Of a stretch of 64,000 nt of DNA, positions 1 to 64,000 are shown piece after piece. Positions within the stretch are counted from its first letter, which is position 1; every line of letters starts with the position of its first letter. Both the position numbers and the translations under genes were made by a program. The notes beneath the pieces were generated by a model. It saw only the letters and a program-made list of their open reading frames with translations, had not been told where the DNA came from and made no database searches. This DNA is from Halostagnicola larsenii XH-48 (lineage in GTDB: Archaea; Halobacteriota; Halobacteria; Halobacteriales; Natrialbaceae): positions 2,480,001 through 2,544,000 of the forward strand of contig NZ_CP007055.1 in the NCBI RefSeq assembly GCF_000517625.1. The letters are read 5' to 3'.

Positions 1-694
1 AGTCGTCTAGAGTACCGCGCGTCGTTTCCGTACCAACGAATTCGTACGTTGCCGAGCTGAGGTCGACCGCATCAGCACCGGGGCCGAGCGAAACCATCAG
101 CTGCACTTCAGTGACGCCGTATTCGTTCGTGGAGATTTCTCCATCAGACTCTTGACCGCTCGAGAGCGAGAAACCGCTATTGTCTTCGATGGTAACGGTG
201 ACACCGCTTCCACCATTAGGATCCACAGAGATACTAGCAGAATCACCTGACGTGAAAGTAGTGCCACTGTAAGAATTAAGCGTGACATCGATGGTACTTT
301 CTTCAGTCAATGGAACATCGGTGATAGCAGAGCCAAAGTTATCGACATCGATAGCCGTATAGCTGTCAATTTCGTCACCGCTCCCGTCAGAAATCGTCAC
401 ATCAACGGTATCTCCTGACGAAAGATCAGTTGAACCCGTATCTAAGATGATATCTTCTTCTGTCGTCGTAAATATCTGGGAGACATCACCAGTTGACGAG
501 TCGATTGAGACGACGTTCGACACCTGATTCGTACTTTCCTGCCCCGTTGCCTCTGCCTGGGACTGCAGCAGTCCCGCAGTGTTGATCAGCACACCCGCCG
601 CAATTGCTGCGACGAGCACCATCGCGATGAACACGATGAGTGTACCGATACCCACCTGACCGCGTTCTTCTTCGTCTGTGATTTGTTCGAACAT
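1..694 (-). CDS. Archaellin (archaeal flagellin), C-terminus cut by window edge
   Basis: Filament subunit of the archaellum. The reading frame opens with [13 protein letters not shown] followed by a ~22-residue hydrophobic stretch ([21 protein letters not shown]), the class III signal peptide cut by the FlaK/PibD prepilin peptidase after the Gly of ERG. The start at 694 is fixed by this motif and its near identity to the next archaellin. At least 231 codons are present and the frame is still open at base 1. The N-terminal ~65 residues and a block near the visible end ([20 protein letters not shown]) match the downstream paralog, while the middle is divergent. It lies upstream of two promoter-like units at 781-829. 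Confidence 0.93.
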
Positions 695-775
695 GTGTGT
701 TTTATTACGCGCCGAGCACCCACCAGAAACGATGTTTCTGTGATATGCCGGACGTGTCTCGGCTTTCAAAGTATT

Positions 776-831
776 ATCTAATAAATATTCTTGCCGATTG
801 AGAGGTGCGGATAAGTATACTGGCCGACCAC
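776..831 (-). promoter_or_regulatory. Repeated promoter units of the first archaellin
   Basis: Read on the minus strand, two units combine a TCGGC(A/C)AG-type block with a TATA-like block a few bases downstream. One is at 811-829 (GGTCGGCCAGTATACTTAT) and one at 781-798 (ATCGGCAAGAATATTTAT). The same unit occurs three times before the second archaellin. The proximal TATA-like block would place the RNA start roughly 60 nt before the ATG at 694. The alignment was made by eye. The regulatory role is inferred. Confidence 0.55.
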
Positions 832-1167
832 ACTTCGGCCGCAAGACTAATACAAATACAGGCAAAATCGAGCGACGGAGGCCGCTTTCGACAGTGATCC
901 TTCGAACATATTAAATCTGTCCGGCGCAACCGCTCCCGGTCAGACTCACCTACCATAATAATTGATGTCAAGCAGCTACTGTCATTTGAAATTGTATTTA
1001 GATACGATAGTGAAACACTCTCGAGAAAAATTGAACCATCTCTCAACTCATTACAACTCGCTTTATGAAGACTAGTTAGAAGTCGTCACCAACTACGCTG
1101 TTCAGCATGTCCTCGAAGGAACGATCACTCGAAAAAATAACCGCTAAGACATGAGTGCGATCCGATT

Positions 1168-2109
1168 CTACAGGGAGACCGATTCGGACTCGGTCAGCGT
1201 GGACGGAGCCATCAGGATCTCATTGGTCTGGGCACCGTCTGCGGTCGTGATCGTGAACGTCGCGTCGTCACCGGCTTCGATCGTCTCGTCGCTTTCGAAG
1301 TGACCGTTATCGACATCCATGATGATTTCGGACGTGTCGCCAGACTCGAGGATTGCTGCATCCGAATCGCTGACATCGTCGTCAGTGCTGGTGATATCGA
1401 AGTCATCGAGGGTACCACGGGTGGTGTCCTTACCCACGTATTCGTACGTGGTCGACGAAAGGTCGACTGCGTCAGCACCGGGACCAAGCGAGACCATCAA
1501 CTGAACCTCTTTAACGCCGTATTCGTTAGAGGCGATTTCGGCTTCCTGATCGCTCGAGAGTTGGAGGTCACCCTCATAGTCGCTAAGAGCGATTTCCACA
1601 CCTGTATCTGCTCCGTTGGAGTGGTCCACTTCGATCGTGTCAGTTGTTTCGCCGGACAGTTGGTCAGTAGTCAGGTCTACTTCGACGGTACTCGCATTGG
1701 TCAACGTGACACCTGTCATTGCCGTTTCAAGGTCACCATATTCAGAGCCATCTGCACCAATCGTCTCGGAGTAGGTCGTAGTATCACCATCAATCGTCGT
1801 GACGGTCACGTCAATAGTATCACCATCTGTAACTGGATCTGTTCCAGAGAAAGTGAAATCTTCCGTCTGTGTGTTCGACTCATCAACGAGTGTCGAGACG
1901 ACACCAGTCGACGAATCGATCGAGACGACGTTCGAAACCTGATTCGTACTTTCTTGACCCGTTGCTTCTGCCTGGGACTGGAGAAGACCTGCAGTGTTAA
2001 TGAGAACACCTGCCGCAATCGCTGCGACAAGAACCATCGCGATAAAGACGATGAGGGTACCGATTCCCACCTGACCGCGTTCTTCTTCGTCTGTAATTTG
2101 CTCAAACAT
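1168..2109 (-). CDS. Archaellin (archaeal flagellin)
   Basis: Complete 313-residue archaellin, a normal to slightly long size for haloarchaea. Residues 1-12 are [12 protein letters not shown], the class III leader; residues 13-38 are the hydrophobic helix that packs in the filament core; the rest is the acidic, Thr/Ser-rich exposed domain. A NAS sequon is visible in TLTNASTVE, a possible N-glycosylation site. The frame stays open to 2232, but the leader motif sets the start at 2109. The C-terminal third contains the block shared with the first archaellin ([20 protein letters not shown]). The two genes run in the same direction with about 470 bp between them, and each has its own repeated promoter units, so they may be separate transcripts. 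Confidence 0.95.
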
Positions 2110-2232
2110 TGTCTGTGTATGTTCGCCCGGAGCACACCACCACAGTGCTACCCGCACATCTGTTGGCGACTGCCGGAACGTATTCTCGAGTTCCAACCAA
2201 TCTGTATTAAGTCTATTCGCCAGATCTGACAC

Positions 2233-2316
2233 TATATAACTCTACTTGCCGACCCCTGTACGCCTTAAATCTACTCGCCGTCGGCGGTTCTTGGTATATA
2301 ATACTACTTGCCGACC
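2233..2316 (-). promoter_or_regulatory. Triple promoter-like repeat of the second archaellin
   Basis: Three units occur on the minus strand, at 2316-2295, 2283-2265 and 2254-2233. The first and third are nearly identical: GGTCGGCAAGTAG, three bases, then TATATA at the same spacing. The middle one is GACGGCGAGTAGATTTAA. Spacing between units is about 29 and 33 bp, close to three helical turns. The last TATATA lies 124-129 nt before the ATG at 2109. Whether each unit is a promoter or a TATA-adjacent activator site cannot be told from the sequence. Confidence 0.6.
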
Positions 2317-2356
2317 GCCAAATTCTAAAATATCCATCATAGGATTTGGGCGAGAC

Positions 2357-2363
2357 ACTTAAG
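2357..2363 (+). promoter_or_regulatory. TATA-like box for the zinc-finger gene
   Basis: ACTTAAG is centred 28 nt before the ATG at 2388. This is the spacing expected for a leaderless haloarchaeal transcript and it supports choosing 2388 over the upstream in-frame ATG at 2346. Confidence 0.45.
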
Positions 2364-2387
2364 CCCGCCGACCAAGATTTCACGAGT

Positions 2388-2600
2388 ATGGACATTATCG
2401 ACGGGGAGAAAGTCGAGTGTAGCCGCTGTGACGAAGTCACCGACTTAGAAGAGGTCAACGTGCTCGGAAAGCGCCACAACCGAACGTACGCGAAACCGAT
2501 CTGCGACGACTGTCTCGACGGAATTGGGGTCCCGCGAGGGTACGAACTCGAGCGCGACGTGAGCTATCTCAAGCAGGGATCGAACGAAACTCACTCCTGA
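2388..2600 (+). CDS. Small two-CxxC zinc-finger protein
   Basis: A 70-residue protein with CSRC at residues 11-14 and CDDC at 39-42, which could form one treble-clef or ribbon-type zinc site. The rest is acidic with no membrane segment. Small proteins of this type are abundant in haloarchaea, and several are regulators of metabolism or biofilm formation, but the role of this one is unknown. It stands alone between the archaellin promoter region and a decayed antitoxin gene. The start is chosen from the TATA-like box 28 nt upstream; an in-frame ATG at 2346 would add 14 residues. Confidence 0.7.
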   Translation: MDIIDGEKVECSRCDEVTDLEEVNVLGKRHNRTYAKPICDDCLDGIGVPRGYELERDVSYLKQGSNETHS

Positions 2601-2689
2601 GCACCGCCGGTCGAACCCGTCTTTTGCGGCTCGCGCGCAGATTGGGGAGCCGACGGCTCGAGTCACCTCGAGATCGAACGGTACATCGC

Positions 2690-2987
2690 TCCTCGGTTGG
2701 GGTTACCGTGCCGCTTCGAACGACAGCGCGGTGGCGCTGCGCAATCGGGTCGACGGCTTCGTCAATCGGGGTCGTTTCCCCGAGTTCGGAAGCAGTTTCC
2801 GCAGTGAGACAGCCGTGCGTTCGATGATCTGTTCGGGGGTGTCTGCAGGTTCGATGACGACCGTTTCACCCGCCTCGTGAATCGATACCTCGACCCAGGA
2901 TACTCTCGAGTCCCGGGCGTACTCTTGAGGCGCTCTCGAATCTCCTGCGGGAGGACGACCCGTCCGTTCGAGTCTCCGTTGGTCTAT
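2690..2987 (-). pseudogene. Decayed AbrB/SpoVT-type antitoxin or regulator gene
   Basis: Pieces of one AbrB-like protein appear in three frames, in order. First comes NGRVVLPQEIRERL (near 2978-2935), the classic swapped-hairpin signature. Next is VEVSIHEAGETVVIEP followed by ADTPEQIIER. Last is ETASELGETTPIDEAVDPIA followed by QRHRAVVRSG (ending near 2706). Two frameshifts separate them. The expected start also appears broken: ATAGACCAAC stands where an ATG-ACC would fit, leaving an in-frame TAG. No matching toxin gene is seen next to it. Homology is by motif recognition only. Confidence 0.6.
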
Positions 2988-3180
2988 CCCTAATTTGGGT
3001 GGGACGAGCACACCGAGTAGATCCCATAGCCTCGCTCGCTTCCGCTCGAGATCCAAGAGAATGTATAAATCTAAATGGGTAAAATAATAGAGAGAATATA
3101 AAGAAAAATGTACATTATTTATTTACTGTATGAACGGGTTGCAGAAATATTATTACAGATGCGAAGTAATTCTTCATCGC

Positions 3181-5877
3181 ATGTTTGAAAACGGCCGTCA
3201 CGGTATTGACCGGCGATCCGTACTGAAATCGACCGCTGCACTCCTTGCGGGAACTGCCTTTGCGTCCGTCCCCGCTCAGGCGTATCACTATGATGCGAAG
3301 ATCCACTACGAACCTGAACTGGACGAGGAGAAACTCATGGAATTATCAGTTCACGGGTATGAGGTCTTCGAAGAGGGAGTCAGATTCGACCTTGGCGAAT
3401 ACGACGGGTATATCAGCTTGTTCGACGACGACCTCGCCCGCGTTTCGATCCTCGAGGAAGACGAAGAGGTATACGAGTCCCGCGGGATTGCCAACGGCCG
3501 TGAAGAGTGGGAGACGCCGACCTTTAGCGTCGACGAGACCGAGAATACCATCGTAATTGATACGGAAACCATCACTGTCGAGGTCCAGAAAGACCTCTTC
3601 GGCGTGAAGTTTCTCGACGAGAAGGGAAACGTCGTCAACGAAGACTACCTCGACAACGGAACGGCGGGGTACGAAGGGGACAAACCCTACGCATACAAGA
3701 AAGCCGACGCGGACGAGTCCTTCTACGGCTTCGGCGAACAGCCGGAACTCACTCTCGACCAGCGCGGCAAGAAAATCGAGAATTGGAACACCGATCAGTA
3801 CGGCTACGGAAACACCAGCGACTACGTCTACACGTCGGTTCCCTTCTTCGTCGGGTTAAAGGATACAGGTGCGTACGGCCTCTTCTTCGACAATCCATCG
3901 CACTCGGTCTTCCACATGGCCGACGACCCGAACGCCTCCGGAGAGAGCTACGATTCTCGGGCGGAAGAAGACTACTACTACTTCCTGGCTGATGGCGGCC
4001 AGCTAACCTACTACTTCGCGTACGGCCCCGAGATCAGTGACGTTCTCGAGCGATACACGGACCTCACGGGGACGATTCCCCTCCCGCCCAAGTGGGCTAT
4101 CGCGTATCATCAGAGCAAGTGGGAGTATAGTCCAGCGGAGCTTGCCGAGGTACCCCAGCGGTATCGCGAGGAGGAAATCCCGCTGGACGCGATGCACTTC
4201 GACATCGGGTACATGGACGACTATCGCGTCTTCACCATTCAAGGGACCCACCGAGAGGCACTTAATACGCTCAACGGAGAGGTGCCCGAGCTCAAGACAG
4301 TCGTGGTCAACGATCCCGGCGTCGCAGTCGACAAAACGGCCGACGTTGATGGCGACGGCGAGGACGAACTCTACGGTCCCTACCTCGAGGGAACCTTGAA
4401 CGGGTACTGGACCAAGAACGCCAGCGGCGATACGTTCTACGGACCGGTCTGGCCGGCCCAGGACGTCGCCGACGATCCCACGGACGCGGTGTGGCCGGAC
4501 TTCTCGCGATCCGAGGTTCGCGAGTGGTGGGCCGAACAGCACGACGTATTCTTCGACGCCGGCTTTGACGGGATCAAAAACGACATGGGCGAACCCGCGG
4601 TGTTCCAAAAGAACGAGAAGTACGACTGGACGATGCCGGCGGACAACATCCACGGCGCGGGCACAGAGACGATGCTCCACGAGGAGTACCACAACATGTA
4701 CGGATTCGACTACGCCCGTGCATCCCGCAAGGCGTACGATCTCTACAAGCCCGACCAACGGCCGTTCTTGCTCAATCGGAACCTGTACGCGGGCGGGCAG
4801 CGATTCGCGGCGATCTGGACCGGCGACAACGTCAGCGAGTGGATGCACCTGCGGATGTCAATCCCGATGCAACTGAATCTCGGACTGTCGGGAATGGCGT
4901 TTTGCGGCCACGATGTCGGCGGCTTCGCCAACCGACCCACGCCGGAGCTGTTCAAGCGCTGGATGGAACTGGGCGCGTTCATCCCGTACTTCCGGAACCA
5001 CACCGACACGCACCGAAAGTCCGATCAAGAGGTCGACGTGCGCAACCAGCATCCCTGGACGTTCGGCGAGGAGGCCCTCGAGATCAGCAAGAAGTACATC
5101 GAACTGCGCTACCGACTGATGCCGTACCTCTATAACGAATTCGAAGAGTCCGCCGAAACCGGCAAGCCGATCCAGCAGCCGCTGGTCTATCACTTCCAGG
5201 ACGATCCGGACACCCGGGATATCACCGATCAATTCATGTTCGGTGATAACATGATGATCGCGCCGGTCGTCGAGCAAGGCGCGACTTCGCGCGAGGTGTA
5301 CCTGCCCGAAAGCGAGACCTGGGTCGACTTCTGGACCAACGAGGTCTACGACGGCGACCAAACGATCACCGTCGATGCGCCGATCGATCACCTGCCGATC
5401 TTCGTGCGGAAGGACTCGATCGTTCCGATGCGTGATGTCCAGCAGTACACCGGTGAGAAACCGCTGACGACGCTTGAACTTCGCACTTACCTCGACGGGG
5501 AGGCCACCTACACCTTCTACGAGGACGACGGCGAGACTCGAGCCTTCGAAGATGGAGAGTACAATGTCACGCACTTCTCCGTCTCGGAGAACAACGGCGG
5601 TGTCGTCACCTTTGAACGTGAACTCGAGGTGCAGAACTACGACGATTCGGAGCTCTCGTCGTACCTGCTGACCCTCGACCTCTCGGCGGCCCCGCGGAAA
5701 GTTCAGGCCGGCCCGACGAAGTATGAGGAGGTCGACGCCGACGACGTCGCGGACGTCCCTGAATCGTTCGCCTACGATGCTGAGGCAGACGCAGTGTCGG
5801 TCCACATTCCTGTCGACGAAGACCAGGACGTGAAACTGTTCTTCAACGGCGGTTCCAACCCTGGACGCGGTCGGTAA
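3181..5877 (+). CDS. Secreted glycoside hydrolase family 31 (alpha-glucosidase/xylosidase type)
   Basis: An 898-residue enzyme starting with a Tat signal peptide (DRRSVLKSTAALLAGTAFAS, residues ~10-29), so it is exported folded. GH31 hallmarks follow: an N-terminal beta-sandwich, the HFDIGYMDDYRVF strand, the nucleophile loop GIKNDMGEPAVF with Asp468, the acid/base loop WTGDN with Asp549, and GHDVGGF. A C-terminal beta domain completes the fold. It likely releases glucose or xylose from alpha-linked oligosaccharides outside the cell; exact substrate not readable. The start at 3181 gives the Tat motif a normal n-region; an in-frame ATG at 3130 would add 17 residues. No transporter gene is adjacent. 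Confidence 0.93.
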   Translation: MFENGRHGIDRRSVLKSTAALLAGTAFASVPAQAYHYDAKIHYEPELDEEKLMELSVHGYEVFEEGVRFDLGEYDGYISLFDDDLARVSILEEDEEVYESRGIANGREEWETPTFSVDETENTIVIDTETITVEVQKDLFGVKFLDEKGNVVNEDYLDNGTAGYEGDKPYAYKKADADESFYGFGEQPELTLDQRGKKIENWNTDQYGYGNTSDYVYTSVPFFVGLKDTGAYGLFFDNPSHSVFHMADDPNASGESYDSRAEEDYYYFLADGGQLTYYFAYGPEISDVLERYTDLTGTIPLPPKWAIAYHQSKWEYSPAELAEVPQRYREEEIPLDAMHFDIGYMDDYRVFTIQGTHREALNTLNGEVPELKTVVVNDPGVAVDKTADVDGDGEDELYGPYLEGTLNGYWTKNASGDTFYGPVWPAQDVADDPTDAVWPDFSRSEVREWWAEQHDVFFDAGFDGIKNDMGEPAVFQKNEKYDWTMPADNIHGAGTETMLHEEYHNMYGFDYARASRKAYDLYKPDQRPFLLNRNLYAGGQRFAAIWTGDNVSEWMHLRMSIPMQLNLGLSGMAFCGHDVGGFANRPTPELFKRWMELGAFIPYFRNHTDTHRKSDQEVDVRNQHPWTFGEEALEISKKYIELRYRLMPYLYNEFEESAETGKPIQQPLVYHFQDDPDTRDITDQFMFGDNMMIAPVVEQGATSREVYLPESETWVDFWTNEVYDGDQTITVDAPIDHLPIFVRKDSIVPMRDVQQYTGEKPLTTLELRTYLDGEATYTFYEDDGETRAFEDGEYNVTHFSVSENNGGVVTFERELEVQNYDDSELSSYLLTLDLSAAPRKVQAGPTKYEEVDADDVADVPESFAYDAEADAVSVHIPVDEDQDVKLFFNGGSNPGRGR

Positions 5878-6325
5878 GCGTCGAGAATTCGATCACAATA
5901 TTTCGAGTGTTGCGTATCGAACCGAGAGACGAAAGAGACCAGCACTCGAGCCTCCCCTCCACAACCAATCCCAAGTACTCATCAGTGAGTGAAAGTCATG
6001 GGGAGAAATATATAGAATCGGCATTTCACCCCTATTTCGAGCCGGAATTCAGTCGAATCGACCCCGGATTCGAACCCGTTCGCTTCGACTCGAGAAGGGG
6101 TCCCAAACCACAAGACGTGAGCCCGATCTCCAACCATCAGCGCCGACGGTGGTTCCACCCGAAACGGACGGTCGGACGACGTGCCTCGAGCGGACCCGAA
6201 CGGAAACTCGAGCGGGCTTCGCGTGCGCGCGTAGATTAAATTAAGTCATCCATCGCCAGTCCACACGAGGAGCGCCGGCTGAAAGTTAGTCTCGTCGGAC
6301 GTTATTTTCACTCCGAAACAGTAGC

Positions 6326-6330
6326 TATAT
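6326..6330 (+). promoter_or_regulatory. TATA-like box before a foldable segment
   Basis: TATAT inside GCTATATGAC is centred 26 nt before an ATG at 6354. It predicts transcription starting at about 6353-6356, at the left edge of the foldable segment described next. Confidence 0.35.
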
Positions 6331-6353
6331 GACACTACAGTACAATCGCCCAA

Positions 6354-6461
6354 ATGGAAGTCATGGACTCCGCGCACGGGGGCGTTTTGTATTTGAAATG
6401 CCCCGGGTGGTCAGAGCACCCGAGACGTGGCTTCCAAACCCGAGAGGGTTTGTCAACCATG
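6354..6461 (+). other. Candidate structured RNA or short leaderless gene
   Basis: Three adjacent hairpins can be drawn. They are 6379-6404 (9 bp, one G-T pair, 8-nt loop), 6405-6421 (GGGTG/CACCC, 7-nt loop) and 6435-6452 (CAAACCC/GGGTTTG closed by a GAGA tetraloop). CATGG at 6362-6366 can pair with CCATG at 6457-6461 and close them into a multibranch shape. A TATA-like box lies at the right distance upstream. The alternative is a leaderless 75-codon ORF (6354-6581) whose TGA overlaps the next GTG start by 4 bp, but its protein is basic and unlike haloarchaeal proteins. The rest of 5878-6577 shows nothing else recognisable. Confidence 0.3.
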
Positions 6462-6577
6462 TTCGGATCTATTCTCCGCGGGCTTAAACATCCCGTCCGA
6501 CAGTCGAATCGAACGACCAATACCGCTGCCCTCGAGCGATTGCGACCGTGGGCGGCGGCCATCGGAGGTGGGCGACG

Positions 6578-6793
6578 GTGACCGACTCGAGGAGACCTCT
6601 CCTCCTCGACATCGTCGCGGTTCTCGAACGCCACGGCCTGCCGCCGGACGCCTACCGGCTGGGCGACGAAATCGACCCCGAGGCCGTCGAACGCGTCCTC
6701 GAGTCCGGCGGGCCGGACACCGAAGTTCGGTGCTCGGTTCGGGACGTGCCGCTGGTGGTTACCCCCGACGGTCCGCGGGTGATCGACGCGTGA
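6578..6793 (+). CDS. Small haloarchaeal protein resembling a HalOD1-type domain
   Basis: A 71-residue acidic protein: VTDSRRPLLLDIVAVLERHG, then a PPDAYRLGDEIDPEAVERVL segment and a short beta-rich tail. The pattern helix - PP - acidic - IDP(E/D)A(V/L) - beta hairpin recalls HalOD1 output domains but is shorter, so the assignment is tentative. GTG at 6578 is preceded by GGAGGTG at 6564-6570, a good Shine-Dalgarno match at ordinary spacing, which decides the start. The TGA overlaps the start of the next small zinc-ribbon gene (GTGA), so the two are probably translated together. Confidence 0.65.
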   Translation: MTDSRRPLLLDIVAVLERHGLPPDAYRLGDEIDPEAVERVLESGGPDTEVRCSVRDVPLVVTPDGPRVIDA

Positions 6794-7029
6794 GCGAGTC
6801 CGAACGCGACGCCGACCGCACGAACGCCGCCGACTCGAGCGACGACCGCTCGAGCGCTGAGCACGCGAGCGACGACTGGGCGAACGAAACCGACCTGGAC
6901 CCCGAGGAATCCCCGTTCCCGCAGTGTCCCCGCTGTGGCCGCCCCGTCACTCGCGTGACCTCCACCGGCCCCACCGACCACACCGCCAGTCCATGCGGGT
7001 GTCGCGTGAGTCCGAACCTACTCGAGTAG
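6790..7029 (+). CDS. Small CPxCG zinc-ribbon protein
   Basis: A 79-residue protein with a disordered acidic N-terminal half (many Asp, Ser, Glu) and a C-terminal ribbon. CPRCG lies at residues 46-50 and CGC near 70-72, together enough to hold one zinc ion. GTG at 6790 overlaps the upstream stop by 4 bp (GTGA). Small CPxCG proteins are typical haloarchaeal products, often regulators; this one's target is unknown. Translational coupling to the preceding HalOD1-like protein suggests they act in the same process. Confidence 0.65.
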   Translation: MSESERDADRTNAADSSDDRSSAEHASDDWANETDLDPEESPFPQCPRCGRPVTRVTSTGPTDHTASPCGCRVSPNLLE

Positions 7030-7136
7030 CCGCGTCCGGACTGCTGCTCCCCGACCGGTTTTTCCGTTCCCCGTTTCGACGCGCGAAAGGTCGACTCGAG
7101 CGATGCCTATGGTGGCGATTCGATGGGGGTCGCGGC

Positions 7137-7230
7137 GAAACCGCCTCGAAGATCGAAATCGCCGTTATCCGGACTCGCCGGATGATCACCCTTTGGCGGT
7201 TTCAAAATGTGGCACCGAAAACACATTTTG
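7137..7230. repeat. Nested inverted repeats in a 570-bp gene-free stretch
   Basis: GAAACCGCC (7137-7145) is the exact complement of GGCGGTTTC (7195-7203). Inside lies ATCCGG-ACTCG-CCGGAT (7167-7183), and directly after comes CAAAATGTG (7203-7211) with CACATTTTG (7222-7230). The three perfect stems fit within 94 bp. No ORF or known family is recognised in 7030-7598, where this is the only structure I see. It could be an RNA element at the end of the preceding small operon or a protein-binding region. Confidence 0.5.
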
Positions 7231-7598
7231 AGGATCCATACGGGTATCGGAGGGGCGAAGACGAACTCGAGTCGGAGACTGTTCGAGGCAGTGTTTGAAT
7301 CGCACTCGAACGAAATCCGGCGATTGGACACACCCCCGATTTTCAGCGAAAATACCTAACGAGACGGTATCATCCGCTCTGTGAGAAGACCGCGATCAAC
7401 CCATCTACACGTCCGGTTCGTCCGATCGAGCACAGAGTGACAAGCAGCCAGTGTAGAGAGCACCTACCCGCAATCCCGAACAGCAGCGGGAACCGGCTCT
7501 CGAGGGGCCACTCTAGAGGAGAATCACGAAACGAAGACAATACGCACTGACTACAGGTCCGCTACGGGATTTTGGCCGTCGATTTCGTACGTACGCAC

Positions 7599-8321
7599 AT
7601 GCCCGACGACCACTCGACCGACGAACCCCTCGAGCGCGAGGACGAGGAGATCGCCGCCGAGATAGCGGGCGACGCCGAGTCGCTCCTCGACGCGCTCCCC
7701 CACTACTACAGGGGTGAGATCACCCAGACGACGACCGCTCAGGACCGGATCGATCAGACGACCAACTGGGCGATCACAGTCCTCGCGGCCCTGCTCTCGG
7801 TCGTCTTCTCGAGCCCGGACATGCCGGCGTACCTGCTGTTGGTCGGCATGGTCATCCTGGCCGTCTTTCTCTCGTTCGAGGTTCGTCGGTACCGGTTTTA
7901 CGACCTCTACCGGTCTCGAGTGCGCTTCTTCCAGGAGAACGTCTTCGCGAACGCCCTCGATCCGCAGGGCGTCGAACACGCCAGGTGGCGCGAAGAGCTG
8001 GGCGAGGATCTCCGCTACCCCACGTTCAAAGTTAGCTTGCTCGAGGCGCTCTCCCGGCGTGTGCGTCGGATTTACGCCCTGTTGTTCGCGGTGCTGGGCG
8101 TCTCGTGGGTCGCGAAAGTCACGCTGTTCACCCCGGAGGCGCGGTGGACGGAGGCCGCGGAGTTGCCGGGCATTCCCGGGACCGTCGTGGCCGGGATACT
8201 CGCCCTGTTTTTCCTCGCGCTCGTCGTGCTCGCGAAGTGGCCGGGCTCGCGCGAAGCGAAAGGAGAGATCCACGGCGAGGAACCCGGAGAGTGGAAAGAA
8301 ACGGACGAAGAGGGGGCGTGA
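7599..8321 (+). CDS. DUF2270 family membrane protein
   Basis: A 240-residue protein with an acidic N-terminus, four hydrophobic segments in two hairpin pairs (about residues 58-92 and 154-213) and a charged cytoplasmic loop between them. The loop is rich in Arg and aromatic residues (EVRRYRFYDLYRSRVRFFQE). This architecture matches DUF2270, a conserved archaeal/bacterial inner-membrane family with no assigned function. The tail is again acidic. The start at 7599 (MPDDHSTDEP) avoids a basic nine-residue extension from 7572. It converges with cheF, leaving only 15 bp between the two stops. Confidence 0.8.
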   Translation: MPDDHSTDEPLEREDEEIAAEIAGDAESLLDALPHYYRGEITQTTTAQDRIDQTTNWAITVLAALLSVVFSSPDMPAYLLLVGMVILAVFLSFEVRRYRFYDLYRSRVRFFQENVFANALDPQGVEHARWREELGEDLRYPTFKVSLLEALSRRVRRIYALLFAVLGVSWVAKVTLFTPEARWTEAAELPGIPGTVVAGILALFFLALVVLAKWPGSREAKGEIHGEEPGEWKETDEEGA

Positions 8322-8336
8322 CGGTACCCGCGAGCG

Positions 8337-9200
8337 CTACTTGCTGTTCATCGATTCGCTGGCGATATTTCGGCCGCGCGGTTTCAACGCGACCTCTCTG
8401 CGAACCCGGACCTCCTCTAACACGTCGAGTTCGATCATGCGTTCGTACATCTCCTCGACGTCGTCGATGTCGATGTCCAGAAACTCCGGCACTTCGAACG
8501 GCGATACGCCGGAGTAGATCGCCATCAGCACCTCCTGTTCCTGGCTCGAGAGGTCGATCTGCGAGGCGTTTTTCTCGGCTCCGCGGTCGAGCACGGATTT
8601 CAACATCGCGCAGTTTTGTGCGCCGCCCGAAAGGTAGGTCTGGACGCTGGTACCCTCTTCGGTGTGTTCGGCTTCGACGACCGGTCGTTCCTGCCCGCGA
8701 ACCGCTCGCTCGTCGTTCTCGACGGTCCCGACGTCGTCGACTTCGATCTGGACGAAGTTGCCGTTCTCGACGGCGAAGTTCGCGACGCCCTCGTTGATTT
8801 TGACGCGGGCTTTCTTCCAGGACGAGTCCTGAATCACCCCGCCTTTTACCGCCGGGTGTTTCACCAGGACGATCTCGCCGTCGAGAATCGCCTTCTGGAT
8901 CTGGAGTTCGAACTCCTCGACCTCGCCCATCGAGACCAGGTACACATTCTGGCCGGCGTTGACGCTGATGTAGTCCGATACTTTCGCGATCGTTCGGTTG
9001 ACGTCGTACCGGCCGCGGATAGACTGGATCTGTGCGAGCGGAATCGTCTGCTTCCCGCTGTTGCTCGCGATCACCAGCCGCTTGTTCGAGAGGACGATTC
9101 GGCCGTTCGACCAGTCGGTGTCGGAGAGCTTTCGCCCGTCTTTGACTACCTGCGTAAATTGGCCCGTCACGTCCGCGAGTTTCGTCTCGGATTTGCTCAT
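8337..9200 (-). CDS. cheF: CheF, archaellum-chemotaxis adaptor
   Basis: CheF is the archaea-specific protein that links phosphorylated CheY to the archaellum motor switch (FlaCE/FlaH region). This 287-residue protein has the typical N-terminal PH-like beta-rich half (IVLSNKRLVIASNSGKQTIP, then LAQIQSIRGRYD) and a C-terminal winged-helix-like end (LSSQEQEVLMAIYSG). Its ATG overlaps the TGA of the upstream HEAT-repeat gene by 4 bp. In Halobacterium a CheF gene also sits next to a HEAT-repeat gene, which supports the call. It is about 6 kb from the archaellin genes, with no other che genes in view. Confidence 0.9.
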   Translation of the reverse strand: MSKSETKLADVTGQFTQVVKDGRKLSDTDWSNGRIVLSNKRLVIASNSGKQTIPLAQIQSIRGRYDVNRTIAKVSDYISVNAGQNVYLVSMGEVEEFELQIQKAILDGEIVLVKHPAVKGGVIQDSSWKKARVKINEGVANFAVENGNFVQIEVDDVGTVENDERAVRGQERPVVEAEHTEEGTSVQTYLSGGAQNCAMLKSVLDRGAEKNASQIDLSSQEQEVLMAIYSGVSPFEVPEFLDIDIDDVEEMYERMIELDVLEEVRVRREVALKPRGRNIASESMNSK

Positions 9201-10459
9201 GCGAAGTCACCAGTTGGCGCACCGACGCCGCCGAGTTTCGAAAGCGCCGAAAAGCCGCGCTTGCGTAGTCGATCGTTCTCTACCCGGTCGACGAATCCCG
9301 ACAGCCGGTCTCGCGACGAATCCCCGCCGATCTTCCCGAGGACGAACAGGGCTCGCACGCGGGTTTCCACGTCGGCGTACTCGTTCTCGATGAGATCGAG
9401 CAGTCGCTTTTCTAACCCATTGCCGTCGAGCATCGAGAGGCTCGTCGCAGCGAACTTCGAGGTCATCGGATCGTCGTCGCCCAGGGTGTCGATCAGCGCG
9501 TCCTGGGCCTGATTCCGATGGTCGACGTCGGCGACCCGACCGAGCAACCAGGCCGCGTTCCGGCGCTGGGCGGTCTCGGTACTCTGGGCTAAGATGTCGA
9601 CCAGCGGCTGGACGGACTCGCTGGCGTTGGCTTGCTCTAGCTCGCCGACGATCTTTTCGCGAACCTGGTGGCTCGCGTCCGCGGGCGCTTCCGAGAGCAA
9701 CTGGACCAGAGAGAACATCGCCGTCCGGCGAACCGTATCGGAGTCGTCGCGCAACGCCGCCGCGAGCAGTTCGACCGCCTCGACGCTGCCGAGTCGGCCG
9801 AGCGCGTCGACGGCGATCCGTCTGAGCGTCTCGTCATCGGCGTCGGTGACGCTCGAGAGTTCCCGGATCGCGTTGTCGGTTCCGATGTCCGCGAGCGCGT
9901 AAGCCGCTTCGACGCGCACGTCGTACTGATCCTCGTGGAGGATCTTCGAAAGGCCCGGAACGCTCTCTGCGGTACCAATGCGACCGCATGCCCGGGCGAC
10001 GCGTTTTCGCACTCGAGGATCGGGATCGACGAGCTGGTTGACCAGCGGCCCCACGACGTTGTCCTCGCCGATTTTTCCGAGCCCCGTCGCGGCGGCCATT
10101 CGCAGTTCGGGACGGTCGGCGCCCAAACTCTGTGCGAGCGCCTGTGCCTTCTTCCACTCTGCGACCTCCTCGAGTTCCTGGCCGATGATCTCGCCGATGA
10201 GCTGTTCCAGCGCCGCCTGGCCGTACTGGTCGAGCGCGTCGATCGCGCTCGCTCGAACGTCCTCGCTCTCGTCTTCGTTCGCCGCGACCACCAGCGCATC
10301 GATGATCTCGTCTCTCGGAAATTTGCTGTCGGCTTCCTGGGGTTCGAGACTGCCGATTATCTCGGCCGTTCGGCTCCGTACGTTCGGGTTCGAGCTCGTC
10401 TCGAGGAGCCCGACGAGTTTCTCGAAATCCGCGTTCCGCTCGAGTTCGAATAGCGTCAT
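9197..10459 (-). CDS. HEAT-repeat taxis protein paired with CheF
   Basis: 420 residues built of about ten HEAT/PBS-lyase-like helical repeats (for example DPRVRKRVARACGRIGTAES and DQYDVRVEAAYALADIGTD). The protein is probably a scaffold. Homologs next to cheF in Halobacterium interact with Che and archaellum proteins, so a role in motor-switch signalling is likely. ATG at 10459 (MTLFELERNADFEKL) follows a GGAAGGTGAT ribosome-site-like stretch and a TATA-like GATTAAG near 10533. The open frame extends to 10552 but that extension is not protein-like. It is coupled to cheF by a 4-bp overlap. Confidence 0.87.
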   Translation of the reverse strand: MTLFELERNADFEKLVGLLETSSNPNVRSRTAEIIGSLEPQEADSKFPRDEIIDALVVAANEDESEDVRASAIDALDQYGQAALEQLIGEIIGQELEEVAEWKKAQALAQSLGADRPELRMAAATGLGKIGEDNVVGPLVNQLVDPDPRVRKRVARACGRIGTAESVPGLSKILHEDQYDVRVEAAYALADIGTDNAIRELSSVTDADDETLRRIAVDALGRLGSVEAVELLAAALRDDSDTVRRTAMFSLVQLLSEAPADASHQVREKIVGELEQANASESVQPLVDILAQSTETAQRRNAAWLLGRVADVDHRNQAQDALIDTLGDDDPMTSKFAATSLSMLDGNGLEKRLLDLIENEYADVETRVRALFVLGKIGGDSSRDRLSGFVDRVENDRLRKRGFSALSKLGGVGAPTGDFA

Positions 10460-10556
10460 TGTTGCGTTATCACCTTCCTCGAGGGGAATGTCCCACCGGC
10501 CGATACATGGGCAGTTATCTCCCCCACCTGTACTTAATCTTGTCTTTGACATTTGA

Positions 10557-10574
10557 CACGCCCAGGTTGGCGTG
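10557..10574. repeat. Perfect 6-bp hairpin between divergent functions
   Basis: CACGCC-CAGGTT-GGCGTG lies between the start of the HEAT-repeat gene and the stop of the Tat lipoprotein gene. It may act as a terminator-like stem or an operator near the HEAT gene promoter. Confidence 0.3.
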
Positions 10575-10617
10575 ACGTCCGACGAACCGCCTCGTGGGCC
10601 GAAGTCGCCGGACCGTG

Positions 10618-11445
10618 TTATTCCCCATCGCTCTCGTTGTCGCTCGACTCCCCGTCAGCCGTGGAGTCGCTTCCTTCGGATGATTCGGTCTCGTCGTCGG
10701 ACACATCCTCGTTGTCGGATCCGCCCTCGTCGGATTCAGTATCATCCGTCTCGCCTGCCTCGCCGGACGTTTCGTTTCCATCCGTGTCGGATCCGTCATC
10801 CGCGGATGGGTCGCTTTCGTTCGAAGCCTCGCCGCCGGGTTCGTCGCCGTCCTCGTAGGCTTTCGACTGCATGATCGTCCCCCACAGCTGATTTTCGTCG
10901 ATCTCGTCGTCGAGGTACTGGGTGACCCACTCGGTCTTGACGCCCCAGCCCGTCGCCTGTTCGTCGAACGGTTCGACGATTTCGGTGTAGAGGTTCTCGA
11001 GCGAGGAGCCGTGGTCGATCAGTTCCTGATACGCCTGGTAGATAACGACGATCTCTTCGTTGGATTCGGCGATCGTCCCGGCGCTCGAGTCGTAGAACAG
11101 ATCGAGACGGTTTTCGTCCGGATCGTGATAGAGTTCGTCGACGACGATATCGTGTTCTTCGATCAAGTGATAGAACTCGCCCGGCGTCGCGTCGGGATTC
11201 TCGCCTGGGTCTTCCGGTTCGACGAGCTGCTGTCCTGCAGACCCCTCGAGACCCGGAATTGACCCGAGACAGCCGGCAACCGCTCCCAGCGAAAGCGTTC
11301 CGACGCCCGCAAGGGCGCTTCGGCGGCTGAGTGTGCGCGTCGCTCGAGTCGTGTCGTTCGTCCGAATCGACCGCGACGACCCGGAACCAGCGTCCAACTC
11401 GCCATCGTCATCGTCCTTGCTGGGAGAGTCGACTTCCCGTGACAT
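10618..11445 (-). CDS. Tat-exported lipoprotein with a highly acidic tail
   Basis: A 275-residue protein with a twin-arginine motif (SRRSALAGVGTLSLGAVAGC). The Cys of AGC at about residue 59 is a lipobox, so the mature protein would be lipid-anchored outside the membrane. The middle ~125 residues form a compact helical region of unknown fold (EFYHLIEEHDIVVDELYHDP). The last ~75 residues are almost only Asp, Glu, Ser, Gly and Thr. The 44-residue acidic stretch before the Tat motif is unusually long. It is divergent from the large surface protein, with 142 bp shared upstream, so they may be co-regulated. Family not recognised with certainty. Confidence 0.75.
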   Translation of the reverse strand: MSREVDSPSKDDDDGELDAGSGSSRSIRTNDTTRATRTLSRRSALAGVGTLSLGAVAGCLGSIPGLEGSAGQQLVEPEDPGENPDATPGEFYHLIEEHDIVVDELYHDPDENRLDLFYDSSAGTIAESNEEIVVIYQAYQELIDHGSSLENLYTEIVEPFDEQATGWGVKTEWVTQYLDDEIDENQLWGTIMQSKAYEDGDEPGGEASNESDPSADDGSDTDGNETSGEAGETDDTESDEGGSDNEDVSDDETESSEGSDSTADGESSDNESDGE

Positions 11446-11587
11446 CTATACGTCAGCGTTGCACCAACTACGTAAAAAGCGCGTTGGCCGTCTGAACAAT
11501 ACACGTCAGATCGAAGATAATAATCGCCCAGAGAGTATTTCAACACCCCATCCAAACAGAGTGAAACATACGATTGGTGTCGTTTGG

Positions 11588-14164
11588 ATGAGAACGAATC
11601 CGCTCCCGCACTCGCTAGTCAGTTCCGATAGATACGTCGCTTTTTACGTACGCGTTCGAACACGAACGCAATCGACTCGGAACGTGTTCGCTCGAGGAAC
11701 GCGGTACACGCTCGCAATACTGATCGCACTCGCGTTCGGGTTCGCGCTGCTCGGGCTCGCAGTCGGTACGGGTACCGCTGCAATTGGGCAGACTGATGGT
11801 TTCGGTGGGCTCGAATCCGTCGAACCGCTCGCGGACGGAAACGAAACACAAAGCCAAGTGGCCCTCGTGGAGGAACCGTTTACCGACCCGAGATACAACG
11901 ACCGCGTCCTCGTAACGTTCGACGGAAGCGTCGTTAGGGGCGAACATGCAACCGCTGAAGAAACGCCCGAAAACCCATCGCTCTCGGTTGGTGGCGATCC
12001 TGTCGTCAGTAGTGACGGGAGTGTCAAAGTACTAGATGGAGACCACGTGACAGTTGGCGAGAGTGGCGTCACAGAAAATTCAGCGGGAGAGATCGTCACC
12101 GGCGATACTGGACAGGCGCTGACAGTTGACGGCAACGGAACCGTCCGCGCAGGTGAAGATGGCCCCGTCGCCGAAGCTGGCGGAACGACGCTTGAATACG
12201 AACACTACGACGAGGCGATACCTGTAGTCGAGTTTGGCGACAGCACCAACGTTTCTGAAGGGGAACAACTCTCGACCACCGTCGACGTGACCAACGTTGG
12301 ATACGGCAGCATAGAAGATGAAATCAAACTCGAGGGAGTCGACACCAACGGAAGCTACGACAGTATACAGATCGGAGACGTAGACTACGAGGAGATAGCC
12401 GGCGGCGACACCGACTCCCTAACGTTCGAGCACACCCTCGTGGCAGGAGACCATCAGATAGACGAACTCCGTCTCGGCATCAGTTCTCAGCAGTTCACGG
12501 AACCGATCGATATCACGAAATCGGAAATCGCGATCACGAACGTCGAGACCAACGATCCGGTCGAGGGAGAAACCCTCACCGTCGAAGCCGACCTCGAGCG
12601 ACGGGGAGCACTGGATCTCGACGACCGAACTCTGACGTTCTCGGTCGACGGAACTGAGGTTGACTCGCGGGCGATCACACTCGCGGAGGGCGCGAGCATC
12701 ACCGAGGAGTTCAGTTACGAGACGGACGAGAGCAACGCCTCGACGGTCGACGTGGAGGTCGCAGTGCCGGAGGATTCGAATACGGCGGCGGAGACGGTCA
12801 CCGTCGTCTCGGGGGATGAGCACAACGAGAGTATGACGGCGACCATCACCAACGAGCCGATCGCGAACCTCTCGGCGGAATTCGAGGTCGTCGCAGCCAT
12901 CGACTACGACGGGGATGTTCCGGGCGGCGAAACCGTCGTGCCCACAACCTTCCGCATCGACGGATCGATCGAAGAGGAGCGGAACGTCACCGTCGAGGAT
13001 GGTTCGGCCACCGAAGAGACGTTCTCGACGTATCTCACCGACGAGTCCGTACCGCTGACGAACGTCTCGGTCGAAACGCCGGGTCGGAGCGATACGCTCG
13101 AGTTCGAGCGAAACCTGACGACGGCATTCGCCGATGTCGACGAGTCGTTCAGTTCAGAAGAGACGCTAGATGCGGTCGTCACCGTTGAGAACGACGGCGA
13201 CACGCCGGAGGTCGTCGAACTCACGGTGTCGGTCGACGCTCCCGACGGCGTCGACGGCGACGGCAGCGAGACGCAGACGGTTTCGGTGAACCCGTCCGAA
13301 TCGGTCGAATCGGAGTTCGCCTTCGAGCCGACCGAGGACGCGCCATCGGACCTCGAACTCACGGCGGAGACGAACGGCTCGAGCGAGCCGGCGACGGCGA
13401 CGGCGACCCGGCCGACGTTTACGATCGAAGACGTCGGTCTCGAGGGAGCCGACAACGCGAATTCGGGGCTGAACATGAGCGGGAACGTGACGAACGCGGG
13501 CGAGCTACCCGATAGCCAGTCCGTCCAGTTTACTCTGGATGGCGAACTCGTCGGCGAGGAGACCGTCTCGCTTGCCGCCGGGGAGTCGAAAACGGTCGAA
13601 ACTGCGATCGAGCCGCCGGCGGAAAACGGCGAGTACGAGTACGGCATGACGGCCAACAACGAGAGCGCAGGCGCAGCCGAATCAGCCGAGGGAAGCGCAC
13701 AGATCGACGTCTCCGGCCAGTCGATTCTCGATCGGGTCTCCTCGTTCGCCCTGCCGCTGGCGCTGCTGGCACTGCTCGCGCTCCTCGCGATCGGTGTCGT
13801 CGCACTCAAGTACCGTGACGATCCCGAAGCGCTCCAGGCGCAGGTGCTCGCGGCGAAATCGCGCGTGCAAAACGCCGTGCAGGGGGTCGTTGGAGGGGGC
13901 GGAAGCGTCATCGTCGAGAACGGCCTGCCGAGGGATTCGACGGTCCGGTTGCAGGTCAAAGACGAGAACGGGGTCGTGTTCCAGGAGGACCTCCAGCTCG
14001 CGGACGGAGAACAACGAAAGTTCCCGTCGCTTCCGGGCGACGGCCAGTTCGAAGTCGGCGTCGGCGTCGACGACGTCGCCTCACACTCGGAGGTGTTCCA
14101 GGCCAACGCCACCGACGTGGGGGTCGTCCTCCAGCCCAACGGGATTACGATCGCCGAACTGTGA
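11588..14164 (+). CDS. Large membrane-anchored surface protein with Ig-like repeats and a cytoplasmic domain
   Basis: 858 residues. Residues ~42-64 are a hydrophobic signal/anchor. About residues 70-715 are Thr/Glu/Asp-rich and contain at least four ~110-residue CARDB-like beta-sandwich repeats (recurring VEVxNDGDTPE... and ...VSLAAGESKTVE patterns). These carry many N-x-S/T sequons. Residues ~718-739 (LALLALLALLAIGVVAL) span the membrane, and ~119 residues follow, including a small all-beta domain (GGSVIVENGLPRDSTVRLQV). The intracellular end is unusual for S-layer-like proteins and suggests a sensor or export role, which is inference. The ATG at 11588 is chosen because upstream codons are not protein-like. 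Confidence 0.75.
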   Translation: MRTNPLPHSLVSSDRYVAFYVRVRTRTQSTRNVFARGTRYTLAILIALAFGFALLGLAVGTGTAAIGQTDGFGGLESVEPLADGNETQSQVALVEEPFTDPRYNDRVLVTFDGSVVRGEHATAEETPENPSLSVGGDPVVSSDGSVKVLDGDHVTVGESGVTENSAGEIVTGDTGQALTVDGNGTVRAGEDGPVAEAGGTTLEYEHYDEAIPVVEFGDSTNVSEGEQLSTTVDVTNVGYGSIEDEIKLEGVDTNGSYDSIQIGDVDYEEIAGGDTDSLTFEHTLVAGDHQIDELRLGISSQQFTEPIDITKSEIAITNVETNDPVEGETLTVEADLERRGALDLDDRTLTFSVDGTEVDSRAITLAEGASITEEFSYETDESNASTVDVEVAVPEDSNTAAETVTVVSGDEHNESMTATITNEPIANLSAEFEVVAAIDYDGDVPGGETVVPTTFRIDGSIEEERNVTVEDGSATEETFSTYLTDESVPLTNVSVETPGRSDTLEFERNLTTAFADVDESFSSEETLDAVVTVENDGDTPEVVELTVSVDAPDGVDGDGSETQTVSVNPSESVESEFAFEPTEDAPSDLELTAETNGSSEPATATATRPTFTIEDVGLEGADNANSGLNMSGNVTNAGELPDSQSVQFTLDGELVGEETVSLAAGESKTVETAIEPPAENGEYEYGMTANNESAGAAESAEGSAQIDVSGQSILDRVSSFALPLALLALLALLAIGVVALKYRDDPEALQAQVLAAKSRVQNAVQGVVGGGGSVIVENGLPRDSTVRLQVKDENGVVFQEDLQLADGEQRKFPSLPGDGQFEVGVGVDDVASHSEVFQANATDVGVVLQPNGITIAEL

Positions 14165-14197
14165 GCGGGCTGGGCCACGACGGACGAATTTTTGCCG

Positions 14198-14749
14198 TTA
14201 CTCGAGACGGACCCGTTCGGGCTCGAAATACCCGTCTCCATCGCCACGCTGACGATCCGTCTCGGGCGCTGCGCGTTCGACGCCGACTCCATCGCGCCAA
14301 CGCCAGGAACCGGTTTGCGCTGTCCGCTCGCTCCCGGCCGATGCGCCGTCAGTACTCGACGAACCGGAACCGTCTCCATCCGACGAACGACCCCCGATAG
14401 CTCCGGACACGTCCTCGAGCGAGACGATGACGTACGACCGATCGGGCCAGGTCGCCAACGCCGCGTCCGTGTCACTCGGCTCGGACGGCCCTCGAGGATG
14501 AGAGTGAACGAAGCCGACGATGTCGTCGCCTCGCTCGTCGAGTCGATCGAAAACCTCGAGTTGCGCCTCCGGATCGATCCGGTATCGCGTCCGCGGCCGC
14601 TCGGCGACGTTTTCGGCTGGGTAGTACGAGCGAACACGGCTGTGGTCGACGCCGAACGAACCGCCCAGAACGCCGCAGATTTCCGCCGGCGCGCCGGCTC
14701 GAGCGGCCGCTTCGATCTCGTCTCGGACGGCGGTCGGAAGTTCGATCAC
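14198..14749 (-). CDS. JAMM/MPN+ metalloprotease (desampylase type)
   Basis: A zinc isopeptidase expected to remove ubiquitin-like SAMP proteins from targets. The full JAMM motif is present: Glu23, then His82-Ser-His84-Pro, seven residues, Ser92 and Asp95 (HSHPRGPSEPSDTD). The catalytic domain ends near residue 120. Residues 115-183 are a Ser/Gly/Asp-rich low-complexity tail that is longer than in HvJAMM1-type enzymes. The start is GTG at 14749. It is followed by the BtuF-like gene upstream in the same direction (48 bp apart). Confidence 0.88.
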   Translation of the reverse strand: MIELPTAVRDEIEAAARAGAPAEICGVLGGSFGVDHSRVRSYYPAENVAERPRTRYRIDPEAQLEVFDRLDERGDDIVGFVHSHPRGPSEPSDTDAALATWPDRSYVIVSLEDVSGAIGGRSSDGDGSGSSSTDGASAGSERTAQTGSWRWRDGVGVERAAPETDRQRGDGDGYFEPERVRLE

Positions 14750-14797
14750 GGTTCGATCACGTCTCGAACGCGTCGACGCGGTCGTTCGGCAGCAGGC

Positions 14798-15766
14798 TCA
14801 CGCTCGCGCACCTCCAAGGCGCTCGAGCGGGAGCGCAACCGACTCATCGGGTGCGCGCTCGAACCGATCCGGCGAAACGATCGGCGCGAGCGCCTCGAGC
14901 GTGTCGACCAGCCGCGGGCCGGGTCGGTTGAGGTAGTGGTTGCCGTCCATCGCCCAGACGCGGTCGTTCCGAACGGCCGAAAGCTCCGCCCACCCCTCGA
15001 GCGCCGTCAGATCCTCGAGGTTCGCGGCCGTCTGCGCGAGGTCGAATCCACACGGGGCGACAACGAGGACTTCGGGATCGTACGCGCGGATTTCGCTCCA
15101 CTCGCGGGGTCTCGAACGCTCGCCGGGGGCGGCCAGTCCGTAGTCGCCGCCGGCCCACTCGAGGAGTTCCGCCGTCCAGTGGCCCGCAACCATAACGGGA
15201 TCGGTCCAGTCGAACACGGCGACGCGGGGCCGATCGCTCGAGTCAACCGCGTCGTCTCGGTGCCGCCTCGAATCGTGGCGTTCGTCGCTCGTTCGGGATC
15301 GAACCGCGTCGATTCGGTTCTCGAGGTCGTCGATCACTTCGCGGGCTCGTTCGGCCTGCCCAGTCACCTCGCCGATGCGCTCGATGTCGCCCAACACGTC
15401 GCCGACGGTGTGGGGGTCGGTCGTCAGAATTTCCGGCTCGGCATCGATGCGTTCGACCGCGTTCTCGATAACGACCTCGTCGACCGCACAGACGTCGCAG
15501 ATCCCCTGCGTGACGATCAGATCGGGATCGAGCGCCCCGAGCGTCTCGAGGTCGACGTCGTAGACGCCGTCGCCCTCGGCGACCGACTCGAGGACCTGCC
15601 GGTCGATCTCGGAACTCGCGGCGGTGGCGTCGACGCTCGAGGCCGTCACCGCCGGCAGCGATCGAACCAACGGCGGATAATCGCATTCGTGGGAGACCCC
15701 CACCGGCTCGAGACCGAGCGCGGTCACGATCTCGGTCGCTGACGGCAGGGTCGTGACGATTCGCAT
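14798..15766 (-). CDS. BtuF-like cobalamin/metal-binding protein without signal peptide
   Basis: 322 residues of the helical-backbone metal receptor fold (TroA/BtuF-like). It begins MRIVTTLPSATEIVTALGLE directly, has the GICDVCAVDEVV loop, and has a long central helix around residues 130-160. No signal or lipobox is present, so unlike true ABC-transporter binding proteins it should be cytoplasmic. Such signal-less copies are widespread in haloarchaea and are annotated as cobalamin-binding, but their role is unproven. Residues 155-175 form an Arg/Asp-rich insertion. Confidence 0.8.
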   Translation of the reverse strand: MRIVTTLPSATEIVTALGLEPVGVSHECDYPPLVRSLPAVTASSVDATAASSEIDRQVLESVAEGDGVYDVDLETLGALDPDLIVTQGICDVCAVDEVVIENAVERIDAEPEILTTDPHTVGDVLGDIERIGEVTGQAERAREVIDDLENRIDAVRSRTSDERHDSRRHRDDAVDSSDRPRVAVFDWTDPVMVAGHWTAELLEWAGGDYGLAAPGERSRPREWSEIRAYDPEVLVVAPCGFDLAQTAANLEDLTALEGWAELSAVRNDRVWAMDGNHYLNRPGPRLVDTLEALAPIVSPDRFERAPDESVALPLERLGGARA

Positions 15767-15852
15767 AGCTGGCTAGTCGGACTGCAGGCCTAAAAACGAG
15801 ATCACTCGAGGCTGGCTCGGGGGTTCGAGTCGGCGAGCTCCTGCCCGCTCGC

Positions 15853-16311
15853 TTACCGCTCGGGAGAGTCCTCTTCGATGTCGAACTCGTCGGTCTCGAG
15901 TTCGTCGCCGTCGACGTCGACGGTTCCGTCCTCGATTTCGATGACGACCCCCTCATCCGACGGCTCGCCGCGGCCGAGGACGCTCTTGGCGGCCGATTCG
16001 GTTTGCTCGTTGATCGCCCACGCAAAGCGCAGGACCGTCTCGAAGTCGGTGCCGGCGGCGCGACCGACGCCGTCGTTCGCGAGTTCGCCGAGACTCTGTG
16101 CGCCCTCCGGATGGAGGTACTGGATCGGGTGATCGTTCGGAACCTCCTGGAGGTCGACATCGAACGACCACAGGTACGGCAGCAACTGGACGGCGTACCC
16201 GTGCGGTTTCGGCGCTCGCCGCCCGGCGGCGGTTAGCGCGACTGTCGCGGCCGTACTTTCAGCGCTCGTATCGTAGTAGACCCCCTTGAGGCCCGGAATT
16301 GAAACTTTCAC
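15853..16311 (-). CDS. Conserved haloarchaeal protein of unknown function
   Basis: 152 residues starting at GTG (16311). The first half is mixed alpha/beta (MKVSIPGLKGVYYDTSAEST, then AVQLLPYLWSFDVDLQEVPN). A helical stretch follows, and a terminal run of Glu/Asp-rich residues (GTVDVDGDELETDEFDIEED). There is no cysteine cluster, membrane segment or catalytic motif that I recognise. It is the last gene of a minus-strand set after the M32 peptidase. A TATA-like TATAGAC at about 16345 would give a short leader. Confidence 0.6.
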   Translation of the reverse strand: MKVSIPGLKGVYYDTSAESTAATVALTAAGRRAPKPHGYAVQLLPYLWSFDVDLQEVPNDHPIQYLHPEGAQSLGELANDGVGRAAGTDFETVLRFAWAINEQTESAAKSVLGRGEPSDEGVVIEIEDGTVDVDGDELETDEFDIEEDSPER

Positions 16312-16360
16312 GAGCGGATCCTAGGGGCACCTACTCGAGAGTCTATACCCGGCACTGCCA

Positions 16361-16378
16361 ACCCCGTTTTATCGGGGT
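16361..16378. repeat. Hairpin between the unknown gene and the M32 peptidase
   Basis: ACCCCG-TTTTAT-CGGGGT is a perfect 6-bp stem. It lies just past the stop of the M32 peptidase gene and could end its transcript. It could also be an operator with a TATA-like core for the downstream gene. Confidence 0.3.
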
Positions 16379-16423
16379 GGGTACGCCCGGCGATTGCTCG
16401 ACGGCGACGACTCCGCGGGCGGT

Positions 16424-17956
16424 CTACTCGAGGTCGTACAGGTCGCCGTACTTCGAGTCGACGTACTCGAGGAAGTACTCGGCCGTGAACGGTTCGCCGG
16501 TCGCCGACTCGATCAGGTCGGGCGTGGTGTAGCGTTTCCCGTGCTGGTGGACGTTCTCGCGGAGCCAGCCGTTGAGGTCGTCGAACTCGCCCGCTCGAGT
16601 ACGCTCGTCGAGATCGCCGAGTTCGTCCTCGGCGGCCGCATACAGTTGCGCTGCGAGAACCGAGCCCAGCGAATACGTCGGGAAGTAGCCAAAGGAGCCG
16701 TGACTCCAGTGGATGTCCTGCAGACAACCCTCGGCGTCGGTATCGGGGCGCACGCCGAGGTACTCCTCGTACTTGTCGTTCCAGACCTCGGGAACGTCCT
16801 CGACGGCGAGGTCGCCCGAGATCAGGTCCCGCTCGATTTCGAAGCGGATCACGATGTGGAGGTGGTAGGTCAGCTCATCCGCTTCGACGCGGATCAGGTT
16901 GTCGTCGTACACCTGATTCGCGGCCTCGTAGGCCTCTCGCGGGGAGACGTCCTCGAGTTCGGGGAACCGCTCTCTGGCGGTCGTCAGGAAGCGGTCCCAG
17001 AACGGCCGGGAGCGCCCGACGTGGTTCTCCCAGAGCCGCGACTGGGATTCGTGGACGGTGAGGTCGCGGGCTTCGCCGAGCGGCGTGGCGTACTCCTCGT
17101 CGGGGAGTCCGATGGTGTAGTTCGCGTGGCCGAACTCGTGGATGACCGACGTGATCGAACCGAGCAGGTCCTCCTCGTCGAAGCGAGTCGTCACGCGGGC
17201 GTCGAACTGCGTTCCCGACGAAAACGGATGCGGAGCCGTATCGAGACGGCCGCGATTCCAGTCGTAGCCGAGCGCGTCGAGGGCGTCGCGGGCCAGCGCC
17301 TCCTGATCGTCGTCGTCGAACTGGCCGGCGAAGGCGTCGGTCGCGAGATCCGCGTCGCTTTCGTCGATCGCCTCGATCAGCGGGACGAGGTTATCGCGCA
17401 ACCGCTCGAGGATTTCCTCTGCGGTCTCGAGGTCCAGATAGGGCTCGTATTCGGCGAACAGCACCTCGTAGGGGTCCGCGTCGGGGTCGATGTGCGCGGC
17501 GTACTCGCGTTTGAGGTCGACGAGTTTCTCGAGCGTCGGCGCGAACTGCTCGAAGTCGTCCTCCTTCCGGGCCTGCGTCCACGTCGGGTGCGCGTTCGAG
17601 GTCGTCTCCGAAATCTCCTCGACGAGGTCCTGGGGAACGCTCGTCGCCCGGTCGTACGTTCGGCGAACCTCGCGGACGACCGCCCGCTGGTCGCTCGTGA
17701 GGTCGTCGCTCGCGGCTTCGAGTTCCTCGAGGAGGTCGCCCGTCTCCTCGTCGGTTAGCAGTTCGTGACTGAGCGAGGACAGCGTTGAGAGCTGTTTCGC
17801 CCGCGCCGGCGTCCCCGCTTCGGGCATGATGACTTCCTGATCCCACTGCAGGACGCCCGCGGCGTTACCGATATTCGAAATCCGCTCGACGCGTTCCTCG
17901 AGGCGGTCATAGGCCTCGGTCGTATTGATCGCCGTCTGTGTCTGATCTGTTGTCAT
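16424..17956 (-). CDS. Metallocarboxypeptidase, family M32
   Basis: A 510-residue zinc carboxypeptidase (thermostable carboxypeptidase 1 family), the usual length. Signatures are the HEFGH zinc site in SVIHEFGHANYTIGLPDEE, HESQSRLWENHVGRS, the IRVEADELTYHLHIVIRFE helix, and DIHWSHGSFGYFPTY near the C-terminus. It acts in the cytoplasm and removes C-terminal residues from peptides. ATG at 17956 (MTTDQTQT) is preferred over the in-frame ATG at 17980. Confidence 0.94.
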   Translation of the reverse strand: MTTDQTQTAINTTEAYDRLEERVERISNIGNAAGVLQWDQEVIMPEAGTPARAKQLSTLSSLSHELLTDEETGDLLEELEAASDDLTSDQRAVVREVRRTYDRATSVPQDLVEEISETTSNAHPTWTQARKEDDFEQFAPTLEKLVDLKREYAAHIDPDADPYEVLFAEYEPYLDLETAEEILERLRDNLVPLIEAIDESDADLATDAFAGQFDDDDQEALARDALDALGYDWNRGRLDTAPHPFSSGTQFDARVTTRFDEEDLLGSITSVIHEFGHANYTIGLPDEEYATPLGEARDLTVHESQSRLWENHVGRSRPFWDRFLTTARERFPELEDVSPREAYEAANQVYDDNLIRVEADELTYHLHIVIRFEIERDLISGDLAVEDVPEVWNDKYEEYLGVRPDTDAEGCLQDIHWSHGSFGYFPTYSLGSVLAAQLYAAAEDELGDLDERTRAGEFDDLNGWLRENVHQHGKRYTTPDLIESATGEPFTAEYFLEYVDSKYGDLYDLE

Positions 17957-18031
17957 TGGGACACAGTATGAGCGACTCACCCATCAACGTCCGGGTTCCG
18001 GTGGAATCGGGCGAACCGGCACGATTCGTCG

Positions 18032-18292
18032 TTACTCGTCGATATCGTGCTGATAAATCGCGAGATAGATCGAGCCGATCGCACAGAGGATACCGCCGGC
18101 GAAGAGAAACGAGTACGGCGATTCCTCGGGAGCGAGCCACGCGTCGGTCAGCGTCAGGCCGATGAATCCGACGGGAAGCAAGACCAACGCCCCGTTTTGC
18201 ATGGCCATCGCGACGCGCCAGAGCCACCCCCTCGAGGTCGCCGAACTCGTCGAGTCGTCGAGTCGCTCGCGGTCGGCTCCACTGGCATCCAT
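18032..18292 (-). CDS. Small two-helix membrane protein
   Basis: 86 residues. An acidic, Ser-rich N-terminal ~28 residues is followed by two membrane helices (about 32-55 and 62-82), with a short DAWLAPEESPYS loop outside and the sequence AIYQHDIDE at the end. Function not recognised. ATG at 18292 is used rather than 18328, because the extra 12 residues are basic and Ser-rich, unlike the rest. Confidence 0.6.
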   Translation of the reverse strand: MDASGADRERLDDSTSSATSRGWLWRVAMAMQNGALVLLPVGFIGLTLTDAWLAPEESPYSFLFAGGILCAIGSIYLAIYQHDIDE

Positions 18293-18359
18293 TGATCGAG
18301 TTGACACTCTCGAGGATCGTAAGTCCACCGGAGAGTGATACTCGGGCGTGTCGGACCCT

Positions 18360-18791
18360 TCAGGCGTCGTGGACGACCACGACCGTCATCGGCGCGGTTC
18401 GGACGACGGATTCGGAGACGCTGCCGAACAGGAGTCGGCCGGCCCGTTTGCGGCCGTGGCTGCCGATCACGATCTGGTCGAAGCCGTTTTCGACCGCGTG
18501 CTCGACGATCTCCCGGGCCGGTTTTCCCGTTTTGACCGCGGTCTCGATGTCGCGATCGGTATCGGACACCTGCTCGACGGCGTCCTCTAAGAGGGCGTTC
18601 GCACGGCTATGTGCTTTTTCGTATCCCGGGAAATCGTCTTCGGAGTTGACGAACGCCATCCAGTAGCCCTCTGGGAGTTCGATCACGTGTAACGCCGTGA
18701 TCGACGCCTCGGGAAACTCCTCGAGTGCGTACTCAAGCGCGGCACTCGCCTGTGGCGAATCGTCCACCGGGACCAGAACGTTGTCCACCAT
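18360..18791 (-). CDS. Universal stress protein (UspA family)
   Basis: A 143-residue single Usp domain. It begins MVDNVLVPVDDSPQASAALE and ends with the nucleotide-binding signature G-x2-G-x9-G-S, seen as GSHGRKRAGRLLFGS followed by VSESVVR, so it belongs to the ATP-binding subgroup. A likely cytoplasmic dimer involved in stress responses; the exact process is not known. The upstream in-frame ATG at 18806 would add five residues. Confidence 0.93.
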   Translation of the reverse strand: MVDNVLVPVDDSPQASAALEYALEEFPEASITALHVIELPEGYWMAFVNSEDDFPGYEKAHSRANALLEDAVEQVSDTDRDIETAVKTGKPAREIVEHAVENGFDQIVIGSHGRKRAGRLLFGSVSESVVRTAPMTVVVVHDA

Positions 18792-18904
18792 GCGAGTCAC
18801 CACCACGGACGGGAGCTTAAACCACCCACCACCACACGCACGGAGGGCGGCCGGTGATACCCCGTTTCAGGTCAGTTCCGAATCAAACGGGGCCGCCGTC
18901 GTGC

Positions 18905-20134
18905 TCACACCCAGCGCTCTGCGAGCCGCCGATACGTCTCGAGACAGCGCTCGAGGACCGGAATCGAGACGCTCTCGGTTTTCGTGTGCGCCTCGCCGGG
19001 TTCGGACGCGCCGTAGATCACACACTCCGTCCCGGCCTGCGAGAGCCACCCGGCGTCCGTCGCGTGGGGTTTCGTGACGAGTTCGGGAGCTCCCTGCTGG
19101 ACGTCGGCGGCGGCCTCGCAGACCGCATCCGCGAACGCGCGATCCGTACACTCCATCGGAGGCAGGTCCTGGTCGACCGTCCACTCGATACCCTCGAGTT
19201 CGGTCACCGACTCGAGAGACGCCCGTTCGCCCGGGACTGTTCGCTCGTCGACCGTGATCGTACACGCCTCCGGGACGACGTTCCACGCGGAGCCGCCCTC
19301 GATCTCGGTGACGACGAGGCTCCCCGCGAGTCGGTCGCCGGCCACCTCGAGAGACGGCACCTCGAGACCGCGAATCGCATCGACGGCGTCGGCGGCGCGG
19401 TAGATCGCGTTCTCGCCGGCTTCGGGTTCGCTCGCGTGGGCGGCGGTGCCCCGAGCCGTGACCGTGCTGGCGCGTCGACCCTTGTGGGCGACGGCGACGT
19501 CCGTCACGTCGGGTCCGGAGTAGTTCGTCGAACCCTCGCCGACGACGGCGTGGTCGGGTACGAAGCCGTTTTCGATCGCGTGGCGAGCGCCCGTGCCGCC
19601 GACCTCCTCGCCGACGAAACTCGCGAAGACGAGTTCGCCGGGCCGGGTGTCGGAATCGGCGTTTGAACCGGAATGGGTACTCGAACTGGAGTCAGCGCTC
19701 GAACCGGAATCCGCGTTCGAACCGGAGTCGGCACTCGAACCGAAATCGCCGATCGAGGGCGACTCGAGGTCGGCGTCCCGAAACGCGATCGCGGCCGCCG
19801 CGAGCGTCCCTTTCATATCGGCCGTTCCGCGGCCGTAGAGCCTGCCGTCGCGCTCCTCGACGAGATACTCGCCGTCGTCGATCTGGGACTCGTCCGGCGG
19901 GACGACGTCGTGATGACCGACGAACGCGAGCGTCCGCGGGTCGGCCGCTCCGGCCTCCACAGCGCCGGCGGCGTCGCTCGGGCGTCGTCGAGCGATGACG
20001 TTGCCGACTTCGTCTCGCGCGACCGTCGCGTCGGTTTCGGTCCGCAGCCACTCCTCGAGCGCGTCGCCCGCCGCGGTCTCGTCCTCGTGGCTCGGGATCG
20101 AGACCAGCGTCCGGGTCAGATCGACGACAGACAT
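18905..20134 (-). CDS. M20 family metallopeptidase (ArgE/DapE type)
   Basis: A 409-residue di-zinc amidohydrolase of the succinyl-diaminopimelate desuccinylase/acetylornithine deacetylase/dipeptidase group. Motifs are FVGHHDVVPP (zinc His and following Asp), LYGRGTADMKG (bridging Asp), and GEEVGGTGA with the catalytic Glu pair. The true substrate cannot be read. Immediately before GEEVGG is a Ser/Asp/Asn-rich insertion coded by an 18-bp tandem repeat (19663-19752), not part of the family core. The start at 20134 (MSVVDLTRTLVSIPSHEDE) is the family-typical one. Confidence 0.85.
   Translation of the reverse strand: MSVVDLTRTLVSIPSHEDETAAGDALEEWLRTETDATVARDEVGNVIARRRPSDAAGAVEAGAADPRTLAFVGHHDVVPPDESQIDDGEYLVEERDGRLYGRGTADMKGTLAAAAIAFRDADLESPSIGDFGSSADSGSNADSGSSADSSSSTHSGSNADSDTRPGELVFASFVGEEVGGTGARHAIENGFVPDHAVVGEGSTNYSGPDVTDVAVAHKGRRASTVTARGTAAHASEPEAGENAIYRAADAVDAIRGLEVPSLEVAGDRLAGSLVVTEIEGGSAWNVVPEACTITVDERTVPGERASLESVTELEGIEWTVDQDLPPMECTDRAFADAVCEAAADVQQGAPELVTKPHATDAGWLSQAGTECVIYGASEPGEAHTKTESVSIPVLERCLETYRRLAERWV
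19663..19752 (-). repeat. 18-bp tandem repeat coding a Ser/Asp/Asn linker
   Basis: Five head-to-tail 18-bp units resemble TCGAACCGGARTCNGCRY, starting at 19663, 19681, 19699, 19717 and 19735. Each codes six residues like (S/N)ADSGS in the M20 peptidase. The period of 18 keeps the frame, so unit gain or loss would change loop length without a frameshift. Confidence 0.8.
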
Positions 20135-20251
20135 AGCGGGCGGTACGGGCTCGAACGTGTTCGTTCCACCGAAACCGACACCGAGGAGAGAGCGCATCGA
20201 CGGCTCGCAAACGTCACCGCCGTCCGTCAGCGGCGTGGCCCCGACGATTCG

Positions 20252-21229
20252 TCAGTACCGCTCGAGTGCACTCCAGCGGAGAATCTCGGCGTGGTCGAGG
20301 ATCAAGCCGTCAACGCCCGCTTCGAGGAGTTGGTCGGCCTCGTACCACGTGTTGACCGTCCAGACGTTGACCGGCAAGTCCCTGTCGTGGGCCTCGGCCA
20401 CGAGATCGATCGACTCGTACGCATCGTCGTCGAAAAACGGCGTCCCGTAGAGCATGTCCATCGGAGGGTTGATCGCAGCAGTGTCGTACTCGTCGGTCAC
20501 CGCAAGCCCCTTTTCGATCGATTCGGAGAGGAGGTATCCCACCGGGATCTCGGGGGCGATCTCAGTCACGGTTGCGAGGGCACCTTCCCAGAACGTCGTG
20601 AACAGGAGTTCGTTCTCGTAGTCGGTCGCAACGTCGACCACCTTCTCGAGCCACTCCCATTGCTCCCGTTCGGCCGCCGGGTCGTCGACTCGGCCGAACT
20701 GAACGTCCGAAGACCCTTCCTTGATATCGATATTGACGCCGGTTTCGGTCGGGATCGCGTCTAGCGCTTCGGACAGTGTCGGAACCGTCTGGCCGCTCTC
20801 GAGGACCTCCGCCGAGAATACCGTCTCCGCGGGCGTCTCGTAGATCACGCCCGTTGTATCGGTCAGTCCGCTCAGTTCCGTATCGTGAAAGACAGCGAGT
20901 TCACCGTCTTCGGTGGGCAACACGTCGAGTTCGATCCAATCCGCCCGCCGTCGGTTGGCCGCATCGTCGGTTCCGCCCTGCGTAGCGAGTTCGAACGCCG
21001 CGACGGTGTTTTCGGGATACGTGTCGGCGTACCCGCGATGAGCGATGACCGTCGCGCGATCGGTTCGGCTCGCGCGATTGTCCTCATCGCTTCGAGTCCG
21101 GTGGGGGCCCGTCGTCGCGCCAGTCGTCGAAGATGCGGCCGTTCCGCCGACGAGTGCCGCTCCCGTCCCGGCGACGAATCGACGTCGGTTCACCATGCTT
21201 GGTCTATTTTGCATACGAGGTTCGTTCAT
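20252..21229 (-). CDS. Tat-exported glycerophosphodiester phosphodiesterase
   Basis: 325 residues: Tat leader [20 protein letters not shown], Ser/Thr-rich linker, then a GDPD TIM-barrel. Catalytic motifs are [14 protein letters not shown] (His, Arg, Glu), [17 protein letters not shown] (metal-binding Glu/Asp and His) and NIDIKEG. It should hydrolyse glycerophosphodiesters to glycerol phosphate outside the cell. An AT-rich box at 21248-21258 is ~25 nt before the ATG at 21229, consistent with a leaderless start there; ATGs at 21214 and 21196 are alternatives. A cytoplasmic paralog lies at 42285-43118. Confidence 0.9.
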
Positions 21230-21489
21230 TTGAATCTATATTATTCTTTATAATTTTAATAAATATAAGAGCGTGGTAGTGAATACTGGTATGGAGATCT
21301 GACGATGGGAGGGAAAGATACATACTCGAGGATCTCTCGAAACGAGAGAGGCTAGTAGTCGTCTCCCTCTCGAGCGGCGTTGTCGTTCGTACCCGAAATC
21401 CGATCCCGTCACGGCTAGTTCGAACAGGAACCCACGAAGCGACGAATACAGGCCCAATCGTTTTCCGTGATTTCGTAGTAGAGAACCCA

Positions 21490-21720
21490 ATGACCTCCGA
21501 CGAGGAGACGACGTGGGAGTACGAGACGGTTCGGCCGCCTCGAGAGGCCACGAAAGAGGAGGCCACCGATCCGGTGGACGTTCTCAACGAGCGCGGAGAC
21601 GAGGGCTGGGAATTCGTCGAGACGATCGATTACAGCGGCGGCGGCACGAAGTACCTCGTGTTCAAGCGGCCGAAGCGAACCGACGATGATGACGGACGAC
21701 GTTCGGGAACGGATCAATGA
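21490..21720 (+). CDS. DUF4177-like small protein
   Basis: 76 residues: TWEYETVRPP at the start and LNERGDEGWEFVETIDYSGG followed by GTKYLVFKRPK, the characteristic WEY(K/E)TV ... LNxxGxEGWE pattern of DUF4177. These are small beta-alpha-beta proteins of unknown role. The C-terminal ten residues are Asp/Arg-rich. The TGA overlaps the ATG of the next gene by 4 bp, so the two are translationally coupled. Confidence 0.75.
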   Translation: MTSDEETTWEYETVRPPREATKEEATDPVDVLNERGDEGWEFVETIDYSGGGTKYLVFKRPKRTDDDDGRRSGTDQ

Positions 21721-22727
21721 GCAACGACAAGGTCAGTACGCAAGACACGATGCGCGAGCGGGCCGACGAAAGCCGGCTCAAACTCTGGTTGCTCGTCGGC
21801 GCGAACCGACTGCTCGTCACCGCAGTTCTTGCCGCGACGTTCTTCGTCCTCTTCATGCTCGGCGGGGTTTTCGATCCCCCGCTTACGAACTTGCTGCAGC
21901 GGCGGGGCGTCATTGAGTCGATGTTTTCCTCGATGATCAGCGCGCTCATCACCGGCGTCACCCTGGTCGTCACCATCAGTCAGCTGATCGTCTCGCAGGA
22001 AAACGGCCCGCTCGGCGAGCAACGGACTCGCATGAGCGAGACGATGGATTACCGAGATTACATCAAAGAGATCGTCGGAAAACCCGCACCGGCTGACCCG
22101 TCGACGTTTCTCCGAGAGATCGTCGGCGCGACACAGACGCGGGCCGAAGACGTCAGGGAGCGCATCAAATCGACGGAGAACGAGGACCTCGAGCAAGAAG
22201 TCGACGAACTGGTCGACAGCATCATCGGCAACTCCGAAACCGTCCAAGAGAAACTCGACGGCGCGACGTTCGGCACCTTCGACGTCGTCTACGCCTCGAT
22301 GGACTACAACTACGCCTGGAAGATCTTCCAGATCGAGCGGATCGAAGACGAGTACGAAGATGTCCTTGAAGACGAACACCGGGATGCGTTCGACGAGCTG
22401 CGCACGTCGCTCGTCATGTTCGGCCCCGCTCGAGAGCACATCAAAACGCTGTATTTCCAGTGGGAACTCATCGACCTCTCGCGGCTGATCCTCTACGCCG
22501 CGATTCCGGCGCTGCTCGTCTCGGGGATGATGCTCACGTTCGTCGATATCTTGACGATTGGCGGGACCACGCTCGGGGCGGAAAACCTCCTCTGGGTCGT
22601 CGCCATTGCGTATACGTTCACGCTGATACCGTTCCTGATGTTGACCGCGTACGTGCTTCGGATCGCGACGGTCGCGAAGCGAACCCTGGCGATCGGGGCG
22701 TTGATATTGCGGGATTCGCAGCGTTAA
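21717..22727 (+). CDS. Four-helix membrane protein with a coiled cytoplasmic domain
   Basis: 336 residues. Two membrane helices at about 28-55 and 68-95, then ~130 residues of charged helical sequence (for example ENEDLEQEVDELVDSIIGNS), then two helices at about 258-280 and 285-312. The protein ends LAIGALILRDSQR. No transporter or enzyme signature is recognised. Overlap with the DUF4177-like gene suggests the pair forms one unit. The family has no function known to me. Confidence 0.65.
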   Translation: MSNDKVSTQDTMRERADESRLKLWLLVGANRLLVTAVLAATFFVLFMLGGVFDPPLTNLLQRRGVIESMFSSMISALITGVTLVVTISQLIVSQENGPLGEQRTRMSETMDYRDYIKEIVGKPAPADPSTFLREIVGATQTRAEDVRERIKSTENEDLEQEVDELVDSIIGNSETVQEKLDGATFGTFDVVYASMDYNYAWKIFQIERIEDEYEDVLEDEHRDAFDELRTSLVMFGPAREHIKTLYFQWELIDLSRLILYAAIPALLVSGMMLTFVDILTIGGTTLGAENLLWVVAIAYTFTLIPFLMLTAYVLRIATVAKRTLAIGALILRDSQR

Positions 22728-22808
22728 CGGGACTAGTGGGCGGTACAGGACGATCCGTCGCACCGTCGAGAAACGTTCTGCGAACTGTTGCACTCGAGGG
22801 CGACGAAG

Positions 22809-23280
22809 AGGGTGTCATAGAACCCTTCTCGAGGAGTTGGTTTCGAGCAATTCAAAGCGACATACCTACTCAGTAGGGTTGCGTACTGACCGCCGCTATT
22901 CTGTCAGAAAAGATTAGTTTTCAGAATCGCGTGCGAGAGACAGCCCATGGCGCGCGCTCGTTGCGAGCCACTGGAACTCTCCGGCTCACTGAGCTTGAAC
23001 AATCATTCGTGCTATGAACCAAGCCACCGTGCGAGTGCTCCTGCGAGAAGCACCAGTGCACCGGCAATAAACGTACCGGGAACTGGAAGTACGAACAAAA
23101 TTGCACCAAACGCGAGGACCACTGTTGATGGTTTCATCCAGAAGTGACTACGAGACTCAAACGGTTACCACTTGGGCCTCTCAAACGGGATGGAGCAGAA
23201 AGCTGGGGCCGTAGGGGTCTGCTGTACTGATCATTCGTCGGACGCCCTAGAGCGGTGTGAGAACTCTTCTATGACACCCT
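22809..23280. mobile_element. 472-bp transposable element with terminal inverted repeats and target duplication
   Basis: AGGGTGTCATAGAA at 22809-22822 is the exact inverted copy of 23267-23280, and similarity extends imperfectly to ~22 bp (TTCTC also shared). GCGACGAAG occurs directly outside both ends (22800-22808 and 23281-23289), a perfect 9-bp target-site duplication. There is no transposase; the element is of MITE size and must depend on one encoded elsewhere. The only ORF I trust inside is the 41-codon gene at 23012-23137. Family cannot be named from the ends alone. Confidence 0.78.
23012..23137 (-). CDS. 41-residue hydrophobic protein inside the transposable element
   Basis: The frame reads MKPSTVVLAF, then GAILFVLPVPGTFIAGALVL, and ends LAGALARWLGS. 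Two hydrophobic segments are separated by a PVPGT turn, a hairpin membrane protein. I recognise this as a small conserved haloarchaeal type, so it is probably real despite its length. It lies wholly within the 472-bp element and is read toward its left end. No Shine-Dalgarno or clear TATA box was found. Function unknown. Confidence 0.6.
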   Translation of the reverse strand: MKPSTVVLAFGAILFVLPVPGTFIAGALVLLAGALARWLGS

Positions 23281-23432
23281 GCGACGAAGGCTAAAATCGA
23301 CACGAGCGAGTGTGGTCGAAGAACAACGAAACGACATTTCGCAGTTCGAGACGGGACACCCGCTACCAGCGACTGAAACGGTCCCGAAACACCGCTCGAG
23401 CCCACCAACCACCATCCCGCTCGTTGAACACC

Positions 23433-23440
23433 CTTATTGG
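23433..23440 (+). promoter_or_regulatory. TATA-like box of the PIN-ATPase-KH gene
   Basis: CTTATTGG is centred 28 nt before the ATG at 23464, consistent with a leaderless transcript. It lies 150 bp outside the right end of the transposable element. Confidence 0.45.
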
Positions 23441-23463
23441 CGTCGGCTACCGTAGATTGACAC

Positions 23464-25371
23464 ATGAATGTCGTGCCGGACACGAGCGTGGTCATCGACG
23501 GCCGCGTCTCGAAGACGATCGAAGACGGGCAGTTCGAGGGAGCGACGGTTTCGATACCCGAAGCCGTCGTCGCGGAACTCGAGGCGCAGGCAAACGACGG
23601 CTACGATAGCGGCTGGGACGGCCTCTCGGAACTCAAACGGCTGGCCGATCTCGCCGATGACGGCGTCGTCAACGTGGAGTACGTCGGCGAACGGCCAAGC
23701 GCCATGGAACGCGGCCACGCATCCGAAGGGGAAATCGACGCCCTGATCCGGGATCTGGCTGAGGATCTCGAGGCCACGTTCATCACGAGCGACATCGTAC
23801 AGGCCGAGGTCGCGCGGGCGAAAGGCCTCGAGGTCGAGTACGTCTCGCCGGAGGTCCGAGAAGTCGGCACCCTCACCGTCGAGGACTACTTCGACGAGGA
23901 GACGATGAGCGTCCACCTCAAGACGGATACGGTGCCGATGGCCAAACGCGGCGCGCTCGGCGAGATGCGCTACGAGGAAATCGCCGACGAACCGCTCGAC
24001 GAGGCGACGATGGACGAGTACGCCCGCGAGGTCGTCGACGGAGCCAAGGAGTCGAGCGACGGATTCATCGAACTGAAGGAACCGGGCATGCAGATCGTCC
24101 AGTTTCGGGACTTCCGGATCGCCATCGCCCGACCGCCCTTTTCGGACGGCATCGAGATCACCGCGGTTCGCCCGATCGCACAGACCGACATCGAAGACTA
24201 CGAGCACGCCGACGAGTTGAAGGATCGACTGCTCGAGCGCCAGCGCGGCGTCCTCATCTCCGGCGCGCCGGGGGCGGGGAAGTCCACGTTCGCGCAGGCG
24301 GTCGCCCGATACATCTCGGACAACGACTACTCGGTGAAGACGATGGAGAAGCCGCGGGACCTGCAGGTCGGTCCCGAGATCACCCAGTACACGGAACTGG
24401 GCGGTCAGATGGAAAAGACCGCCGACGCCCTGTTGATGGTTCGGCCCGACTACACCATCTACGACGAGGTGCGCAAGACCAACGACTTCGAGGTGTTCGC
24501 GGACATGCGACTCGCCGGCGTCGGCATGCTCGGCGTCGTCCACGCCACGCGGCCGATCGACGCCCTCCAGCGGCTCATCGGCCGGGTCGAACTCGGAATG
24601 ATCCCGCAGGTCGTCGACACGGTCGTCTACATCGAGGCCGGGGAAGTCGCGAAGGTCTACGACGTCCGGACGGAAGTCAAGGTCCCCGCGGGACTCACCG
24701 AGGAGGACCTCGCCCGACCGGTGATCCAGGTCACGGAGTTCGAAACCGGCGTTCCGGAGTACGAAATCTACACCTTCAACCGGCAGGTCGTCACCGTCCC
24801 GCTCGACGGGGACGAGGACGGCGGGCCGGGTTCGGAATCCGGCGTCGACCGCATCGCCAAACAGGAGATCGAACGGGAGATTCGCTCGATCGCCCACGGC
24901 TACGTCGACGTCCAGCTCAAGGGCCAGGACCGCGCGGTCGTCTACGTCACCGACGACGACATCTCGAGCGTCATCGGGAAAGGCGGCGGCCGGATCAACG
25001 ACGTCGAGAACCGACTCGGCATCGACATCGACGTTCGGACCCACGACGAGAACCCCCACTCCGGGGCGGGCGGTGCGAGTGGCGGAACCCAGCATGCCGG
25101 TGGGAACGGCCACGCGGGCGGGAACAGCGGATCGGGCGGCGGCCAATCCGCCGGGCAGATCGTCCAGCCCGAGATCACCTCGAGACACATCGTCGTCCCG
25201 GTCGACGGCCACCAGAGCGAGACCGTCGAGGTGCAGGCAAACGGCGAGTACCTGTTCACGGCGACGGTGAGCCGCGGCGGCGAGATACAGGTCTCTCGAG
25301 GGAGCGCGATTGCGGACGAGTTAGAGCAGGCGATCGACCAGAAAGACCCGATCACGGTTGTTCCCTCCTAA
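23464..25371 (+). CDS. PIN domain - ATPase - KH domain protein
   Basis: 635 residues in three parts. Residues 1-130 are a PIN domain (VVPDTSVVIDGR, with conserved acidic residues, and FITSDIVQAEVAR). About residues 200-470 are a PilT/VirB11-like RecA-fold ATPase with Walker A GAPGAGKST. About residues 480-530 are a KH domain with the IGKGGGRIN loop, then a Gly-rich linker and a small TRAM/OB-like end. This conserved archaeal architecture is thought to act on RNA, probably ribosome-associated processing, but that is not demonstrated here. Its last 30 codons are duplicated 197 bp downstream. Confidence 0.9.
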   Translation: MNVVPDTSVVIDGRVSKTIEDGQFEGATVSIPEAVVAELEAQANDGYDSGWDGLSELKRLADLADDGVVNVEYVGERPSAMERGHASEGEIDALIRDLAEDLEATFITSDIVQAEVARAKGLEVEYVSPEVREVGTLTVEDYFDEETMSVHLKTDTVPMAKRGALGEMRYEEIADEPLDEATMDEYAREVVDGAKESSDGFIELKEPGMQIVQFRDFRIAIARPPFSDGIEITAVRPIAQTDIEDYEHADELKDRLLERQRGVLISGAPGAGKSTFAQAVARYISDNDYSVKTMEKPRDLQVGPEITQYTELGGQMEKTADALLMVRPDYTIYDEVRKTNDFEVFADMRLAGVGMLGVVHATRPIDALQRLIGRVELGMIPQVVDTVVYIEAGEVAKVYDVRTEVKVPAGLTEEDLARPVIQVTEFETGVPEYEIYTFNRQVVTVPLDGDEDGGPGSESGVDRIAKQEIEREIRSIAHGYVDVQLKGQDRAVVYVTDDDISSVIGKGGGRINDVENRLGIDIDVRTHDENPHSGAGGASGGTQHAGGNGHAGGNSGSGGGQSAGQIVQPEITSRHIVVPVDGHQSETVEVQANGEYLFTATVSRGGEIQVSRGSAIADELEQAIDQKDPITVVPS

Positions 25372-25407
25372 GTAGCTCCCCGCGAGCGAACGGAGTGAGT
25401 GAGCGGC

Positions 25408-25427
25408 TTTTTTAGCGTAGATTTTTT
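25408..25427 (+). terminator. T-tract terminator after the PIN-ATPase-KH gene
   Basis: Two six-T runs (25408-25413 and 25422-25427) follow the stop at 25371. Archaeal transcription ends at such tracts without needing a stem. Confidence 0.5.
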
Positions 25428-25476
25428 GGAGGAGGGTGACCCCGAAGGGGAACCCGACGAGAAAAAAGGTACGTGT

Positions 25477-25572
25477 GCGAGATACAGGTCTCTCGAGGGA
25501 GCGCGATTGCGGACGAGTTAGAGCAGGCAATCGACCAGAAAGACCCGATTACGGTCGTTCCCTCCTAAGTAG
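25477..25572 (+). pseudogene. Duplicated 3' end of the PIN-ATPase-KH gene
   Basis: This 96-bp stretch repeats 25280-25375 with an offset of 197 bp and codes the same final residues (EIQVSRGSAIADELEQAIDQ, KDPITVVPS, stop). Only three bases differ, all silent third positions (Ala, Ile, Val codons). It has no start of its own. The sequence after each copy is also similar (CCGCGAG...GAGCGGC). It looks like a leftover gene end after recombination with a diverged copy. Beyond it, 25573-25862 is AT-rich and holds nothing I recognise. Confidence 0.8.
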
Positions 25573-25862
25573 TTCTTCCGCGAGTGAGCAGAGCGAACGA
25601 GCGGCCTTTATGCCGTGGAAATCGGTCGGGACTAAGATTCTGCCGACTGGTTAACAGCGTTTTCGACCGTGGACAGAGAGCAGTACAGTAGGAAATGGGA
25701 GAACAGACGAGAAAAACGGGATTTCCATGAAACACCAGTTGATCGCACGAGTATGCGTGTAGAATAGTTCATTAATACTGCAAGAGATACAAGTGATGTT
25801 TTCATCTACAGTAGCAAGTCATTAATTCGTCACAAGTATCTGGATAGAAGGTTTTAATATTC

Positions 25863-25873
25863 AATTTATATAG
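25863..25873 (+). promoter_or_regulatory. TATA box of the HalOD1 gene
   Basis: TTTATATAG lies about 46 nt before the ATG at 25915, giving a leader of some 20 nt. It is one of the best TATA matches in the window. Confidence 0.5.
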
Positions 25874-25914
25874 ACCAAGACCTATACCGGGAGTTCACAT
25901 TAACAAGTGACACG

Positions 25915-26187
25915 ATGGCAGACCAAACTGATGCCGAAGTCATTCGTCGAGAGTTGGATACAGAAGGCGAGACACCAACCGTACAGATCGTAGAAATTGT
26001 GGCCAATCTCGAGGGGACCGATCAAAGCGAACTGCCACCGATGTACAATTGTATAGATGGCGTCCTCAAAAACCTCTTTTCCGATCCACCTGCACCTGAA
26101 GCACAGATGAGGATCGAATTTAGCTACAAAACGTATCGAATCACCGTCAATCAGGATGGAACAGCGAAGTTTGTAAAGACAGAATAG
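25915..26187 (+). CDS. HalOD1 domain protein
   Basis: A 90-residue, single-domain HalOD1 protein: VQIVEIVANLEGTDQSELPP, then MYNCIDGVLKNLF, then a beta hairpin IEFSYKTYRITVNQDGTAKF. HalOD1 (halobacterial output domain 1) is thought to be an output module in haloarchaeal signalling and is often found stand-alone. The gene and its ~200-bp AT-rich upstream region have visibly lower GC than neighbours, which hints at transfer. No sensor gene is adjacent. Confidence 0.82.
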   Translation: MADQTDAEVIRRELDTEGETPTVQIVEIVANLEGTDQSELPPMYNCIDGVLKNLFSDPPAPEAQMRIEFSYKTYRITVNQDGTAKFVKTE

Positions 26188-26334
26188 AGACGACGAACGA
26201 GCGCTCTCGATAACCACACGTCGTAATCGTTTTTTCAGATTCGAGCGTATGAGTATTTCGAGACGAGAAACTGCTTCGAACCATGGAAGTTCTCGAGAAG
26301 CATCTACTGCACACTCGAGCGGACGAATACCCAC

Positions 26335-27555
26335 TCACAGAACCGTCAACCGCCGGCCGGACGTTTTGCGGAACCCGTACATGCTGTCATCGGCGAGGAC
26401 GACCAGCCGATCCTCGAGCGAGAACAGGTCGCCGGAGCACCCGGGTTCGGTGGGCACCGAAGCGGTCCAGGACACCGTCCCGTCGCGGTCGATGGCGAAC
26501 AGGCCACAGTCGTCCATCTCCGGAGTCATCCCGCGAGCGTAGAGCCGCTCGGTGTCGGCCGCGAGATCTCCCTGAATCTCGTACCCCTCGAGCGTCCAGC
26601 GGTGTTCGCCGCTCGAGCAGTCGACCGCCCGAATCGTTCCGTCGGCGACGCGGTACGCACGATCCTCGACGATGAGGGGGGCGCCCCCCGCGTGATCGAG
26701 CGAAAGCCTGCCGCGCCGGGTGTCGTCGGTCTCGATGAGCCACAGTTCGTCCTCGCCACTTTCGGTTTCGATGCCGAGCACCGCGACCGATACCGAGGTC
26801 TCGAGCCAGTGGGGCGTCGACGGGAGCGAGCGCGAGACCGTTCGGGTCCCCTCCGAGTCATAGCTCAGCAGTGTGGGATCGCTCCCGCCGGCGATCCAGA
26901 CGTGATCGGCACTAACCGCTACGGCGTCGATGTCGTTGATGGGGGCGTCCTCGAGGTCGATCGAGAACAGTTCCTCGCCATCGGCCGGCGCGAACGCGAC
27001 CACGCCCGCTTCGTGAAGGCCGACGGCGAGGGACGATGAGGCCCGGAACCTGAGCGCGGGGCCGTCCCACTCGGTCGTCCAGACGGTGTCCGGATCGTCG
27101 CTGCTCTGGCTCGTGACGCTCTCCGCGCCGTCGTCCGCCTCGGAAGGGGCGGGCTCGAGCGCGACCACGGTTTCGTTCTCGAGCGCGCAGACGACCCGCC
27201 CGTCCGCGACGGCAGGGAGACCGGTATACTGACTGTCGGTCACACCCTCCCAGACCATCGACCCGCTCGAGTCGTAGGCCGCTACCTCGGCGTCGTCGAG
27301 TTCGACGAATCCGGCGCCGCCGACATCGATCCCCTGCCCGCTCCGATTGCGAATTCGATACAGCAGGCGTCGATCGGACCGCCACAGGGAATCCCCCGAG
27401 TTCGCGCCCGGACCGATGCTGGTGGGGAGTGACTCCTCCCAGACGAACTCCCCGCCGCCGGGCTGGTAGCCACAGCCGGCGACGAGGGCCGACGCCCCGG
27501 TCGCGAGCGCGCCCAGCACCTGTCGGCGCGACCGCCGCGGCCGGTCGCCAGTCAC
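26335..27555 (-). CDS. Tat lipoprotein with PQQ-like beta-propeller repeats
   Basis: 406 residues from GTG at 27555. The leader SRRQVLGALATGASALVAGC is a Tat signal with lipobox Cys near residue 28, so the protein is anchored on the outer face. The rest is repeated beta-propeller blades of PQQ type (for example AAYDSSGSMVWEG, TIRAVDCSSGEHRW, LFAIDRDGTVSW). Likely a binding or assembly platform; no enzyme motif. It overlaps the stop of the upstream M48 protease by 4 bp (GTGA), so the two are made together. Confidence 0.8.
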   Translation of the reverse strand: MTGDRPRRSRRQVLGALATGASALVAGCGYQPGGGEFVWEESLPTSIGPGANSGDSLWRSDRRLLYRIRNRSGQGIDVGGAGFVELDDAEVAAYDSSGSMVWEGVTDSQYTGLPAVADGRVVCALENETVVALEPAPSEADDGAESVTSQSSDDPDTVWTTEWDGPALRFRASSSLAVGLHEAGVVAFAPADGEELFSIDLEDAPINDIDAVAVSADHVWIAGGSDPTLLSYDSEGTRTVSRSLPSTPHWLETSVSVAVLGIETESGEDELWLIETDDTRRGRLSLDHAGGAPLIVEDRAYRVADGTIRAVDCSSGEHRWTLEGYEIQGDLAADTERLYARGMTPEMDDCGLFAIDRDGTVSWTASVPTEPGCSGDLFSLEDRLVVLADDSMYGFRKTSGRRLTVL

Positions 27556-28607
27556 GCACCCACCCCCTCGCGCTCTAGGTCTCGGAGGTGCTCGAGGCGC
27601 TCGGCCGTCGGCGGGTGCGTATCCGGAAAGATGTCGGTGCTGATCAGCTCCGCCGAACTGAACGCGCGGGACTCGAGCGGGGCGAGATAGAGCGCTTCGA
27701 CGCCGCCGTCGAGGGCGCGAAGGTCCTCGTCCGGCACCTCGGGCATCGCCCCGTCGATCTTCTCGAGCGCGCTCGCGAGGGCGGCCGGAGAGCCGGTGAT
27801 CGTCGCCGCGGCCCGATCGGCAGCGTGCTCGCGATACCGCGAGAGGAGCCGATAGAGCAACACGCTCGCGAACCAGAACATCGCCGAAACGGCGAGCGTG
27901 AGGACCGTCGTGACGACGATGACGACGATAGCGACGAGAAGCGCACGCCCGTCGCGGTCCCCGCCCGACGACCCGCCGCCGGATCCGAGTATCCGGACGA
28001 ACCAGTACAGGATGGTGAACGCGATGATCGCGAGGTAGTAGGTGATCGTCGGCAAGAGCCACGCCGTCGTCATCACCCTCGCGTCGTGATTCGCGAGGTG
28101 TGCGAGTTCGTGGGCCAGCGTCGCCTCGAGTTCGTCCTCCGAAAGGAGTTCGAGCAGTCCGGTCGTGACGACGACGGCTTCGGTGTTACCCCCGGCGACC
28201 GCGAAGGCGTTCGGAACCTCGCTGTCGATCACCGCAACGTCCGGTTTCGGAACGTCCGCCTGGGCCGCGAGGCGGGTGACCATCGCGTGTACCGTCGGAT
28301 ACGATTCCGCGTCGACCCGGTTCGCGCCGACCGAGCCGAGCACAGCGCTGGGCCCGTACAGATACTGGATGACGAGTCCGCCGAGAATAACGACGACCAA
28401 CAGGAGCGGGTCGACGTAGAACTCGCCGGTGTACGGGCGTTCGTTGGCCCACTCGAGCAACGCGATGCCGACGGTATTCAGGAGAAAGACGAACGTGTAG
28501 ACGAACGCGAACGGGAGGACGACGATGAAAAATAGCGCCAGCGCCGTCCGCAAGCGTAGCTCGCGGTCCGATTCGAGGGCGACCGAGGCGGCGAGTCGGG
28601 AGGACAT
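27552..28607 (-). CDS. HtpX-like M48 membrane metalloprotease
   Basis: 351 residues. Two N-terminal membrane helices (about 24-48 and 62-84), the zinc site HELAHLANHD after LSEDELEATLA, two further helices after a Gly-rich loop, and a late zinc-ligand Glu region (YREHAADRAAA). The end FPDTHPPTAERLEHL is typical of HtpX/Ste24-like proteases that clear misfolded membrane proteins. ATG at 28607 (MSSRLAASVALESD) is preferred to 28676. It forms a coupled pair with the PQQ-propeller lipoprotein. Confidence 0.9.
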   Translation of the reverse strand: MSSRLAASVALESDRELRLRTALALFFIVVLPFAFVYTFVFLLNTVGIALLEWANERPYTGEFYVDPLLLVVVILGGLVIQYLYGPSAVLGSVGANRVDAESYPTVHAMVTRLAAQADVPKPDVAVIDSEVPNAFAVAGGNTEAVVVTTGLLELLSEDELEATLAHELAHLANHDARVMTTAWLLPTITYYLAIIAFTILYWFVRILGSGGGSSGGDRDGRALLVAIVVIVVTTVLTLAVSAMFWFASVLLYRLLSRYREHAADRAAATITGSPAALASALEKIDGAMPEVPDEDLRALDGGVEALYLAPLESRAFSSAELISTDIFPDTHPPTAERLEHLRDLEREGVGA

Positions 28608-28764
28608 GGGAGGGCGGTTAGTATCGTAGCAGATACTGGGACCGTCCGGAAAATAAACCTGTCTGTTGAATACCAAAAAGGTGCTCGAGCGAGCGCAGCG
28701 ACTCGAGCGAACCGAGTGAGGGCCGTACCCCCTTTCTCGCTACTAGTTGTTTAAGGTACACTCC

Positions 28765-28770
28765 TTTATA
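28765..28770 (+). promoter_or_regulatory. TATA box upstream of nadE
   Basis: TTTATA within CTCCTTTATACGAG predicts an RNA start near 28793-28797. That leaves a short leader containing an out-of-frame ATG at 28798. Confidence 0.5.
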
Positions 28771-28834
28771 CGAGTAGCATCTCGAATCAGTCATCAAATG
28801 ACGGGCTACGTGCTGCGCTGCAGCGGTGAACTGC

Positions 28835-29707
28835 GTGACCACTGACGACGCCGACGTCGCGTCGGAAGGGGGGCCGTTCCTGACAGACCGAGATAATTTG
28901 GCCGCGGTACGCGAACGGGTAACGTCGTACGTCGAATCGCTGGTTACCGACGCGAACGCCGACGGCGTCGTCGTCGCAATGAGCGGTGGCGTCGACTCCA
29001 CGCTGACCGCGACGCTGGCCACCGACGCGGTCGGGAGCGAGAACGTCCTCGCGCTCGGATTACCCTACCACAAGACCGAACAGGCCGGGATGACCGACGC
29101 TCGAGCGGTCGCCGAGACCCTCGGGATCGAGTTTCGAGAGATCCACCTCCGGTCGCTGATCGACGCCTTCGACGAGACGATCTCGCCGGCGCTCGAGCCG
29201 GACACGGAGTCGATGTCCCGGCCGAACCAGCGAAATCACGCGCTCGGGAACGTCGCGGCCCGAATGCGGATGGTCGCGCTGTACTACGCGGCCAATCGCC
29301 AGTCGCGGATCGTCCTGGGGACGGCAAACCGCTCCGAGTCGATGTTAGGGTACTTCACGAAGTACGGCGACGGGGCCGCCGACTGTTATCCGATCGGCGA
29401 CCTCTACAAGACCGAAGTTCGGGCGCTGGCGGACTATCTCGACGTCCCCGATCGAATCATCGACAAAGAGCCGACGGCGGGATTTTACGTCGGTCAGACC
29501 GACGCGGACGAACTCGGGGCCCCCTACGCCGTCATCGATCCGCTTCTCGAGCGGGTCGTCGACCGAGGTCAGTCGCTCGAGGCCGCCGCCGATGAAATGG
29601 GGATCGACCGGGAGACCGCACGGGCGGTGCTGGCAATGTACGACTCGTCCGAACACAAGCGGACCGTTCCCCCGACGCCCGGTATCGGCGATAGAAATCG
29701 GGTATAA
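28835..29707 (+). CDS. nadE: NAD+ synthetase (ammonia-dependent type)
   Basis: A 290-residue adenylating synthetase that makes NAD from deamido-NAD. It has the PP-loop SGGVDST, RMVALYYAANRQSRIVLGTA followed by NRSE, GYFTKYGDGAADCYPIGDLY, and the KEPTAGFYVGQTDADELG segment. There is no glutaminase domain, so ammonia must come from elsewhere. The start is either GTG 28835 (VTTDDADV, resembling the usual MTT...) or GTG 28826. A 15-codon ORF from ATG 28798 (ending 28845) overlaps the start in another frame. Confidence 0.92.
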   Translation: MTTDDADVASEGGPFLTDRDNLAAVRERVTSYVESLVTDANADGVVVAMSGGVDSTLTATLATDAVGSENVLALGLPYHKTEQAGMTDARAVAETLGIEFREIHLRSLIDAFDETISPALEPDTESMSRPNQRNHALGNVAARMRMVALYYAANRQSRIVLGTANRSESMLGYFTKYGDGAADCYPIGDLYKTEVRALADYLDVPDRIIDKEPTAGFYVGQTDADELGAPYAVIDPLLERVVDRGQSLEAAADEMGIDRETARAVLAMYDSSEHKRTVPPTPGIGDRNRV

Positions 29708-29729
29708 CGCGAACGTGCTCGCGGTCCGA

Positions 29730-30146
29730 CTACCTCGAGTCGTCGTCAGTCCGGTACAGCCCGGTGTTTCGCCAGTAGAACATTCCCCACGCGGTGGCGA
29801 AACCTGCGATCATCCCGATCAATTCGCGGAACAACTGGCCCAGTCCGGCCTCGAGCGTCACCGCGATGGCGAACGCGGCGGCGATAATCGTAGCCAGCAC
29901 GACGAAAAACACATCGCCGAAGTAACTGGCTCCCGACTGGTCCCAGTAGTCAGCGCGGTCGTCCTCGTACCAGACGCTGACGTAGATGACGACCAGCGAC
30001 ATCCCGACGATGAGCGTCACGACGAAGTACTCCGGCGGCAGTCCGGCCGGTCCGAGGACGAGCACGTTGAGCACCTGCGAAAGCAGCGCCATCGCGAACA
30101 ACCCGAGTAACAGCCAACCCCACTGCGGAAGTCGCTCCTTGTCCAT
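29730..30146 (-). CDS. Membrane protein of unknown function, four helices
   Basis: 138 residues. Helices at about 11-32, 40-60, 78-99 and 106-126, joined by short loops including YEDDRADYWDQSGASYFGD, and an acidic end. No family signature is recognised. ATG at 30146 (MDKERLPQWGW) is used; 30161 would add five residues. It converges on nadE with 22 bp between the stops. Confidence 0.6.
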   Translation of the reverse strand: MDKERLPQWGWLLLGLFAMALLSQVLNVLVLGPAGLPPEYFVVTLIVGMSLVVIYVSVWYEDDRADYWDQSGASYFGDVFFVVLATIIAAAFAIAVTLEAGLGQLFRELIGMIAGFATAWGMFYWRNTGLYRTDDDSR

Positions 30147-30207
30147 ACTCGAAAACCCCACCGCCGGAAAATAATCCTGCCGTTCCGCCGATTACGACCG
30201 AACGCGA

Positions 30208-30504
30208 TTATTCGGCACAGCAGGCGTCTTTCTCCGCGGGAGCTTCATCGACGCCGTTGCCGTCGGCCGCGACCGGTTCCTCGATCCGATAGAGACTCTG
30301 GCGCGCATCGGCGAAGTAGATGTCCTCGTCGACGATTCCGATGTCCTCGAGTCGCTCGAGGGCGTAGCGGACCGTCCGGGCAGAGAGCATCGACTCCTGA
30401 ACGATCTGTTTCTGGGTCAACGGACCATCGTACTCGAGCACCTTGAAGACGAGTTTGGCGCTCGGCGGCAGATCTTCGATTTCCTCTCCGTCGGTCTCTT
30501 CCAT
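30208..30504 (-). CDS. Winged helix-turn-helix transcription regulator
   Basis: 98 residues with a single wHTH (about residues 13-75): LPPSAKLVFKVLEYDGPLTQ, KQIVQESMLSARTVRYALER, LEDIGIVDED. It is MarR/ArsR-like in pattern and common in haloarchaea. The C-terminus ends EKDACCAE, a Cys pair that could sense metal or redox, an inference. The ATG at 30504 lies 27-29 nt after a TATA-like TTTTATG, so the mRNA is probably leaderless. An inverted repeat just upstream of that box could be an operator. Confidence 0.8.
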   Translation of the reverse strand: MEETDGEEIEDLPPSAKLVFKVLEYDGPLTQKQIVQESMLSARTVRYALERLEDIGIVDEDIYFADARQSLYRIEEPVAADGNGVDEAPAEKDACCAE

Positions 30505-30530
30505 ACTACGAATCGAAAACTCCCAGAAGC

Positions 30531-30568
30531 ATAAAAGTTGAGCCTTACTCCAGTTAGTCGAGCGTAAG
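30531..30568 (-). promoter_or_regulatory. Promoter and possible operator of the wHTH gene
   Basis: On the minus strand CTTTTAT (30531-30537) is the TATA-like box, ~28 nt before the ATG. Directly upstream CTTAC (30544-30548) and GTAAG (30564-30568) form an inverted repeat with centres 20 bp apart, two helical turns, a fitting site for a dimeric wHTH protein. A separate 10-bp palindrome TGACCGGTCA is at 30633-30642. Otherwise 30569-30841 shows nothing recognisable. Confidence 0.4.
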
Positions 30569-30871
30569 TATTCGATGCGTTTGGCAGGAAAAATACCGCT
30601 GTGGATAGTTACGAGCGAGAATTCGACCTAATTGACCGGTCAGTCAGGACGCTGCAGAAAGAGCTTTCGGCCGTGCGAACGAATTGTAACGGGTCGAAAT
30701 CGAGCGAGGGAGACAGCGCGAGTGCTCGTTCACGTGGCCACGCTCACCACAAACGACAGGTAGTACGTTTGGAGACAAATAGGGTCCGAAACAGCAGGCA
30801 CCACTCGAGGTCATAGCGCCCGTTCCAGCCAATGCGAACGGCTTTTCACCGACGGCGACAGAGTGCGACAC

Positions 30872-31189
30872 ATGTCGACGGAATCGATTAGCGACCGATA
30901 CGAGCACATACGCTCTGTCAGCGTGACGGCGCTGTCAGCGCTGCTCGGGGTCGCAGCCGCGTTCGTCTGTCTCTCGATTTACGGGACCGGCGAGGTCGGC
31001 GCGCAAAATCAGGAGGCGCTGTTGATCGTCCTCGGCGCGATCGTTATTCAGTTCCCGATCATCAAGCTATCTGGAATCTATAACGACGACGAGTTCGGGG
31101 TCAAACACTACCTGTTCATCGCGTTCATGACCTTCTCGCTGTGGTTCGTGACGTGGGGAATCTTGCTCACGACGGGGGCAACGATCTAA
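30872..31189 (+). CDS. EMC6-like small membrane protein
   Basis: 105 residues with three membrane helices (about 18-38, 44-66 and 78-100), a conserved-looking EVGAQNQEALLIVLG segment and a GIYNDDEFGVKHY loop. The size, helix pattern and position upstream of ABCE1 match archaeal EMC6-like proteins, homologs of a subunit of the ER membrane complex insertase. This is recognition by pattern rather than a strong motif. ATG at 30872 follows a CTTTTC box by 27 nt. The stop is two bases before the ABCE1 start, so they form an operon. Confidence 0.55.
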   Translation: MSTESISDRYEHIRSVSVTALSALLGVAAAFVCLSIYGTGEVGAQNQEALLIVLGAIVIQFPIIKLSGIYNDDEFGVKHYLFIAFMTFSLWFVTWGILLTTGATI

Positions 31190-31191
31190 CG

Positions 31192-33006
31192 ATGGCAGAC
31201 GATAGCATCGCCGTCGTAGACCTCGACCGATGCCAGCCGGATCGGTGTAACTACGAGTGTAAGAACTACTGTCCGCCGAATCGAACGGGCAAGGAGTGTA
31301 TCACCCTTCGCGGCGAGGAAGCCGATCAGGGCCAGCCCGAGCAGATTCGCATCTCCGAAGAGATCTGTCTGGGAGAGACCTGCGGGATCTGCGTCGAAAA
31401 GTGTCCCTTCGACGCCATCGAGATCATCAACCTCCCCCAGGAACTCGAGGACGATCCGGTCCACCGCTACGGCGAGAACGCCTTTTCGCTCTACGGGCTT
31501 CCCGCCCCACAGGAGGGACAGGTAACCGGAATCCTCGGCCCGAACGGAATCGGGAAAACGACCGCCGTCCGGATCCTCGCGGGCGAACTCGAGCCCAATC
31601 TCGGCCGGTACGACGAATCGCCCGGCTGGGAGGAAGTGCTCGACGCCTACCGCGGCACCGAACTTCAGGACTACATCGCGGACGTCCGCGACGGCAACGT
31701 GACCGTCTCGAGAAAGCCCCAGTACGTCGATCAGATCCCCCAGCAGTTCGACGGCAACACGCGGGAACTGCTCGAGCGAACCGACGAACGCGGCGCGCTC
31801 GACTCGCTCGTCGAACGGCTCTCCATCGGCCCGGTGATGGACCAGTCCATCGACGACCTCTCGGGCGGCGAGCTCCAGCGCGTGGCCATCGCGGCGACGC
31901 TCGCTCGCGACACCGACTTCTATTTCCTCGACGAGGTGACGCCTTATCTCGACATCGGCCAGCGAGTGACCGCCGCGCGGCTCACCCGCGAACTCGCCGA
32001 AGAGGAGGGCAAATCCGTCCTGGTCGTCGAACACGACCTCGCGATTTTGGACCTGCTCTGTGACACCCTCCACGTCGCCTACGGTGAACCCGGGGCCTAC
32101 GGTGTCATCACGACGCCCAAATCCGTCCGCAACGGGATCAACGAGTACCTCTCGGGCTACCTCGAGAACGAGAACATGCGGATTCGGCCGAGCCAGATCG
32201 AGTTCGAAGAACACGCGCCGCGGAACGCGACCCACCGCGACACCCTCGTCGAGTATCTGGACATGACGAAGTCCTACGGCGACGGCGAGTTCGAACTCGC
32301 GGTCGAGGGCGGCGAGATCATGGAAGGCGAAGTGCTTGGCATCGTCGGCCCGAACGGCATCGGGAAGTCGACGTTCGCCCAGTTGCTCACCGGCGACCTC
32401 GAGCCGACGACGGGCGAAACCGATCTGGATCTCGACATCTCCTACAAGCCCCAGTACGTCACAATCGACCAGCACATGCGCGTCGACGTGTTCCTCTCGT
32501 CGATCACCGACCAGTTCGGCTCCTCACATTGGAACACCGAAATCGCCCAGCCGCTGCAACTCGAGCGGATCATGGAACAGAACCTCTCGGACCTCTCGGG
32601 TGGCGAACGCCAGCGCGTGGCCATCGCGGCCTGTCTCTCCGACTCCGCGGATCTGTACTTACTCGACGAGCCATCGGCACACCTAGACGTCGAACAGCGG
32701 GTGCAGGCGACGAGCGCGATCCGACGCCACGCCGAGATGCACGACGCCACCGTGCTCGTGATCGACCACGACACCTATGTGATCGACCTGCTCGCCGACC
32801 GCCTGATGGTCTTCGACGGCGAACCCGCCATCGAGGGTCGCGCCGGGACGCCACAGCCGATGCGCGAGGGGATGAACGACTTCCTCGAGAACCTCGAGAT
32901 CACGTTCCGTCGGGACGAGCGGACCTCGCGACCGCGGATCAACAAACCGGATTCGCAGTTAGATCGCGAGCAGAAACGCGAAGGCGAGTACTACTACTCG
33001 GTCTGA
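31192..33006 (+). CDS. abce1: ABCE1/Rli1 ribosome recycling ATPase
   Basis: 604 residues, the normal length. Residues 1-75 are the two-[4Fe-4S] ferredoxin-like domain (CQPDRCNYECKNYC and CLGETCGICVEKCPFDAI). ABC domain 1 has Walker A GPNGIGKTT and signature LSGGELQRVAIA; domain 2 has GPNGIGKST and LSGGERQRVAIA. It splits ribosomes after termination together with aRF1/Pelota. It is translated just after the EMC6-like gene. The in-frame upstream ATG at 31141 lies inside that gene and is rejected. Confidence 0.97.
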   Translation: MADDSIAVVDLDRCQPDRCNYECKNYCPPNRTGKECITLRGEEADQGQPEQIRISEEICLGETCGICVEKCPFDAIEIINLPQELEDDPVHRYGENAFSLYGLPAPQEGQVTGILGPNGIGKTTAVRILAGELEPNLGRYDESPGWEEVLDAYRGTELQDYIADVRDGNVTVSRKPQYVDQIPQQFDGNTRELLERTDERGALDSLVERLSIGPVMDQSIDDLSGGELQRVAIAATLARDTDFYFLDEVTPYLDIGQRVTAARLTRELAEEEGKSVLVVEHDLAILDLLCDTLHVAYGEPGAYGVITTPKSVRNGINEYLSGYLENENMRIRPSQIEFEEHAPRNATHRDTLVEYLDMTKSYGDGEFELAVEGGEIMEGEVLGIVGPNGIGKSTFAQLLTGDLEPTTGETDLDLDISYKPQYVTIDQHMRVDVFLSSITDQFGSSHWNTEIAQPLQLERIMEQNLSDLSGGERQRVAIAACLSDSADLYLLDEPSAHLDVEQRVQATSAIRRHAEMHDATVLVIDHDTYVIDLLADRLMVFDGEPAIEGRAGTPQPMREGMNDFLENLEITFRRDERTSRPRINKPDSQLDREQKREGEYYYSV

Positions 33007-33034
33007 TCGCGACGCGACTCGAGCGAACCGCGGC

Positions 33035-33844
33035 TTATTCTCCGTTACCATCCAGCGAGTACGCGACGAGAACCCCGACCAGCGCGAGAATAACGCCCGG
33101 CAACGCATACGCGATCATCGCGCTCGAGACGGCAATTCCTCCCGTCGCACCGAACACCGCTCCGGCGACGGCCGCGAGGACGCCGGCGAGAACGAGACCC
33201 AGAGCGATTGAGACGCTCAGGGCGTCGAACCCGTCGTCCTCGATCGGGTCGGGGCGTTCCAGCGGGTCGACGAGCCGCCACGTCGGTCCCGTTTCCGTCC
33301 GCTCGAAGCGCCCGCCCAGCGAGGCCTCGAGCAGCGAGTTCACCGTCCGGCCCGCGGCTCGAGCGGCGGTCGCCCGGAGCCCGTCCCACTCGTCGGCGTC
33401 GTTCTCGAGGTCCGCTCGCGTGACGAACACCGATTCGCCGACGAGGTGGCCGACGGAGGCGGCGTCGTAGCCGACGTCTTCGACGATCCGAGCCAGCAGA
33501 AATTCGTCAGACCACGGAATCGGCTTCTCGAGCGCGAACGAAGTCGTCCGGCCGTGGGGAAGCGCGACCTCGAGACGTACCGTCGTCTCGTCGACCGTCT
33601 CGAGGTCGGTAACGCGTCCCTCAACGTAGCCCTCCGGCGTCGACATGACGTCGATGCGCCCGAGTTCGTCCTCGAGGTCGCGCGGCTGGACACCGTCGCG
33701 GTCCTCGAGCGGATTCGGGTCGGTGCTCCACGGGGCGGTCTCGAACTCACCCTCGGACGAAATCCCGTCGTCCGGCGACTCGTCGGCCGAACGGTCGTCG
33801 TTGGTTTCGACGTCGATTTCGATCTCGCGCTCGTCGTCGGTCAC
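33035..33844 (-). CDS. Haloarchaeal protein with two C-terminal membrane helices
   Basis: 269 residues. The first ~55 are disordered and acidic. Residues ~60-195 form a soluble domain (GYVEGRVTDLETVDETTVRL, then EVALPHGRTTSFALEKP). Two helices at about 213-235 and 240-262 close the protein. The soluble part looks like a small beta-rich domain facing the cytoplasm. No known family is recognised. It converges with ABCE1. Confidence 0.6.
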   Translation of the reverse strand: MTDDEREIEIDVETNDDRSADESPDDGISSEGEFETAPWSTDPNPLEDRDGVQPRDLEDELGRIDVMSTPEGYVEGRVTDLETVDETTVRLEVALPHGRTTSFALEKPIPWSDEFLLARIVEDVGYDAASVGHLVGESVFVTRADLENDADEWDGLRATAARAAGRTVNSLLEASLGGRFERTETGPTWRLVDPLERPDPIEDDGFDALSVSIALGLVLAGVLAAVAGAVFGATGGIAVSSAMIAYALPGVILALVGVLVAYSLDGNGE

Positions 33845-34007
33845 CGTCGCTCACCCCCGAAACGTCCGCTACTCGGGGCCGGATCGGCCGTCCCGTTCCG
33901 CAAGAAGGTGGCGAGTATCACGGCACTGGTCTTGGGCGGCCGTACGAGACTGGCGCCTAAATCGTTGTTCCCGTCGATGATACGCGGAGCCGGTCGGCCT
34001 GACTGAA

Positions 34008-34694
34008 CTATTCGAGCGTGGCGCGAACGACGCCGAACAACCCGTCGCCGTGTTCTGATCGAACGCGGTCGGTCGCCGTCGACCCGTCCTCGAGTTTGTC
34101 GTCGTCCGACTTCTCGAACACCGTCTGAAGCCGCTCACGAACGACGAATCCGGCGTCCTCGAGCGAATCGCAGACCTCCTCGCCGGTGACGAACCGCGCG
34201 TCCGCGTAGAACGGACTCTCGTCTTTGGTTTCCTGATAGTCCTGTCCGAGCGGGCTCGAGCGGTCGAGAAACGCGACGACGAGGTCCCCGTCGGCGGCGA
34301 GCACGCGGCGGGTTTCCGCGAGCGCCCGCTCGATATCGTCGAGGAAACACCAGACGGTGACGAACAGCACCCGATCGAGCGCGTCGTTACGCACGGGGAG
34401 GTGTTCGGCGACGCCTCGGACTGGTGCGACGCCCCGTTTTCGCGCTTCGGAAAGCGGGTTCGCCGCGGGATCGATCCCGACCGGAATCTCGAGCGGGCCG
34501 GCAAAGCGCCCGGTGCCGACGCCGACCTCGAGCGCGGCGGGGACGATAATGTCGTCTTCGTCGTCTGTAGAAGCGATATTCTCGGGGAACAGGCGCTCGA
34601 GGGCGGCCAGTTCAGCCCGATAGGCGTCGGAGTTCGAGTCGAACCACTCGTCGTACTCGTCGGTGAGCGTTTCGAAGGGGGCGGTGGTGGGCAT
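34008..34694 (-). CDS. Class I SAM-dependent methyltransferase
   Basis: 228 residues. The Rossmann-fold motif I is LEVGVGTGRFAGPL, followed by GIDPAANPLSEARKRGVAPV and LDRVLFVTVWCFLDDIERAL (motifs II-III), as in Methyltransf_11/UbiE-like enzymes. The C-terminal third (FVTGEEVCDSLEDAGFVVRE) is also typical. The substrate is unknown. The start at 34694 (MPTTAPFETLTDEYDEWF) is family-like; 34742 would add 16 unlikely residues. Confidence 0.85.
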   Translation of the reverse strand: MPTTAPFETLTDEYDEWFDSNSDAYRAELAALERLFPENIASTDDEDDIIVPAALEVGVGTGRFAGPLEIPVGIDPAANPLSEARKRGVAPVRGVAEHLPVRNDALDRVLFVTVWCFLDDIERALAETRRVLAADGDLVVAFLDRSSPLGQDYQETKDESPFYADARFVTGEEVCDSLEDAGFVVRERLQTVFEKSDDDKLEDGSTATDRVRSEHGDGLFGVVRATLE

Positions 34695-34780
34695 TGATTC
34701 GAATGACGTGTGCCAGTAAAGAAAAGCTAGGTGCTCGAACAATGCGGTGCGCGAGCGGCGGATCGGCGGCGGTACGAGCC

Positions 34781-35302
34781 CTAGCTGATCAGCCGTTGAC
34801 AGCTCCCACAGAGGTTCTCCTCTTTGATGTCGACCTCTCGAACCGTCGGGGAGAAGTTCATCACGCAGCGGTTGTTGTCGCAGTGTTCGAGCCCGTAGGT
34901 GTGACCGATCTCGTGGACGATTTCCTTTCGGACGCGGTCCTGGAAGATATCGGCGGCGCTCTTGTTCGAGAAGCCGCCGTCCGAGGACGTCTGCAGGCGA
35001 TAGGTCGAGACGACGCTGCCGCTGCCGTCGAGGTACGCGAGTCCGAAGACGTAGTTTCGGCGTCGGTAGAACAGATCGTGCGGCGTGATGGCGATATTCT
35101 TTTCGCCCCGGCCGGCCCGTTCTGCAAGTTGGATAAACGCCTCCGCAGAGTACTGGTTTCGGCCGTCATCGTAGGCGCCGCTCGGAATCGACTGCGAATC
35201 GGTGATCGATACCTCGCAGTCGTAGACAGAGCGCAACGCTGTAGAGGCCGCCCGCTTGACCTCAGCGGAGACCGACCCCACCGGAACGATATCGACGAGC
35301 AT
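34781..35302 (-). CDS. amzA: Archaemetzincin
   Basis: A 173-residue zinc metalloprotease. The complete signature HEIGHTYGLEHC-x4-CVM is seen near residues 130-148, with a second CGSC pair near the C-terminus. It has the three zinc His, a catalytic Glu, and four Cys for a structural zinc site. MLVDIVPVGSVSAEVKR is the usual start, so 35302 is chosen over longer in-frame options that lie antisense to the neighbour. Physiological substrate unknown for this family. It is divergent from the UPF0146 gene with only 39 bp between the starts. Confidence 0.93.
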   Translation of the reverse strand: MLVDIVPVGSVSAEVKRAASTALRSVYDCEVSITDSQSIPSGAYDDGRNQYSAEAFIQLAERAGRGEKNIAITPHDLFYRRRNYVFGLAYLDGSGSVVSTYRLQTSSDGGFSNKSAADIFQDRVRKEIVHEIGHTYGLEHCDNNRCVMNFSPTVREVDIKEENLCGSCQRLIS

Positions 35303-35341
35303 GAAAACGACTATGGCCGCAGGTGCCATAAACGTCCCGCC

Positions 35342-35734
35342 ATGGCACACTCTCGTCGGAATACAGAGGCAATCCGCGATTACCTCTCGGACGCGGACCG
35401 GGTGGTCGAGGTGGGGATCGGCCGCCGAACCGATCTGGCGAGCGCGCTGGCGAAATCGGGGATTTCCGTCGTCGCAACCGACGTCCACGAGCGGACCGTT
35501 CCCGACGCCGTGACGTTCGTTCGCGACGACATCGTCGAGCCGGACGCCAGCGTCTACGAGAAGGCTGACGCGCTCGTCGCACAGAACCTGCCGCCGGAAC
35601 TCCACCGGCCGACGCTCGCGGTCGCTCGAGCGGTCGACGCAACCTTCGTGTTCACGACGCTCGGGGGCGACCAGCCGGCCGTACCGGTCGAGCGGAAGAC
35701 GATTCCGGGCGGAACGCTGTTCGTCGCGAACTGA
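35342..35734 (+). CDS. UPF0146 family protein
   Basis: 130 residues with a reduced Rossmann/methyltransferase-like pattern: DRVVEVGIGRRTDLASALAK, VVATDVHERTVPDAVTFVRD DI, and DALVAQNLPPELHRP. UPF0146 is an archaeal family without a proven activity; the shortened fold lacks a clear SAM-domain cap. It shares a 39-bp divergent promoter region with archaemetzincin, which may mean common control. Confidence 0.85.
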   Translation: MAHSRRNTEAIRDYLSDADRVVEVGIGRRTDLASALAKSGISVVATDVHERTVPDAVTFVRDDIVEPDASVYEKADALVAQNLPPELHRPTLAVARAVDATFVFTTLGGDQPAVPVERKTIPGGTLFVAN

Positions 35735-35798
35735 ACCGAACGAGAGATTCATAACGCCGATCCAGAACACTTAGCACGACGTATTCACGTTCTGAAGT

Positions 35799-36377
35799 AT
35801 GCTCGCGTTCATCGGCTTTTTCTTCAGTCTGCTCACGATTCCTGGCGTCGTCGTCCACGAGTTCGCCCACAAGAAAGCCTGCGACTTGATGGGGGTTCCC
35901 GTCGTCGACGTCGCGTACTTTCGGCTCGGAACGCCCGCAGGCTACGTCCAACACCGCGAACCCGATCGCTACCGACAGTCGTTCGTCGTCAGCATTGCCC
36001 CCTTCCTACTCAACACGGTGCTCGCGTTCTGTCTGTTCGTCGCGCTCGCCATCGTCGTCCGCTCGAGCGGCGTCCTCGAGGGCGGCGTCGGTCTCGAGAC
36101 GGCGCTACCGGGCGAGGAAATCGTCGCAGCCGTGGTCGTGTTGGGCTGGCTCGGCTTCGCCATCGGCTCGCAGGCGTTTCCGAGTACGGGCGACGCGAGG
36201 ACGCTGTGGAAGCGTTCGCAATCTGAGTGGCGGCGCTCGCCGGCCGTACTTCTGGGAATCCCGTTCGTGATCGCCATCTACGTCGCGAACCTGCTCTCGT
36301 GGTTTTTCCTCGATACGCTCTACGCGCTCGGACTGTTGGTCCTCGCAGTGCAGTTCGCGCTGGCGCTCGGATTCTAA
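35799..36377 (+). CDS. Membrane zincin-like protein with intramembrane HEFAH
   Basis: 192 residues with about five membrane helices. HEFAH at residues 20-24 lies at the end of the first helix, a placement like site-2-protease-type or DUF3267 metalloproteases. The second half has GWLGFAIGSQAFPSTGDARTLW, where the PSTGD segment could supply a third zinc ligand (Asp). Probably a membrane-embedded zinc peptidase, but the substrate is unknown and no regulator gene is adjacent. Confidence 0.75.
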   Translation: MLAFIGFFFSLLTIPGVVVHEFAHKKACDLMGVPVVDVAYFRLGTPAGYVQHREPDRYRQSFVVSIAPFLLNTVLAFCLFVALAIVVRSSGVLEGGVGLETALPGEEIVAAVVVLGWLGFAIGSQAFPSTGDARTLWKRSQSEWRRSPAVLLGIPFVIAIYVANLLSWFFLDTLYALGLLVLAVQFALALGF

Positions 36378-36389
36378 TTGATGCGCCCG

Positions 36390-37826
36390 TCAGTCCGCAT
36401 CGGTTGCCGAGTCGGGACGATACCGCCGGCTCACGGCCTTCCAGTGGCCCGTCCGAAAGAGCCAGTAGTTGATCCCGCCCGGCACGAACGTCTCGAGTAA
36501 GAACGCGAGATAGAGCGCCGAGATTCCGAGCGGCGTCACCAGCCCCAGCGCCGCGGCGGGGAGCGCGCAGGCGTACCTCCCGATCAGCGAGGAGACGAAC
36601 GGCCAGCGAGTCGCGCCGGCGCCTAACAGCGCCCCGGCCGCACCGCCGTCGATCCCGAATCCGATCGCACTGATCGCGCCGATCGCGACGAAGGTGCTGG
36701 CCTGACCGACCTCCTCGGGACTGGTCACGAACACGCTGGCGATCGGATCGGCGAACACCAGGACGATCGCGGCCGCGCCGACGTAGAGCAGCGTCGACAG
36801 CCGGATGATCGCCTCGCCGTAGGCCTCGGCCTCGTCCTCGTCGTTCGCGCCGAGGTGCTGGCCGACAAGCGAACTCGAGGCCAGGGACATCCCCCAGTTG
36901 ATGCTGTTGATCAGGCCGCGGACGCGTCTGCCGACCTCGTAGGCGGTGACGACGACCGGGCCGAACGCCGCGGTGATCCACAAAAGCGGGAAGACGACGA
37001 CCCCCTGTGCGAGTCGGCGGCCGATCTCCGGCAGCGAGACCTCCATCAGTTGGCGGACGATACTCGCGTCGAACAGCGGCCCCGTCCGGGTCAGGGGGAC
37101 GGGACTCGGTTCCATCCCCAGCGCCCCGTAGTTCCGTCCGAACATCCCCCACGCGAGCACGACGGTGACGAATCCCGTCGAGAGCGTGGTTCCGATCGCC
37201 GCGCCGGCGACGCCTGTATCGAACCCGAAGATAAAGAGCGCGCTGAGGACAACGTTGAGAACCGCGCCGCCGCCGCGGGCCATCATCTCCGTGAACGTGT
37301 CGCCGATCCCGGTGTACGTTCGGCTGGCGATGAGATTGAGCATCTCGAAGAGAACTGCCGGCGTGACGAAGGTAAGATAGACGCTCCCGTGACGGATCGA
37401 ATCCGGATTGGAACCGAGGAGGTCGATCAACGGCTCCGTAAAGAGGGTGAAGATGGCCATGAGCGGCAACGCGAACGCGATGGCAACCAAAACGCTCTGT
37501 TTGACCACGACCGAGGCGCGATCGGTCTGCTCGCCGCCGTAATTCTGGGAGACGAGAGTAACGGTCCCTCCGGCGAGGCCCAGTCCGAGCATGGTAACGA
37601 CCTCCCAGTAGGCCAGCGCGAACGCGAGCCCGGCGGTCCCCGTCGTGCCGACGGCGATTCCGACCATCGCTAGGTCTGCCGTCTGCTTGGACATGATCGC
37701 GAAGCCGGTTCCGATCCGGGGCAACGCGAGTTCCATCGTCGGACGGAACCGCTCGGCGGAGATGATGCCGAGGCGCTCGAGTCCCCCGGCGACGGTATCG
37801 ACGACACTCCCCTGTCCCCCGCTCAT
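36390..37826 (-). CDS. MATE family efflux transporter
   Basis: 478 residues with twelve predicted membrane helices in two MatE halves (first half begins [20 protein letters not shown], second around [16 protein letters not shown]). DinF/NorM-like multidrug exporters use Na+ or H+ gradients; substrate not readable. Typical MATE features include the [12 protein letters not shown] and [13 protein letters not shown] segments at matching places in each half. ATG at 37826 (MSGGQGSV) chosen; the reading frame continues upstream antisense to the HAD gene. Confidence 0.92.
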
Positions 37827-37934
37827 TGGAAGACTGTTGCGGAGACGCCGACTTCCATCTGCTGGTTCGACGCGAGCCGACGGTGGCGAACGGAGCCGAC
37901 GAAGCCGAGCGTGTCGCCGGACAAATTCGGCGCG

Positions 37935-37941
37935 TTTTATC
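37935..37941 (+). promoter_or_regulatory. TATA-like box of the HAD gene
   Basis: TTTTATC is centred 27 nt before the ATG at 37965, indicating a leaderless start there and supporting the long acidic N-terminal extension of the protein. Confidence 0.5.
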
Positions 37942-37964
37942 ACCTCGAGCCCGTGTCCCGAAGT

Positions 37965-39017
37965 ATGACTGCAGACGAGAGCACGGACGAAGACGACGGC
38001 GGTGGGCCCGCGAGTGGAGACGACAGTATGGCCGCCGGTGAGGACGACCGTGTGACCACAAGCGAAGATAACAGCGGCGATACCACTGGCGAAGCCAACG
38101 GAGGCGCGACCGCGGGCGAAGGCGAACGTGTGGCCGCGAGCGCCGCCATCGACGCCGACGCGGTCGTCCTCGATATCGACGGCGTGCTCGTCGACGTCGA
38201 AAACTCCTACCGGCGGGCGATAATCGAGTCCGTCGAGCGGGTCTACGACCGAACCATTCGGAAGGCGGACATTCAGCAGTTCAAGGACGCCGGCGGGTTC
38301 AACAACGACTGGGAACTCACGTACGCCGCGGCGCTGTACGTGCTGGCGACCGAGGAAGGCTATCGCGGTTCGATCGACGAGTTCACCGACGACATCGCCG
38401 AAAACGGCGGGGGCCTCGAGGCCGCGACGACGGTCGTCCGCGAGGAGATCGGCGCGACTGCGACCCAGCGCGTGACCGATCGCTGGGACCGCGACCAGCT
38501 TCGGGACGTCTTTCAGCAACTCTACCTCGGAAGCGACCTCTACCGCGGGCTCGAGGGCGGCGAACCCGATAGCGAGACGCGCGGATTCATCCACGACGAG
38601 CCGGTGTTGCTCGAGGCGGAGACCCGAGAGCGACTGACCGACGACTACGACGTGGGCGTCGTGACCGGGCGACCGGAGGCCGAAGCCGAAATCGCCCTCG
38701 AGCGGGTCGGCCTCGAGATCGGTCCCGACGATCGATTCACGATGGACGACTGGGAGGAGGGAAAACCGCACCCCCGCGCGCTGACCACCCTCGCGGCGAA
38801 GTTCGAGGCCGAGACCGTCGTCTTCGTCGGCGACACGCTCGACGACGTGCGGACGGCCGTCAACGCGAGCGAGGCGGATCCGGATCGAACCTACCACGGG
38901 ATCGGCGTTCTCACCGGCGGGTTGACCGGCGACGACGGGCGTCGAAAGTACGAATCCGAGGGCGCATCGCTCGTCCTCGAGTCGGTAAACGAGTTGCCCG
39001 ACGCGCTCGAGGAGTAG
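37965..39017 (+). CDS. HAD-superfamily phosphatase with acidic N-terminal extension
   Basis: 350 residues. Residues 1-65 are low-complexity (Asp, Glu, Gly, Thr, Ala). The HAD core starts at [20 protein letters not shown] (nucleophile Asp and acid/base Asp), with [10 protein letters not shown] and [12 protein letters not shown] as motifs II/IV. The layout matches the TIGR01548-type family related to histidinol-phosphate phosphatase/imidazoleglycerol dehydratase proteins. Substrate uncertain. An alternative start would be a GTG just before [10 protein letters not shown], but the TATA-like box supports the long form. Confidence 0.82.
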
Positions 39018-39196
39018 CGTATATCCATGCTCGGGTCGCAGCTTTCTATTCGGAGGCCGATAGCCGATTGCTACGTGAAAGCAGGCAAAGCGGTATTTTA
39101 AGGTCACCAGTTTTGTCAAATCAGTGTGCTGAATGCGAAGTCAACGCGCAACACGCTCGAATAACTCGTCAGTCCCCTCGACGGAGAAATCGATCG

Positions 39197-39781
39197 CTAT
39201 TTCAAATTCTGGAGGATTTGAAGAAATCGAAACGCCGGTGCTCCGTAATCGCTAATGTCTCCTTTCGCCTCGTCCTGTAGTTCGTGGATCCTCGTGGTGT
39301 AGTCTTGATTGATCACGAGTTCGAGTTCTTCACCTGTTTCGTCTTCAAATTTCTCTGCAAGTGCTTCGAGGCCGCTGATGAGGGCACCCCCTTTTTGCCA
39401 CCCAGACACGACGGGAGCCCAGAGTTGGTACGAATACTCCTCGGCCTCCGGGAAGGTGTCAGTAACGTACTTGTGATCCTCGTGGAATTTCTTCTCGAGT
39501 TTTTGTAGCGAATACTGGTACGCTTTGGTATTGGAATATTCGGTCCACCAGCCGTCATCCGGAGACCCTGAATACAGGTCTCCGCTCATGTGGGTGACTA
39601 CTTCGCAGACGTAGACGTTTTGCTCACTAGTCTCCTGATCGTTGTCTATAGCAACGACATCAGCTTCCATCTGGTTACCGGGTTCCGCTGACCGGTTATT
39701 ATAGCTGACAACCTCACAACCGTTCAATCGCTTGTGATACGCGCCGACTAGCAGTTCCCCCCATCCCGCATTTACTGGCAT
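39197..39781 (-). CDS. Putative PD-(D/E)XK-like nuclease or related protein
   Basis: 194 residues: GWGELLVGAYHKRLNGCEVV, then GNQMEADVVAIDNDQETSEQ, then NVYVCEVVTHM. A conserved acidic pair (E-x-D) followed by a beta strand with Cys-Glu recalls the restriction-endonuclease-like core, but the Lys expected after Glu is missing (EVVTH), so activity is uncertain. Base composition is clearly more AT-rich than neighbours, suggesting acquisition. The ATG at 39781 is 27 nt from a TATA-like GATATTTATC (leaderless). No partner methylase or toxin gene is present. Confidence 0.6.
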   Translation of the reverse strand: MPVNAGWGELLVGAYHKRLNGCEVVSYNNRSAEPGNQMEADVVAIDNDQETSEQNVYVCEVVTHMSGDLYSGSPDDGWWTEYSNTKAYQYSLQKLEKKFHEDHKYVTDTFPEAEEYSYQLWAPVVSGWQKGGALISGLEALAEKFEDETGEELELVINQDYTTRIHELQDEAKGDISDYGAPAFRFLQILQNLK

Positions 39782-39803
39782 GTGACAACAGTAATGCCAA
39801 ATT

Positions 39804-39813
39804 GATAAATATC
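39804..39813 (-). promoter_or_regulatory. TATA-like box of the nuclease-like gene
   Basis: GATATTTATC on the minus strand is centred 27 nt before the ATG at 39781, typical of a leaderless transcript. Confidence 0.5.
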
Positions 39814-39904
39814 CATACGAACCGGTATCCGAGGATCCGAACACCGATTTCCGTCGTGACACCCCCGTCCGTTTTTGCCGCCTGCCGTGGTACCGCCGGA
39901 CCAT

Positions 39905-41527
39905 ATGTCCGGCACCTTCAGGCGGCCCAACGACGACCTCCCCGGCGAGCCGACCTCGCCCTGGCTCGCGAGCACGCTCGAGGGCGAATACGCACCGCTC
40001 GAGTCGAACCGATCGGTCGACGTGGCCGTCGTCGGCGCGGGAATCGCCGGCCTCTCGACGGCGATGGAGCTTCGAGAACGCGGGAAATCGGTCGTCGTCC
40101 TCGAGCGCGACCGGGTTGGAGCGGGCGTCACCGGGAAGTCGACGGCGAAGCTGACGAGCCAGCACGGGTTGATCTACGACCACCTCCGCCGGGAGTTCGG
40201 GCGCGGGGCCGCTCGGCAGTACGCAACGGTAAACGAGCGAGCGATCGATATCGTCGAGGACAGGATCGACGGCCTCGAGATCGATTGCGGGTTCGAGCGC
40301 CGGCCGTCGTACCTCTACGGCGACGAACCGGACGCGATCGAACGGGAGGCAGACGCGGCCGCGATGGCCGGGCTCGAGGCGACCGAAGTGCGGTCGGTTC
40401 CGCCGTTCGAGCGGGCGTCAGCGGCGCTGCGGTTCGACGACCAGGCGTGGTTTCACCCGCGGCGATACCTGCTCGCGCTCGCCGAGGAAATCCACGAGTC
40501 GGACGTCGAATCGACACACGATGACGGGGACGACGCCGACGAGAGCGCGGGTTCGAACGGCGAAACGGGGGTCTACGAACGCACTCGGGTGACCGGTGTC
40601 GAGCCGGGGAGTCCGTGTCGACTCCGAACGGAGCGGGGCGCGACAGTCACGGCCGGTCGCGTCGTCCTCGCGACCGGCTATCCGATCCTCGATCGGGCGG
40701 GCTATTTCACCAGAATGCACCCGAAGCGGTCCTACGTGCTGGGCTTGCGGATTCGGGGCGAACCGCCGGCGGCAATGTACTACCGACCCGGAGAGCCCTA
40801 CCGTTCGGTGCGGACGCACCACGACCGCGAGGGAGATGGACCGCTCGTGCTGGTCGGCGGCGAGAACCACAAGACCGGACAGGGCGGGTCGACCGCGGAT
40901 CGGTACCGACGCCTCGAGCGCTGGGCGCGCGAGCGATTCGCCGTCGAATCGATCGACTACCGGTGGTCAACACAGGACTACGTGACCGCGGATCGCGTGC
41001 CGTTCGTCGGTCGCGCCGGCGTCGCCGCCGAGAACGTCTTCGTCGCGACCGGGTTTCGCGGCTGGGGGATGACAAACGGCGTCGCCGCGGGACGACTGCT
41101 CGCGAAGCTGGTCGACAGCGAGCGCCCGCCCGAAGCCGACCTGTTCGATCCGCTACGGTTCACGCCCAAACCCTCGGCGGCCGACGCGATCACGGAGAAC
41201 GCGGACGCCGCGAGCCAGTTCGCGACCGACTGGCTGCGAACGCTGTTCGGGCCCAGCCTCGAGTCGATCGCACGCGGCGAGGGCCGAGTCGTCCGCGACG
41301 GGCCGAAGCCGACCGCGATCGCGCGCGACGCCGACGGCGACCTCCACGCCGTCTCCGCGGTCTGTCCCCACACCTACTGCGTCGTCGACTGGAACGACGC
41401 CGAATGTAGCTGGGACTGCCCGTGTCACGGCTCGCGGTTCGACCCGGACGGGACGCTTCTCGAGGGGCCGGCGACGGACGACCTGCCGACCCGAGATTCC
41501 GGGCCACCGTCCGATCCGGACCGATGA
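39905..41527 (+). CDS. FAD-dependent oxidoreductase fused to a Rieske [2Fe-2S] domain
   Basis: 540 residues. Residues ~45-440 are a DAO-type FAD enzyme (VDVAVVGAGIAGLSTAMELR dinucleotide motif, TAKLTSQHGLIY, late ENVFVATGFRGWGMTNG). Residues ~455-530 are a Rieske domain with Cys487-Pro-His489 and Cys505-Pro-Cys-His508. Such fusions occur in bacteria and haloarchaea; electrons probably pass from the flavin to the cluster, but substrate and acceptor are unknown. The start at 39905 (MSGTFRRPNDDLPGE) is favoured over 39875. Cytoplasmic, no signal peptide. Confidence 0.9.
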   Translation: MSGTFRRPNDDLPGEPTSPWLASTLEGEYAPLESNRSVDVAVVGAGIAGLSTAMELRERGKSVVVLERDRVGAGVTGKSTAKLTSQHGLIYDHLRREFGRGAARQYATVNERAIDIVEDRIDGLEIDCGFERRPSYLYGDEPDAIEREADAAAMAGLEATEVRSVPPFERASAALRFDDQAWFHPRRYLLALAEEIHESDVESTHDDGDDADESAGSNGETGVYERTRVTGVEPGSPCRLRTERGATVTAGRVVLATGYPILDRAGYFTRMHPKRSYVLGLRIRGEPPAAMYYRPGEPYRSVRTHHDREGDGPLVLVGGENHKTGQGGSTADRYRRLERWARERFAVESIDYRWSTQDYVTADRVPFVGRAGVAAENVFVATGFRGWGMTNGVAAGRLLAKLVDSERPPEADLFDPLRFTPKPSAADAITENADAASQFATDWLRTLFGPSLESIARGEGRVVRDGPKPTAIARDADGDLHAVSAVCPHTYCVVDWNDAECSWDCPCHGSRFDPDGTLLEGPATDDLPTRDSGPPSDPDR

Positions 41528-41596
41528 GTGGCCAATCCGTATCGATTCGTTCACCGAGCAGAATAATTATTTGACATACAGTACAACAGTGTCGTA

Positions 41597-42223
41597 ATGA
41601 CGAATTCAGTTCGAGCGAACGTCGGGAGCGTCCTCGCCGATTTCTCCCGCACGCTCGGCACGCTCGTCGGCCTCCTCTGGCTGGTGTTCGTTGGAGCCGT
41701 CTTCCTCGATGGAGGAGCCGACGTACTGATTGGAGCCCCGCCGCTCCCCGGCGGGCTCTTCTGGCCGGTCGCGTTCGCGGTGGCCCTCGGCGGGACGGTG
41801 TGGCTCGTCGAAGGCGGGTACGACCGACTCGGCGCGGACCCGACCGGCACCTGGACGTTCGTCTGGTTGGCCGTGTTCTTCGTGCCGCTTGCGTTTCTCC
41901 CGCTCCAGTTCGCGGTCGGATCGCTCGCGAGCGCGGCCGGCTTCGCCGGTCCGTTCAGCGGCGCTCTCAACGCCGGATTCGTCCTCGTCTCGACGATTGC
42001 GTCGGGCTGGCTCGCGTTCTACGGCGGTCTCGATCGGCTGGGACTCGAGGTGGACGACTTCATCCGCACCTTCGTCTTCGCCGTCGGGCTCGCACTGGTC
42101 CCCCTCGCCGCCGTCGTGCTGTTCGAGGCGACCTGGCTGGCCGGCGACTACGTGGCGGCGGCTATCGCACTGGCCGTTCAGGTCGGCGCGTGGTGGGTCG
42201 GCGTCACGCGGACGAAACCCTGA
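41597..42223 (+). CDS. Six-helix membrane protein of unknown function
   Basis: 208 residues, mostly hydrophobic, with about six membrane helices arranged as three pairs. Short polar loops include GGYDRLGADPTGT and GGLDRLGLEVDD, which look like repeats of one another. No transporter or enzyme family recognised. It sits between the FAD-Rieske gene and the second glycerophosphodiesterase. Confidence 0.6.
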   Translation: MTNSVRANVGSVLADFSRTLGTLVGLLWLVFVGAVFLDGGADVLIGAPPLPGGLFWPVAFAVALGGTVWLVEGGYDRLGADPTGTWTFVWLAVFFVPLAFLPLQFAVGSLASAAGFAGPFSGALNAGFVLVSTIASGWLAFYGGLDRLGLEVDDFIRTFVFAVGLALVPLAAVVLFEATWLAGDYVAAAIALAVQVGAWWVGVTRTKP

Positions 42224-42284
42224 TCAGCGGCTCGAACCTCGAGCGACGGGGCCTCGAGATCCAATTATCGGCTCGAAATCCAGA

Positions 42285-43118
42285 TCACTGGCTCGAGACC
42301 GTCCCCAGTCCGGGATAGTCGGCGATGATCCCGTCGACGCCCGCCTCGGCGAGCTGGTCGAACTGGGTCCACGTCTCGGCGGTCCAGACGTTCACCGCCC
42401 GGCCGTCGTCGTGTGCGGCCTCGAGAAGATCGATAGCCGGCTCGTCACCGCTCGAGAGTCCGGCGTACTCCGTTTCCGCCAGTCCCGTTCCCGCGATGGC
42501 GTTTCGCGGCGGGTGGATCGCCTCGCAGTCGTACCGACGAGCGATTTCGAGGCCGGCCTCGAGGTCGTCCCATATCAGCGGAGCGGCGGCGTAAGCCGGC
42601 GCGATATCGCGAACGGCCGCGAGCGCGCCCTCACAGAACGACGAAAAGAGGAGTTCGCCGGCGAAAGCGTCGCAGTCGGCGACGACGCGTTGGACGAACG
42701 GCTTCCAGATCGCTTTTCGCTCCCCGCGGTCGTCTTCGGGGAGCGATTCGCCGAAGCGAATCGCCGCCGTACCAGGGTTTTTCAGTTCGACGTTGACTGC
42801 CATCGTCTCCGGAATCGCCTCGAGAAGCTCCGCGAGCGTCGGCACGGGTTCGGCGGTTCCGAGGACGCTCGCGTTCCGAATCGTCTCGAGGTCGGTCTCC
42901 CAGACGAGGCCCTCGGCGTCCGTCAGCGGCCGCCCGTCGCGGGTTCCCTCGAGTCGTTCGTCGTGGATTACCACGGGGGTACCACAGGCTGCAGGTTGAA
43001 CGTCCATCTCGAGCAGCGACGCGTCGGTGTGCTCGGCTACGTTGCGTGCCGCGGCGACGGTATTTTCGGGAACGACGCCGGCGAATCCGCGGTGGGCGAT
43101 GACGGCGGGGTCGGCCAT
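42285..43118 (-). CDS. Cytoplasmic glycerophosphodiester phosphodiesterase
   Basis: 277 residues of GDPD TIM barrel with no signal peptide. Motifs: VIAHRGFAGVVPENT, EMDVQPAACGTPVVIHDE, NVELKNPG. The end VNVWTAETWTQFDQLAEAGV matches the other copy (20252-21229), so they are paralogs with different locations, one exported and one inside. It hydrolyses glycerophosphodiesters from lipid turnover. ATG at 43118 is set by the MADPAVIAHRG start. Confidence 0.92.
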   Translation of the reverse strand: MADPAVIAHRGFAGVVPENTVAAARNVAEHTDASLLEMDVQPAACGTPVVIHDERLEGTRDGRPLTDAEGLVWETDLETIRNASVLGTAEPVPTLAELLEAIPETMAVNVELKNPGTAAIRFGESLPEDDRGERKAIWKPFVQRVVADCDAFAGELLFSSFCEGALAAVRDIAPAYAAAPLIWDDLEAGLEIARRYDCEAIHPPRNAIAGTGLAETEYAGLSSGDEPAIDLLEAAHDDGRAVNVWTAETWTQFDQLAEAGVDGIIADYPGLGTVSSQ

Positions 43119-43247
43119 TGGGCGAACGAACGCAGGGGGACCTGTTGTATCTGTTCCCGAACGTTCGACGGATAGCGGTTTCGCCACCGCTCTACGGGCA
43201 GCGAATGCGCGCAAACGTTGAAACGACTCGCCGTCGAGACTCGACCT

Positions 43248-43508
43248 ATGACAGACCGGACCCTCGCCGACGTCGAATCCGACCTCGAGCGAGCCGCGAC
43301 CCTCGAGACCGGAGCCGCGGTCGATCTGCTCGAGCGCGCCCGCCGCGATCTCGAGGAGCTCGCAGGCGATCCCGGCGTCGATCAGGACCACCGACGGACG
43401 CTCGAGAACCGACTCGAACAACGGGTGCGCGAGTTGCGAAATCGGGACGCCTACGACGGCGGTGACTTCGGCGCGGCGATGAATCCGGACGAAGACGACG
43501 CACCCTAA
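43248..43508 (+). CDS. Small coiled-coil protein
   Basis: 86 residues, almost all helix with heptad-like spacing (LADVESDLERAATLETGAAV and LLERARRDLEELAGD). A second helix (RRTLENRLEQRVRELRNR) and an acidic tail follow. Conserved small haloarchaeal type without known role. ATG at 43248 (MTDRTLAD) is used rather than 43218. Confidence 0.6.
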   Translation: MTDRTLADVESDLERAATLETGAAVDLLERARRDLEELAGDPGVDQDHRRTLENRLEQRVRELRNRDAYDGGDFGAAMNPDEDDAP

Positions 43509-43561
43509 CCCCCGGCAATCGTCTGCGTTCGGAGCGGCTACGACCGTCTGTGTTCGAACGC

Positions 43562-43963
43562 CTACGACCGCCTGTGTTCCGGTGCCCGAAGGCGTTCGGG
43601 AACGACCGTCCGCTCGAGGAGATACGCGAGCGCAAATCCGGCGATACTGCCGGCGATCCCCGCGTCGAAGAAAAAGAACACGCCGCCCAGCGCGAGTTCG
43701 ACCCCGAGAGCGAGGAAGAAACAGAGACAGACCGCCCCGAGAACAGGGTACAGGAGGGTTTGTCGACGGGAAGCCGGAATTCGATCGCGAGCGATCCAGA
43801 TGACCGGGCCAACGAGGAGGAACGAACCGAGAGCGTACCCCGAAACCCAGACCCACGCGCTCGAGCCGTGTTCCAGAAGATCACCCGCGCTCTGGAGGAT
43901 GAGAAAGGCCAAGCAGGCAAACAAGATCGCGCGACGGGTTCGCGCCGATACGGAAAGCTCCAT
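43562..43963 (-). CDS. Membrane protein of unknown function
   Basis: 133 residues. Four membrane helices: 11-28, 38-58, 72-95 and 98-115, linked by short basic loops (IARDRIPASRRQT). The C-terminal 20 residues are Arg-rich and cytoplasmic. No family recognised. ATG at 43963 (MELSVSARTRRA) is favoured over 44029. Confidence 0.55.
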   Translation of the reverse strand: MELSVSARTRRAILFACLAFLILQSAGDLLEHGSSAWVWVSGYALGSFLLVGPVIWIARDRIPASRRQTLLYPVLGAVCLCFFLALGVELALGGVFFFFDAGIAGSIAGFALAYLLERTVVPERLRAPEHRRS

Positions 43964-44059
43964 GGAGGGACGTATATCTCCAGTGACAAATGTTTGTCGA
44001 GAAAAATGATCGGCCACCGAACCGACCACGCTTCCGGCGAGTTCGGCCGACCTCCCACC

Positions 44060-44069
44060 CTTTTATTCG
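44060..44069 (+). promoter_or_regulatory. TATA-like box of the F420:NADP oxidoreductase gene
   Basis: CTTTTATTCG is centred 28 nt before the ATG at 44092, indicating a leaderless transcript. Confidence 0.5.
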
Positions 44070-44091
44070 AGTGCCTCTCCGAGAGGCAGGT

Positions 44092-44757
44092 ATGCGAATC
44101 GCACTACTCGGCGGAACCGGCGATATCGGCGAAGGGCTCGCGTTACGTTTTGCACACGACACCGACCACGAGATTCTGATCGGCTCTCGAGACCCCGAAA
44201 AGGCCCGAAACGCAGTCGAGGGGTACGAGGCAATTCTCGAGGAGCGCGACGTCGAGGCGTCGATCAAGGGCTTTACGAACGAGATGGCGGCCGATCGGGC
44301 GGACGTCGCCGTTCTCTCGGTACCTCCCTATTACGCCGGCGACACCGTCGACGCCGTCGCGGAGAAACTCGACGAGGACACGATCCTCGTCACCCCCGCT
44401 GTCGGCATGAAAGGCGACGAGGACGGGATGCACTATCACCCGCCGTCGGCCGGCAGCGTCACCGAACTCGTGGCCAGTCGCGCACCCGACGAAGTGCCGG
44501 TCGTCGGCGCATTTCACAACCTCGCGGCGGGTAAACTCTCGAATCTGGATCGTGAGATCGACCTCGATACGCTCGTCGTCGGCGAGGGGGCCGCCAAGGA
44601 GACGGTCACGTCGTTGGCGAGCGAAATAGACGGGCTCCGCGTTCTTGACGCCGGGCCGCTCGCGAACGCGGCCGAAGTCGAGAGCATCACGCCGCTGGTC
44701 ATCAACATCGCTCGCCACAACGAGGAGTTACACGACGTCGGGGTCAAGTTCCAGTAG
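44092..44757 (+). CDS. npdG: F420H2:NADP+ oxidoreductase
   Basis: A 221-residue Rossmann enzyme that transfers hydride between coenzyme F420 and NADP. It begins MRIALLGGTGDIGEGLALRF (dinucleotide motif), binds NADP phosphate through IGSRDPEKAR, and has the VVGAFHNLAAGKLS segment typical of Fno/NpdG. The length is normal. Together with CofE and Mer farther along it shows F420 metabolism. After its TAG stop the same frame stays open for 52 codons (see 44758-44916). Confidence 0.92.
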   Translation: MRIALLGGTGDIGEGLALRFAHDTDHEILIGSRDPEKARNAVEGYEAILEERDVEASIKGFTNEMAADRADVAVLSVPPYYAGDTVDAVAEKLDEDTILVTPAVGMKGDEDGMHYHPPSAGSVTELVASRAPDEVPVVGAFHNLAAGKLSNLDREIDLDTLVVGEGAAKETVTSLASEIDGLRVLDAGPLANAAEVESITPLVINIARHNEELHDVGVKFQ

Positions 44758-44916
44758 TCGATCCCGCGTGTTTCGGAATCGAATGACACGGAGACGGGCG
44801 AGAAAGCGGTCGACGACCGTGAGAAAACCGCCACCGGAAGCGACGAAACGAACGGTGCTAACGGGAACGTGACGGCGGAGGAGGGGAACGAAACCGACGG
44901 TGCTGTCTCAGCGTGA
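44758..44916 (+). other. In-frame acidic extension after the npdG stop
   Basis: Directly after TAG at 44755-44757 the npdG frame continues for 52 sense codons to TGA at 44914. It reads as a typical haloarchaeal low-complexity tail (SNDTETGEKAVDDREKTATG, then SDETNGANGNVTAEEGNETD). Composition is protein-like and acidic, unlike chance translation of intergenic DNA. It may be a former C-terminal tail cut off by an amber mutation. No start codon with context is visible for a separate gene. 44917-45053 holds nothing recognisable. Confidence 0.45.
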
Positions 44917-45053
44917 CTAAACCGTCCAGTAGCCTCGAGTCGGGAGCCCCACCCGTCGGCTCGCAATTTTCGGCTGTGGATTCGTACGACTCGAGAGCCT
45001 TTTCGATTGTCTCACGCCGGTCAGAAAAACGCAGACCGGGGCGTGTCGACGGA

Positions 45054-45332
45054 TTAGGCGCCGGCGGATTCGAGGGCGTCTTCGATGTCCTCTCGCTGGG
45101 TAACACCGACGAAGCGCTCGACGATTTCGTCGTCGTTTTCGATGACGAGCGTCGGCAGCGACCGCACCTGATACTCGTTTGCGACATCTTGCTGTTCGTC
45201 GACGTTTACTTTCTCGACTTCGAATCGGCCCTCCCAGTCTTCTTCGAGATCCTCGAGGATCGGGTCCTGGGTCTTGCATGGGCCACACCAGTCTGCGTGG
45301 AAGTCTTTAAGTGTGACAGTCATACCGTTCAT
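45054..45332 (-). CDS. Thioredoxin family protein
   Basis: 92 residues with the active site WCGPC (Cys16 and Cys19) directly after the first strand, cis-Pro in RSLPTLVIENDDEI, and a C-terminal helix. The N-terminus is shorter than in E. coli thioredoxin, the common haloarchaeal form. A TATA-like CCTTATG at 45354-45360 (minus strand) is ~25-27 nt before ATG 45332 and supports this start; ATG 45323 (MTVTLKDF) is the alternative. Confidence 0.92.
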   Translation of the reverse strand: MNGMTVTLKDFHADWCGPCKTQDPILEDLEEDWEGRFEVEKVNVDEQQDVANEYQVRSLPTLVIENDDEIVERFVGVTQREDIEDALESAGA

Positions 45333-45430
45333 TGGGTTTTCCCGCGCAGCGCGCATAAGGGTTTCCCACCAGTGAGGGTTTGCCGTGACCGAGGACGCGG
45401 ACGATCACGGGCCGATCCGGCCGGTCGAAA

Positions 45431-45438
45431 GATTTAGT
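45431..45438 (+). promoter_or_regulatory. TATA-like box of the Sec61-beta gene
   Basis: GATTTAGT is centred 27 nt before the ATG at 45462, in keeping with a leaderless transcript. Confidence 0.45.
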
Positions 45439-45461
45439 GCCCGGCGAGTGAAAGAGAACGT

Positions 45462-45623
45462 ATGGATAAAGGACAGAACACTGGCGGGCTGATGTCCAGT
45501 GCCGGACTCATCCGGTATTTCGACTCCGAAGACTCGAACGCGATTCGTATCGACCCCAAGACCGTCATCGCAACCGGCGTCATGCTCGGCGTGCTCGTCC
45601 AGTTGCTGACGTTCGTTTCCTAA
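45462..45623 (+). CDS. secG: Preprotein translocase subunit Sec61-beta
   Basis: A 53-residue tail-anchored protein: [20 protein letters not shown], then [20 protein letters not shown] and a single C-terminal helix [13 protein letters not shown]. The AGL(I/V)RYF-(D/E) ... IDP motif is the signature of archaeal Sec61-beta, the third subunit of the SecYE-beta channel. It is missed by ordinary ORF cut-offs because of its length. It stands alone between thioredoxin and pdxT. Confidence 0.93.
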
Positions 45624-45841
45624 CGCAGTTTGTTTTGGGTATCGAGGTCGGTACACCCGCTTGATCACCCACAGGTTCGGTCTGTCGAAACGATGCACTG
45701 GTGATCAGCCCGAATCCGACGCACTGCAGACGCCGAAACCGGGATCGGAGCTACAAATTGCCGCCAGTCCCGCCACTGGCAACCTCACCCAGTTGCGATT
45801 CGTGACGCGAAGTTTTTGACGTTGCTCACGTTACCACAGCC

Positions 45842-46456
45842 ATGTCACTGGTTGCAGGCGTCGTCGCCGTTCAGGGCGACGTTTCCGAACACGCAGACGC
45901 CATCAGACGAGCGAGTACGGCCCGCGGCGAATCCGTCGAGGTTCTAGAGGTCCGCGAGTCGGGTATCGTCCCCGACTGCGACCTGCTCGCGATGCCCGGC
46001 GGCGAGTCGACGACCATCTCGAGGCTCGTCCACTCTGAGGGAATCGCGGCAGAGATTCGCGACCACGTCGACGACGAGAAACCGCTGTTTGCGACCTGTG
46101 CCGGACTCATCGTCGCCTCGAGCGACGCCGGCGACGAGCGCGTCGAGACGCTCGATCTGATCGACGTGACCGTCGAGCGAAACGCCTTCGGACGACAGAA
46201 AGACAGCTTCGAAGCGCCCCTCGAGGTAACGGGACTCCCAGACGACGAGCCGTTTCCCGCCGTGTTTATCCGCGCGCCAGTTATCGACGACGTGGGCGAC
46301 GCCCGCGTGCTCGCCTCGTGGGACGGGAACCCGGTTGCGGTGCGGGACGGCCCCGTCGTCGGCACCTCCTTTCACCCCGAGTTGACGACCGACGACCGAA
46401 TTCACGAGTTGGCGTTTTTCGAGAACGACGGCGCGTCGGTGACGGCGCTCGAGTAG
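45842..46456 (+). CDS. pdxT: Pyridoxal 5'-phosphate synthase glutaminase subunit
   Basis: 204 residues. A class I glutaminase of the PLP synthase complex that feeds ammonia to PdxS. Cys86 (in FATCAGLIVAS), His178 and Glu180 (SFHPEL) form the catalytic triad, and AMPGGESTTISRL is the oxyanion loop. The length is normal. PdxS is not in the window, so the subunits are encoded apart. Confidence 0.95.
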   Translation: MSLVAGVVAVQGDVSEHADAIRRASTARGESVEVLEVRESGIVPDCDLLAMPGGESTTISRLVHSEGIAAEIRDHVDDEKPLFATCAGLIVASSDAGDERVETLDLIDVTVERNAFGRQKDSFEAPLEVTGLPDDEPFPAVFIRAPVIDDVGDARVLASWDGNPVAVRDGPVVGTSFHPELTTDDRIHELAFFENDGASVTALE

Positions 46457-46543
46457 CCCAGCGGACAACCCGCCGCGTGGCTCCTCGAAAGGCGTCGGTC
46501 GCAGGCGTACAGACTTTTGCCGCTCGCCTTCGTGAGTTGTGAT

Positions 46544-47011
46544 ATGAACGCGTCCATCGACGCCGTCCGCGTCGCGGGAACCCAGCAGGGACCGGTGCCG
46601 GTCTTGATCCTCGCCGTCGAAGGCGAAGAGGACATCGTCCCGATCTTTATCGGCTTCAACGAGGCGACGAGCATCGCTCGCGGGCTCGAGGCCGAGGACA
46701 TCGGCCGGCCGTTGACCCACGACCTCCTGCTCGACGTGATGGAGGAACTCGGCGGGCGAGTCGACCGGGTCGTCGTCAACGAAATCGAAGAGCGCGCGGA
46801 CGGACAGGGCGGGACCTATATCGCGGACATTCACGTCGACACGCCCCGCGGCGAGACCGTGATCGACGCCCGGCCGAGCGATTCGCTCGCGCTCGCTGCC
46901 CGAACCAACGTGCCGATCGAGGTCACGGAAGCCGTCTTCGAGGACGGCCGAGACGACAGCGAGAAGTTCGCCGAACTCGAAGACATCCGTGACGTTCCCG
47001 GTGAATTATAA
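46544..47011 (+). CDS. Bifunctional nuclease family protein (DUF151)
   Basis: 155 residues of the DUF151/BFN fold: VRVAGTQQGPVPVLILAVEG, then IVPIFIGFNEATSIARGLEA, then RPLTHDLLLDVMEELGGRVD and the conserved IDARPSDSLALAARTNVPI. In plants the family has DNase/RNase activity; the archaeal role is untested. The stop is immediately before the ATG of hisE with no gap, so they are co-transcribed. Confidence 0.9.
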   Translation: MNASIDAVRVAGTQQGPVPVLILAVEGEEDIVPIFIGFNEATSIARGLEAEDIGRPLTHDLLLDVMEELGGRVDRVVVNEIEERADGQGGTYIADIHVDTPRGETVIDARPSDSLALAARTNVPIEVTEAVFEDGRDDSEKFAELEDIRDVPGEL

Positions 47012-47296
47012 ATGGACGAGACACTCGAGGAGTTGTTCGCCGTCATCGAAGACCGCAAGGAAACGCTACCCGAAGGCTCCTACACCGCGTCGCTGTTTAC
47101 CCACGAGAAAGGGGAAAACGCCGTATTGGAGAAACTGGGCGAAGAATCGACGGAACTGGTGCTGGCCGCCAAAGACGACGACCACGACGAAATCGCCTAC
47201 GAGGCCGCCGATATCGTCTATCACCTGCTTGTCTTGCTCTCGATGAAAGACATGGACCTCGCGGACCTCGAGGACGAACTCGAATCACGGCGGTAG
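47012..47296 (+). CDS. hisE: Phosphoribosyl-ATP diphosphatase
   Basis: A 94-residue all-helical MazG-like enzyme of histidine synthesis (second step, PR-ATP to PR-AMP). Signatures are GSYTASLF, EKLGEESTELVLAAK and EAADIVYHLLVLL, which carry the metal-binding acidic residues. As usual in haloarchaea it is separate from HisI. Directly follows the DUF151 gene without spacing. Confidence 0.95.
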   Translation: MDETLEELFAVIEDRKETLPEGSYTASLFTHEKGENAVLEKLGEESTELVLAAKDDDHDEIAYEAADIVYHLLVLLSMKDMDLADLEDELESRR

Positions 47297-47566
47297 GCTG
47301 AAGACTCGTTTCCGAACGGACGTCGACTCACGAGACGGGTTGGTGTTCGAAGCACAACCGGACGAGAAACACGAACGTGTCTACCCGCACGGGAGTCGAA
47401 CAACCAGAACATCACGGTGAGCGCATCCAATAGCGGATATCGATCACGCTCGGCGACGGCGGTACGACGTTCCCGGAATATCTAACTAATGCAGGGCAAA
47501 TATTCATTACACTTTACTCGTGGGAACCACCACAAAACTCATTCCAGATGGTCCAATGGGATAGTT

Positions 47567-48088
47567 ATGGGATTGTTTGGAGGCGACCGGAGCCAGGCCG
47601 AGACGACGGCGCAGCTCCCCGTTCCGGAATACGAACATTTTCCGACGGATACCTACTGCATCGCGTGTGCCGTGGCGGTCTCGCAAGAAGAGGTGACGGC
47701 GTTTCGAGAACTGCTCGAGAAGGAAACAGCAACGACCACCGTGGTCGAACAGTCGACGTTTCTCTCTCGAGAGCTAGACGGCGAGTTGCAGATACAGCAA
47801 ACGGAGGAGGACGTCGCGGCGTTCGTCCACGAACTCGTCGAGACCTGGGAAGGGCAGATTGACGGCGATCCGTCTGCCGTCTGGTGGCCGCTCGAGTCGG
47901 ACTGGAGAGTCGCGCTGTACATGCGCTACTGCCGTGCGAGAGCCGAGCACGAAACCGACGAGTTCGACTGCACGGAGCGGATCGAGCGCGTACGGACGCT
48001 GGTGTCACGGTGTGAAGCGGCGAGCGAAAACGCTGCGAAACGCGGAGTCGTCCACAGAGACCGCGTTCCGGGAGAGCGAGCCAAGTAG
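47567..48088 (+). CDS. Haloarchaeal protein of unknown function
   Basis: 173 residues beginning MGLFGGDRSQAETTAQLPVP, which resembles the loop before a small alpha/beta domain. A CIACAVAV segment, helices around VTAFRELLEKETA and AAFVHELVETWEG, and a Trp-rich WWPLESDWRVALYMRYC follow. No signal peptide or recognised family. ATG 47567 is chosen; the 26 residues from 47489 are basic. The 270-bp region before it shows only AT-rich TATA-like stretches (47488-47515). Confidence 0.55.
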   Translation: MGLFGGDRSQAETTAQLPVPEYEHFPTDTYCIACAVAVSQEEVTAFRELLEKETATTTVVEQSTFLSRELDGELQIQQTEEDVAAFVHELVETWEGQIDGDPSAVWWPLESDWRVALYMRYCRARAEHETDEFDCTERIERVRTLVSRCEAASENAAKRGVVHRDRVPGERAK

Positions 48089-48235
48089 TGACCGAGAACA
48101 GCGGCTGAGAGCCCAGCCGATAGCCTGGAAACGGACGAACAGCCCCGCTCGGTTCGTCCCCGACGTTTGCATTTTCCCTGCCGCTTGCAATCGCCCGTGC
48201 CAGTTTGATACGCGACGCTCGCGTACGTCCACGCG

Positions 48236-48583
48236 ATGGCACTCGAACAACTCGAGCACGCGGACGACCAGATGCAAGAGTGTATTGACAACTGCCTCGA
48301 AGCCGCGCAGGTCTGTGAATGGTGTGCGGACGCCTGCGCGGACGAGGGCGAAGGGATGGCCCGCTGTATCCGGCTCTGTCGGGACGTTGCCGACCTGGCG
48401 ACGTTGCACGCGCGGTTCATGGCTCGAGACTCGGGCTACCACGGCGAGTTGGCATCGATCTGTGCGGACGCCTGCGAGGAGTGTGCCGAGGAGTGCGAAC
48501 AGCACGACCACGAGCACTGTCAGGCCTGTGCGGAAGTTCTACCGAAGTGCGCCGAGAGCTGTCGGGAGATGGCCTCTGCCTGA
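48236..48583 (+). CDS. Cys-rich four-helix copper-binding protein (Csp/DUF326-like)
   Basis: 115 residues with 17 Cys, mostly in CxxxC-type spacing along helices (CIDNCLEAAQVCEWCADAC and CADACEECAEEC). Several His (QHDHEHCQAC) lie near the end. This is the pattern of copper storage proteins, where Cys line the inside of a four-helix bundle and bind many Cu(I) ions. No signal peptide, so a cytoplasmic Csp3-like protein. No copper ATPase or regulator is next to it. Confidence 0.85.
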   Translation: MALEQLEHADDQMQECIDNCLEAAQVCEWCADACADEGEGMARCIRLCRDVADLATLHARFMARDSGYHGELASICADACEECAEECEQHDHEHCQACAEVLPKCAESCREMASA

Positions 48584-48715
48584 ATCGAGCAACGGCAAGC
48601 CGATCGCAACTACCACGAGCGAGCGAAACAGACGCACATTCATTTTTCCGCCGCGTGGAGGATCGCCTCGAGGAGACGAACTCGACGCACGATCGATCCA
48701 CCGGCAGACGCCGGC

Positions 48716-49084
48716 TCAGCCGGAGAGTACGCCGCCGATAGCGCCGGCGAGCGCGCTCTCGAGTGCCATGATCAGGGCGATAGCTGTCGCGAAGGCGAAG
48801 ACGCCTACGCCGAGCAGGCCGCCGATGGGGCCGAGCGCGAGACCGGTCAGACTGACGACGACACCCAGGAGGAATGCGCCGATGATACCGCCGAGCGCGC
48901 CCGCGAGGAGGCCGTGCCAAGCGCCCCGAAGCAGGCCGCCGCCGGCGATGAATCCGGCAACGAACCCGCCTCCCAGGCCGGCGACGAGTTGACCGATCCC
49001 GGGAATTGCCAGTCCAACGATCGAGAGGACAATCGTGGTCACGAAGCCGATGAAAACGGCACGCCAGTTAGCCATACGGGTCAT
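48716..49084 (-). CDS. Gly-rich membrane protein (DUF5518-like)
   Basis: 122 residues, four hydrophobic helices with many Gly (AGLGGGFVAGFIAGGGLLRG, then HGLLAGALGGIIGAFLLG). It begins NWRAVFIGFVTTIVLSI, which is typical of DUF5518 proteins common in haloarchaea, function unknown. Start ATG 49084 or 49075; the frame continues farther upstream but is not protein-like there. Confidence 0.7.
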   Translation of the reverse strand: MTRMANWRAVFIGFVTTIVLSIVGLAIPGIGQLVAGLGGGFVAGFIAGGGLLRGAWHGLLAGALGGIIGAFLLGVVVSLTGLALGPIGGLLGVGVFAFATAIALIMALESALAGAIGGVLSG

Positions 49085-49219
49085 AAGCGACCCAGCAGAA
49101 TAAGAATATGGCAGGCGTCTCAGTCTCGAGACGAGCGTGAACGGTGTCGCGAGGGAGAGAACTATCACGGACGAACCGACAACGAACGCCCTTTTAGTGT
49201 CGAGGCTGTACTGGTGACT

Positions 49220-50236
49220 ATGATTTTCGAAGACCTTCCGACGACGCCGACGTCGGAAGAGCTGATCGACAAGGCGTTTTCGCGGGCGGCCCGCTCGGGC
49301 AACGCCAAGAGCGGCCTCGAGGCCCAGCAGTCGATGCTCCAGACGGCGGCGAACATTATGTCGGACAACCTGGAGAACGTCGTGACCGCGTGGCCGGATT
49401 TCGAGTACGACGTCGACCCGTTTTATTACGAACTCGCCGACGCGATTCTGGACGTCTCCATCGCCCACTCCGATGGGTCGGGAGACGACGAACCGACGAC
49501 CGGGGTCGACGCGCTACGACAGAGCCTCTCGCAGGTCAGTTGGGCCGGCCGAAAGACCCGCGAGATTCACGAGGAGTACCAGTCGCGACTCCGTAAAACC
49601 GACATCGACACCGCACGAAAGCACCGCCAGCAGGCGTTCGCGCGACTCGCCGATATCGTCGAACAGGTCGACGAACACCTCCGGCTGATCAACGACGCGC
49701 GCAACGAGCTTCGAGACCTCCCCGAGATCAACGCCGACGAACCGACGATCGTGGTCGCCGGCTACCCGAACGTCGGCAAATCTTCGCTCGTCAACGACGT
49801 GACCAACGCCCGCGGCGAGACGGATTCGTATCCGTTCACGACGACCGGAATTGGACTCGGACACTTCGAACGGGATCACATCCGCTACCAGATCGTCGAC
49901 ACGCCGGGGCTGCTCGACCGTCCCCCACAGGAGCGAAACGAGATCGAATCGCAGGCCGTCAGCGCCTTAGAGCACCTCGCCGACTGCGTCCTCGTCCTGC
50001 TCGACCCCAGCGGCGAGTGTGGCTACCCGATCGAGTCCCAACTCGAGTTGCGCGACGCCATCGAGGACCAGTTCGAGAACGTGCCCGTCCTCACGATCGG
50101 CAACAAAGCGGACCGATCGCGGGACGTCGAAGCGGAGTACTACATGAGCGTCGAAACCGGCGAGAACGTCGAGACGGTCCTCGAGGCGGCGATCGAGGCT
50201 ATCAGTTACGAGCCGGAGTTACCCTTCGACGGCTGA
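49220..50236 (+). CDS. NOG1-like Obg family GTPase
   Basis: 338 residues. The N-terminal ~155 residues are the NOG1 helical domain (MIFEDLPTTPTSEELIDKAF and RKTREIHEEYQSRLRKT). The GTPase domain has G1 GYPNVGKSS, G3 DTPGLLDRP and G4 NKAD. NOG1 acts in large ribosomal subunit assembly. The last 14 bases (CCTTCGACGGCTGA) are repeated 32 bp downstream at 50255-50268. Confidence 0.92.
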   Translation: MIFEDLPTTPTSEELIDKAFSRAARSGNAKSGLEAQQSMLQTAANIMSDNLENVVTAWPDFEYDVDPFYYELADAILDVSIAHSDGSGDDEPTTGVDALRQSLSQVSWAGRKTREIHEEYQSRLRKTDIDTARKHRQQAFARLADIVEQVDEHLRLINDARNELRDLPEINADEPTIVVAGYPNVGKSSLVNDVTNARGETDSYPFTTTGIGLGHFERDHIRYQIVDTPGLLDRPPQERNEIESQAVSALEHLADCVLVLLDPSGECGYPIESQLELRDAIEDQFENVPVLTIGNKADRSRDVEAEYYMSVETGENVETVLEAAIEAISYEPELPFDG

Positions 50237-50293
50237 TCCGTCACCACACTCTTTCCTTCGACGGCTGAAGACGGTACCGCTTCCTGCGCGCTG

Positions 50294-51574
50294 TCAGCGC
50301 TCACGGACGGACGCCGATTCGTACTCGATCGGTTCGACGCGAACGTCGATATCCTCCCCCGTGTTTTCTTCGATGGTTTCCGCGACGTCAGTAGCGAACG
50401 TCGAGGTATCCGCAGCACCCGCCTGGCTCACCACGACAGTCACGCTCCGCGGACCGGTGTACGGCGACATGTCTGAGTACTGCGTCTGTACGGACACCGC
50501 GGTGAGATTTCCGTAGGCGGGGTCCTCGAGGGTCTCCTCGACCGACGCTGCGACCTCCCTGTCGACGCCGACCTGTTGGACGGTCGCGAACCCGACCGAG
50601 AGCGTGAGCGCGACGACGACCAGTGCGAGTAGTCCCGTCGCGACGAGGGATCGATCAAGGTCACCCTCCGGTGATGCGCGCTCTCGAGAGACGTAGCCGA
50701 GGAGGACCAACACGGTGAGTACCGCGAGATTGATCACGACCATAGTCACGCACAACAAGATTGCCGTTCCGATTGCGAGTTCGAGTTCGATCCAGGCAAT
50801 CGAAACCCCCGTCGCCGCGGCTGTCGGGATCAACGCGGCTGCGATCATGACGCCGATTATCGAGGTCGGCCCCTTCGTCGTCAGCCCGATCCCTGCGGAT
50901 AGCCCCGCCGCGACGGCGACGACCAGCGAGAGCATGTTCGGCGCGAGTCGGACGCCGAACAGCTCGAGTGCCGGGAGCTCGAGTTCGGCCGGGACGAAGC
51001 CGCCGAAGCGAAACGCCGCTGCGAGCGCCGCTGCGGCGGCGATAGCCAGCACGAGCCCGTAGAGTTGCATCCAGAGACTATCGGCGATCATCTTTCGGTC
51101 GCCGGTCACGGTCCCGACGCTGGCGGTCAACGCCGGCCCGATGATCGGCGCGATCACCATCGAACCGACGACGATCGCAGGCGAACCGATCAACAACCCC
51201 GCCGTTGCGATGAGCGCACTCAAAACCATCAACGCCGCGTAAGAGGCGGTATCCCTGCTCAGGTCGCGAGCTTTCGTCCGAAGCTCGATCGCCGTCATCG
51301 GTTTGTACCGTCCTGCGTACTCCCGCTCGAGCGTCTCCGAAGTCGTCGTCATCGCCGCCTCGGCGCTGGCAACGACGGTGTACTGTTCGAGATCGACCTC
51401 GGCCGCCTCGAGTTCGTCGAGAACGTCCCCGACCGCGTTACTCGGAACGGGGATTTCGAACATGACGCCGTCATCGGCGGTCGGGACGACGGTGAACGTG
51501 AACTGCCTCTCCTCGAGCGCCGCTCGGACCGCGTCCTGGCGCGTATCTGAGACGGTGACGTGAACGAGACGCAC
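50294..51574 (-). CDS. DUF389 membrane protein, copy 1
   Basis: 426 residues from GTG 51574. A cytoplasmic N-terminal ferredoxin-like part (~75 residues, MRLVHVTVSDTRQDAVRAAL) precedes six or so helices of the DUF389/TIGR00341 type ([40 protein letters not shown]). A soluble C-terminal domain (EYDMSPYT...VVVSQAG) closes it. The proteins are conserved in archaea and bacteria, transport or channel-like, unproven. The upstream gene on the same strand is a clear paralog. Confidence 0.85.
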   Translation of the reverse strand: MRLVHVTVSDTRQDAVRAALEERQFTFTVVPTADDGVMFEIPVPSNAVGDVLDELEAAEVDLEQYTVVASAEAAMTTTSETLEREYAGRYKPMTAIELRTKARDLSRDTASYAALMVLSALIATAGLLIGSPAIVVGSMVIAPIIGPALTASVGTVTGDRKMIADSLWMQLYGLVLAIAAAAALAAAFRFGGFVPAELELPALELFGVRLAPNMLSLVVAVAAGLSAGIGLTTKGPTSIIGVMIAAALIPTAAATGVSIAWIELELAIGTAILLCVTMVVINLAVLTVLVLLGYVSRERASPEGDLDRSLVATGLLALVVVALTLSVGFATVQQVGVDREVAASVEETLEDPAYGNLTAVSVQTQYSDMSPYTGPRSVTVVVSQAGAADTSTFATDVAETIEENTGEDIDVRVEPIEYESASVRER

Positions 51575-51677
51575 GACTAGGGGGCCACCACGGAGGGCAA
51601 AAAGGTACTACCCTGTGTACGCCGAGAGCGGGTCAGAATCGACAGTCGACCCAAACAGCAGGCGACGGGGACCCGGC

Positions 51678-52970
51678 TCACCGATGTGCGACCTCCACGT
51701 ACCGGACTTCGACATCGATCGAGTCGTCGCCGTATCGATTGACCCGCTCGTGGAGTTCGTCGGCTAACTCCGGATCCGTTTCGCCGGGTGGGCCGCCGAT
51801 CGTCACGATCACCCGTTCGGGGCTCAAGAACGGGTAATCCTCGTCCATCACGACCTCGAGTTCGAGCAGCTGATAGCCGTCGTACTCCGGTTGCTCGAGA
51901 AGGGTTTCGATGTCCTCGCGAGTGTTCTCCTCGAAGGTCGCCGCCGAGTACGAGGCGTAGGTAATCCCGCCCAGAAACACGCCGAACAGGAGGACGATGA
52001 CGACTAATCCGACCACGCGACGGCGGACCCGTTCCTGCGTCGGGCCGAGTTCGAACAGGTTCTCCGGGCGATAGCCCGCGTACCAGAGCGTGAGCAACCC
52101 CGCGAGGTTCACCGACAGGACGTTGACGAGCACCAGTACCGTCGATCCGATCGCCGCCGAAGGCTGGCCCCACGCGAGGGCGATGCCGACCGTCGCGGCC
52201 GGCGGAATAAGCGCCGCCGCGATCATCACGCCGACGAGTGCCACCGAGATCCCGGTCGAAATGGAGACGATACCGGCGACGCCCGCGCCCAGTGCGACCG
52301 CCAGAGAGAGCAAATCCGGGGCGAGGCGTTCGGAGATTTCGTCGACGGCCGAAATATCGAGCCCGGGCGGGACGACGTTCGTCACCCGAACGGTCAGCGC
52401 GAATACCGCAGCGGCGAGGATGGCGAGGAAGACGCCGACCAGTTGGTACTTGATACTCTTGAGAAAGAGGTCTTCCTCGTCGAGGACGGACCCGACGCTG
52501 GCACCCAGCGCCGGACCGATCAGCGGTGCGATCACCATCGAACCGACGACCACCGCCGCCGAATCGAGCAACAGTCCTGACGTCGCCACGATCGCGCTCA
52601 CAACCGTCATCGTCGCGTAGATGTCGAACGACGGCGTCAGCGACTCCGCTTCGGCCTGGAGTTCCTGTCTCGAGATCCGCTCCGATTCGACATCCCCGTT
52701 TTCGTACTCCTCGCGAAGGGCCTCGAATCGGCGAGAGATGACGGTCTCAGCGTCGACGACGACGGTGTAGGCGTCCTCGTCGACACCCTGTTCCTGTATC
52801 GAATCGAGGACGGGTTCGACCGCCGACGCGGGGAGCGGGAAGTACGCGACCGCCGTGTAATCGCGGTCGCTCGTCTCCTCGGTGACGACGTAATCGACGC
52901 CCTGCTCGTCGAGCGCCTCGAGGAGCGTCCGTCGTTTCCCTGCCGGGATCGTCAGCTGTACGAGCCGCAC
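51678..52970 (-). CDS. DUF389 membrane protein, copy 2
   Basis: 430 residues from GTG 52970 ([20 protein letters not shown]). It has the same layout and motifs as the downstream copy ([20 protein letters not shown] and [20 protein letters not shown]). The open frame extends to 53273 but crosses the engB gene on the other strand, so the GTG matched to the paralog is used. Tandem copies 103 bp apart suggest duplication and perhaps a heteromeric complex. Confidence 0.85.
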
Positions 52971-53115
52971 ACTCCGTAACTCGCATCCCGCTGTGATAAT
53001 TCCAGTGCTCGAAGCCCGACCGGGGGCCCAGTGTTTGGAACCCAGTTGGAGTTCCACTGCTCGGATCGGCGGGGGCCGGGTCCGGATCTCGAGCGGCCGC
53101 GTCGGCGTCGCGGTC

Positions 53116-53123
53116 CTTATTAC
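53116..53123 (+). promoter_or_regulatory. TATA-like box of engB
   Basis: CTTATTAC is centred 26-27 nt before ATG 53146. That favours [13 protein letters not shown] as the start over the ATG nine bases earlier at 53137. Confidence 0.5.
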
Positions 53124-53145
53124 TCGCCGCCCTCGTATGGCAGGT

Positions 53146-53763
53146 ATGTTCGAAAACCGCCCGAACCGCGACGCCGAAGTCGTCCTCGTCGGGCGCTCTA
53201 ACGTCGGGAAGTCCACGCTCATGCGGGAGCTAACCGGCCACTCGTTCGACACCGGCGGCAAGCCGGGCGTCACCCGCTCGCCGAACCACTACGACTGGAC
53301 GGCCGAAGATTTCGTCCTCACGGATCTCCCCGGATTTGGGTTCATGAGCGGCGTCGAGGAAGACCACCGCGAGCAGATCAAGACCGACATCGTCCGCTAT
53401 CTCGAGGAGTACGCCGACAACGTCCTCGTCGCGGTGCTGGTCGTCGACGGCAAGAGCGTCGTCGACATCATCGACCGCCACACCGGGCCGGATTCGATCC
53501 CCTACGACGTCGAGATGTACCACTTCCTGCAGGACATAGGAATTCCGACCGTCGTCGCCGTCAACAAGATGGACAAGGTCGACGACCGCGACGAACGCCT
53601 CGACGAACTCGCCGAACGGCTCGGGCTCTATCCGCCGTGGAAGCAGTGGCAAGAGACCATCGCGCCGATCAGCGCAAAGCGCGAGCAACTCGAGCCGATG
53701 TACGAGGCCGTCCGCACCCACCTCCACGAACAGGAGCGCGACGACCTGTTCAAGTTTTTCTAA
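53146..53763 (+). CDS. engB: EngB-type GTP-binding protein
   Basis: 205 residues. YihA/EngB GTPases help assemble the large ribosomal subunit. Motifs: G1 [10 protein letters not shown]2 around KPGVTRSP, G3 DLPGFG, G4 NKMD and G5 SAK. The length is normal. An alternative ATG at 53137 would add three residues, but the TATA-like box points to 53146. It is divergent from the DUF389 pair. Confidence 0.95.
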
Positions 53764-53784
53764 CGAACTTTTGCGCTGCGGTCT

Positions 53785-54135
53785 ACCGCGTCCACGCCAG
53801 ACTTACTGGCGTGGACGCGGTGTCCCTCGGCAAAATCTCGAGAGAGTGAAACTCTCTCGGACCTCGCGGGAGCGAAGCTCCCGCTTAGCTTCGATGAAAA
53901 GCACCGGAAGACGGTCCGGCTCACTTCGTTCGCGGGCTGCGACTTCCGAGCCTTCGTTCGCTCTGCTCACGAAGACACTCCTCCTTCCTCTCCGTTCGCG
54001 TTACTCACTCCGAGTCAGTCGTCGGCCCGCTCGCTCGGCCTGCGGCCTCGCTCGCGGTGAGTGTCGGACACAGCCTGCCCTTCCCCGTTGAGCGAACGCA
54101 TCGCGTTCGCGATGCTCGGAAGAGCTTGCTCTTCC
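53785..54135. repeat. Cluster of perfect hairpins after engB
   Basis: Five exact inverted repeats lie in 351 bp: 53785-53821 (16-bp arms, loop ACTTA), 53839-53859 (8-bp arms), 53866-53884 (8-bp arms around GAA), 54092-54110 (8-bp arms) and 54118-54135 (8-bp arms around TT). The first could end engB transcripts. Between them the sequence is rich in TCGCTC/TTCG words seen in many haloarchaeal intergenic regions. I see no gene in 53764-54203. Confidence 0.75.
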
Positions 54136-54203
54136 GTAGTGTTACACGGCTCTCGTAGTACTCGAGCCATGCGCCCGGCCACCGAATCCGAGTAGTCAGT
54201 TGC

Positions 54204-55133
54204 TCAGACGACCCTATTTTTCAGGTCGTCGTCGCGCTCGAGTCGAGCCACGTTCTCGGTGACTATTTCGCCGATGTTGGGGCCGTAGTCCCGCGTGAAC
54301 CCAGCACAGTGTGGCGAGACGATGACCTCGTCGAGATCCCAGAGCGGCGACTCCTCGGGGAGCGGTTCGGTTTCGAAGACGTCCAGTGCCGCACCGGCGA
54401 TATCGCCGGCCTCGAGCGCGTCGACCAGCGCGGGTTCGTCGACGACGCTGCCGCGCGCGACATTGACGAAGTACGCGTTCTCGCGCATGGCGGCGAACGC
54501 CTCGGCGTCGAAGAGGTGGTGCGTTTCGTCGGTCAGCGGGACGGTGGCGATCACGAAGTCGACATCGGAAATCGCCTCGAGCAAGTCGTCATTTGCGTAC
54601 ATCTCGTCGAATGCCGGTAACGGCTCCGTCGATCGGCGGACGCCGCTGACGTGGACCCCGAGCGAGCCCAGCACGTCGGCGACGCCGGTGCCGAGCGTCC
54701 CGGTGCCGACGACGCAGGCCGTCGTTCCCGAAATCGTGAACGCCTCGTCCCACGCCGGGGGATCCCAGCGGTGGTCTTCCTGATTCGCGGCGGCGTCGTG
54801 GAGCCGGCGGGCGAACGCGAGCAGGTAACCCGCGACCGTCTCGCCGACGGACTGGCCGTGAATGCCCGTGCTGTTGGTCAAAATCACGTCCTCGGCCTCG
54901 AGCGTCTCGAAGGGGAACCGGTCGACGCCCGCCTGAATCGAGTGGATCCACGCGCACTCGAGCATGGCGTCGTCGTACTCGAGTGTGACGACGGCGTCAC
55001 AGTCGGCAATTTCGTCGTCGCCGATAGCGCCGACCTCGAGCGGGAGGTCCTCGAGATACTCGACGAGTACGCGGGCTGGAAAGACGGTACCGACCGACTC
55101 GTGGACGCCGAGTCGTTCGAGATCGATGTGCAT
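54204..55133 (-). CDS. D-2-hydroxyacid dehydrogenase
   Basis: A 309-residue NAD(P)-dependent enzyme of the PGDH/D-lactate type. It has the nucleotide-binding loop VVGTGTLGTGVADVLGSLG, catalytic region NVARGSVVDEPALVDALEAG (Arg), ETEPLPEESPLWDL (Glu) and SPHCAGF (His). Haloarchaeal homologs reduce 2-oxoacids. ATG at 55133 (MHIDLERLGVHESVG) matches relatives; 55208 would add 25 unlikely residues. Confidence 0.9.
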   Translation of the reverse strand: MHIDLERLGVHESVGTVFPARVLVEYLEDLPLEVGAIGDDEIADCDAVVTLEYDDAMLECAWIHSIQAGVDRFPFETLEAEDVILTNSTGIHGQSVGETVAGYLLAFARRLHDAAANQEDHRWDPPAWDEAFTISGTTACVVGTGTLGTGVADVLGSLGVHVSGVRRSTEPLPAFDEMYANDDLLEAISDVDFVIATVPLTDETHHLFDAEAFAAMRENAYFVNVARGSVVDEPALVDALEAGDIAGAALDVFETEPLPEESPLWDLDEVIVSPHCAGFTRDYGPNIGEIVTENVARLERDDDLKNRVV

Positions 55134-55395
55134 GGTCGGGGATACAGATGGCTTCGTGTTCAAGGTTTCTCCGACGAACGGGGTCCTCCCGCGAGCGGAT
55201 CGGACCACCGTCTCGCAGGGCGCGTCGGTTCGAGCGAACGAGATCCGTCAGGAAACGACGGCGGCTCGGTGAAAGTCCTCGTCACAAGGGGCTCGGAGGG
55301 GGTAACTCTTCGTCACGGCCGCCACCCGAACGTCGACCTCGAGGGGTTTCGGTCTGTCGTTTCGCGCGAACGCCTCGAAACGATCTCGAGGTGGT

Positions 55396-56811
55396 TCAGG
55401 CCTCGAGCCACGCCACCAGTTCCCGCAACTCTTTGGCGATCGAGTCGATGTCCGCGCGCTCGAGCGGGCCGCGTTCGGTGACGTACTCGTCCACGCAGTC
55501 GGCCGGCGTCACGTCAAACGTCGGATTCAACACGTCGATCGACGCCTCGCCGTCGTAGACGGCCGTTCTCGAACCCGACTCGAGGTTGATTTCGGGGCGA
55601 GTTGAGACTTTGTCCGTGGCGGCGACCACGGAGACGGGAATCCCCTCGCGAGCCGCCGCAAGCGCGACCGACCGCGTGCCGGTCTTGTTAACGACGGCAC
55701 CGTCCGGACGGATCGTGTCGGCACCGACGACGACGCGGTCGACCGCCTCGCGGGAGAGCACCGAGGCCGCGGCCGCATCAGTGAACAACGCAACCGGCAT
55801 CCCGCCCGCGAGTTCCTCCGCGACGGCGACTCCCTCGCGGGCCGGCCTGGACTCGGCGACGAACACCCGAGCGGGGGACCACGCCTCGAGCGCCGAACGA
55901 ACCGTCCCCGAACGCGAGAGGGTCAACACCCGCTCGTCGCTATCGAAGTATTCACCGGCGGTCGCGGCTGCCGCGCGGTCGGCGTCGACCGCCCGATCGA
56001 TCCCGGCCAGCGCCGACTCGAGGAGCGCGGGAGCGCCGGGAACGTCGGGAGCGGTCCCGGCCGAACCCTCGACGTCGTCCGCCGTCGATGCGTTCTCCAT
56101 CGCTCTGTTCACCCGGTTTCGCAGGACGGCCATCGAGGGCCGAGCCTCGAGCAGTCGCTCGGCGAGTCCCGCGAGTTCGTCCCACTCCGCGTCGGGATCG
56201 ACGCCGTCGTCGTCGCGCTCGTCGAGCAGCACGCCCGCCCGGTCGCGAAGCACCTCGAGGGCCCGAATCGACAGGAAGGCAGCGCCGTGTTCGTCGTCCG
56301 CCGCGACCGACCGTATCGACGGGGCGACGCGCTCGTAGGCGTCCCAGAGGTCCGGGACCGTTTCCCGGCCGTCGATTCCGGGGACGTCGTCGGGAAACGT
56401 CGACGCCGACGAGGTCGGCACCGATCCGTCCTCGAGATCGATGGCAACCGTCGGCGAAACCCACTCGAAGGCGTCGTGTTCCTCGCTCAGTTCGACCGCG
56501 CGCGACTCGCACTCGAACAGGTACGGGTGGACGACCCACTCGCGCTCGAGTTGCTCGTCGGTCACCCGCAGTTCCCGGCCCGAACGGACCAGCGAGACGC
56601 GATCCTCGAGTCCCGTCTCCTCCGCGATTTCGACGCGAACCTGCCGGTCGGGGTCCCCCTCCGCGAACCCGGAGACGCCACCCCACTGGCCCGCGTAGGT
56701 ACCAACCGCGTCGCTGCGACACAACAACAACACCTCGCCTCGATTCCGGAGGAACGCGGTGACGACGTGACTCGCGTCGCGTTCCTCGTGTTCCGGGCTC
56801 GAGTCCGTCAT
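55396..56811 (-). CDS. Nudix domain fused to an eIF2B/ribose-1,5-bisphosphate isomerase-like domain
   Basis: 471 residues. Residues ~15-150 are a Nudix domain. Its box (GGVSGFAEGDPDRQVRVEIA, EETGL) has one extra residue and lacks the usual Arg before the first Glu pair, so activity may be altered. Residues ~200-471 are the eIF2B alpha/beta/delta-like fold seen in R15P isomerases (ESRPAREGVAVAEELA, VVVGADTIRPDGAVVNKTGT). The second part is close to enzymes of archaeal nucleoside salvage. The fusion is known in haloarchaea. Confidence 0.85.
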   Translation of the reverse strand: MTDSSPEHEERDASHVVTAFLRNRGEVLLLCRSDAVGTYAGQWGGVSGFAEGDPDRQVRVEIAEETGLEDRVSLVRSGRELRVTDEQLEREWVVHPYLFECESRAVELSEEHDAFEWVSPTVAIDLEDGSVPTSSASTFPDDVPGIDGRETVPDLWDAYERVAPSIRSVAADDEHGAAFLSIRALEVLRDRAGVLLDERDDDGVDPDAEWDELAGLAERLLEARPSMAVLRNRVNRAMENASTADDVEGSAGTAPDVPGAPALLESALAGIDRAVDADRAAAATAGEYFDSDERVLTLSRSGTVRSALEAWSPARVFVAESRPAREGVAVAEELAGGMPVALFTDAAAASVLSREAVDRVVVGADTIRPDGAVVNKTGTRSVALAAAREGIPVSVVAATDKVSTRPEINLESGSRTAVYDGEASIDVLNPTFDVTPADCVDEYVTERGPLERADIDSIAKELRELVAWLEA

Positions 56812-56897
56812 GGGTGGTCAGACGGCCGCCTCGAGGGAAGGCGTTTCGGCACGACCGCGAAACAAGCGACGGGCGTCGCGGACGCGGGAGTTCGCAG

Positions 56898-57707
56898 TTA
56901 CTTCGCCCCGCGAACGACGTGGCCGTACTTGAGAACGGCGACGAATATCGCGCCGCCACACGCGTTGCCGATCGTCGCAAGGGAGAGAAACGCGAGGTAA
57001 TCCAGCGGTGTGATCGACGCGGAGATGAACACGCCGAACAGCACCTCGACGTTGCCCGCGATGGAGTGTGGGAGGTGAAGAAGTCCGATCGTCGCGGTGA
57101 CGATCCAGATGATGGCTACTCGGCTCAACGTTCCCTGTGCAGCAGTAATCAACCACGCCAGCAGTCCCATCAGCCAGCCCGCGAAGATTCCGGCCACGAA
57201 CAGCCAGTGTAACTCGTGGGAGACGAGTTTGTGCGCGATCAGTTCGAACGACTCCGGCGAGACGACGCCGAGACCCGGCATCAGGACGACGGCAAGCAGC
57301 GTGAACAGGAGCCCTCCGACAATGTTACCGATGTACACAAGCCCCCAGAGACGCGCTAACTGCCCGATCGACGCCTGTCTATCGAGAACCGGAATAACGG
57401 CCAGCGTCGTGTGTTCGGTAAACAGTTCCGAGCGACCCAGGATGACGAAGAGAAAACCGACAGAGTAGACGCTCGCCAGCAGCAATTCGGTCGTGAGATC
57501 GCCGTAAGAGCCCTGCGAAAGCGTGAGGACGACCGCCATCAACAAGGGACCGAATCCGATATCGAGCCCCGCAGAGAACCCCGAAAGCAACAGACCGGAT
57601 TTCTCGCGTCTGATTTCGTGGAGTCCGCTCTCGATTAAGGAATCGAGAACCTCCCGAGTCGGCATCTGTTCCATGACGGCGAACGTATCCGGCTCTGAGT
57701 CATCCAC
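56898..57707 (-). CDS. Formate/nitrite transporter family channel
   Basis: A 269-residue FNT pentameric channel (FocA/NirC type) with six helices. Typical regions are GFSAGLDIGFGPLLMAV, GRSELFTEHTTLAVIPVL, GNIVGGLLFTLLAV and LPHSIAGNVEVLFGVFI (the His-containing gate). Probably moves small monovalent anions such as formate or nitrite; which one is unclear. ATG 57707 or 57674 (MEQMPTREV). Confidence 0.88.
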   Translation of the reverse strand: MDDSEPDTFAVMEQMPTREVLDSLIESGLHEIRREKSGLLLSGFSAGLDIGFGPLLMAVVLTLSQGSYGDLTTELLLASVYSVGFLFVILGRSELFTEHTTLAVIPVLDRQASIGQLARLWGLVYIGNIVGGLLFTLLAVVLMPGLGVVSPESFELIAHKLVSHELHWLFVAGIFAGWLMGLLAWLITAAQGTLSRVAIIWIVTATIGLLHLPHSIAGNVEVLFGVFISASITPLDYLAFLSLATIGNACGGAIFVAVLKYGHVVRGAK

Positions 57708-57881
57708 GCGTGGTCACTACTTCCGAGTTATCGGCCAACCTGTATCCACCTTTTCATTGACATGGATTCGAGGGAGTACACCACCACAGGTCCGAGCCAG
57801 TCCACTAGATGGTAGCAAACACCGGTACGACGGATTCTCCGATGACGGTGCGTTTTTGGCGCGGCTAACCCTGTTTCCGGT

Positions 57882-58652
57882 ATGGAACTACACGCAGTGG
57901 CGGATCTGCCCGAAATCCGCCCCGGCGACGACATCGCCGAACTCGTCGCGGATCGGGCCACGCTCGAGGCCGGCGACGTGCTCACCGTCGCGAGTACGAT
58001 CGTCTCGAAAGCGGAGGACCGGGCCGTCGACCTCGAGGAGTTTCCCGTCAGCGGCCGTGCGGCCGAAATCGCCGACCGGCTCGAAGGGATTACCGGCGAC
58101 GAAAAGGACCCGCGGTTCGCCCAGGCGGTGCTCTCCGAAAGCACCGAACTGCTGATCGACGCGCCGTTTCTGCTGACCGAAACCCGGTTCGGTCACATCT
58201 GCGTGAACGCGGGTATCGACCGCTCGAACGTGCCGGACAACGACATTCTGCTTCTGCCCAAGCGACCGACAAAGAGCGCCGAGCGGATTCGCGCCGGCCT
58301 CGAGGAACGCGGCATCGAAGACGTCGCGGTCGTCGTGACGGACACCTGCGGGCGGCCGTTCCGACACGGCCAGCGCGGCGTCGCGCTCGGGTGGGCGGGG
58401 ATGCCCGCCAGCCGGGACTGGCGCGGCGAGGAGGACCGCGACGGCCACGAACTCGGCGTCACCGTCCAGTCGGTGATAGACGAGCTCGCCGCGGCGGCGA
58501 ACCTCGTAACCGGCGAAGGCGACGGCGGCACCCCCGCCGTGGTCGTCCGCGACTGGGACTTCGGCGACCACGGCGGGAGCGACGAACTGTTCCGATCGGT
58601 CGAGGACGACCTGATCCGGCAGGCACTCCGCGAGTGGAGGTTCGAGGGATGA
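57882..58652 (+). CDS. cofE: Coenzyme F420-0:L-glutamate ligase
   Basis: A 256-residue GTP-dependent ligase that adds glutamates to F420-0. Begins LHAVADLPEIRPGDDIAELV and has TIVSKAEDRAVDLEEF, FGHICVNAGIDRSNV, LLPKRPTKSAERI and the VVVTDTCGRPFRHGQRGVA motif of the family. The ATG of mer overlaps its TGA by 4 bp, so the two are coupled. Downstream gene also acts in F420 chemistry, which supports the call. Confidence 0.95.
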   Translation: MELHAVADLPEIRPGDDIAELVADRATLEAGDVLTVASTIVSKAEDRAVDLEEFPVSGRAAEIADRLEGITGDEKDPRFAQAVLSESTELLIDAPFLLTETRFGHICVNAGIDRSNVPDNDILLLPKRPTKSAERIRAGLEERGIEDVAVVVTDTCGRPFRHGQRGVALGWAGMPASRDWRGEEDRDGHELGVTVQSVIDELAAAANLVTGEGDGGTPAVVVRDWDFGDHGGSDELFRSVEDDLIRQALREWRFEG

Positions 58653-59650
58653 CGGATGCACCTATCCGGGGGATCGAACTCACCCCCGAACACCCGCCGA
58701 ATCGGATCGCCTCGCTGGCGGCCCAAGCCGAAGCCGAGGGATTCGATACCGCGTTCGTCAGCAGCCATTACTTCAACCGCGACCCGTTCGTCACCTGCTC
58801 GAAAATTGCGGAATCGACCGACGAAATCCGGATCGGGCCGGGCGTCGTCAACCCCTACGAGACCCACCCCGTCAGGCTCGCGGCGCAGGTGGCGACCGTC
58901 GACGAGGTCAGCGACGGCCGCGCCGTCTTCGGCGTCGGGGCGGGCGACCGCTCCTCGCTTTCGAACCTGGGAATCGATCGCGACCGCCCGCTGCGGCGCG
59001 TCCTCGAGACGTTCGACGTGGCTCGAGACCTCTGGGCCGGCGAGACGGTCACCCACGAGGGAACGTTCACCGCGAACGACGCGTCGCTCAATCTCGAGCC
59101 ACCGTCCGAACGGATACCCGTCTACGTCGGCGCGCAGGGACCGCACATGCTTCGGATGAGCGCGAAACACGCCGACGGCGTCCTGATCAACGCTTCCCAC
59201 CCCGCGGACCTCGAGTGGGCGGGCGAGCAGATCGAACAGGGACTCGCAGACCGCCCCGACGAGCGCGGGTCGTTCGAATCGCTCGCGTTCGCCAGCACGA
59301 GCGTCGCCGGCGACGAGGAGACGGCCAGAGAAGCCGCCCGTCCGCCCGTCGCGTTCATCGTCGGCGGCGCGGCCGATCCCGTGCTCGAGCGCCACGACAT
59401 CGACCCCGACGCTGCGGCCGCGGTCAGCGAAGCGTTAGAACGCGGGGACCTGCCCGACGCCTTCGACCGAGTTACCGCCGAGATGATCGACGTGTTCTGT
59501 ATCGCGGGGACGACCGAGACGGTCGCCGCGCGCTTCGAGGCGGCCCTCGAGCACGTCGACGGCATCGTCGTCGGGTCGCCGCTCGGCCCGGACCTCGAGG
59601 ACGCGATCGAGCGCGCGAGCGAGGCGCTTCGGTCGGCGTGTGGGGACTAA
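58649..59650 (+). CDS. mer: F420-dependent methylenetetrahydromethanopterin reductase-like protein
   Basis: A 333-residue luciferase-like TIM-barrel flavin/F420 enzyme. Begins MTDAPIRGIELTPEHPPNRI; RIGPGVVNPYETHPVRLAAQ and FGVGAGDRSSLSNLGID are typical of Mer-type proteins. In haloarchaea, which are not methanogens, it is thought to serve C1/folate metabolism with F420. Overlap with cofE shows an operon. Confidence 0.85.
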   Translation: MTDAPIRGIELTPEHPPNRIASLAAQAEAEGFDTAFVSSHYFNRDPFVTCSKIAESTDEIRIGPGVVNPYETHPVRLAAQVATVDEVSDGRAVFGVGAGDRSSLSNLGIDRDRPLRRVLETFDVARDLWAGETVTHEGTFTANDASLNLEPPSERIPVYVGAQGPHMLRMSAKHADGVLINASHPADLEWAGEQIEQGLADRPDERGSFESLAFASTSVAGDEETAREAARPPVAFIVGGAADPVLERHDIDPDAAAAVSEALERGDLPDAFDRVTAEMIDVFCIAGTTETVAARFEAALEHVDGIVVGSPLGPDLEDAIERASEALRSACGD

Positions 59651-59714
59651 GACAAACTGGTCAGTCACGAAGCGGTTACGAGTCGAAATCGAGCGGTCCG
59701 CGGCGAGTCGCGTT

Positions 59715-59909
59715 CTAGTTCGCAGTGAAGAGATTTCCAACGGCACCGAGCGTCAGCGCGCCGAAGATGCCGAGGCTGGCGATGACGATGAGCCCGCCCA
59801 TCGCGACCAGCAACGGTGCGGCCCCGTCGCCCATCGCGACGTCGGTAAAGAGGTCGTTCATCTCGACGATGTTGTCCACGATGACGTTCAGCGGCACGGC
59901 GGTTTCCAT
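59715..59909 (-). CDS. Small membrane protein
   Basis: 64 residues: METAVPLNVIVDNIVEMNDL at the start, then a hydrophobic stretch of ~30 residues with Gly (LLVAMGGLIVIASLGIFGAL). Conserved-looking haloarchaeal small protein of unknown role. The ATG at 59909 is the only good start. Confidence 0.6.
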   Translation of the reverse strand: METAVPLNVIVDNIVEMNDLFTDVAMGDGAAPLLVAMGGLIVIASLGIFGALTLGAVGNLFTAN

Positions 59910-60078
59910 ACGTGCGGGTTGTCACCGATGGTACTTGTCCGTGCCGGTCCGAAGCGAGGGACTCGAGTGAGGAGATTCGCTATGGGTGTGTCGGTCGCGT
60001 CGGAGACACCGTTCTCGGTACCGTCGCGTCGGGTGATCCATGCTCGAAACCGATCACGCGGGACCCGACGCCGGAGCC

Positions 60079-60085
60079 GTTAAGC
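60079..60085 (+). promoter_or_regulatory. TATA-like box of the zinc-ribbon gene at 60109
   Basis: GTTAAGC is centred 27 nt before the GTG at 60109, typical of leaderless haloarchaeal genes, and supports GTG 60109 over ATG 60040. Confidence 0.45.
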
Positions 60086-60108
60086 CACGCCCGGTCGTAT
60101 CGCCAGCC

Positions 60109-60375
60109 GTGACAGAGGACGCGACGCTTTCGGCGTTCGCCGCGGATGACGACGCTGCGGACGCAAACGCGGACGAGGGAGCCTCGGAGACGGACGCGTC
60201 TGCGGATGCAACCGGAACGGACCCCGTAGAACCGGGCGGGACGAACACCGACATCGAGCCGGCGACCTCGACGTACGTCTGGGGAACCTACACCTGTGAC
60301 GCGTGTTCGGAAACGGTCGATCGAGCCTGGCTCGAGGACGGAGCATTCGTCTGTCCGGCCTGTAAGGACTGGTGA
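60109..60375 (+). CDS. Haloarchaeal zinc-ribbon protein (DUF7573-like)
   Basis: 88 residues from GTG 60109 (VTEDATLSAF). A low-complexity Ala/Asp/Thr middle separates a short conserved start from a C-terminal ribbon: TYTCDACSETVDRAWLEDGA followed by FVCPACKDW, giving CxxC...CxxC for one zinc. Role unknown. The 27-nt spacing from the TATA-like box decides the start over ATG 60040. Confidence 0.65.
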   Translation: MTEDATLSAFAADDDAADANADEGASETDASADATGTDPVEPGGTNTDIEPATSTYVWGTYTCDACSETVDRAWLEDGAFVCPACKDW

Positions 60376-60470
60376 GCGATCACGACTAACAATCGGGTCG
60401 GCAAAAGCCGGCAAACGCCGCATAATCGTCCCGAACATTTATGCTGCAGTCGTTGCTCTAGATGCCTGCA

Positions 60471-60665
60471 ATGGCGAAAGGCACGGTCGAATTCTTCAAC
60501 GACACAGGCGGTTACGGCTTTATCGAAACCGAAGACGCGGACGAAGACGTATTCTTCCACATGGAAGACGTCGGCGGCCCTGACCTAGAGGAGGGACAGG
60601 AAGTCGAGTTCGATATCGAACAAGCAGACAAGGGCCCGCGCGCGACCAACGTCGAGCGACTGTAA
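60471..60665 (+). CDS. cspA: Cold-shock domain protein
   Basis: A 64-residue OB-fold nucleic-acid-binding protein: AKGTVEFFNDTGGYGFIETE (RNP1 GYGFIE) and DVFFHMEDV (RNP2), ending GPRATNVERL. Acts as an RNA chaperone. ATG 60471 is used; 60462 would add three residues. A five-T run at about 60688 could end the transcript. Confidence 0.95.
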   Translation: MAKGTVEFFNDTGGYGFIETEDADEDVFFHMEDVGGPDLEEGQEVEFDIEQADKGPRATNVERL

Positions 60666-60955
60666 GCGCCCGAAGAAGGGGTATCGTTTTTCGAGTACTC
60701 ACGAATTGCCCAGCGGCGAGACTGCCAGCAGGCGATAGCGCAGCGAGATCGGCTCTAATTTTGTCGAGTAGTGGACACCTTCTCGAGGATCAACTATATC
60801 CGAACCGGGGTGGATTTAAAGGCTAACGCAACACAGTTGCAGGCGACGAACCATACCGTTCCGTCGACAACCTGCTCGTCACAAAACATATAGTGGAGAA
60901 CGACAGAGAGCCAACAACTATCTGATCGAGGCTCCCCGCCTACTCCCGCACATTC

Positions 60956-61933
60956 ATGACCAAAACCAACCCGACCGCTCGAACCGAACGCGACCAGCAG
61001 TCCCCGAGTCCCCTCCCGGTCGATACCGTCGCCACCCTCTGTACGGAGATTCACGAGAACGTAAGCCGCGTAATCGTCGGTCACGACGAGGTAATTTCCC
61101 ACGTTATCACGGCGATTCTCGGCCGCGGTCACGTCCTCCTCGAGGACGTTCCCGGCGTCGGGAAGACGATGCTCGCCCGTTCGATTTCGACCTCCATCGA
61201 CTGTGAGTTCAGTCGCGTCCAGTTCACCCCCGACTTGCTCCCCGCCGACGTGACGGGTGTGAACGTCTTCAATCAGAAACGGCGCGAGTTCGAATTTCGC
61301 CCCGGCCCCGTCTTCGCCAACATCGTCCTCGGCGACGAGATCAATCGTGCACCGCCCAAAACGCAGTCGGCGCTGCTCGAGGCCATGGAGGAACGACAGG
61401 TCACCGTCGACGGAACGACGCGCCGGCTTCCGAACCCGTTTACCGTCATCGCGACTCAGAACGCCATCGAGCCCGATCGAACCTACGAACTGCCATTCGC
61501 GGAGGTCGACCGGTTCATGAAAAAACTCCACCTGGGCTACCCCGACCCCGAGGAGGAATCGGAGCTGCTCGGTCGAACCGTCGGCAACCACCCGATCGAA
61601 TCGCTCGAGTCCGTCACGGACCTCGAAACGATCGTTCGGGCCCGCGAGACGGCGGCAAACGCGACCCTCGAGAAACCCACACGAGAGTACGCGACGCGGC
61701 TGGCAGGCTACACGCGCGAGCACGCCCGCATCGGCGTCAGCCCCCGTGGCACGATCTCGCTGACTCGAGCGGCACAGGCTCACGCGGTCAGTCAAGGACG
61801 AGGATACGTCGTTCCGGACGACATCAAACACGTCGCACCGGTCGTCCTGAGCCATCGGATCAAAACCAGGGACCGAGACCGAGACGGCACGACCGTCGTC
61901 GAAAACGCACTCGAGACCGTCCCCGTCGAATGA
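60956..61933 (+). CDS. MoxR-type AAA+ ATPase
   Basis: 325 residues. Walker A DVPGVGKT, Walker B ILGDEINRAPPKTQSALLEA, sensor ATQNAIEPDRTYELPFAEVD and a C-terminal lid (SPRGTISLTRAAQAHAVSQG). MoxR ATPases act as chaperones for von Willebrand-type or membrane partners. The TGA overlaps the next ATG by 4 bp. First gene of the MoxR-DUF58-transglutaminase operon. Confidence 0.93.
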   Translation: MTKTNPTARTERDQQSPSPLPVDTVATLCTEIHENVSRVIVGHDEVISHVITAILGRGHVLLEDVPGVGKTMLARSISTSIDCEFSRVQFTPDLLPADVTGVNVFNQKRREFEFRPGPVFANIVLGDEINRAPPKTQSALLEAMEERQVTVDGTTRRLPNPFTVIATQNAIEPDRTYELPFAEVDRFMKKLHLGYPDPEEESELLGRTVGNHPIESLESVTDLETIVRARETAANATLEKPTREYATRLAGYTREHARIGVSPRGTISLTRAAQAHAVSQGRGYVVPDDIKHVAPVVLSHRIKTRDRDRDGTTVVENALETVPVE

Positions 61934-62991
61934 GACCGACGCGTCGCGGTGTCGGTGTCGTCGCAGTGCTCGCCTTCTCGTTCGTCATGGCGTGGCAGTA
62001 CGGGACTCGATCGCTGACCGCGATCATCTTCCCGCTACTCGTCGTGAGCCTCACAGCGGTCGCGACGGCCTCTCGCACCGACGAACCTGCGATTACGCGA
62101 ACGCCGGTCGAGGCCGGTTTCATCGGCGAGCAACGGACCGTCGAGATCGGGATCGAACCGGATACCCCCATCTCTGCCACCATCCACGATACCGTCGACA
62201 CGGACGGTCTCACCGCCGAAGAAACCGGAAACGCCGCGGAGACGACGATAGCCGCGAAGTGTCGATTTCGGTACGACGTTCGGCTCGAATCTCGAGGCGA
62301 ACACGAGGTTGGGCCGCTCTCGATCGTCGTCACTGACCTGCTGGGGCTGGTGAAACGGCGGTTCGAGGACGAACAGACGACATCGGTACTGGTCTTTCCC
62401 CGCATCTACGATCTCACCGGCGGGTCCAAACGCGAGTTGCAGTTGCTCGCAGACGCCGCCGGCCTCAATAGCCGCGAGGAGTTCGACCACCTCCGGGAGT
62501 ACGTTCGGGGCGACTCGCTGCGGGACGTCCACTGGAAATCGGCGGCGAAACGACCCGACGACGAACTGGTCGTCAAGGAGTTCGTCGCCGACGAGGAACG
62601 TGGTTCGGCCTCGATCGCGGCCGAGTGTATCCCCGGACGCGAGGATGCGATGGCCACCGCGGTCGCCAGCGTCGCGACGTACCTCCTCGAGTTCGGCGTC
62701 TCAGTCGGGGTGGAACTGCCCGAGGTCCACAGACCGCCCGCGACCGGACGGGAGCACCACCGGGCGATTCTACGATCGCTCGCCGTCGTCGAAGCCGGCG
62801 AACTCGACGAGCGAGCGAAAGCCACCGCCGACGTGCTCGTCCACAGCGACGCGAACGGAACCGTCGTTCTCGTCGACGGCCACGAGATTCCGTTCGATCG
62901 ACTTCGCGGGGGCTCTTCCGGAACGAACTCGAGCGCGGAGAGCGGTCGATGGGCCGCAGAGAGCGCCGAGCCGACGGGGGTGCGTTCATGA
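61930..62991 (+). CDS. DUF58 family protein
   Basis: 353 residues. Two N-terminal membrane helices (about 8-24 and 28-46), a beta-rich domain, then the DUF58 segment FDHLREYVRGDSLRDVHWKS with following AAKRPDDELVVKEF. DUF58 proteins are linked with MoxR ATPases in almost all genomes and have a degenerate von Willebrand fold. 4-bp overlaps with genes on both sides. Confidence 0.9.
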   Translation: MRPTRRGVGVVAVLAFSFVMAWQYGTRSLTAIIFPLLVVSLTAVATASRTDEPAITRTPVEAGFIGEQRTVEIGIEPDTPISATIHDTVDTDGLTAEETGNAAETTIAAKCRFRYDVRLESRGEHEVGPLSIVVTDLLGLVKRRFEDEQTTSVLVFPRIYDLTGGSKRELQLLADAAGLNSREEFDHLREYVRGDSLRDVHWKSAAKRPDDELVVKEFVADEERGSASIAAECIPGREDAMATAVASVATYLLEFGVSVGVELPEVHRPPATGREHHRAILRSLAVVEAGELDERAKATADVLVHSDANGTVVLVDGHEIPFDRLRGGSSGTNSSAESGRWAAESAEPTGVRS

Positions 62992-64000
62992 GTTCGCAAT
63001 CGAAGCGCCGAGTCGCGTCGGTCGACCTCGACGGCGCGGTCGGACCGAAGACGTTCCGGATCCTCGCGCTCGGCGGCATCGGCATGCTGACGGCCTCGTA
63101 CCTTCGAGTCCTCCACCAGGATATCACCTCGGTCGTCGGCGGTTCGGGGACGCTGCTTGCCATCATCGCCGCCTCGATGGTCGCCGCAACCGCGCTCGCG
63201 TACACGATCCGCCCGCGAACCGCCGTGATCGCGACACTGGTCGCTGCGGTCTGTGGGTTCGCGTACTACCTGAGTGCAGCCGGCATCAACCTCGGGATCG
63301 CGATCGGGGCGTGGGACTCGCTTCTCTCGGACGCGCTCACCCTCGCGACGGGCCTGTCGATACTCAGGATGGTCGAGGCCGGAACCTGGGCGTTCGGATT
63401 CGCGCCCGGCCCGGTCTTTCTCTCGTGGTACCTCGCGATGCGAAAGCGGTACGTCTTGAGCGTCGTTCCCGGCGGATTCGCCCTGCTGTTTCTGGTGCTA
63501 ACCGGGAACGCAGGGATCGCCGTTACCCTGTTCGGAACGCTCGGCGGGATAACGGCCGTCGCGTTCGGCGAGCTCGCTCGACGCGACGGGTCGATCGCCC
63601 AGGCGGACGTCCTCGCCATCGCCTTCGCGCTCATGATCGCCCTCTCGTTGTCGGTCACGGTCGTCCCGGGCGGACAGAACAGCGGCCCGATCTTTCGCGA
63701 TAGCGGCGGGCCAACCACCCTCGAGGGAACGATCGACGCCTCGCCGAGCCAGTCGGAGATCGGCGGGCCGGTCGATCTCTCTCCCGAGGTCAGGTTCACG
63801 GCGACCGCAGAGGAGCCGGCCTACTGGCGAACCGGCGTCTACGATCGCTTCACCGGAGACGGGTGGGTTCGAACCGGGGAGATGTCCACGTACGACGGCC
63901 GCCTCGAATCACCGCCGGGCGAGTACGAGACGGTCGAACAGGAGATCGACCTCGAGACGGCGATACAGACGATGCCGACGGCGGCCCAGCCGTTGACGGT
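62988..64000 (+). CDS. DUF3488/transglutaminase-like membrane protein, cut by window edge
   Basis: The first 337 codons of a TgpA-like protein: MSSQSKRRVASVDLDGAVGP, then eight or so membrane helices to about residue 225, then an extracellular region with PAYWRTGVYDRFTGDGWVRT typical of transglutaminase-like (DUF3488) proteins. The catalytic Cys-His-Asp domain would lie beyond base 64000. ATG overlaps the DUF58 stop. The operon is thought to shape the cell envelope. Confidence 0.88.
   Translation, partial: MSSQSKRRVASVDLDGAVGPKTFRILALGGIGMLTASYLRVLHQDITSVVGGSGTLLAIIAASMVAATALAYTIRPRTAVIATLVAAVCGFAYYLSAAGINLGIAIGAWDSLLSDALTLATGLSILRMVEAGTWAFGFAPGPVFLSWYLAMRKRYVLSVVPGGFALLFLVLTGNAGIAVTLFGTLGGITAVAFGELARRDGSIAQADVLAIAFALMIALSLSVTVVPGGQNSGPIFRDSGGPTTLEGTIDASPSQSEIGGPVDLSPEVRFTATAEEPAYWRTGVYDRFTGDGWVRTGEMSTYDGRLESPPGEYETVEQEIDLETAIQTMPTAAQPLT

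Follow-up and report, generated by a model that had tools for sequence, protein, structure and literature searches.

What is a 472-bp element that lacks a transposase but carries a small gene, and what could have moved it to its present site? The element lies in a window of 64,000 nucleotides, the whole stretch of DNA analysed here, from Halostagnicola larsenii XH-48 (contig NZ_CP007055.1, positions 2,480,001 to 2,544,000); coordinates without a contig label are positions in the window. An earlier note, made from the sequence alone, had described it as MITE-like and suggested that its 41-codon gene is spread by transposition or may itself be of help to the element, perhaps by encoding a stress peptide or something akin to a toxin.

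The transposition footprint

The following features bound the element; the two copies of the duplication were read directly from the sequence.

22800-22808, no strand: left copy of the target-site duplication, GCGACGAAG, exact 9/9
22809-22822, plus strand: left terminal inverted repeat, AGGGTGTCATAGAA, an ISH11-type tip
23267-23280, minus strand: right terminal inverted repeat, the exact reverse complement of AGGGTGTCATAGAA
23281-23289, no strand: right copy of the target-site duplication, GCGACGAAG, exact 9/9

Exact 14-bp terminal inverted repeats thus bound the element at 22809-23280, and the inverted repeat reaches 22 nt at 86% identity. The outermost G can be counted with either the end or the duplication GCGACGAAG, which leaves an ambiguity of one base. 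The 14-mer tip is found in the same genome in 6 exact copies and in 12 copies with at most one mismatch, while the reversed control gave 0. Among 99 inverted pairs that we collected, 38 were flanked by exact duplications 8 bp or longer, compared with 11 of 19,790 (0.056%) when left and right flanks were shuffled. Because the 14-mer recurs in the genome and its reversed control does not, and because shuffled flanks rarely match, chance repeats are ruled out as the source of the ends: the transposition footprint of the 472-bp element is real. The earlier note had come to the same view from the exact ends and the perfect duplication, whose coordinates proved correct. It was also right that the element holds no transposase, since none was found within 22809-23280, either among the open reading frames or by comparison with the transposase of ISH11. 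The 472-bp sequence as a whole is single copy in its genome.

Divergence of the intergenic sequence on either side meant that a search with the joined flanks did not recover a clean empty site. The right flank is present in four congeners. Of these, G003 alone also has the left flank next to it, and there an unrelated gene fills the space between the two. Had the repeats been fortuitous, the 41-codon gene might have been expected always at this locus without them; in relatives, the gene is located elsewhere or is absent. Two further observations concern the tips. A 109-bp MITE-like pair in the same genome (L023, C1:1942252-1942360) has the same tips and no clear duplication, and the 15-bp tip occurs exactly in 39 viral contigs of IMG/VR (L290-L328).

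The 41-codon gene

One gene is carried inside the element.

23012-23137, minus strand: cargo gene for a predicted 41-aa two-helix hairpin membrane protein, MKPSTVVLAFGAILFVLPVPGTFIAGALVLLAGALARWLGS, identified from the open reading frame and its relatives

Relatives of the 41-aa protein are present in 91 of the 295 genomes of the order, in almost every case as a single copy, and align with it over the full length; the dN/dS ratio of the gene is about 0.15, and no Pfam or NCBIfam model matches the protein. By these measures the 41-codon frame is a real conserved gene under purifying selection, and the description of its product as a conserved small membrane protein is borne out, the two-helix membrane hairpin being a prediction read from its sequence. 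Of 30 loci of this gene that were checked for ISH11-type tips, only that in the window has both; the locus in G001 has one degraded tip and the others have none. In two congeners, G001 and G004, the gene lies together with a degraded A end (see below) near secE/nusG, which we named from reading of the open reading frames, and it is missing from that place in G000 and G003. The occurrence of one gene at differing loci among congeners supports mobility. No broadly conserved synteny was found around it. Judged by this distribution, the gene is an ordinary haloarchaeal gene that lives mostly outside cassettes and was captured as cargo; in the cassette it is presumably expressed.

Two unlike ends and their interchangeable cargo

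An alignment of the ends of such elements revealed two unlike types, A and B, both of which are conserved past the tip and are absent from ISH11. The element in the window has one of each.

22808-22892, plus strand: extended B end, about 85 bp, inverted-repeat tip plus the subterminal motif ...CTCAGTAGGGTTGCGTACTGACCG (model R2, alignment A3)
23220-23280, minus strand: extended A end, about 65 bp, inverted-repeat tip plus the subterminal motif ...GATCAGTACAG (model R1, alignment A2)

The models R1 and R2 contain the row of the window, so separate leave-one-out profiles were built without that row. The B end scored E=3.5e-17 with R2 and E=2e-13 with the leave-one-out profile, and the A end E=2.8e-14 with R1 and E=1.5e-12 with the leave-one-out profile. 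In row L011 of alignment A3 the opening bases are in normalised form, the effect of which on R2 should be negligible. Within the window, the leave-one-out profiles matched the A and B ends and no other site apart from the shared tips. The element is therefore, by definition, an A/B-ended cassette of the ISH11 type, with one A and one B end in convergent orientation.

In the family Natrialbaceae, the A profile matches in 108 of 125 genomes and the B profile in 116 of 125, although these tallies overstate the number of cassettes because weak matches take in ISH11 tips. When the best 150 A and the best 150 B matches from the 125 genomes were paired, they gave 69 convergent pairs within 5 kb, every one of which joined an A to a B end (36 with A first and 33 with B first; length 289 to 4426 bp). 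About 25 of the 69 pairs had been used in building the profiles, and by our count about 44 lay outside the training set. Among 72 A/B-type elements other than that in the window, none contained the ISH11 transposase, which was detected in the positive control (L261), and none was autonomous. Exact target duplications of 8-10 bp flank 21 of the 72, and many cassettes have decayed duplications.

The genes between these ends differ widely. Among the cargo of transposase-less elements with the same tips are a 56-aa membrane protein (L021, L069), a cold-shock protein (L022) and proteins of 74 aa (L007) and 202 aa (L014). Pfam recognised, among others, a class I tRNA synthetase in L420, a methyltransferase in L422, and a TrmB regulator together with an Amphi-Trp protein in L421. 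L429 encodes a solute-binding protein and an ABC ATPase, L435 and L436 encode a PIN and a LUD protein, respectively, and response regulators occur in L425, L427 and L457; a TrkA_C protein is carried by L067 and a cupin by L042. Overall, the cargo also takes in lipoproteins, small membrane proteins, regulators and the operon of an ABC transporter. In our reading, the cargo occurs in both directions relative to the ends. Some cargo is repeated across genomes, as in L452/L453 and L021/L069. On this sequence evidence, the element in the window is a member of a large family of cassettes with fixed unlike ends and interchangeable cargo, and ordinary genes seem to be carried about among haloarchaea by transposon ends. 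The subterminal motifs of A and B may be required for transposition or capture.

Several neighbouring and related sequences were recorded along the way. The synthetase cassette L420 (G006:C8:17831-19532) encodes a 436-aa protein with a match to the Trp/Tyr class I tRNA synthetase family and has an exact 8-bp duplication. A 3.8-kb A/B region in the same genome as the window (L419, C2:359402-363170) carries a 338-aa cargo that by eye resembles the product of the window gene 21717-22727, located directly to the left of the cassette, and that is related to a 303-aa protein of L427 (27.5% identity). The last 99 bp or so of the PIN/ATPase gene (ORF 23464-25371), at 25280-25378, are duplicated 197 bp downstream, at 25477-25575, with 96% identity, and the spacer contains a CTTTTTTAGCGTAGATTTTTT repeat. 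Three A/B elements of about 290 bp with no evident gene (L439, L440, L441) carry a related CTTTTTAGCGTAGATTTTT repeat, which in L439 and L441 is about 74-75% identical to the spacer in the window. Two transposase-less elements of 263 bp with ISH11-like tips and exact duplications (L242, L279) have other inner ends and possibly form a separate small family.

The earlier description of the element as a MITE fits its size and its IS-type ends, but a MITE is non-coding and this element contains a conserved gene. One could regard it as a miniature deletion derivative of ISH11 with an accidental or incidental 41-codon frame: it is small, has ISH11 tips and no transposase, and MITE-like elements of about 150 bp with such tips and exact duplications do exist (L092, L129, L161). 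However, no ISH11 transposase sequence was detected inside the element, the purifying selection on a gene with relatives in 91 genomes is hard to reconcile with an incidental frame, and the A and B ends are common to elements with other genes. We consider such a derivative very improbable and the plain MITE reading largely refuted; instead of a usual MITE, there are two distinct extended ends and a family of exchangeable cargo. Still less credible is the idea that the small protein has been selected as a part of the element, as a toxin-like or stress peptide that aids persistence or transposition. Small membrane proteins do occur in many cassettes, but elsewhere the cargo ranges over enzymes, transporters, kinases and regulators, and at nearly all loci checked the 41-aa gene is outside cassettes. 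Because the gene lives mostly outside elements and sister cassettes carry unrelated genes, it is unlikely to aid transposition, a possibility that the earlier note had raised; nothing points to a toxin, and on the same two grounds we rejected a toxin-like selfish gene.

ISH11 and the origin of the cassette

Full-length copies with the tips of the window element are about 1069 bp long and encode a 330-aa DDE transposase, and annotated plasmid records name the matching full-length element ISH11, of the IS5 family. The full-length IS with the same ends that the earlier note had suggested looking for thus exists, and the outer 28 bp of its right end are identical to the right 28 bp of the window element. 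Two further features bear on the relationship and on the origin of the cassette.

23253-23280, minus strand: outermost 28 bp, the right (transposase 3') ISH11-type end, 100% identical in G016, G030, G006 and G001
22809-22943, plus strand: left module (element positions 1-135), which also occurs by itself elsewhere in the congener G001 (L018, 84%)

The 28-bp identity falls on the ISH11 end beyond the stop codon of the transposase. Several ISH11 copies have exact duplications of 7-10 bp. ISH11 and its relatives share with A and B the outer 25-30 positions only, and the relatives of ISH11 (about 70-75%) were rejected as autonomous A/B-ended elements because they lack the subterminal motifs of A and B. 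In the genome of the window, the ISH11 transposase is present as decayed fragments only, and a whole-genome search found no intact copy; A/B elements are also present in other genomes that have no strong ISH11 match. The element L261 consists of the left end of ISH11, an intact ISH11 transposase, two more genes and an A end, and it is flanked by an exact 10-bp duplication, GTAGAAGCTG; the own right end of ISH11 is missing. The simplest reading of this arrangement is that the ISH11 transposase used the A end in L261. Because in L261 the left half of ISH11 and an A end lie within one exact duplication, the ISH11 transposase probably acts in trans, and we infer that it mobilised the cassette in the window in this way.

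Taking this evidence together, we interpret the element as an ISH11-driven mobile insertion cassette that carries a captured host gene between B and A ends, a reading to which we assign a probability of roughly 0.86. The host gene for the 41-aa hairpin protein, with its own flanks, would have been captured between a left-hand B end and a right-hand A end; the ISH11 transposase, most likely acting in trans, would have bound both tips and excised the cassette, and its insertion at the present site would have produced the 9-bp duplication. The cassette is now probably stranded, because the host has no intact ISH11 transposase, unless a plasmid or an incoming element supplies one.

A different, unseen transposase, encoded by an A/B-ended element of its own, could instead move the cassettes, with ISH11 being alike merely at the tips. 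The absence of the subterminal motifs from ISH11 and its relatives, and of an intact ISH11 transposase from this genome, would agree with such an enzyme, which we nevertheless think unlikely: none of the 72 A/B elements is autonomous, L261, itself flanked by an exact duplication, couples the left end and transposase of ISH11 to an A end, and the duplication lengths agree with the 6, 8 and 9 bp published for ISH11 (PMC10264941). The composition of the cassette raises another question, compatible with an ISH11-driven mobile cassette but a stronger claim, namely whether A and B together serve as a dedicated platform for gene capture by which a B module is joined to a gene beside an A end. The left module meets a different module near position 136: positions 1-135 and 155-472 of the element match separate G001 loci about 110 kb apart, and positions 137-471 match G004. 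The cassette in the window gives the impression of having been put together from two modules, one with B and the other with the gene plus A. These modules are separate in G001 and joined in G000 near position 136, and the ends are constant while the cargo differs, as a platform would predict; yet no recombinase or joining mechanism was identified, and ordinary deletion or recombination between cassettes could yield the same outcome, so a dedicated platform is doubtful. Also improbable, if slightly less so, is the widest reading, in which such a platform would serve mobilisation as well as capture: the A/B cassettes would form a pool that takes up single host genes or small operons and passes them among haloarchaea wherever the ISH11 transposase occurs, as an archaeal counterpart of integron cassettes.

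Haloarchaea are known for heavy gene exchange, and the vehicle for single genes has hitherto been unclear. Transposase-less cassettes with fixed asymmetric ends and varying cargo would be a concrete, testable vehicle of this kind. Matches to the ends are present in most of the Natrialbaceae genomes searched, and an A end plus a B end is a simple rule for spotting mobile genes in them.

With respect to known systems, the transposition footprint makes it unlikely that the element is an integron gene cassette. It shares with ISH11 the outer 28 bp or so and a similar duplication length, whereas ISH11 encodes a transposase and has no subterminal A/B motifs; no transposase ORF is present inside the element and the whole-genome search has no match there, so it is not itself an ISH11 copy. 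An insertion sequence with passenger genes is termed a transporter IS (tIS). L261, with its ISH11 transposase and passenger genes, is of that type, in contrast to the transposase-less element in the window. ISH2 of Halobacterium and Haloquadratum, of about 520-530 bp, is likewise haloarchaeal and without a transposase; the short ORF that it carries encodes something else, and an insertion sequence, ISH8, moves it in trans (PMC3119063, PMC10264941). As described there, ISH2 has ISH8-type ends, 10-11-bp duplications and one type of ORF with homologues, whereas the window family has ISH11-type ends and interchangeable cargo. A search of the open-access literature, with subscription journals mostly outside it, found no published description of ISH11-type cassettes or of A/B ends. 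The closest likeness is to the mobile insertion cassettes mic-qnrD and MIC231, the latter from Bacillus cereus, where IS231A mobilises it in trans. In these cassettes, transposon inverted repeats surround passenger genes, a transposase is missing and the target is duplicated (PMC3913671). IS-related inverted repeats, a passenger gene without a transposase and a target duplication are all found in the element studied here. The window family differs from these cassettes in being archaeal, in its IS5-family (ISH11) tips, in its consistently unlike A and B ends conserved beyond the inverted repeat, and in the great breadth of its cargo, carried by elements 289-4426 bp long across a whole haloarchaeal family. 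From these comparisons, ISH11-tipped A/B cassettes appear to be new relative to the known mobile insertion cassettes, within a kind of element that is itself already known.
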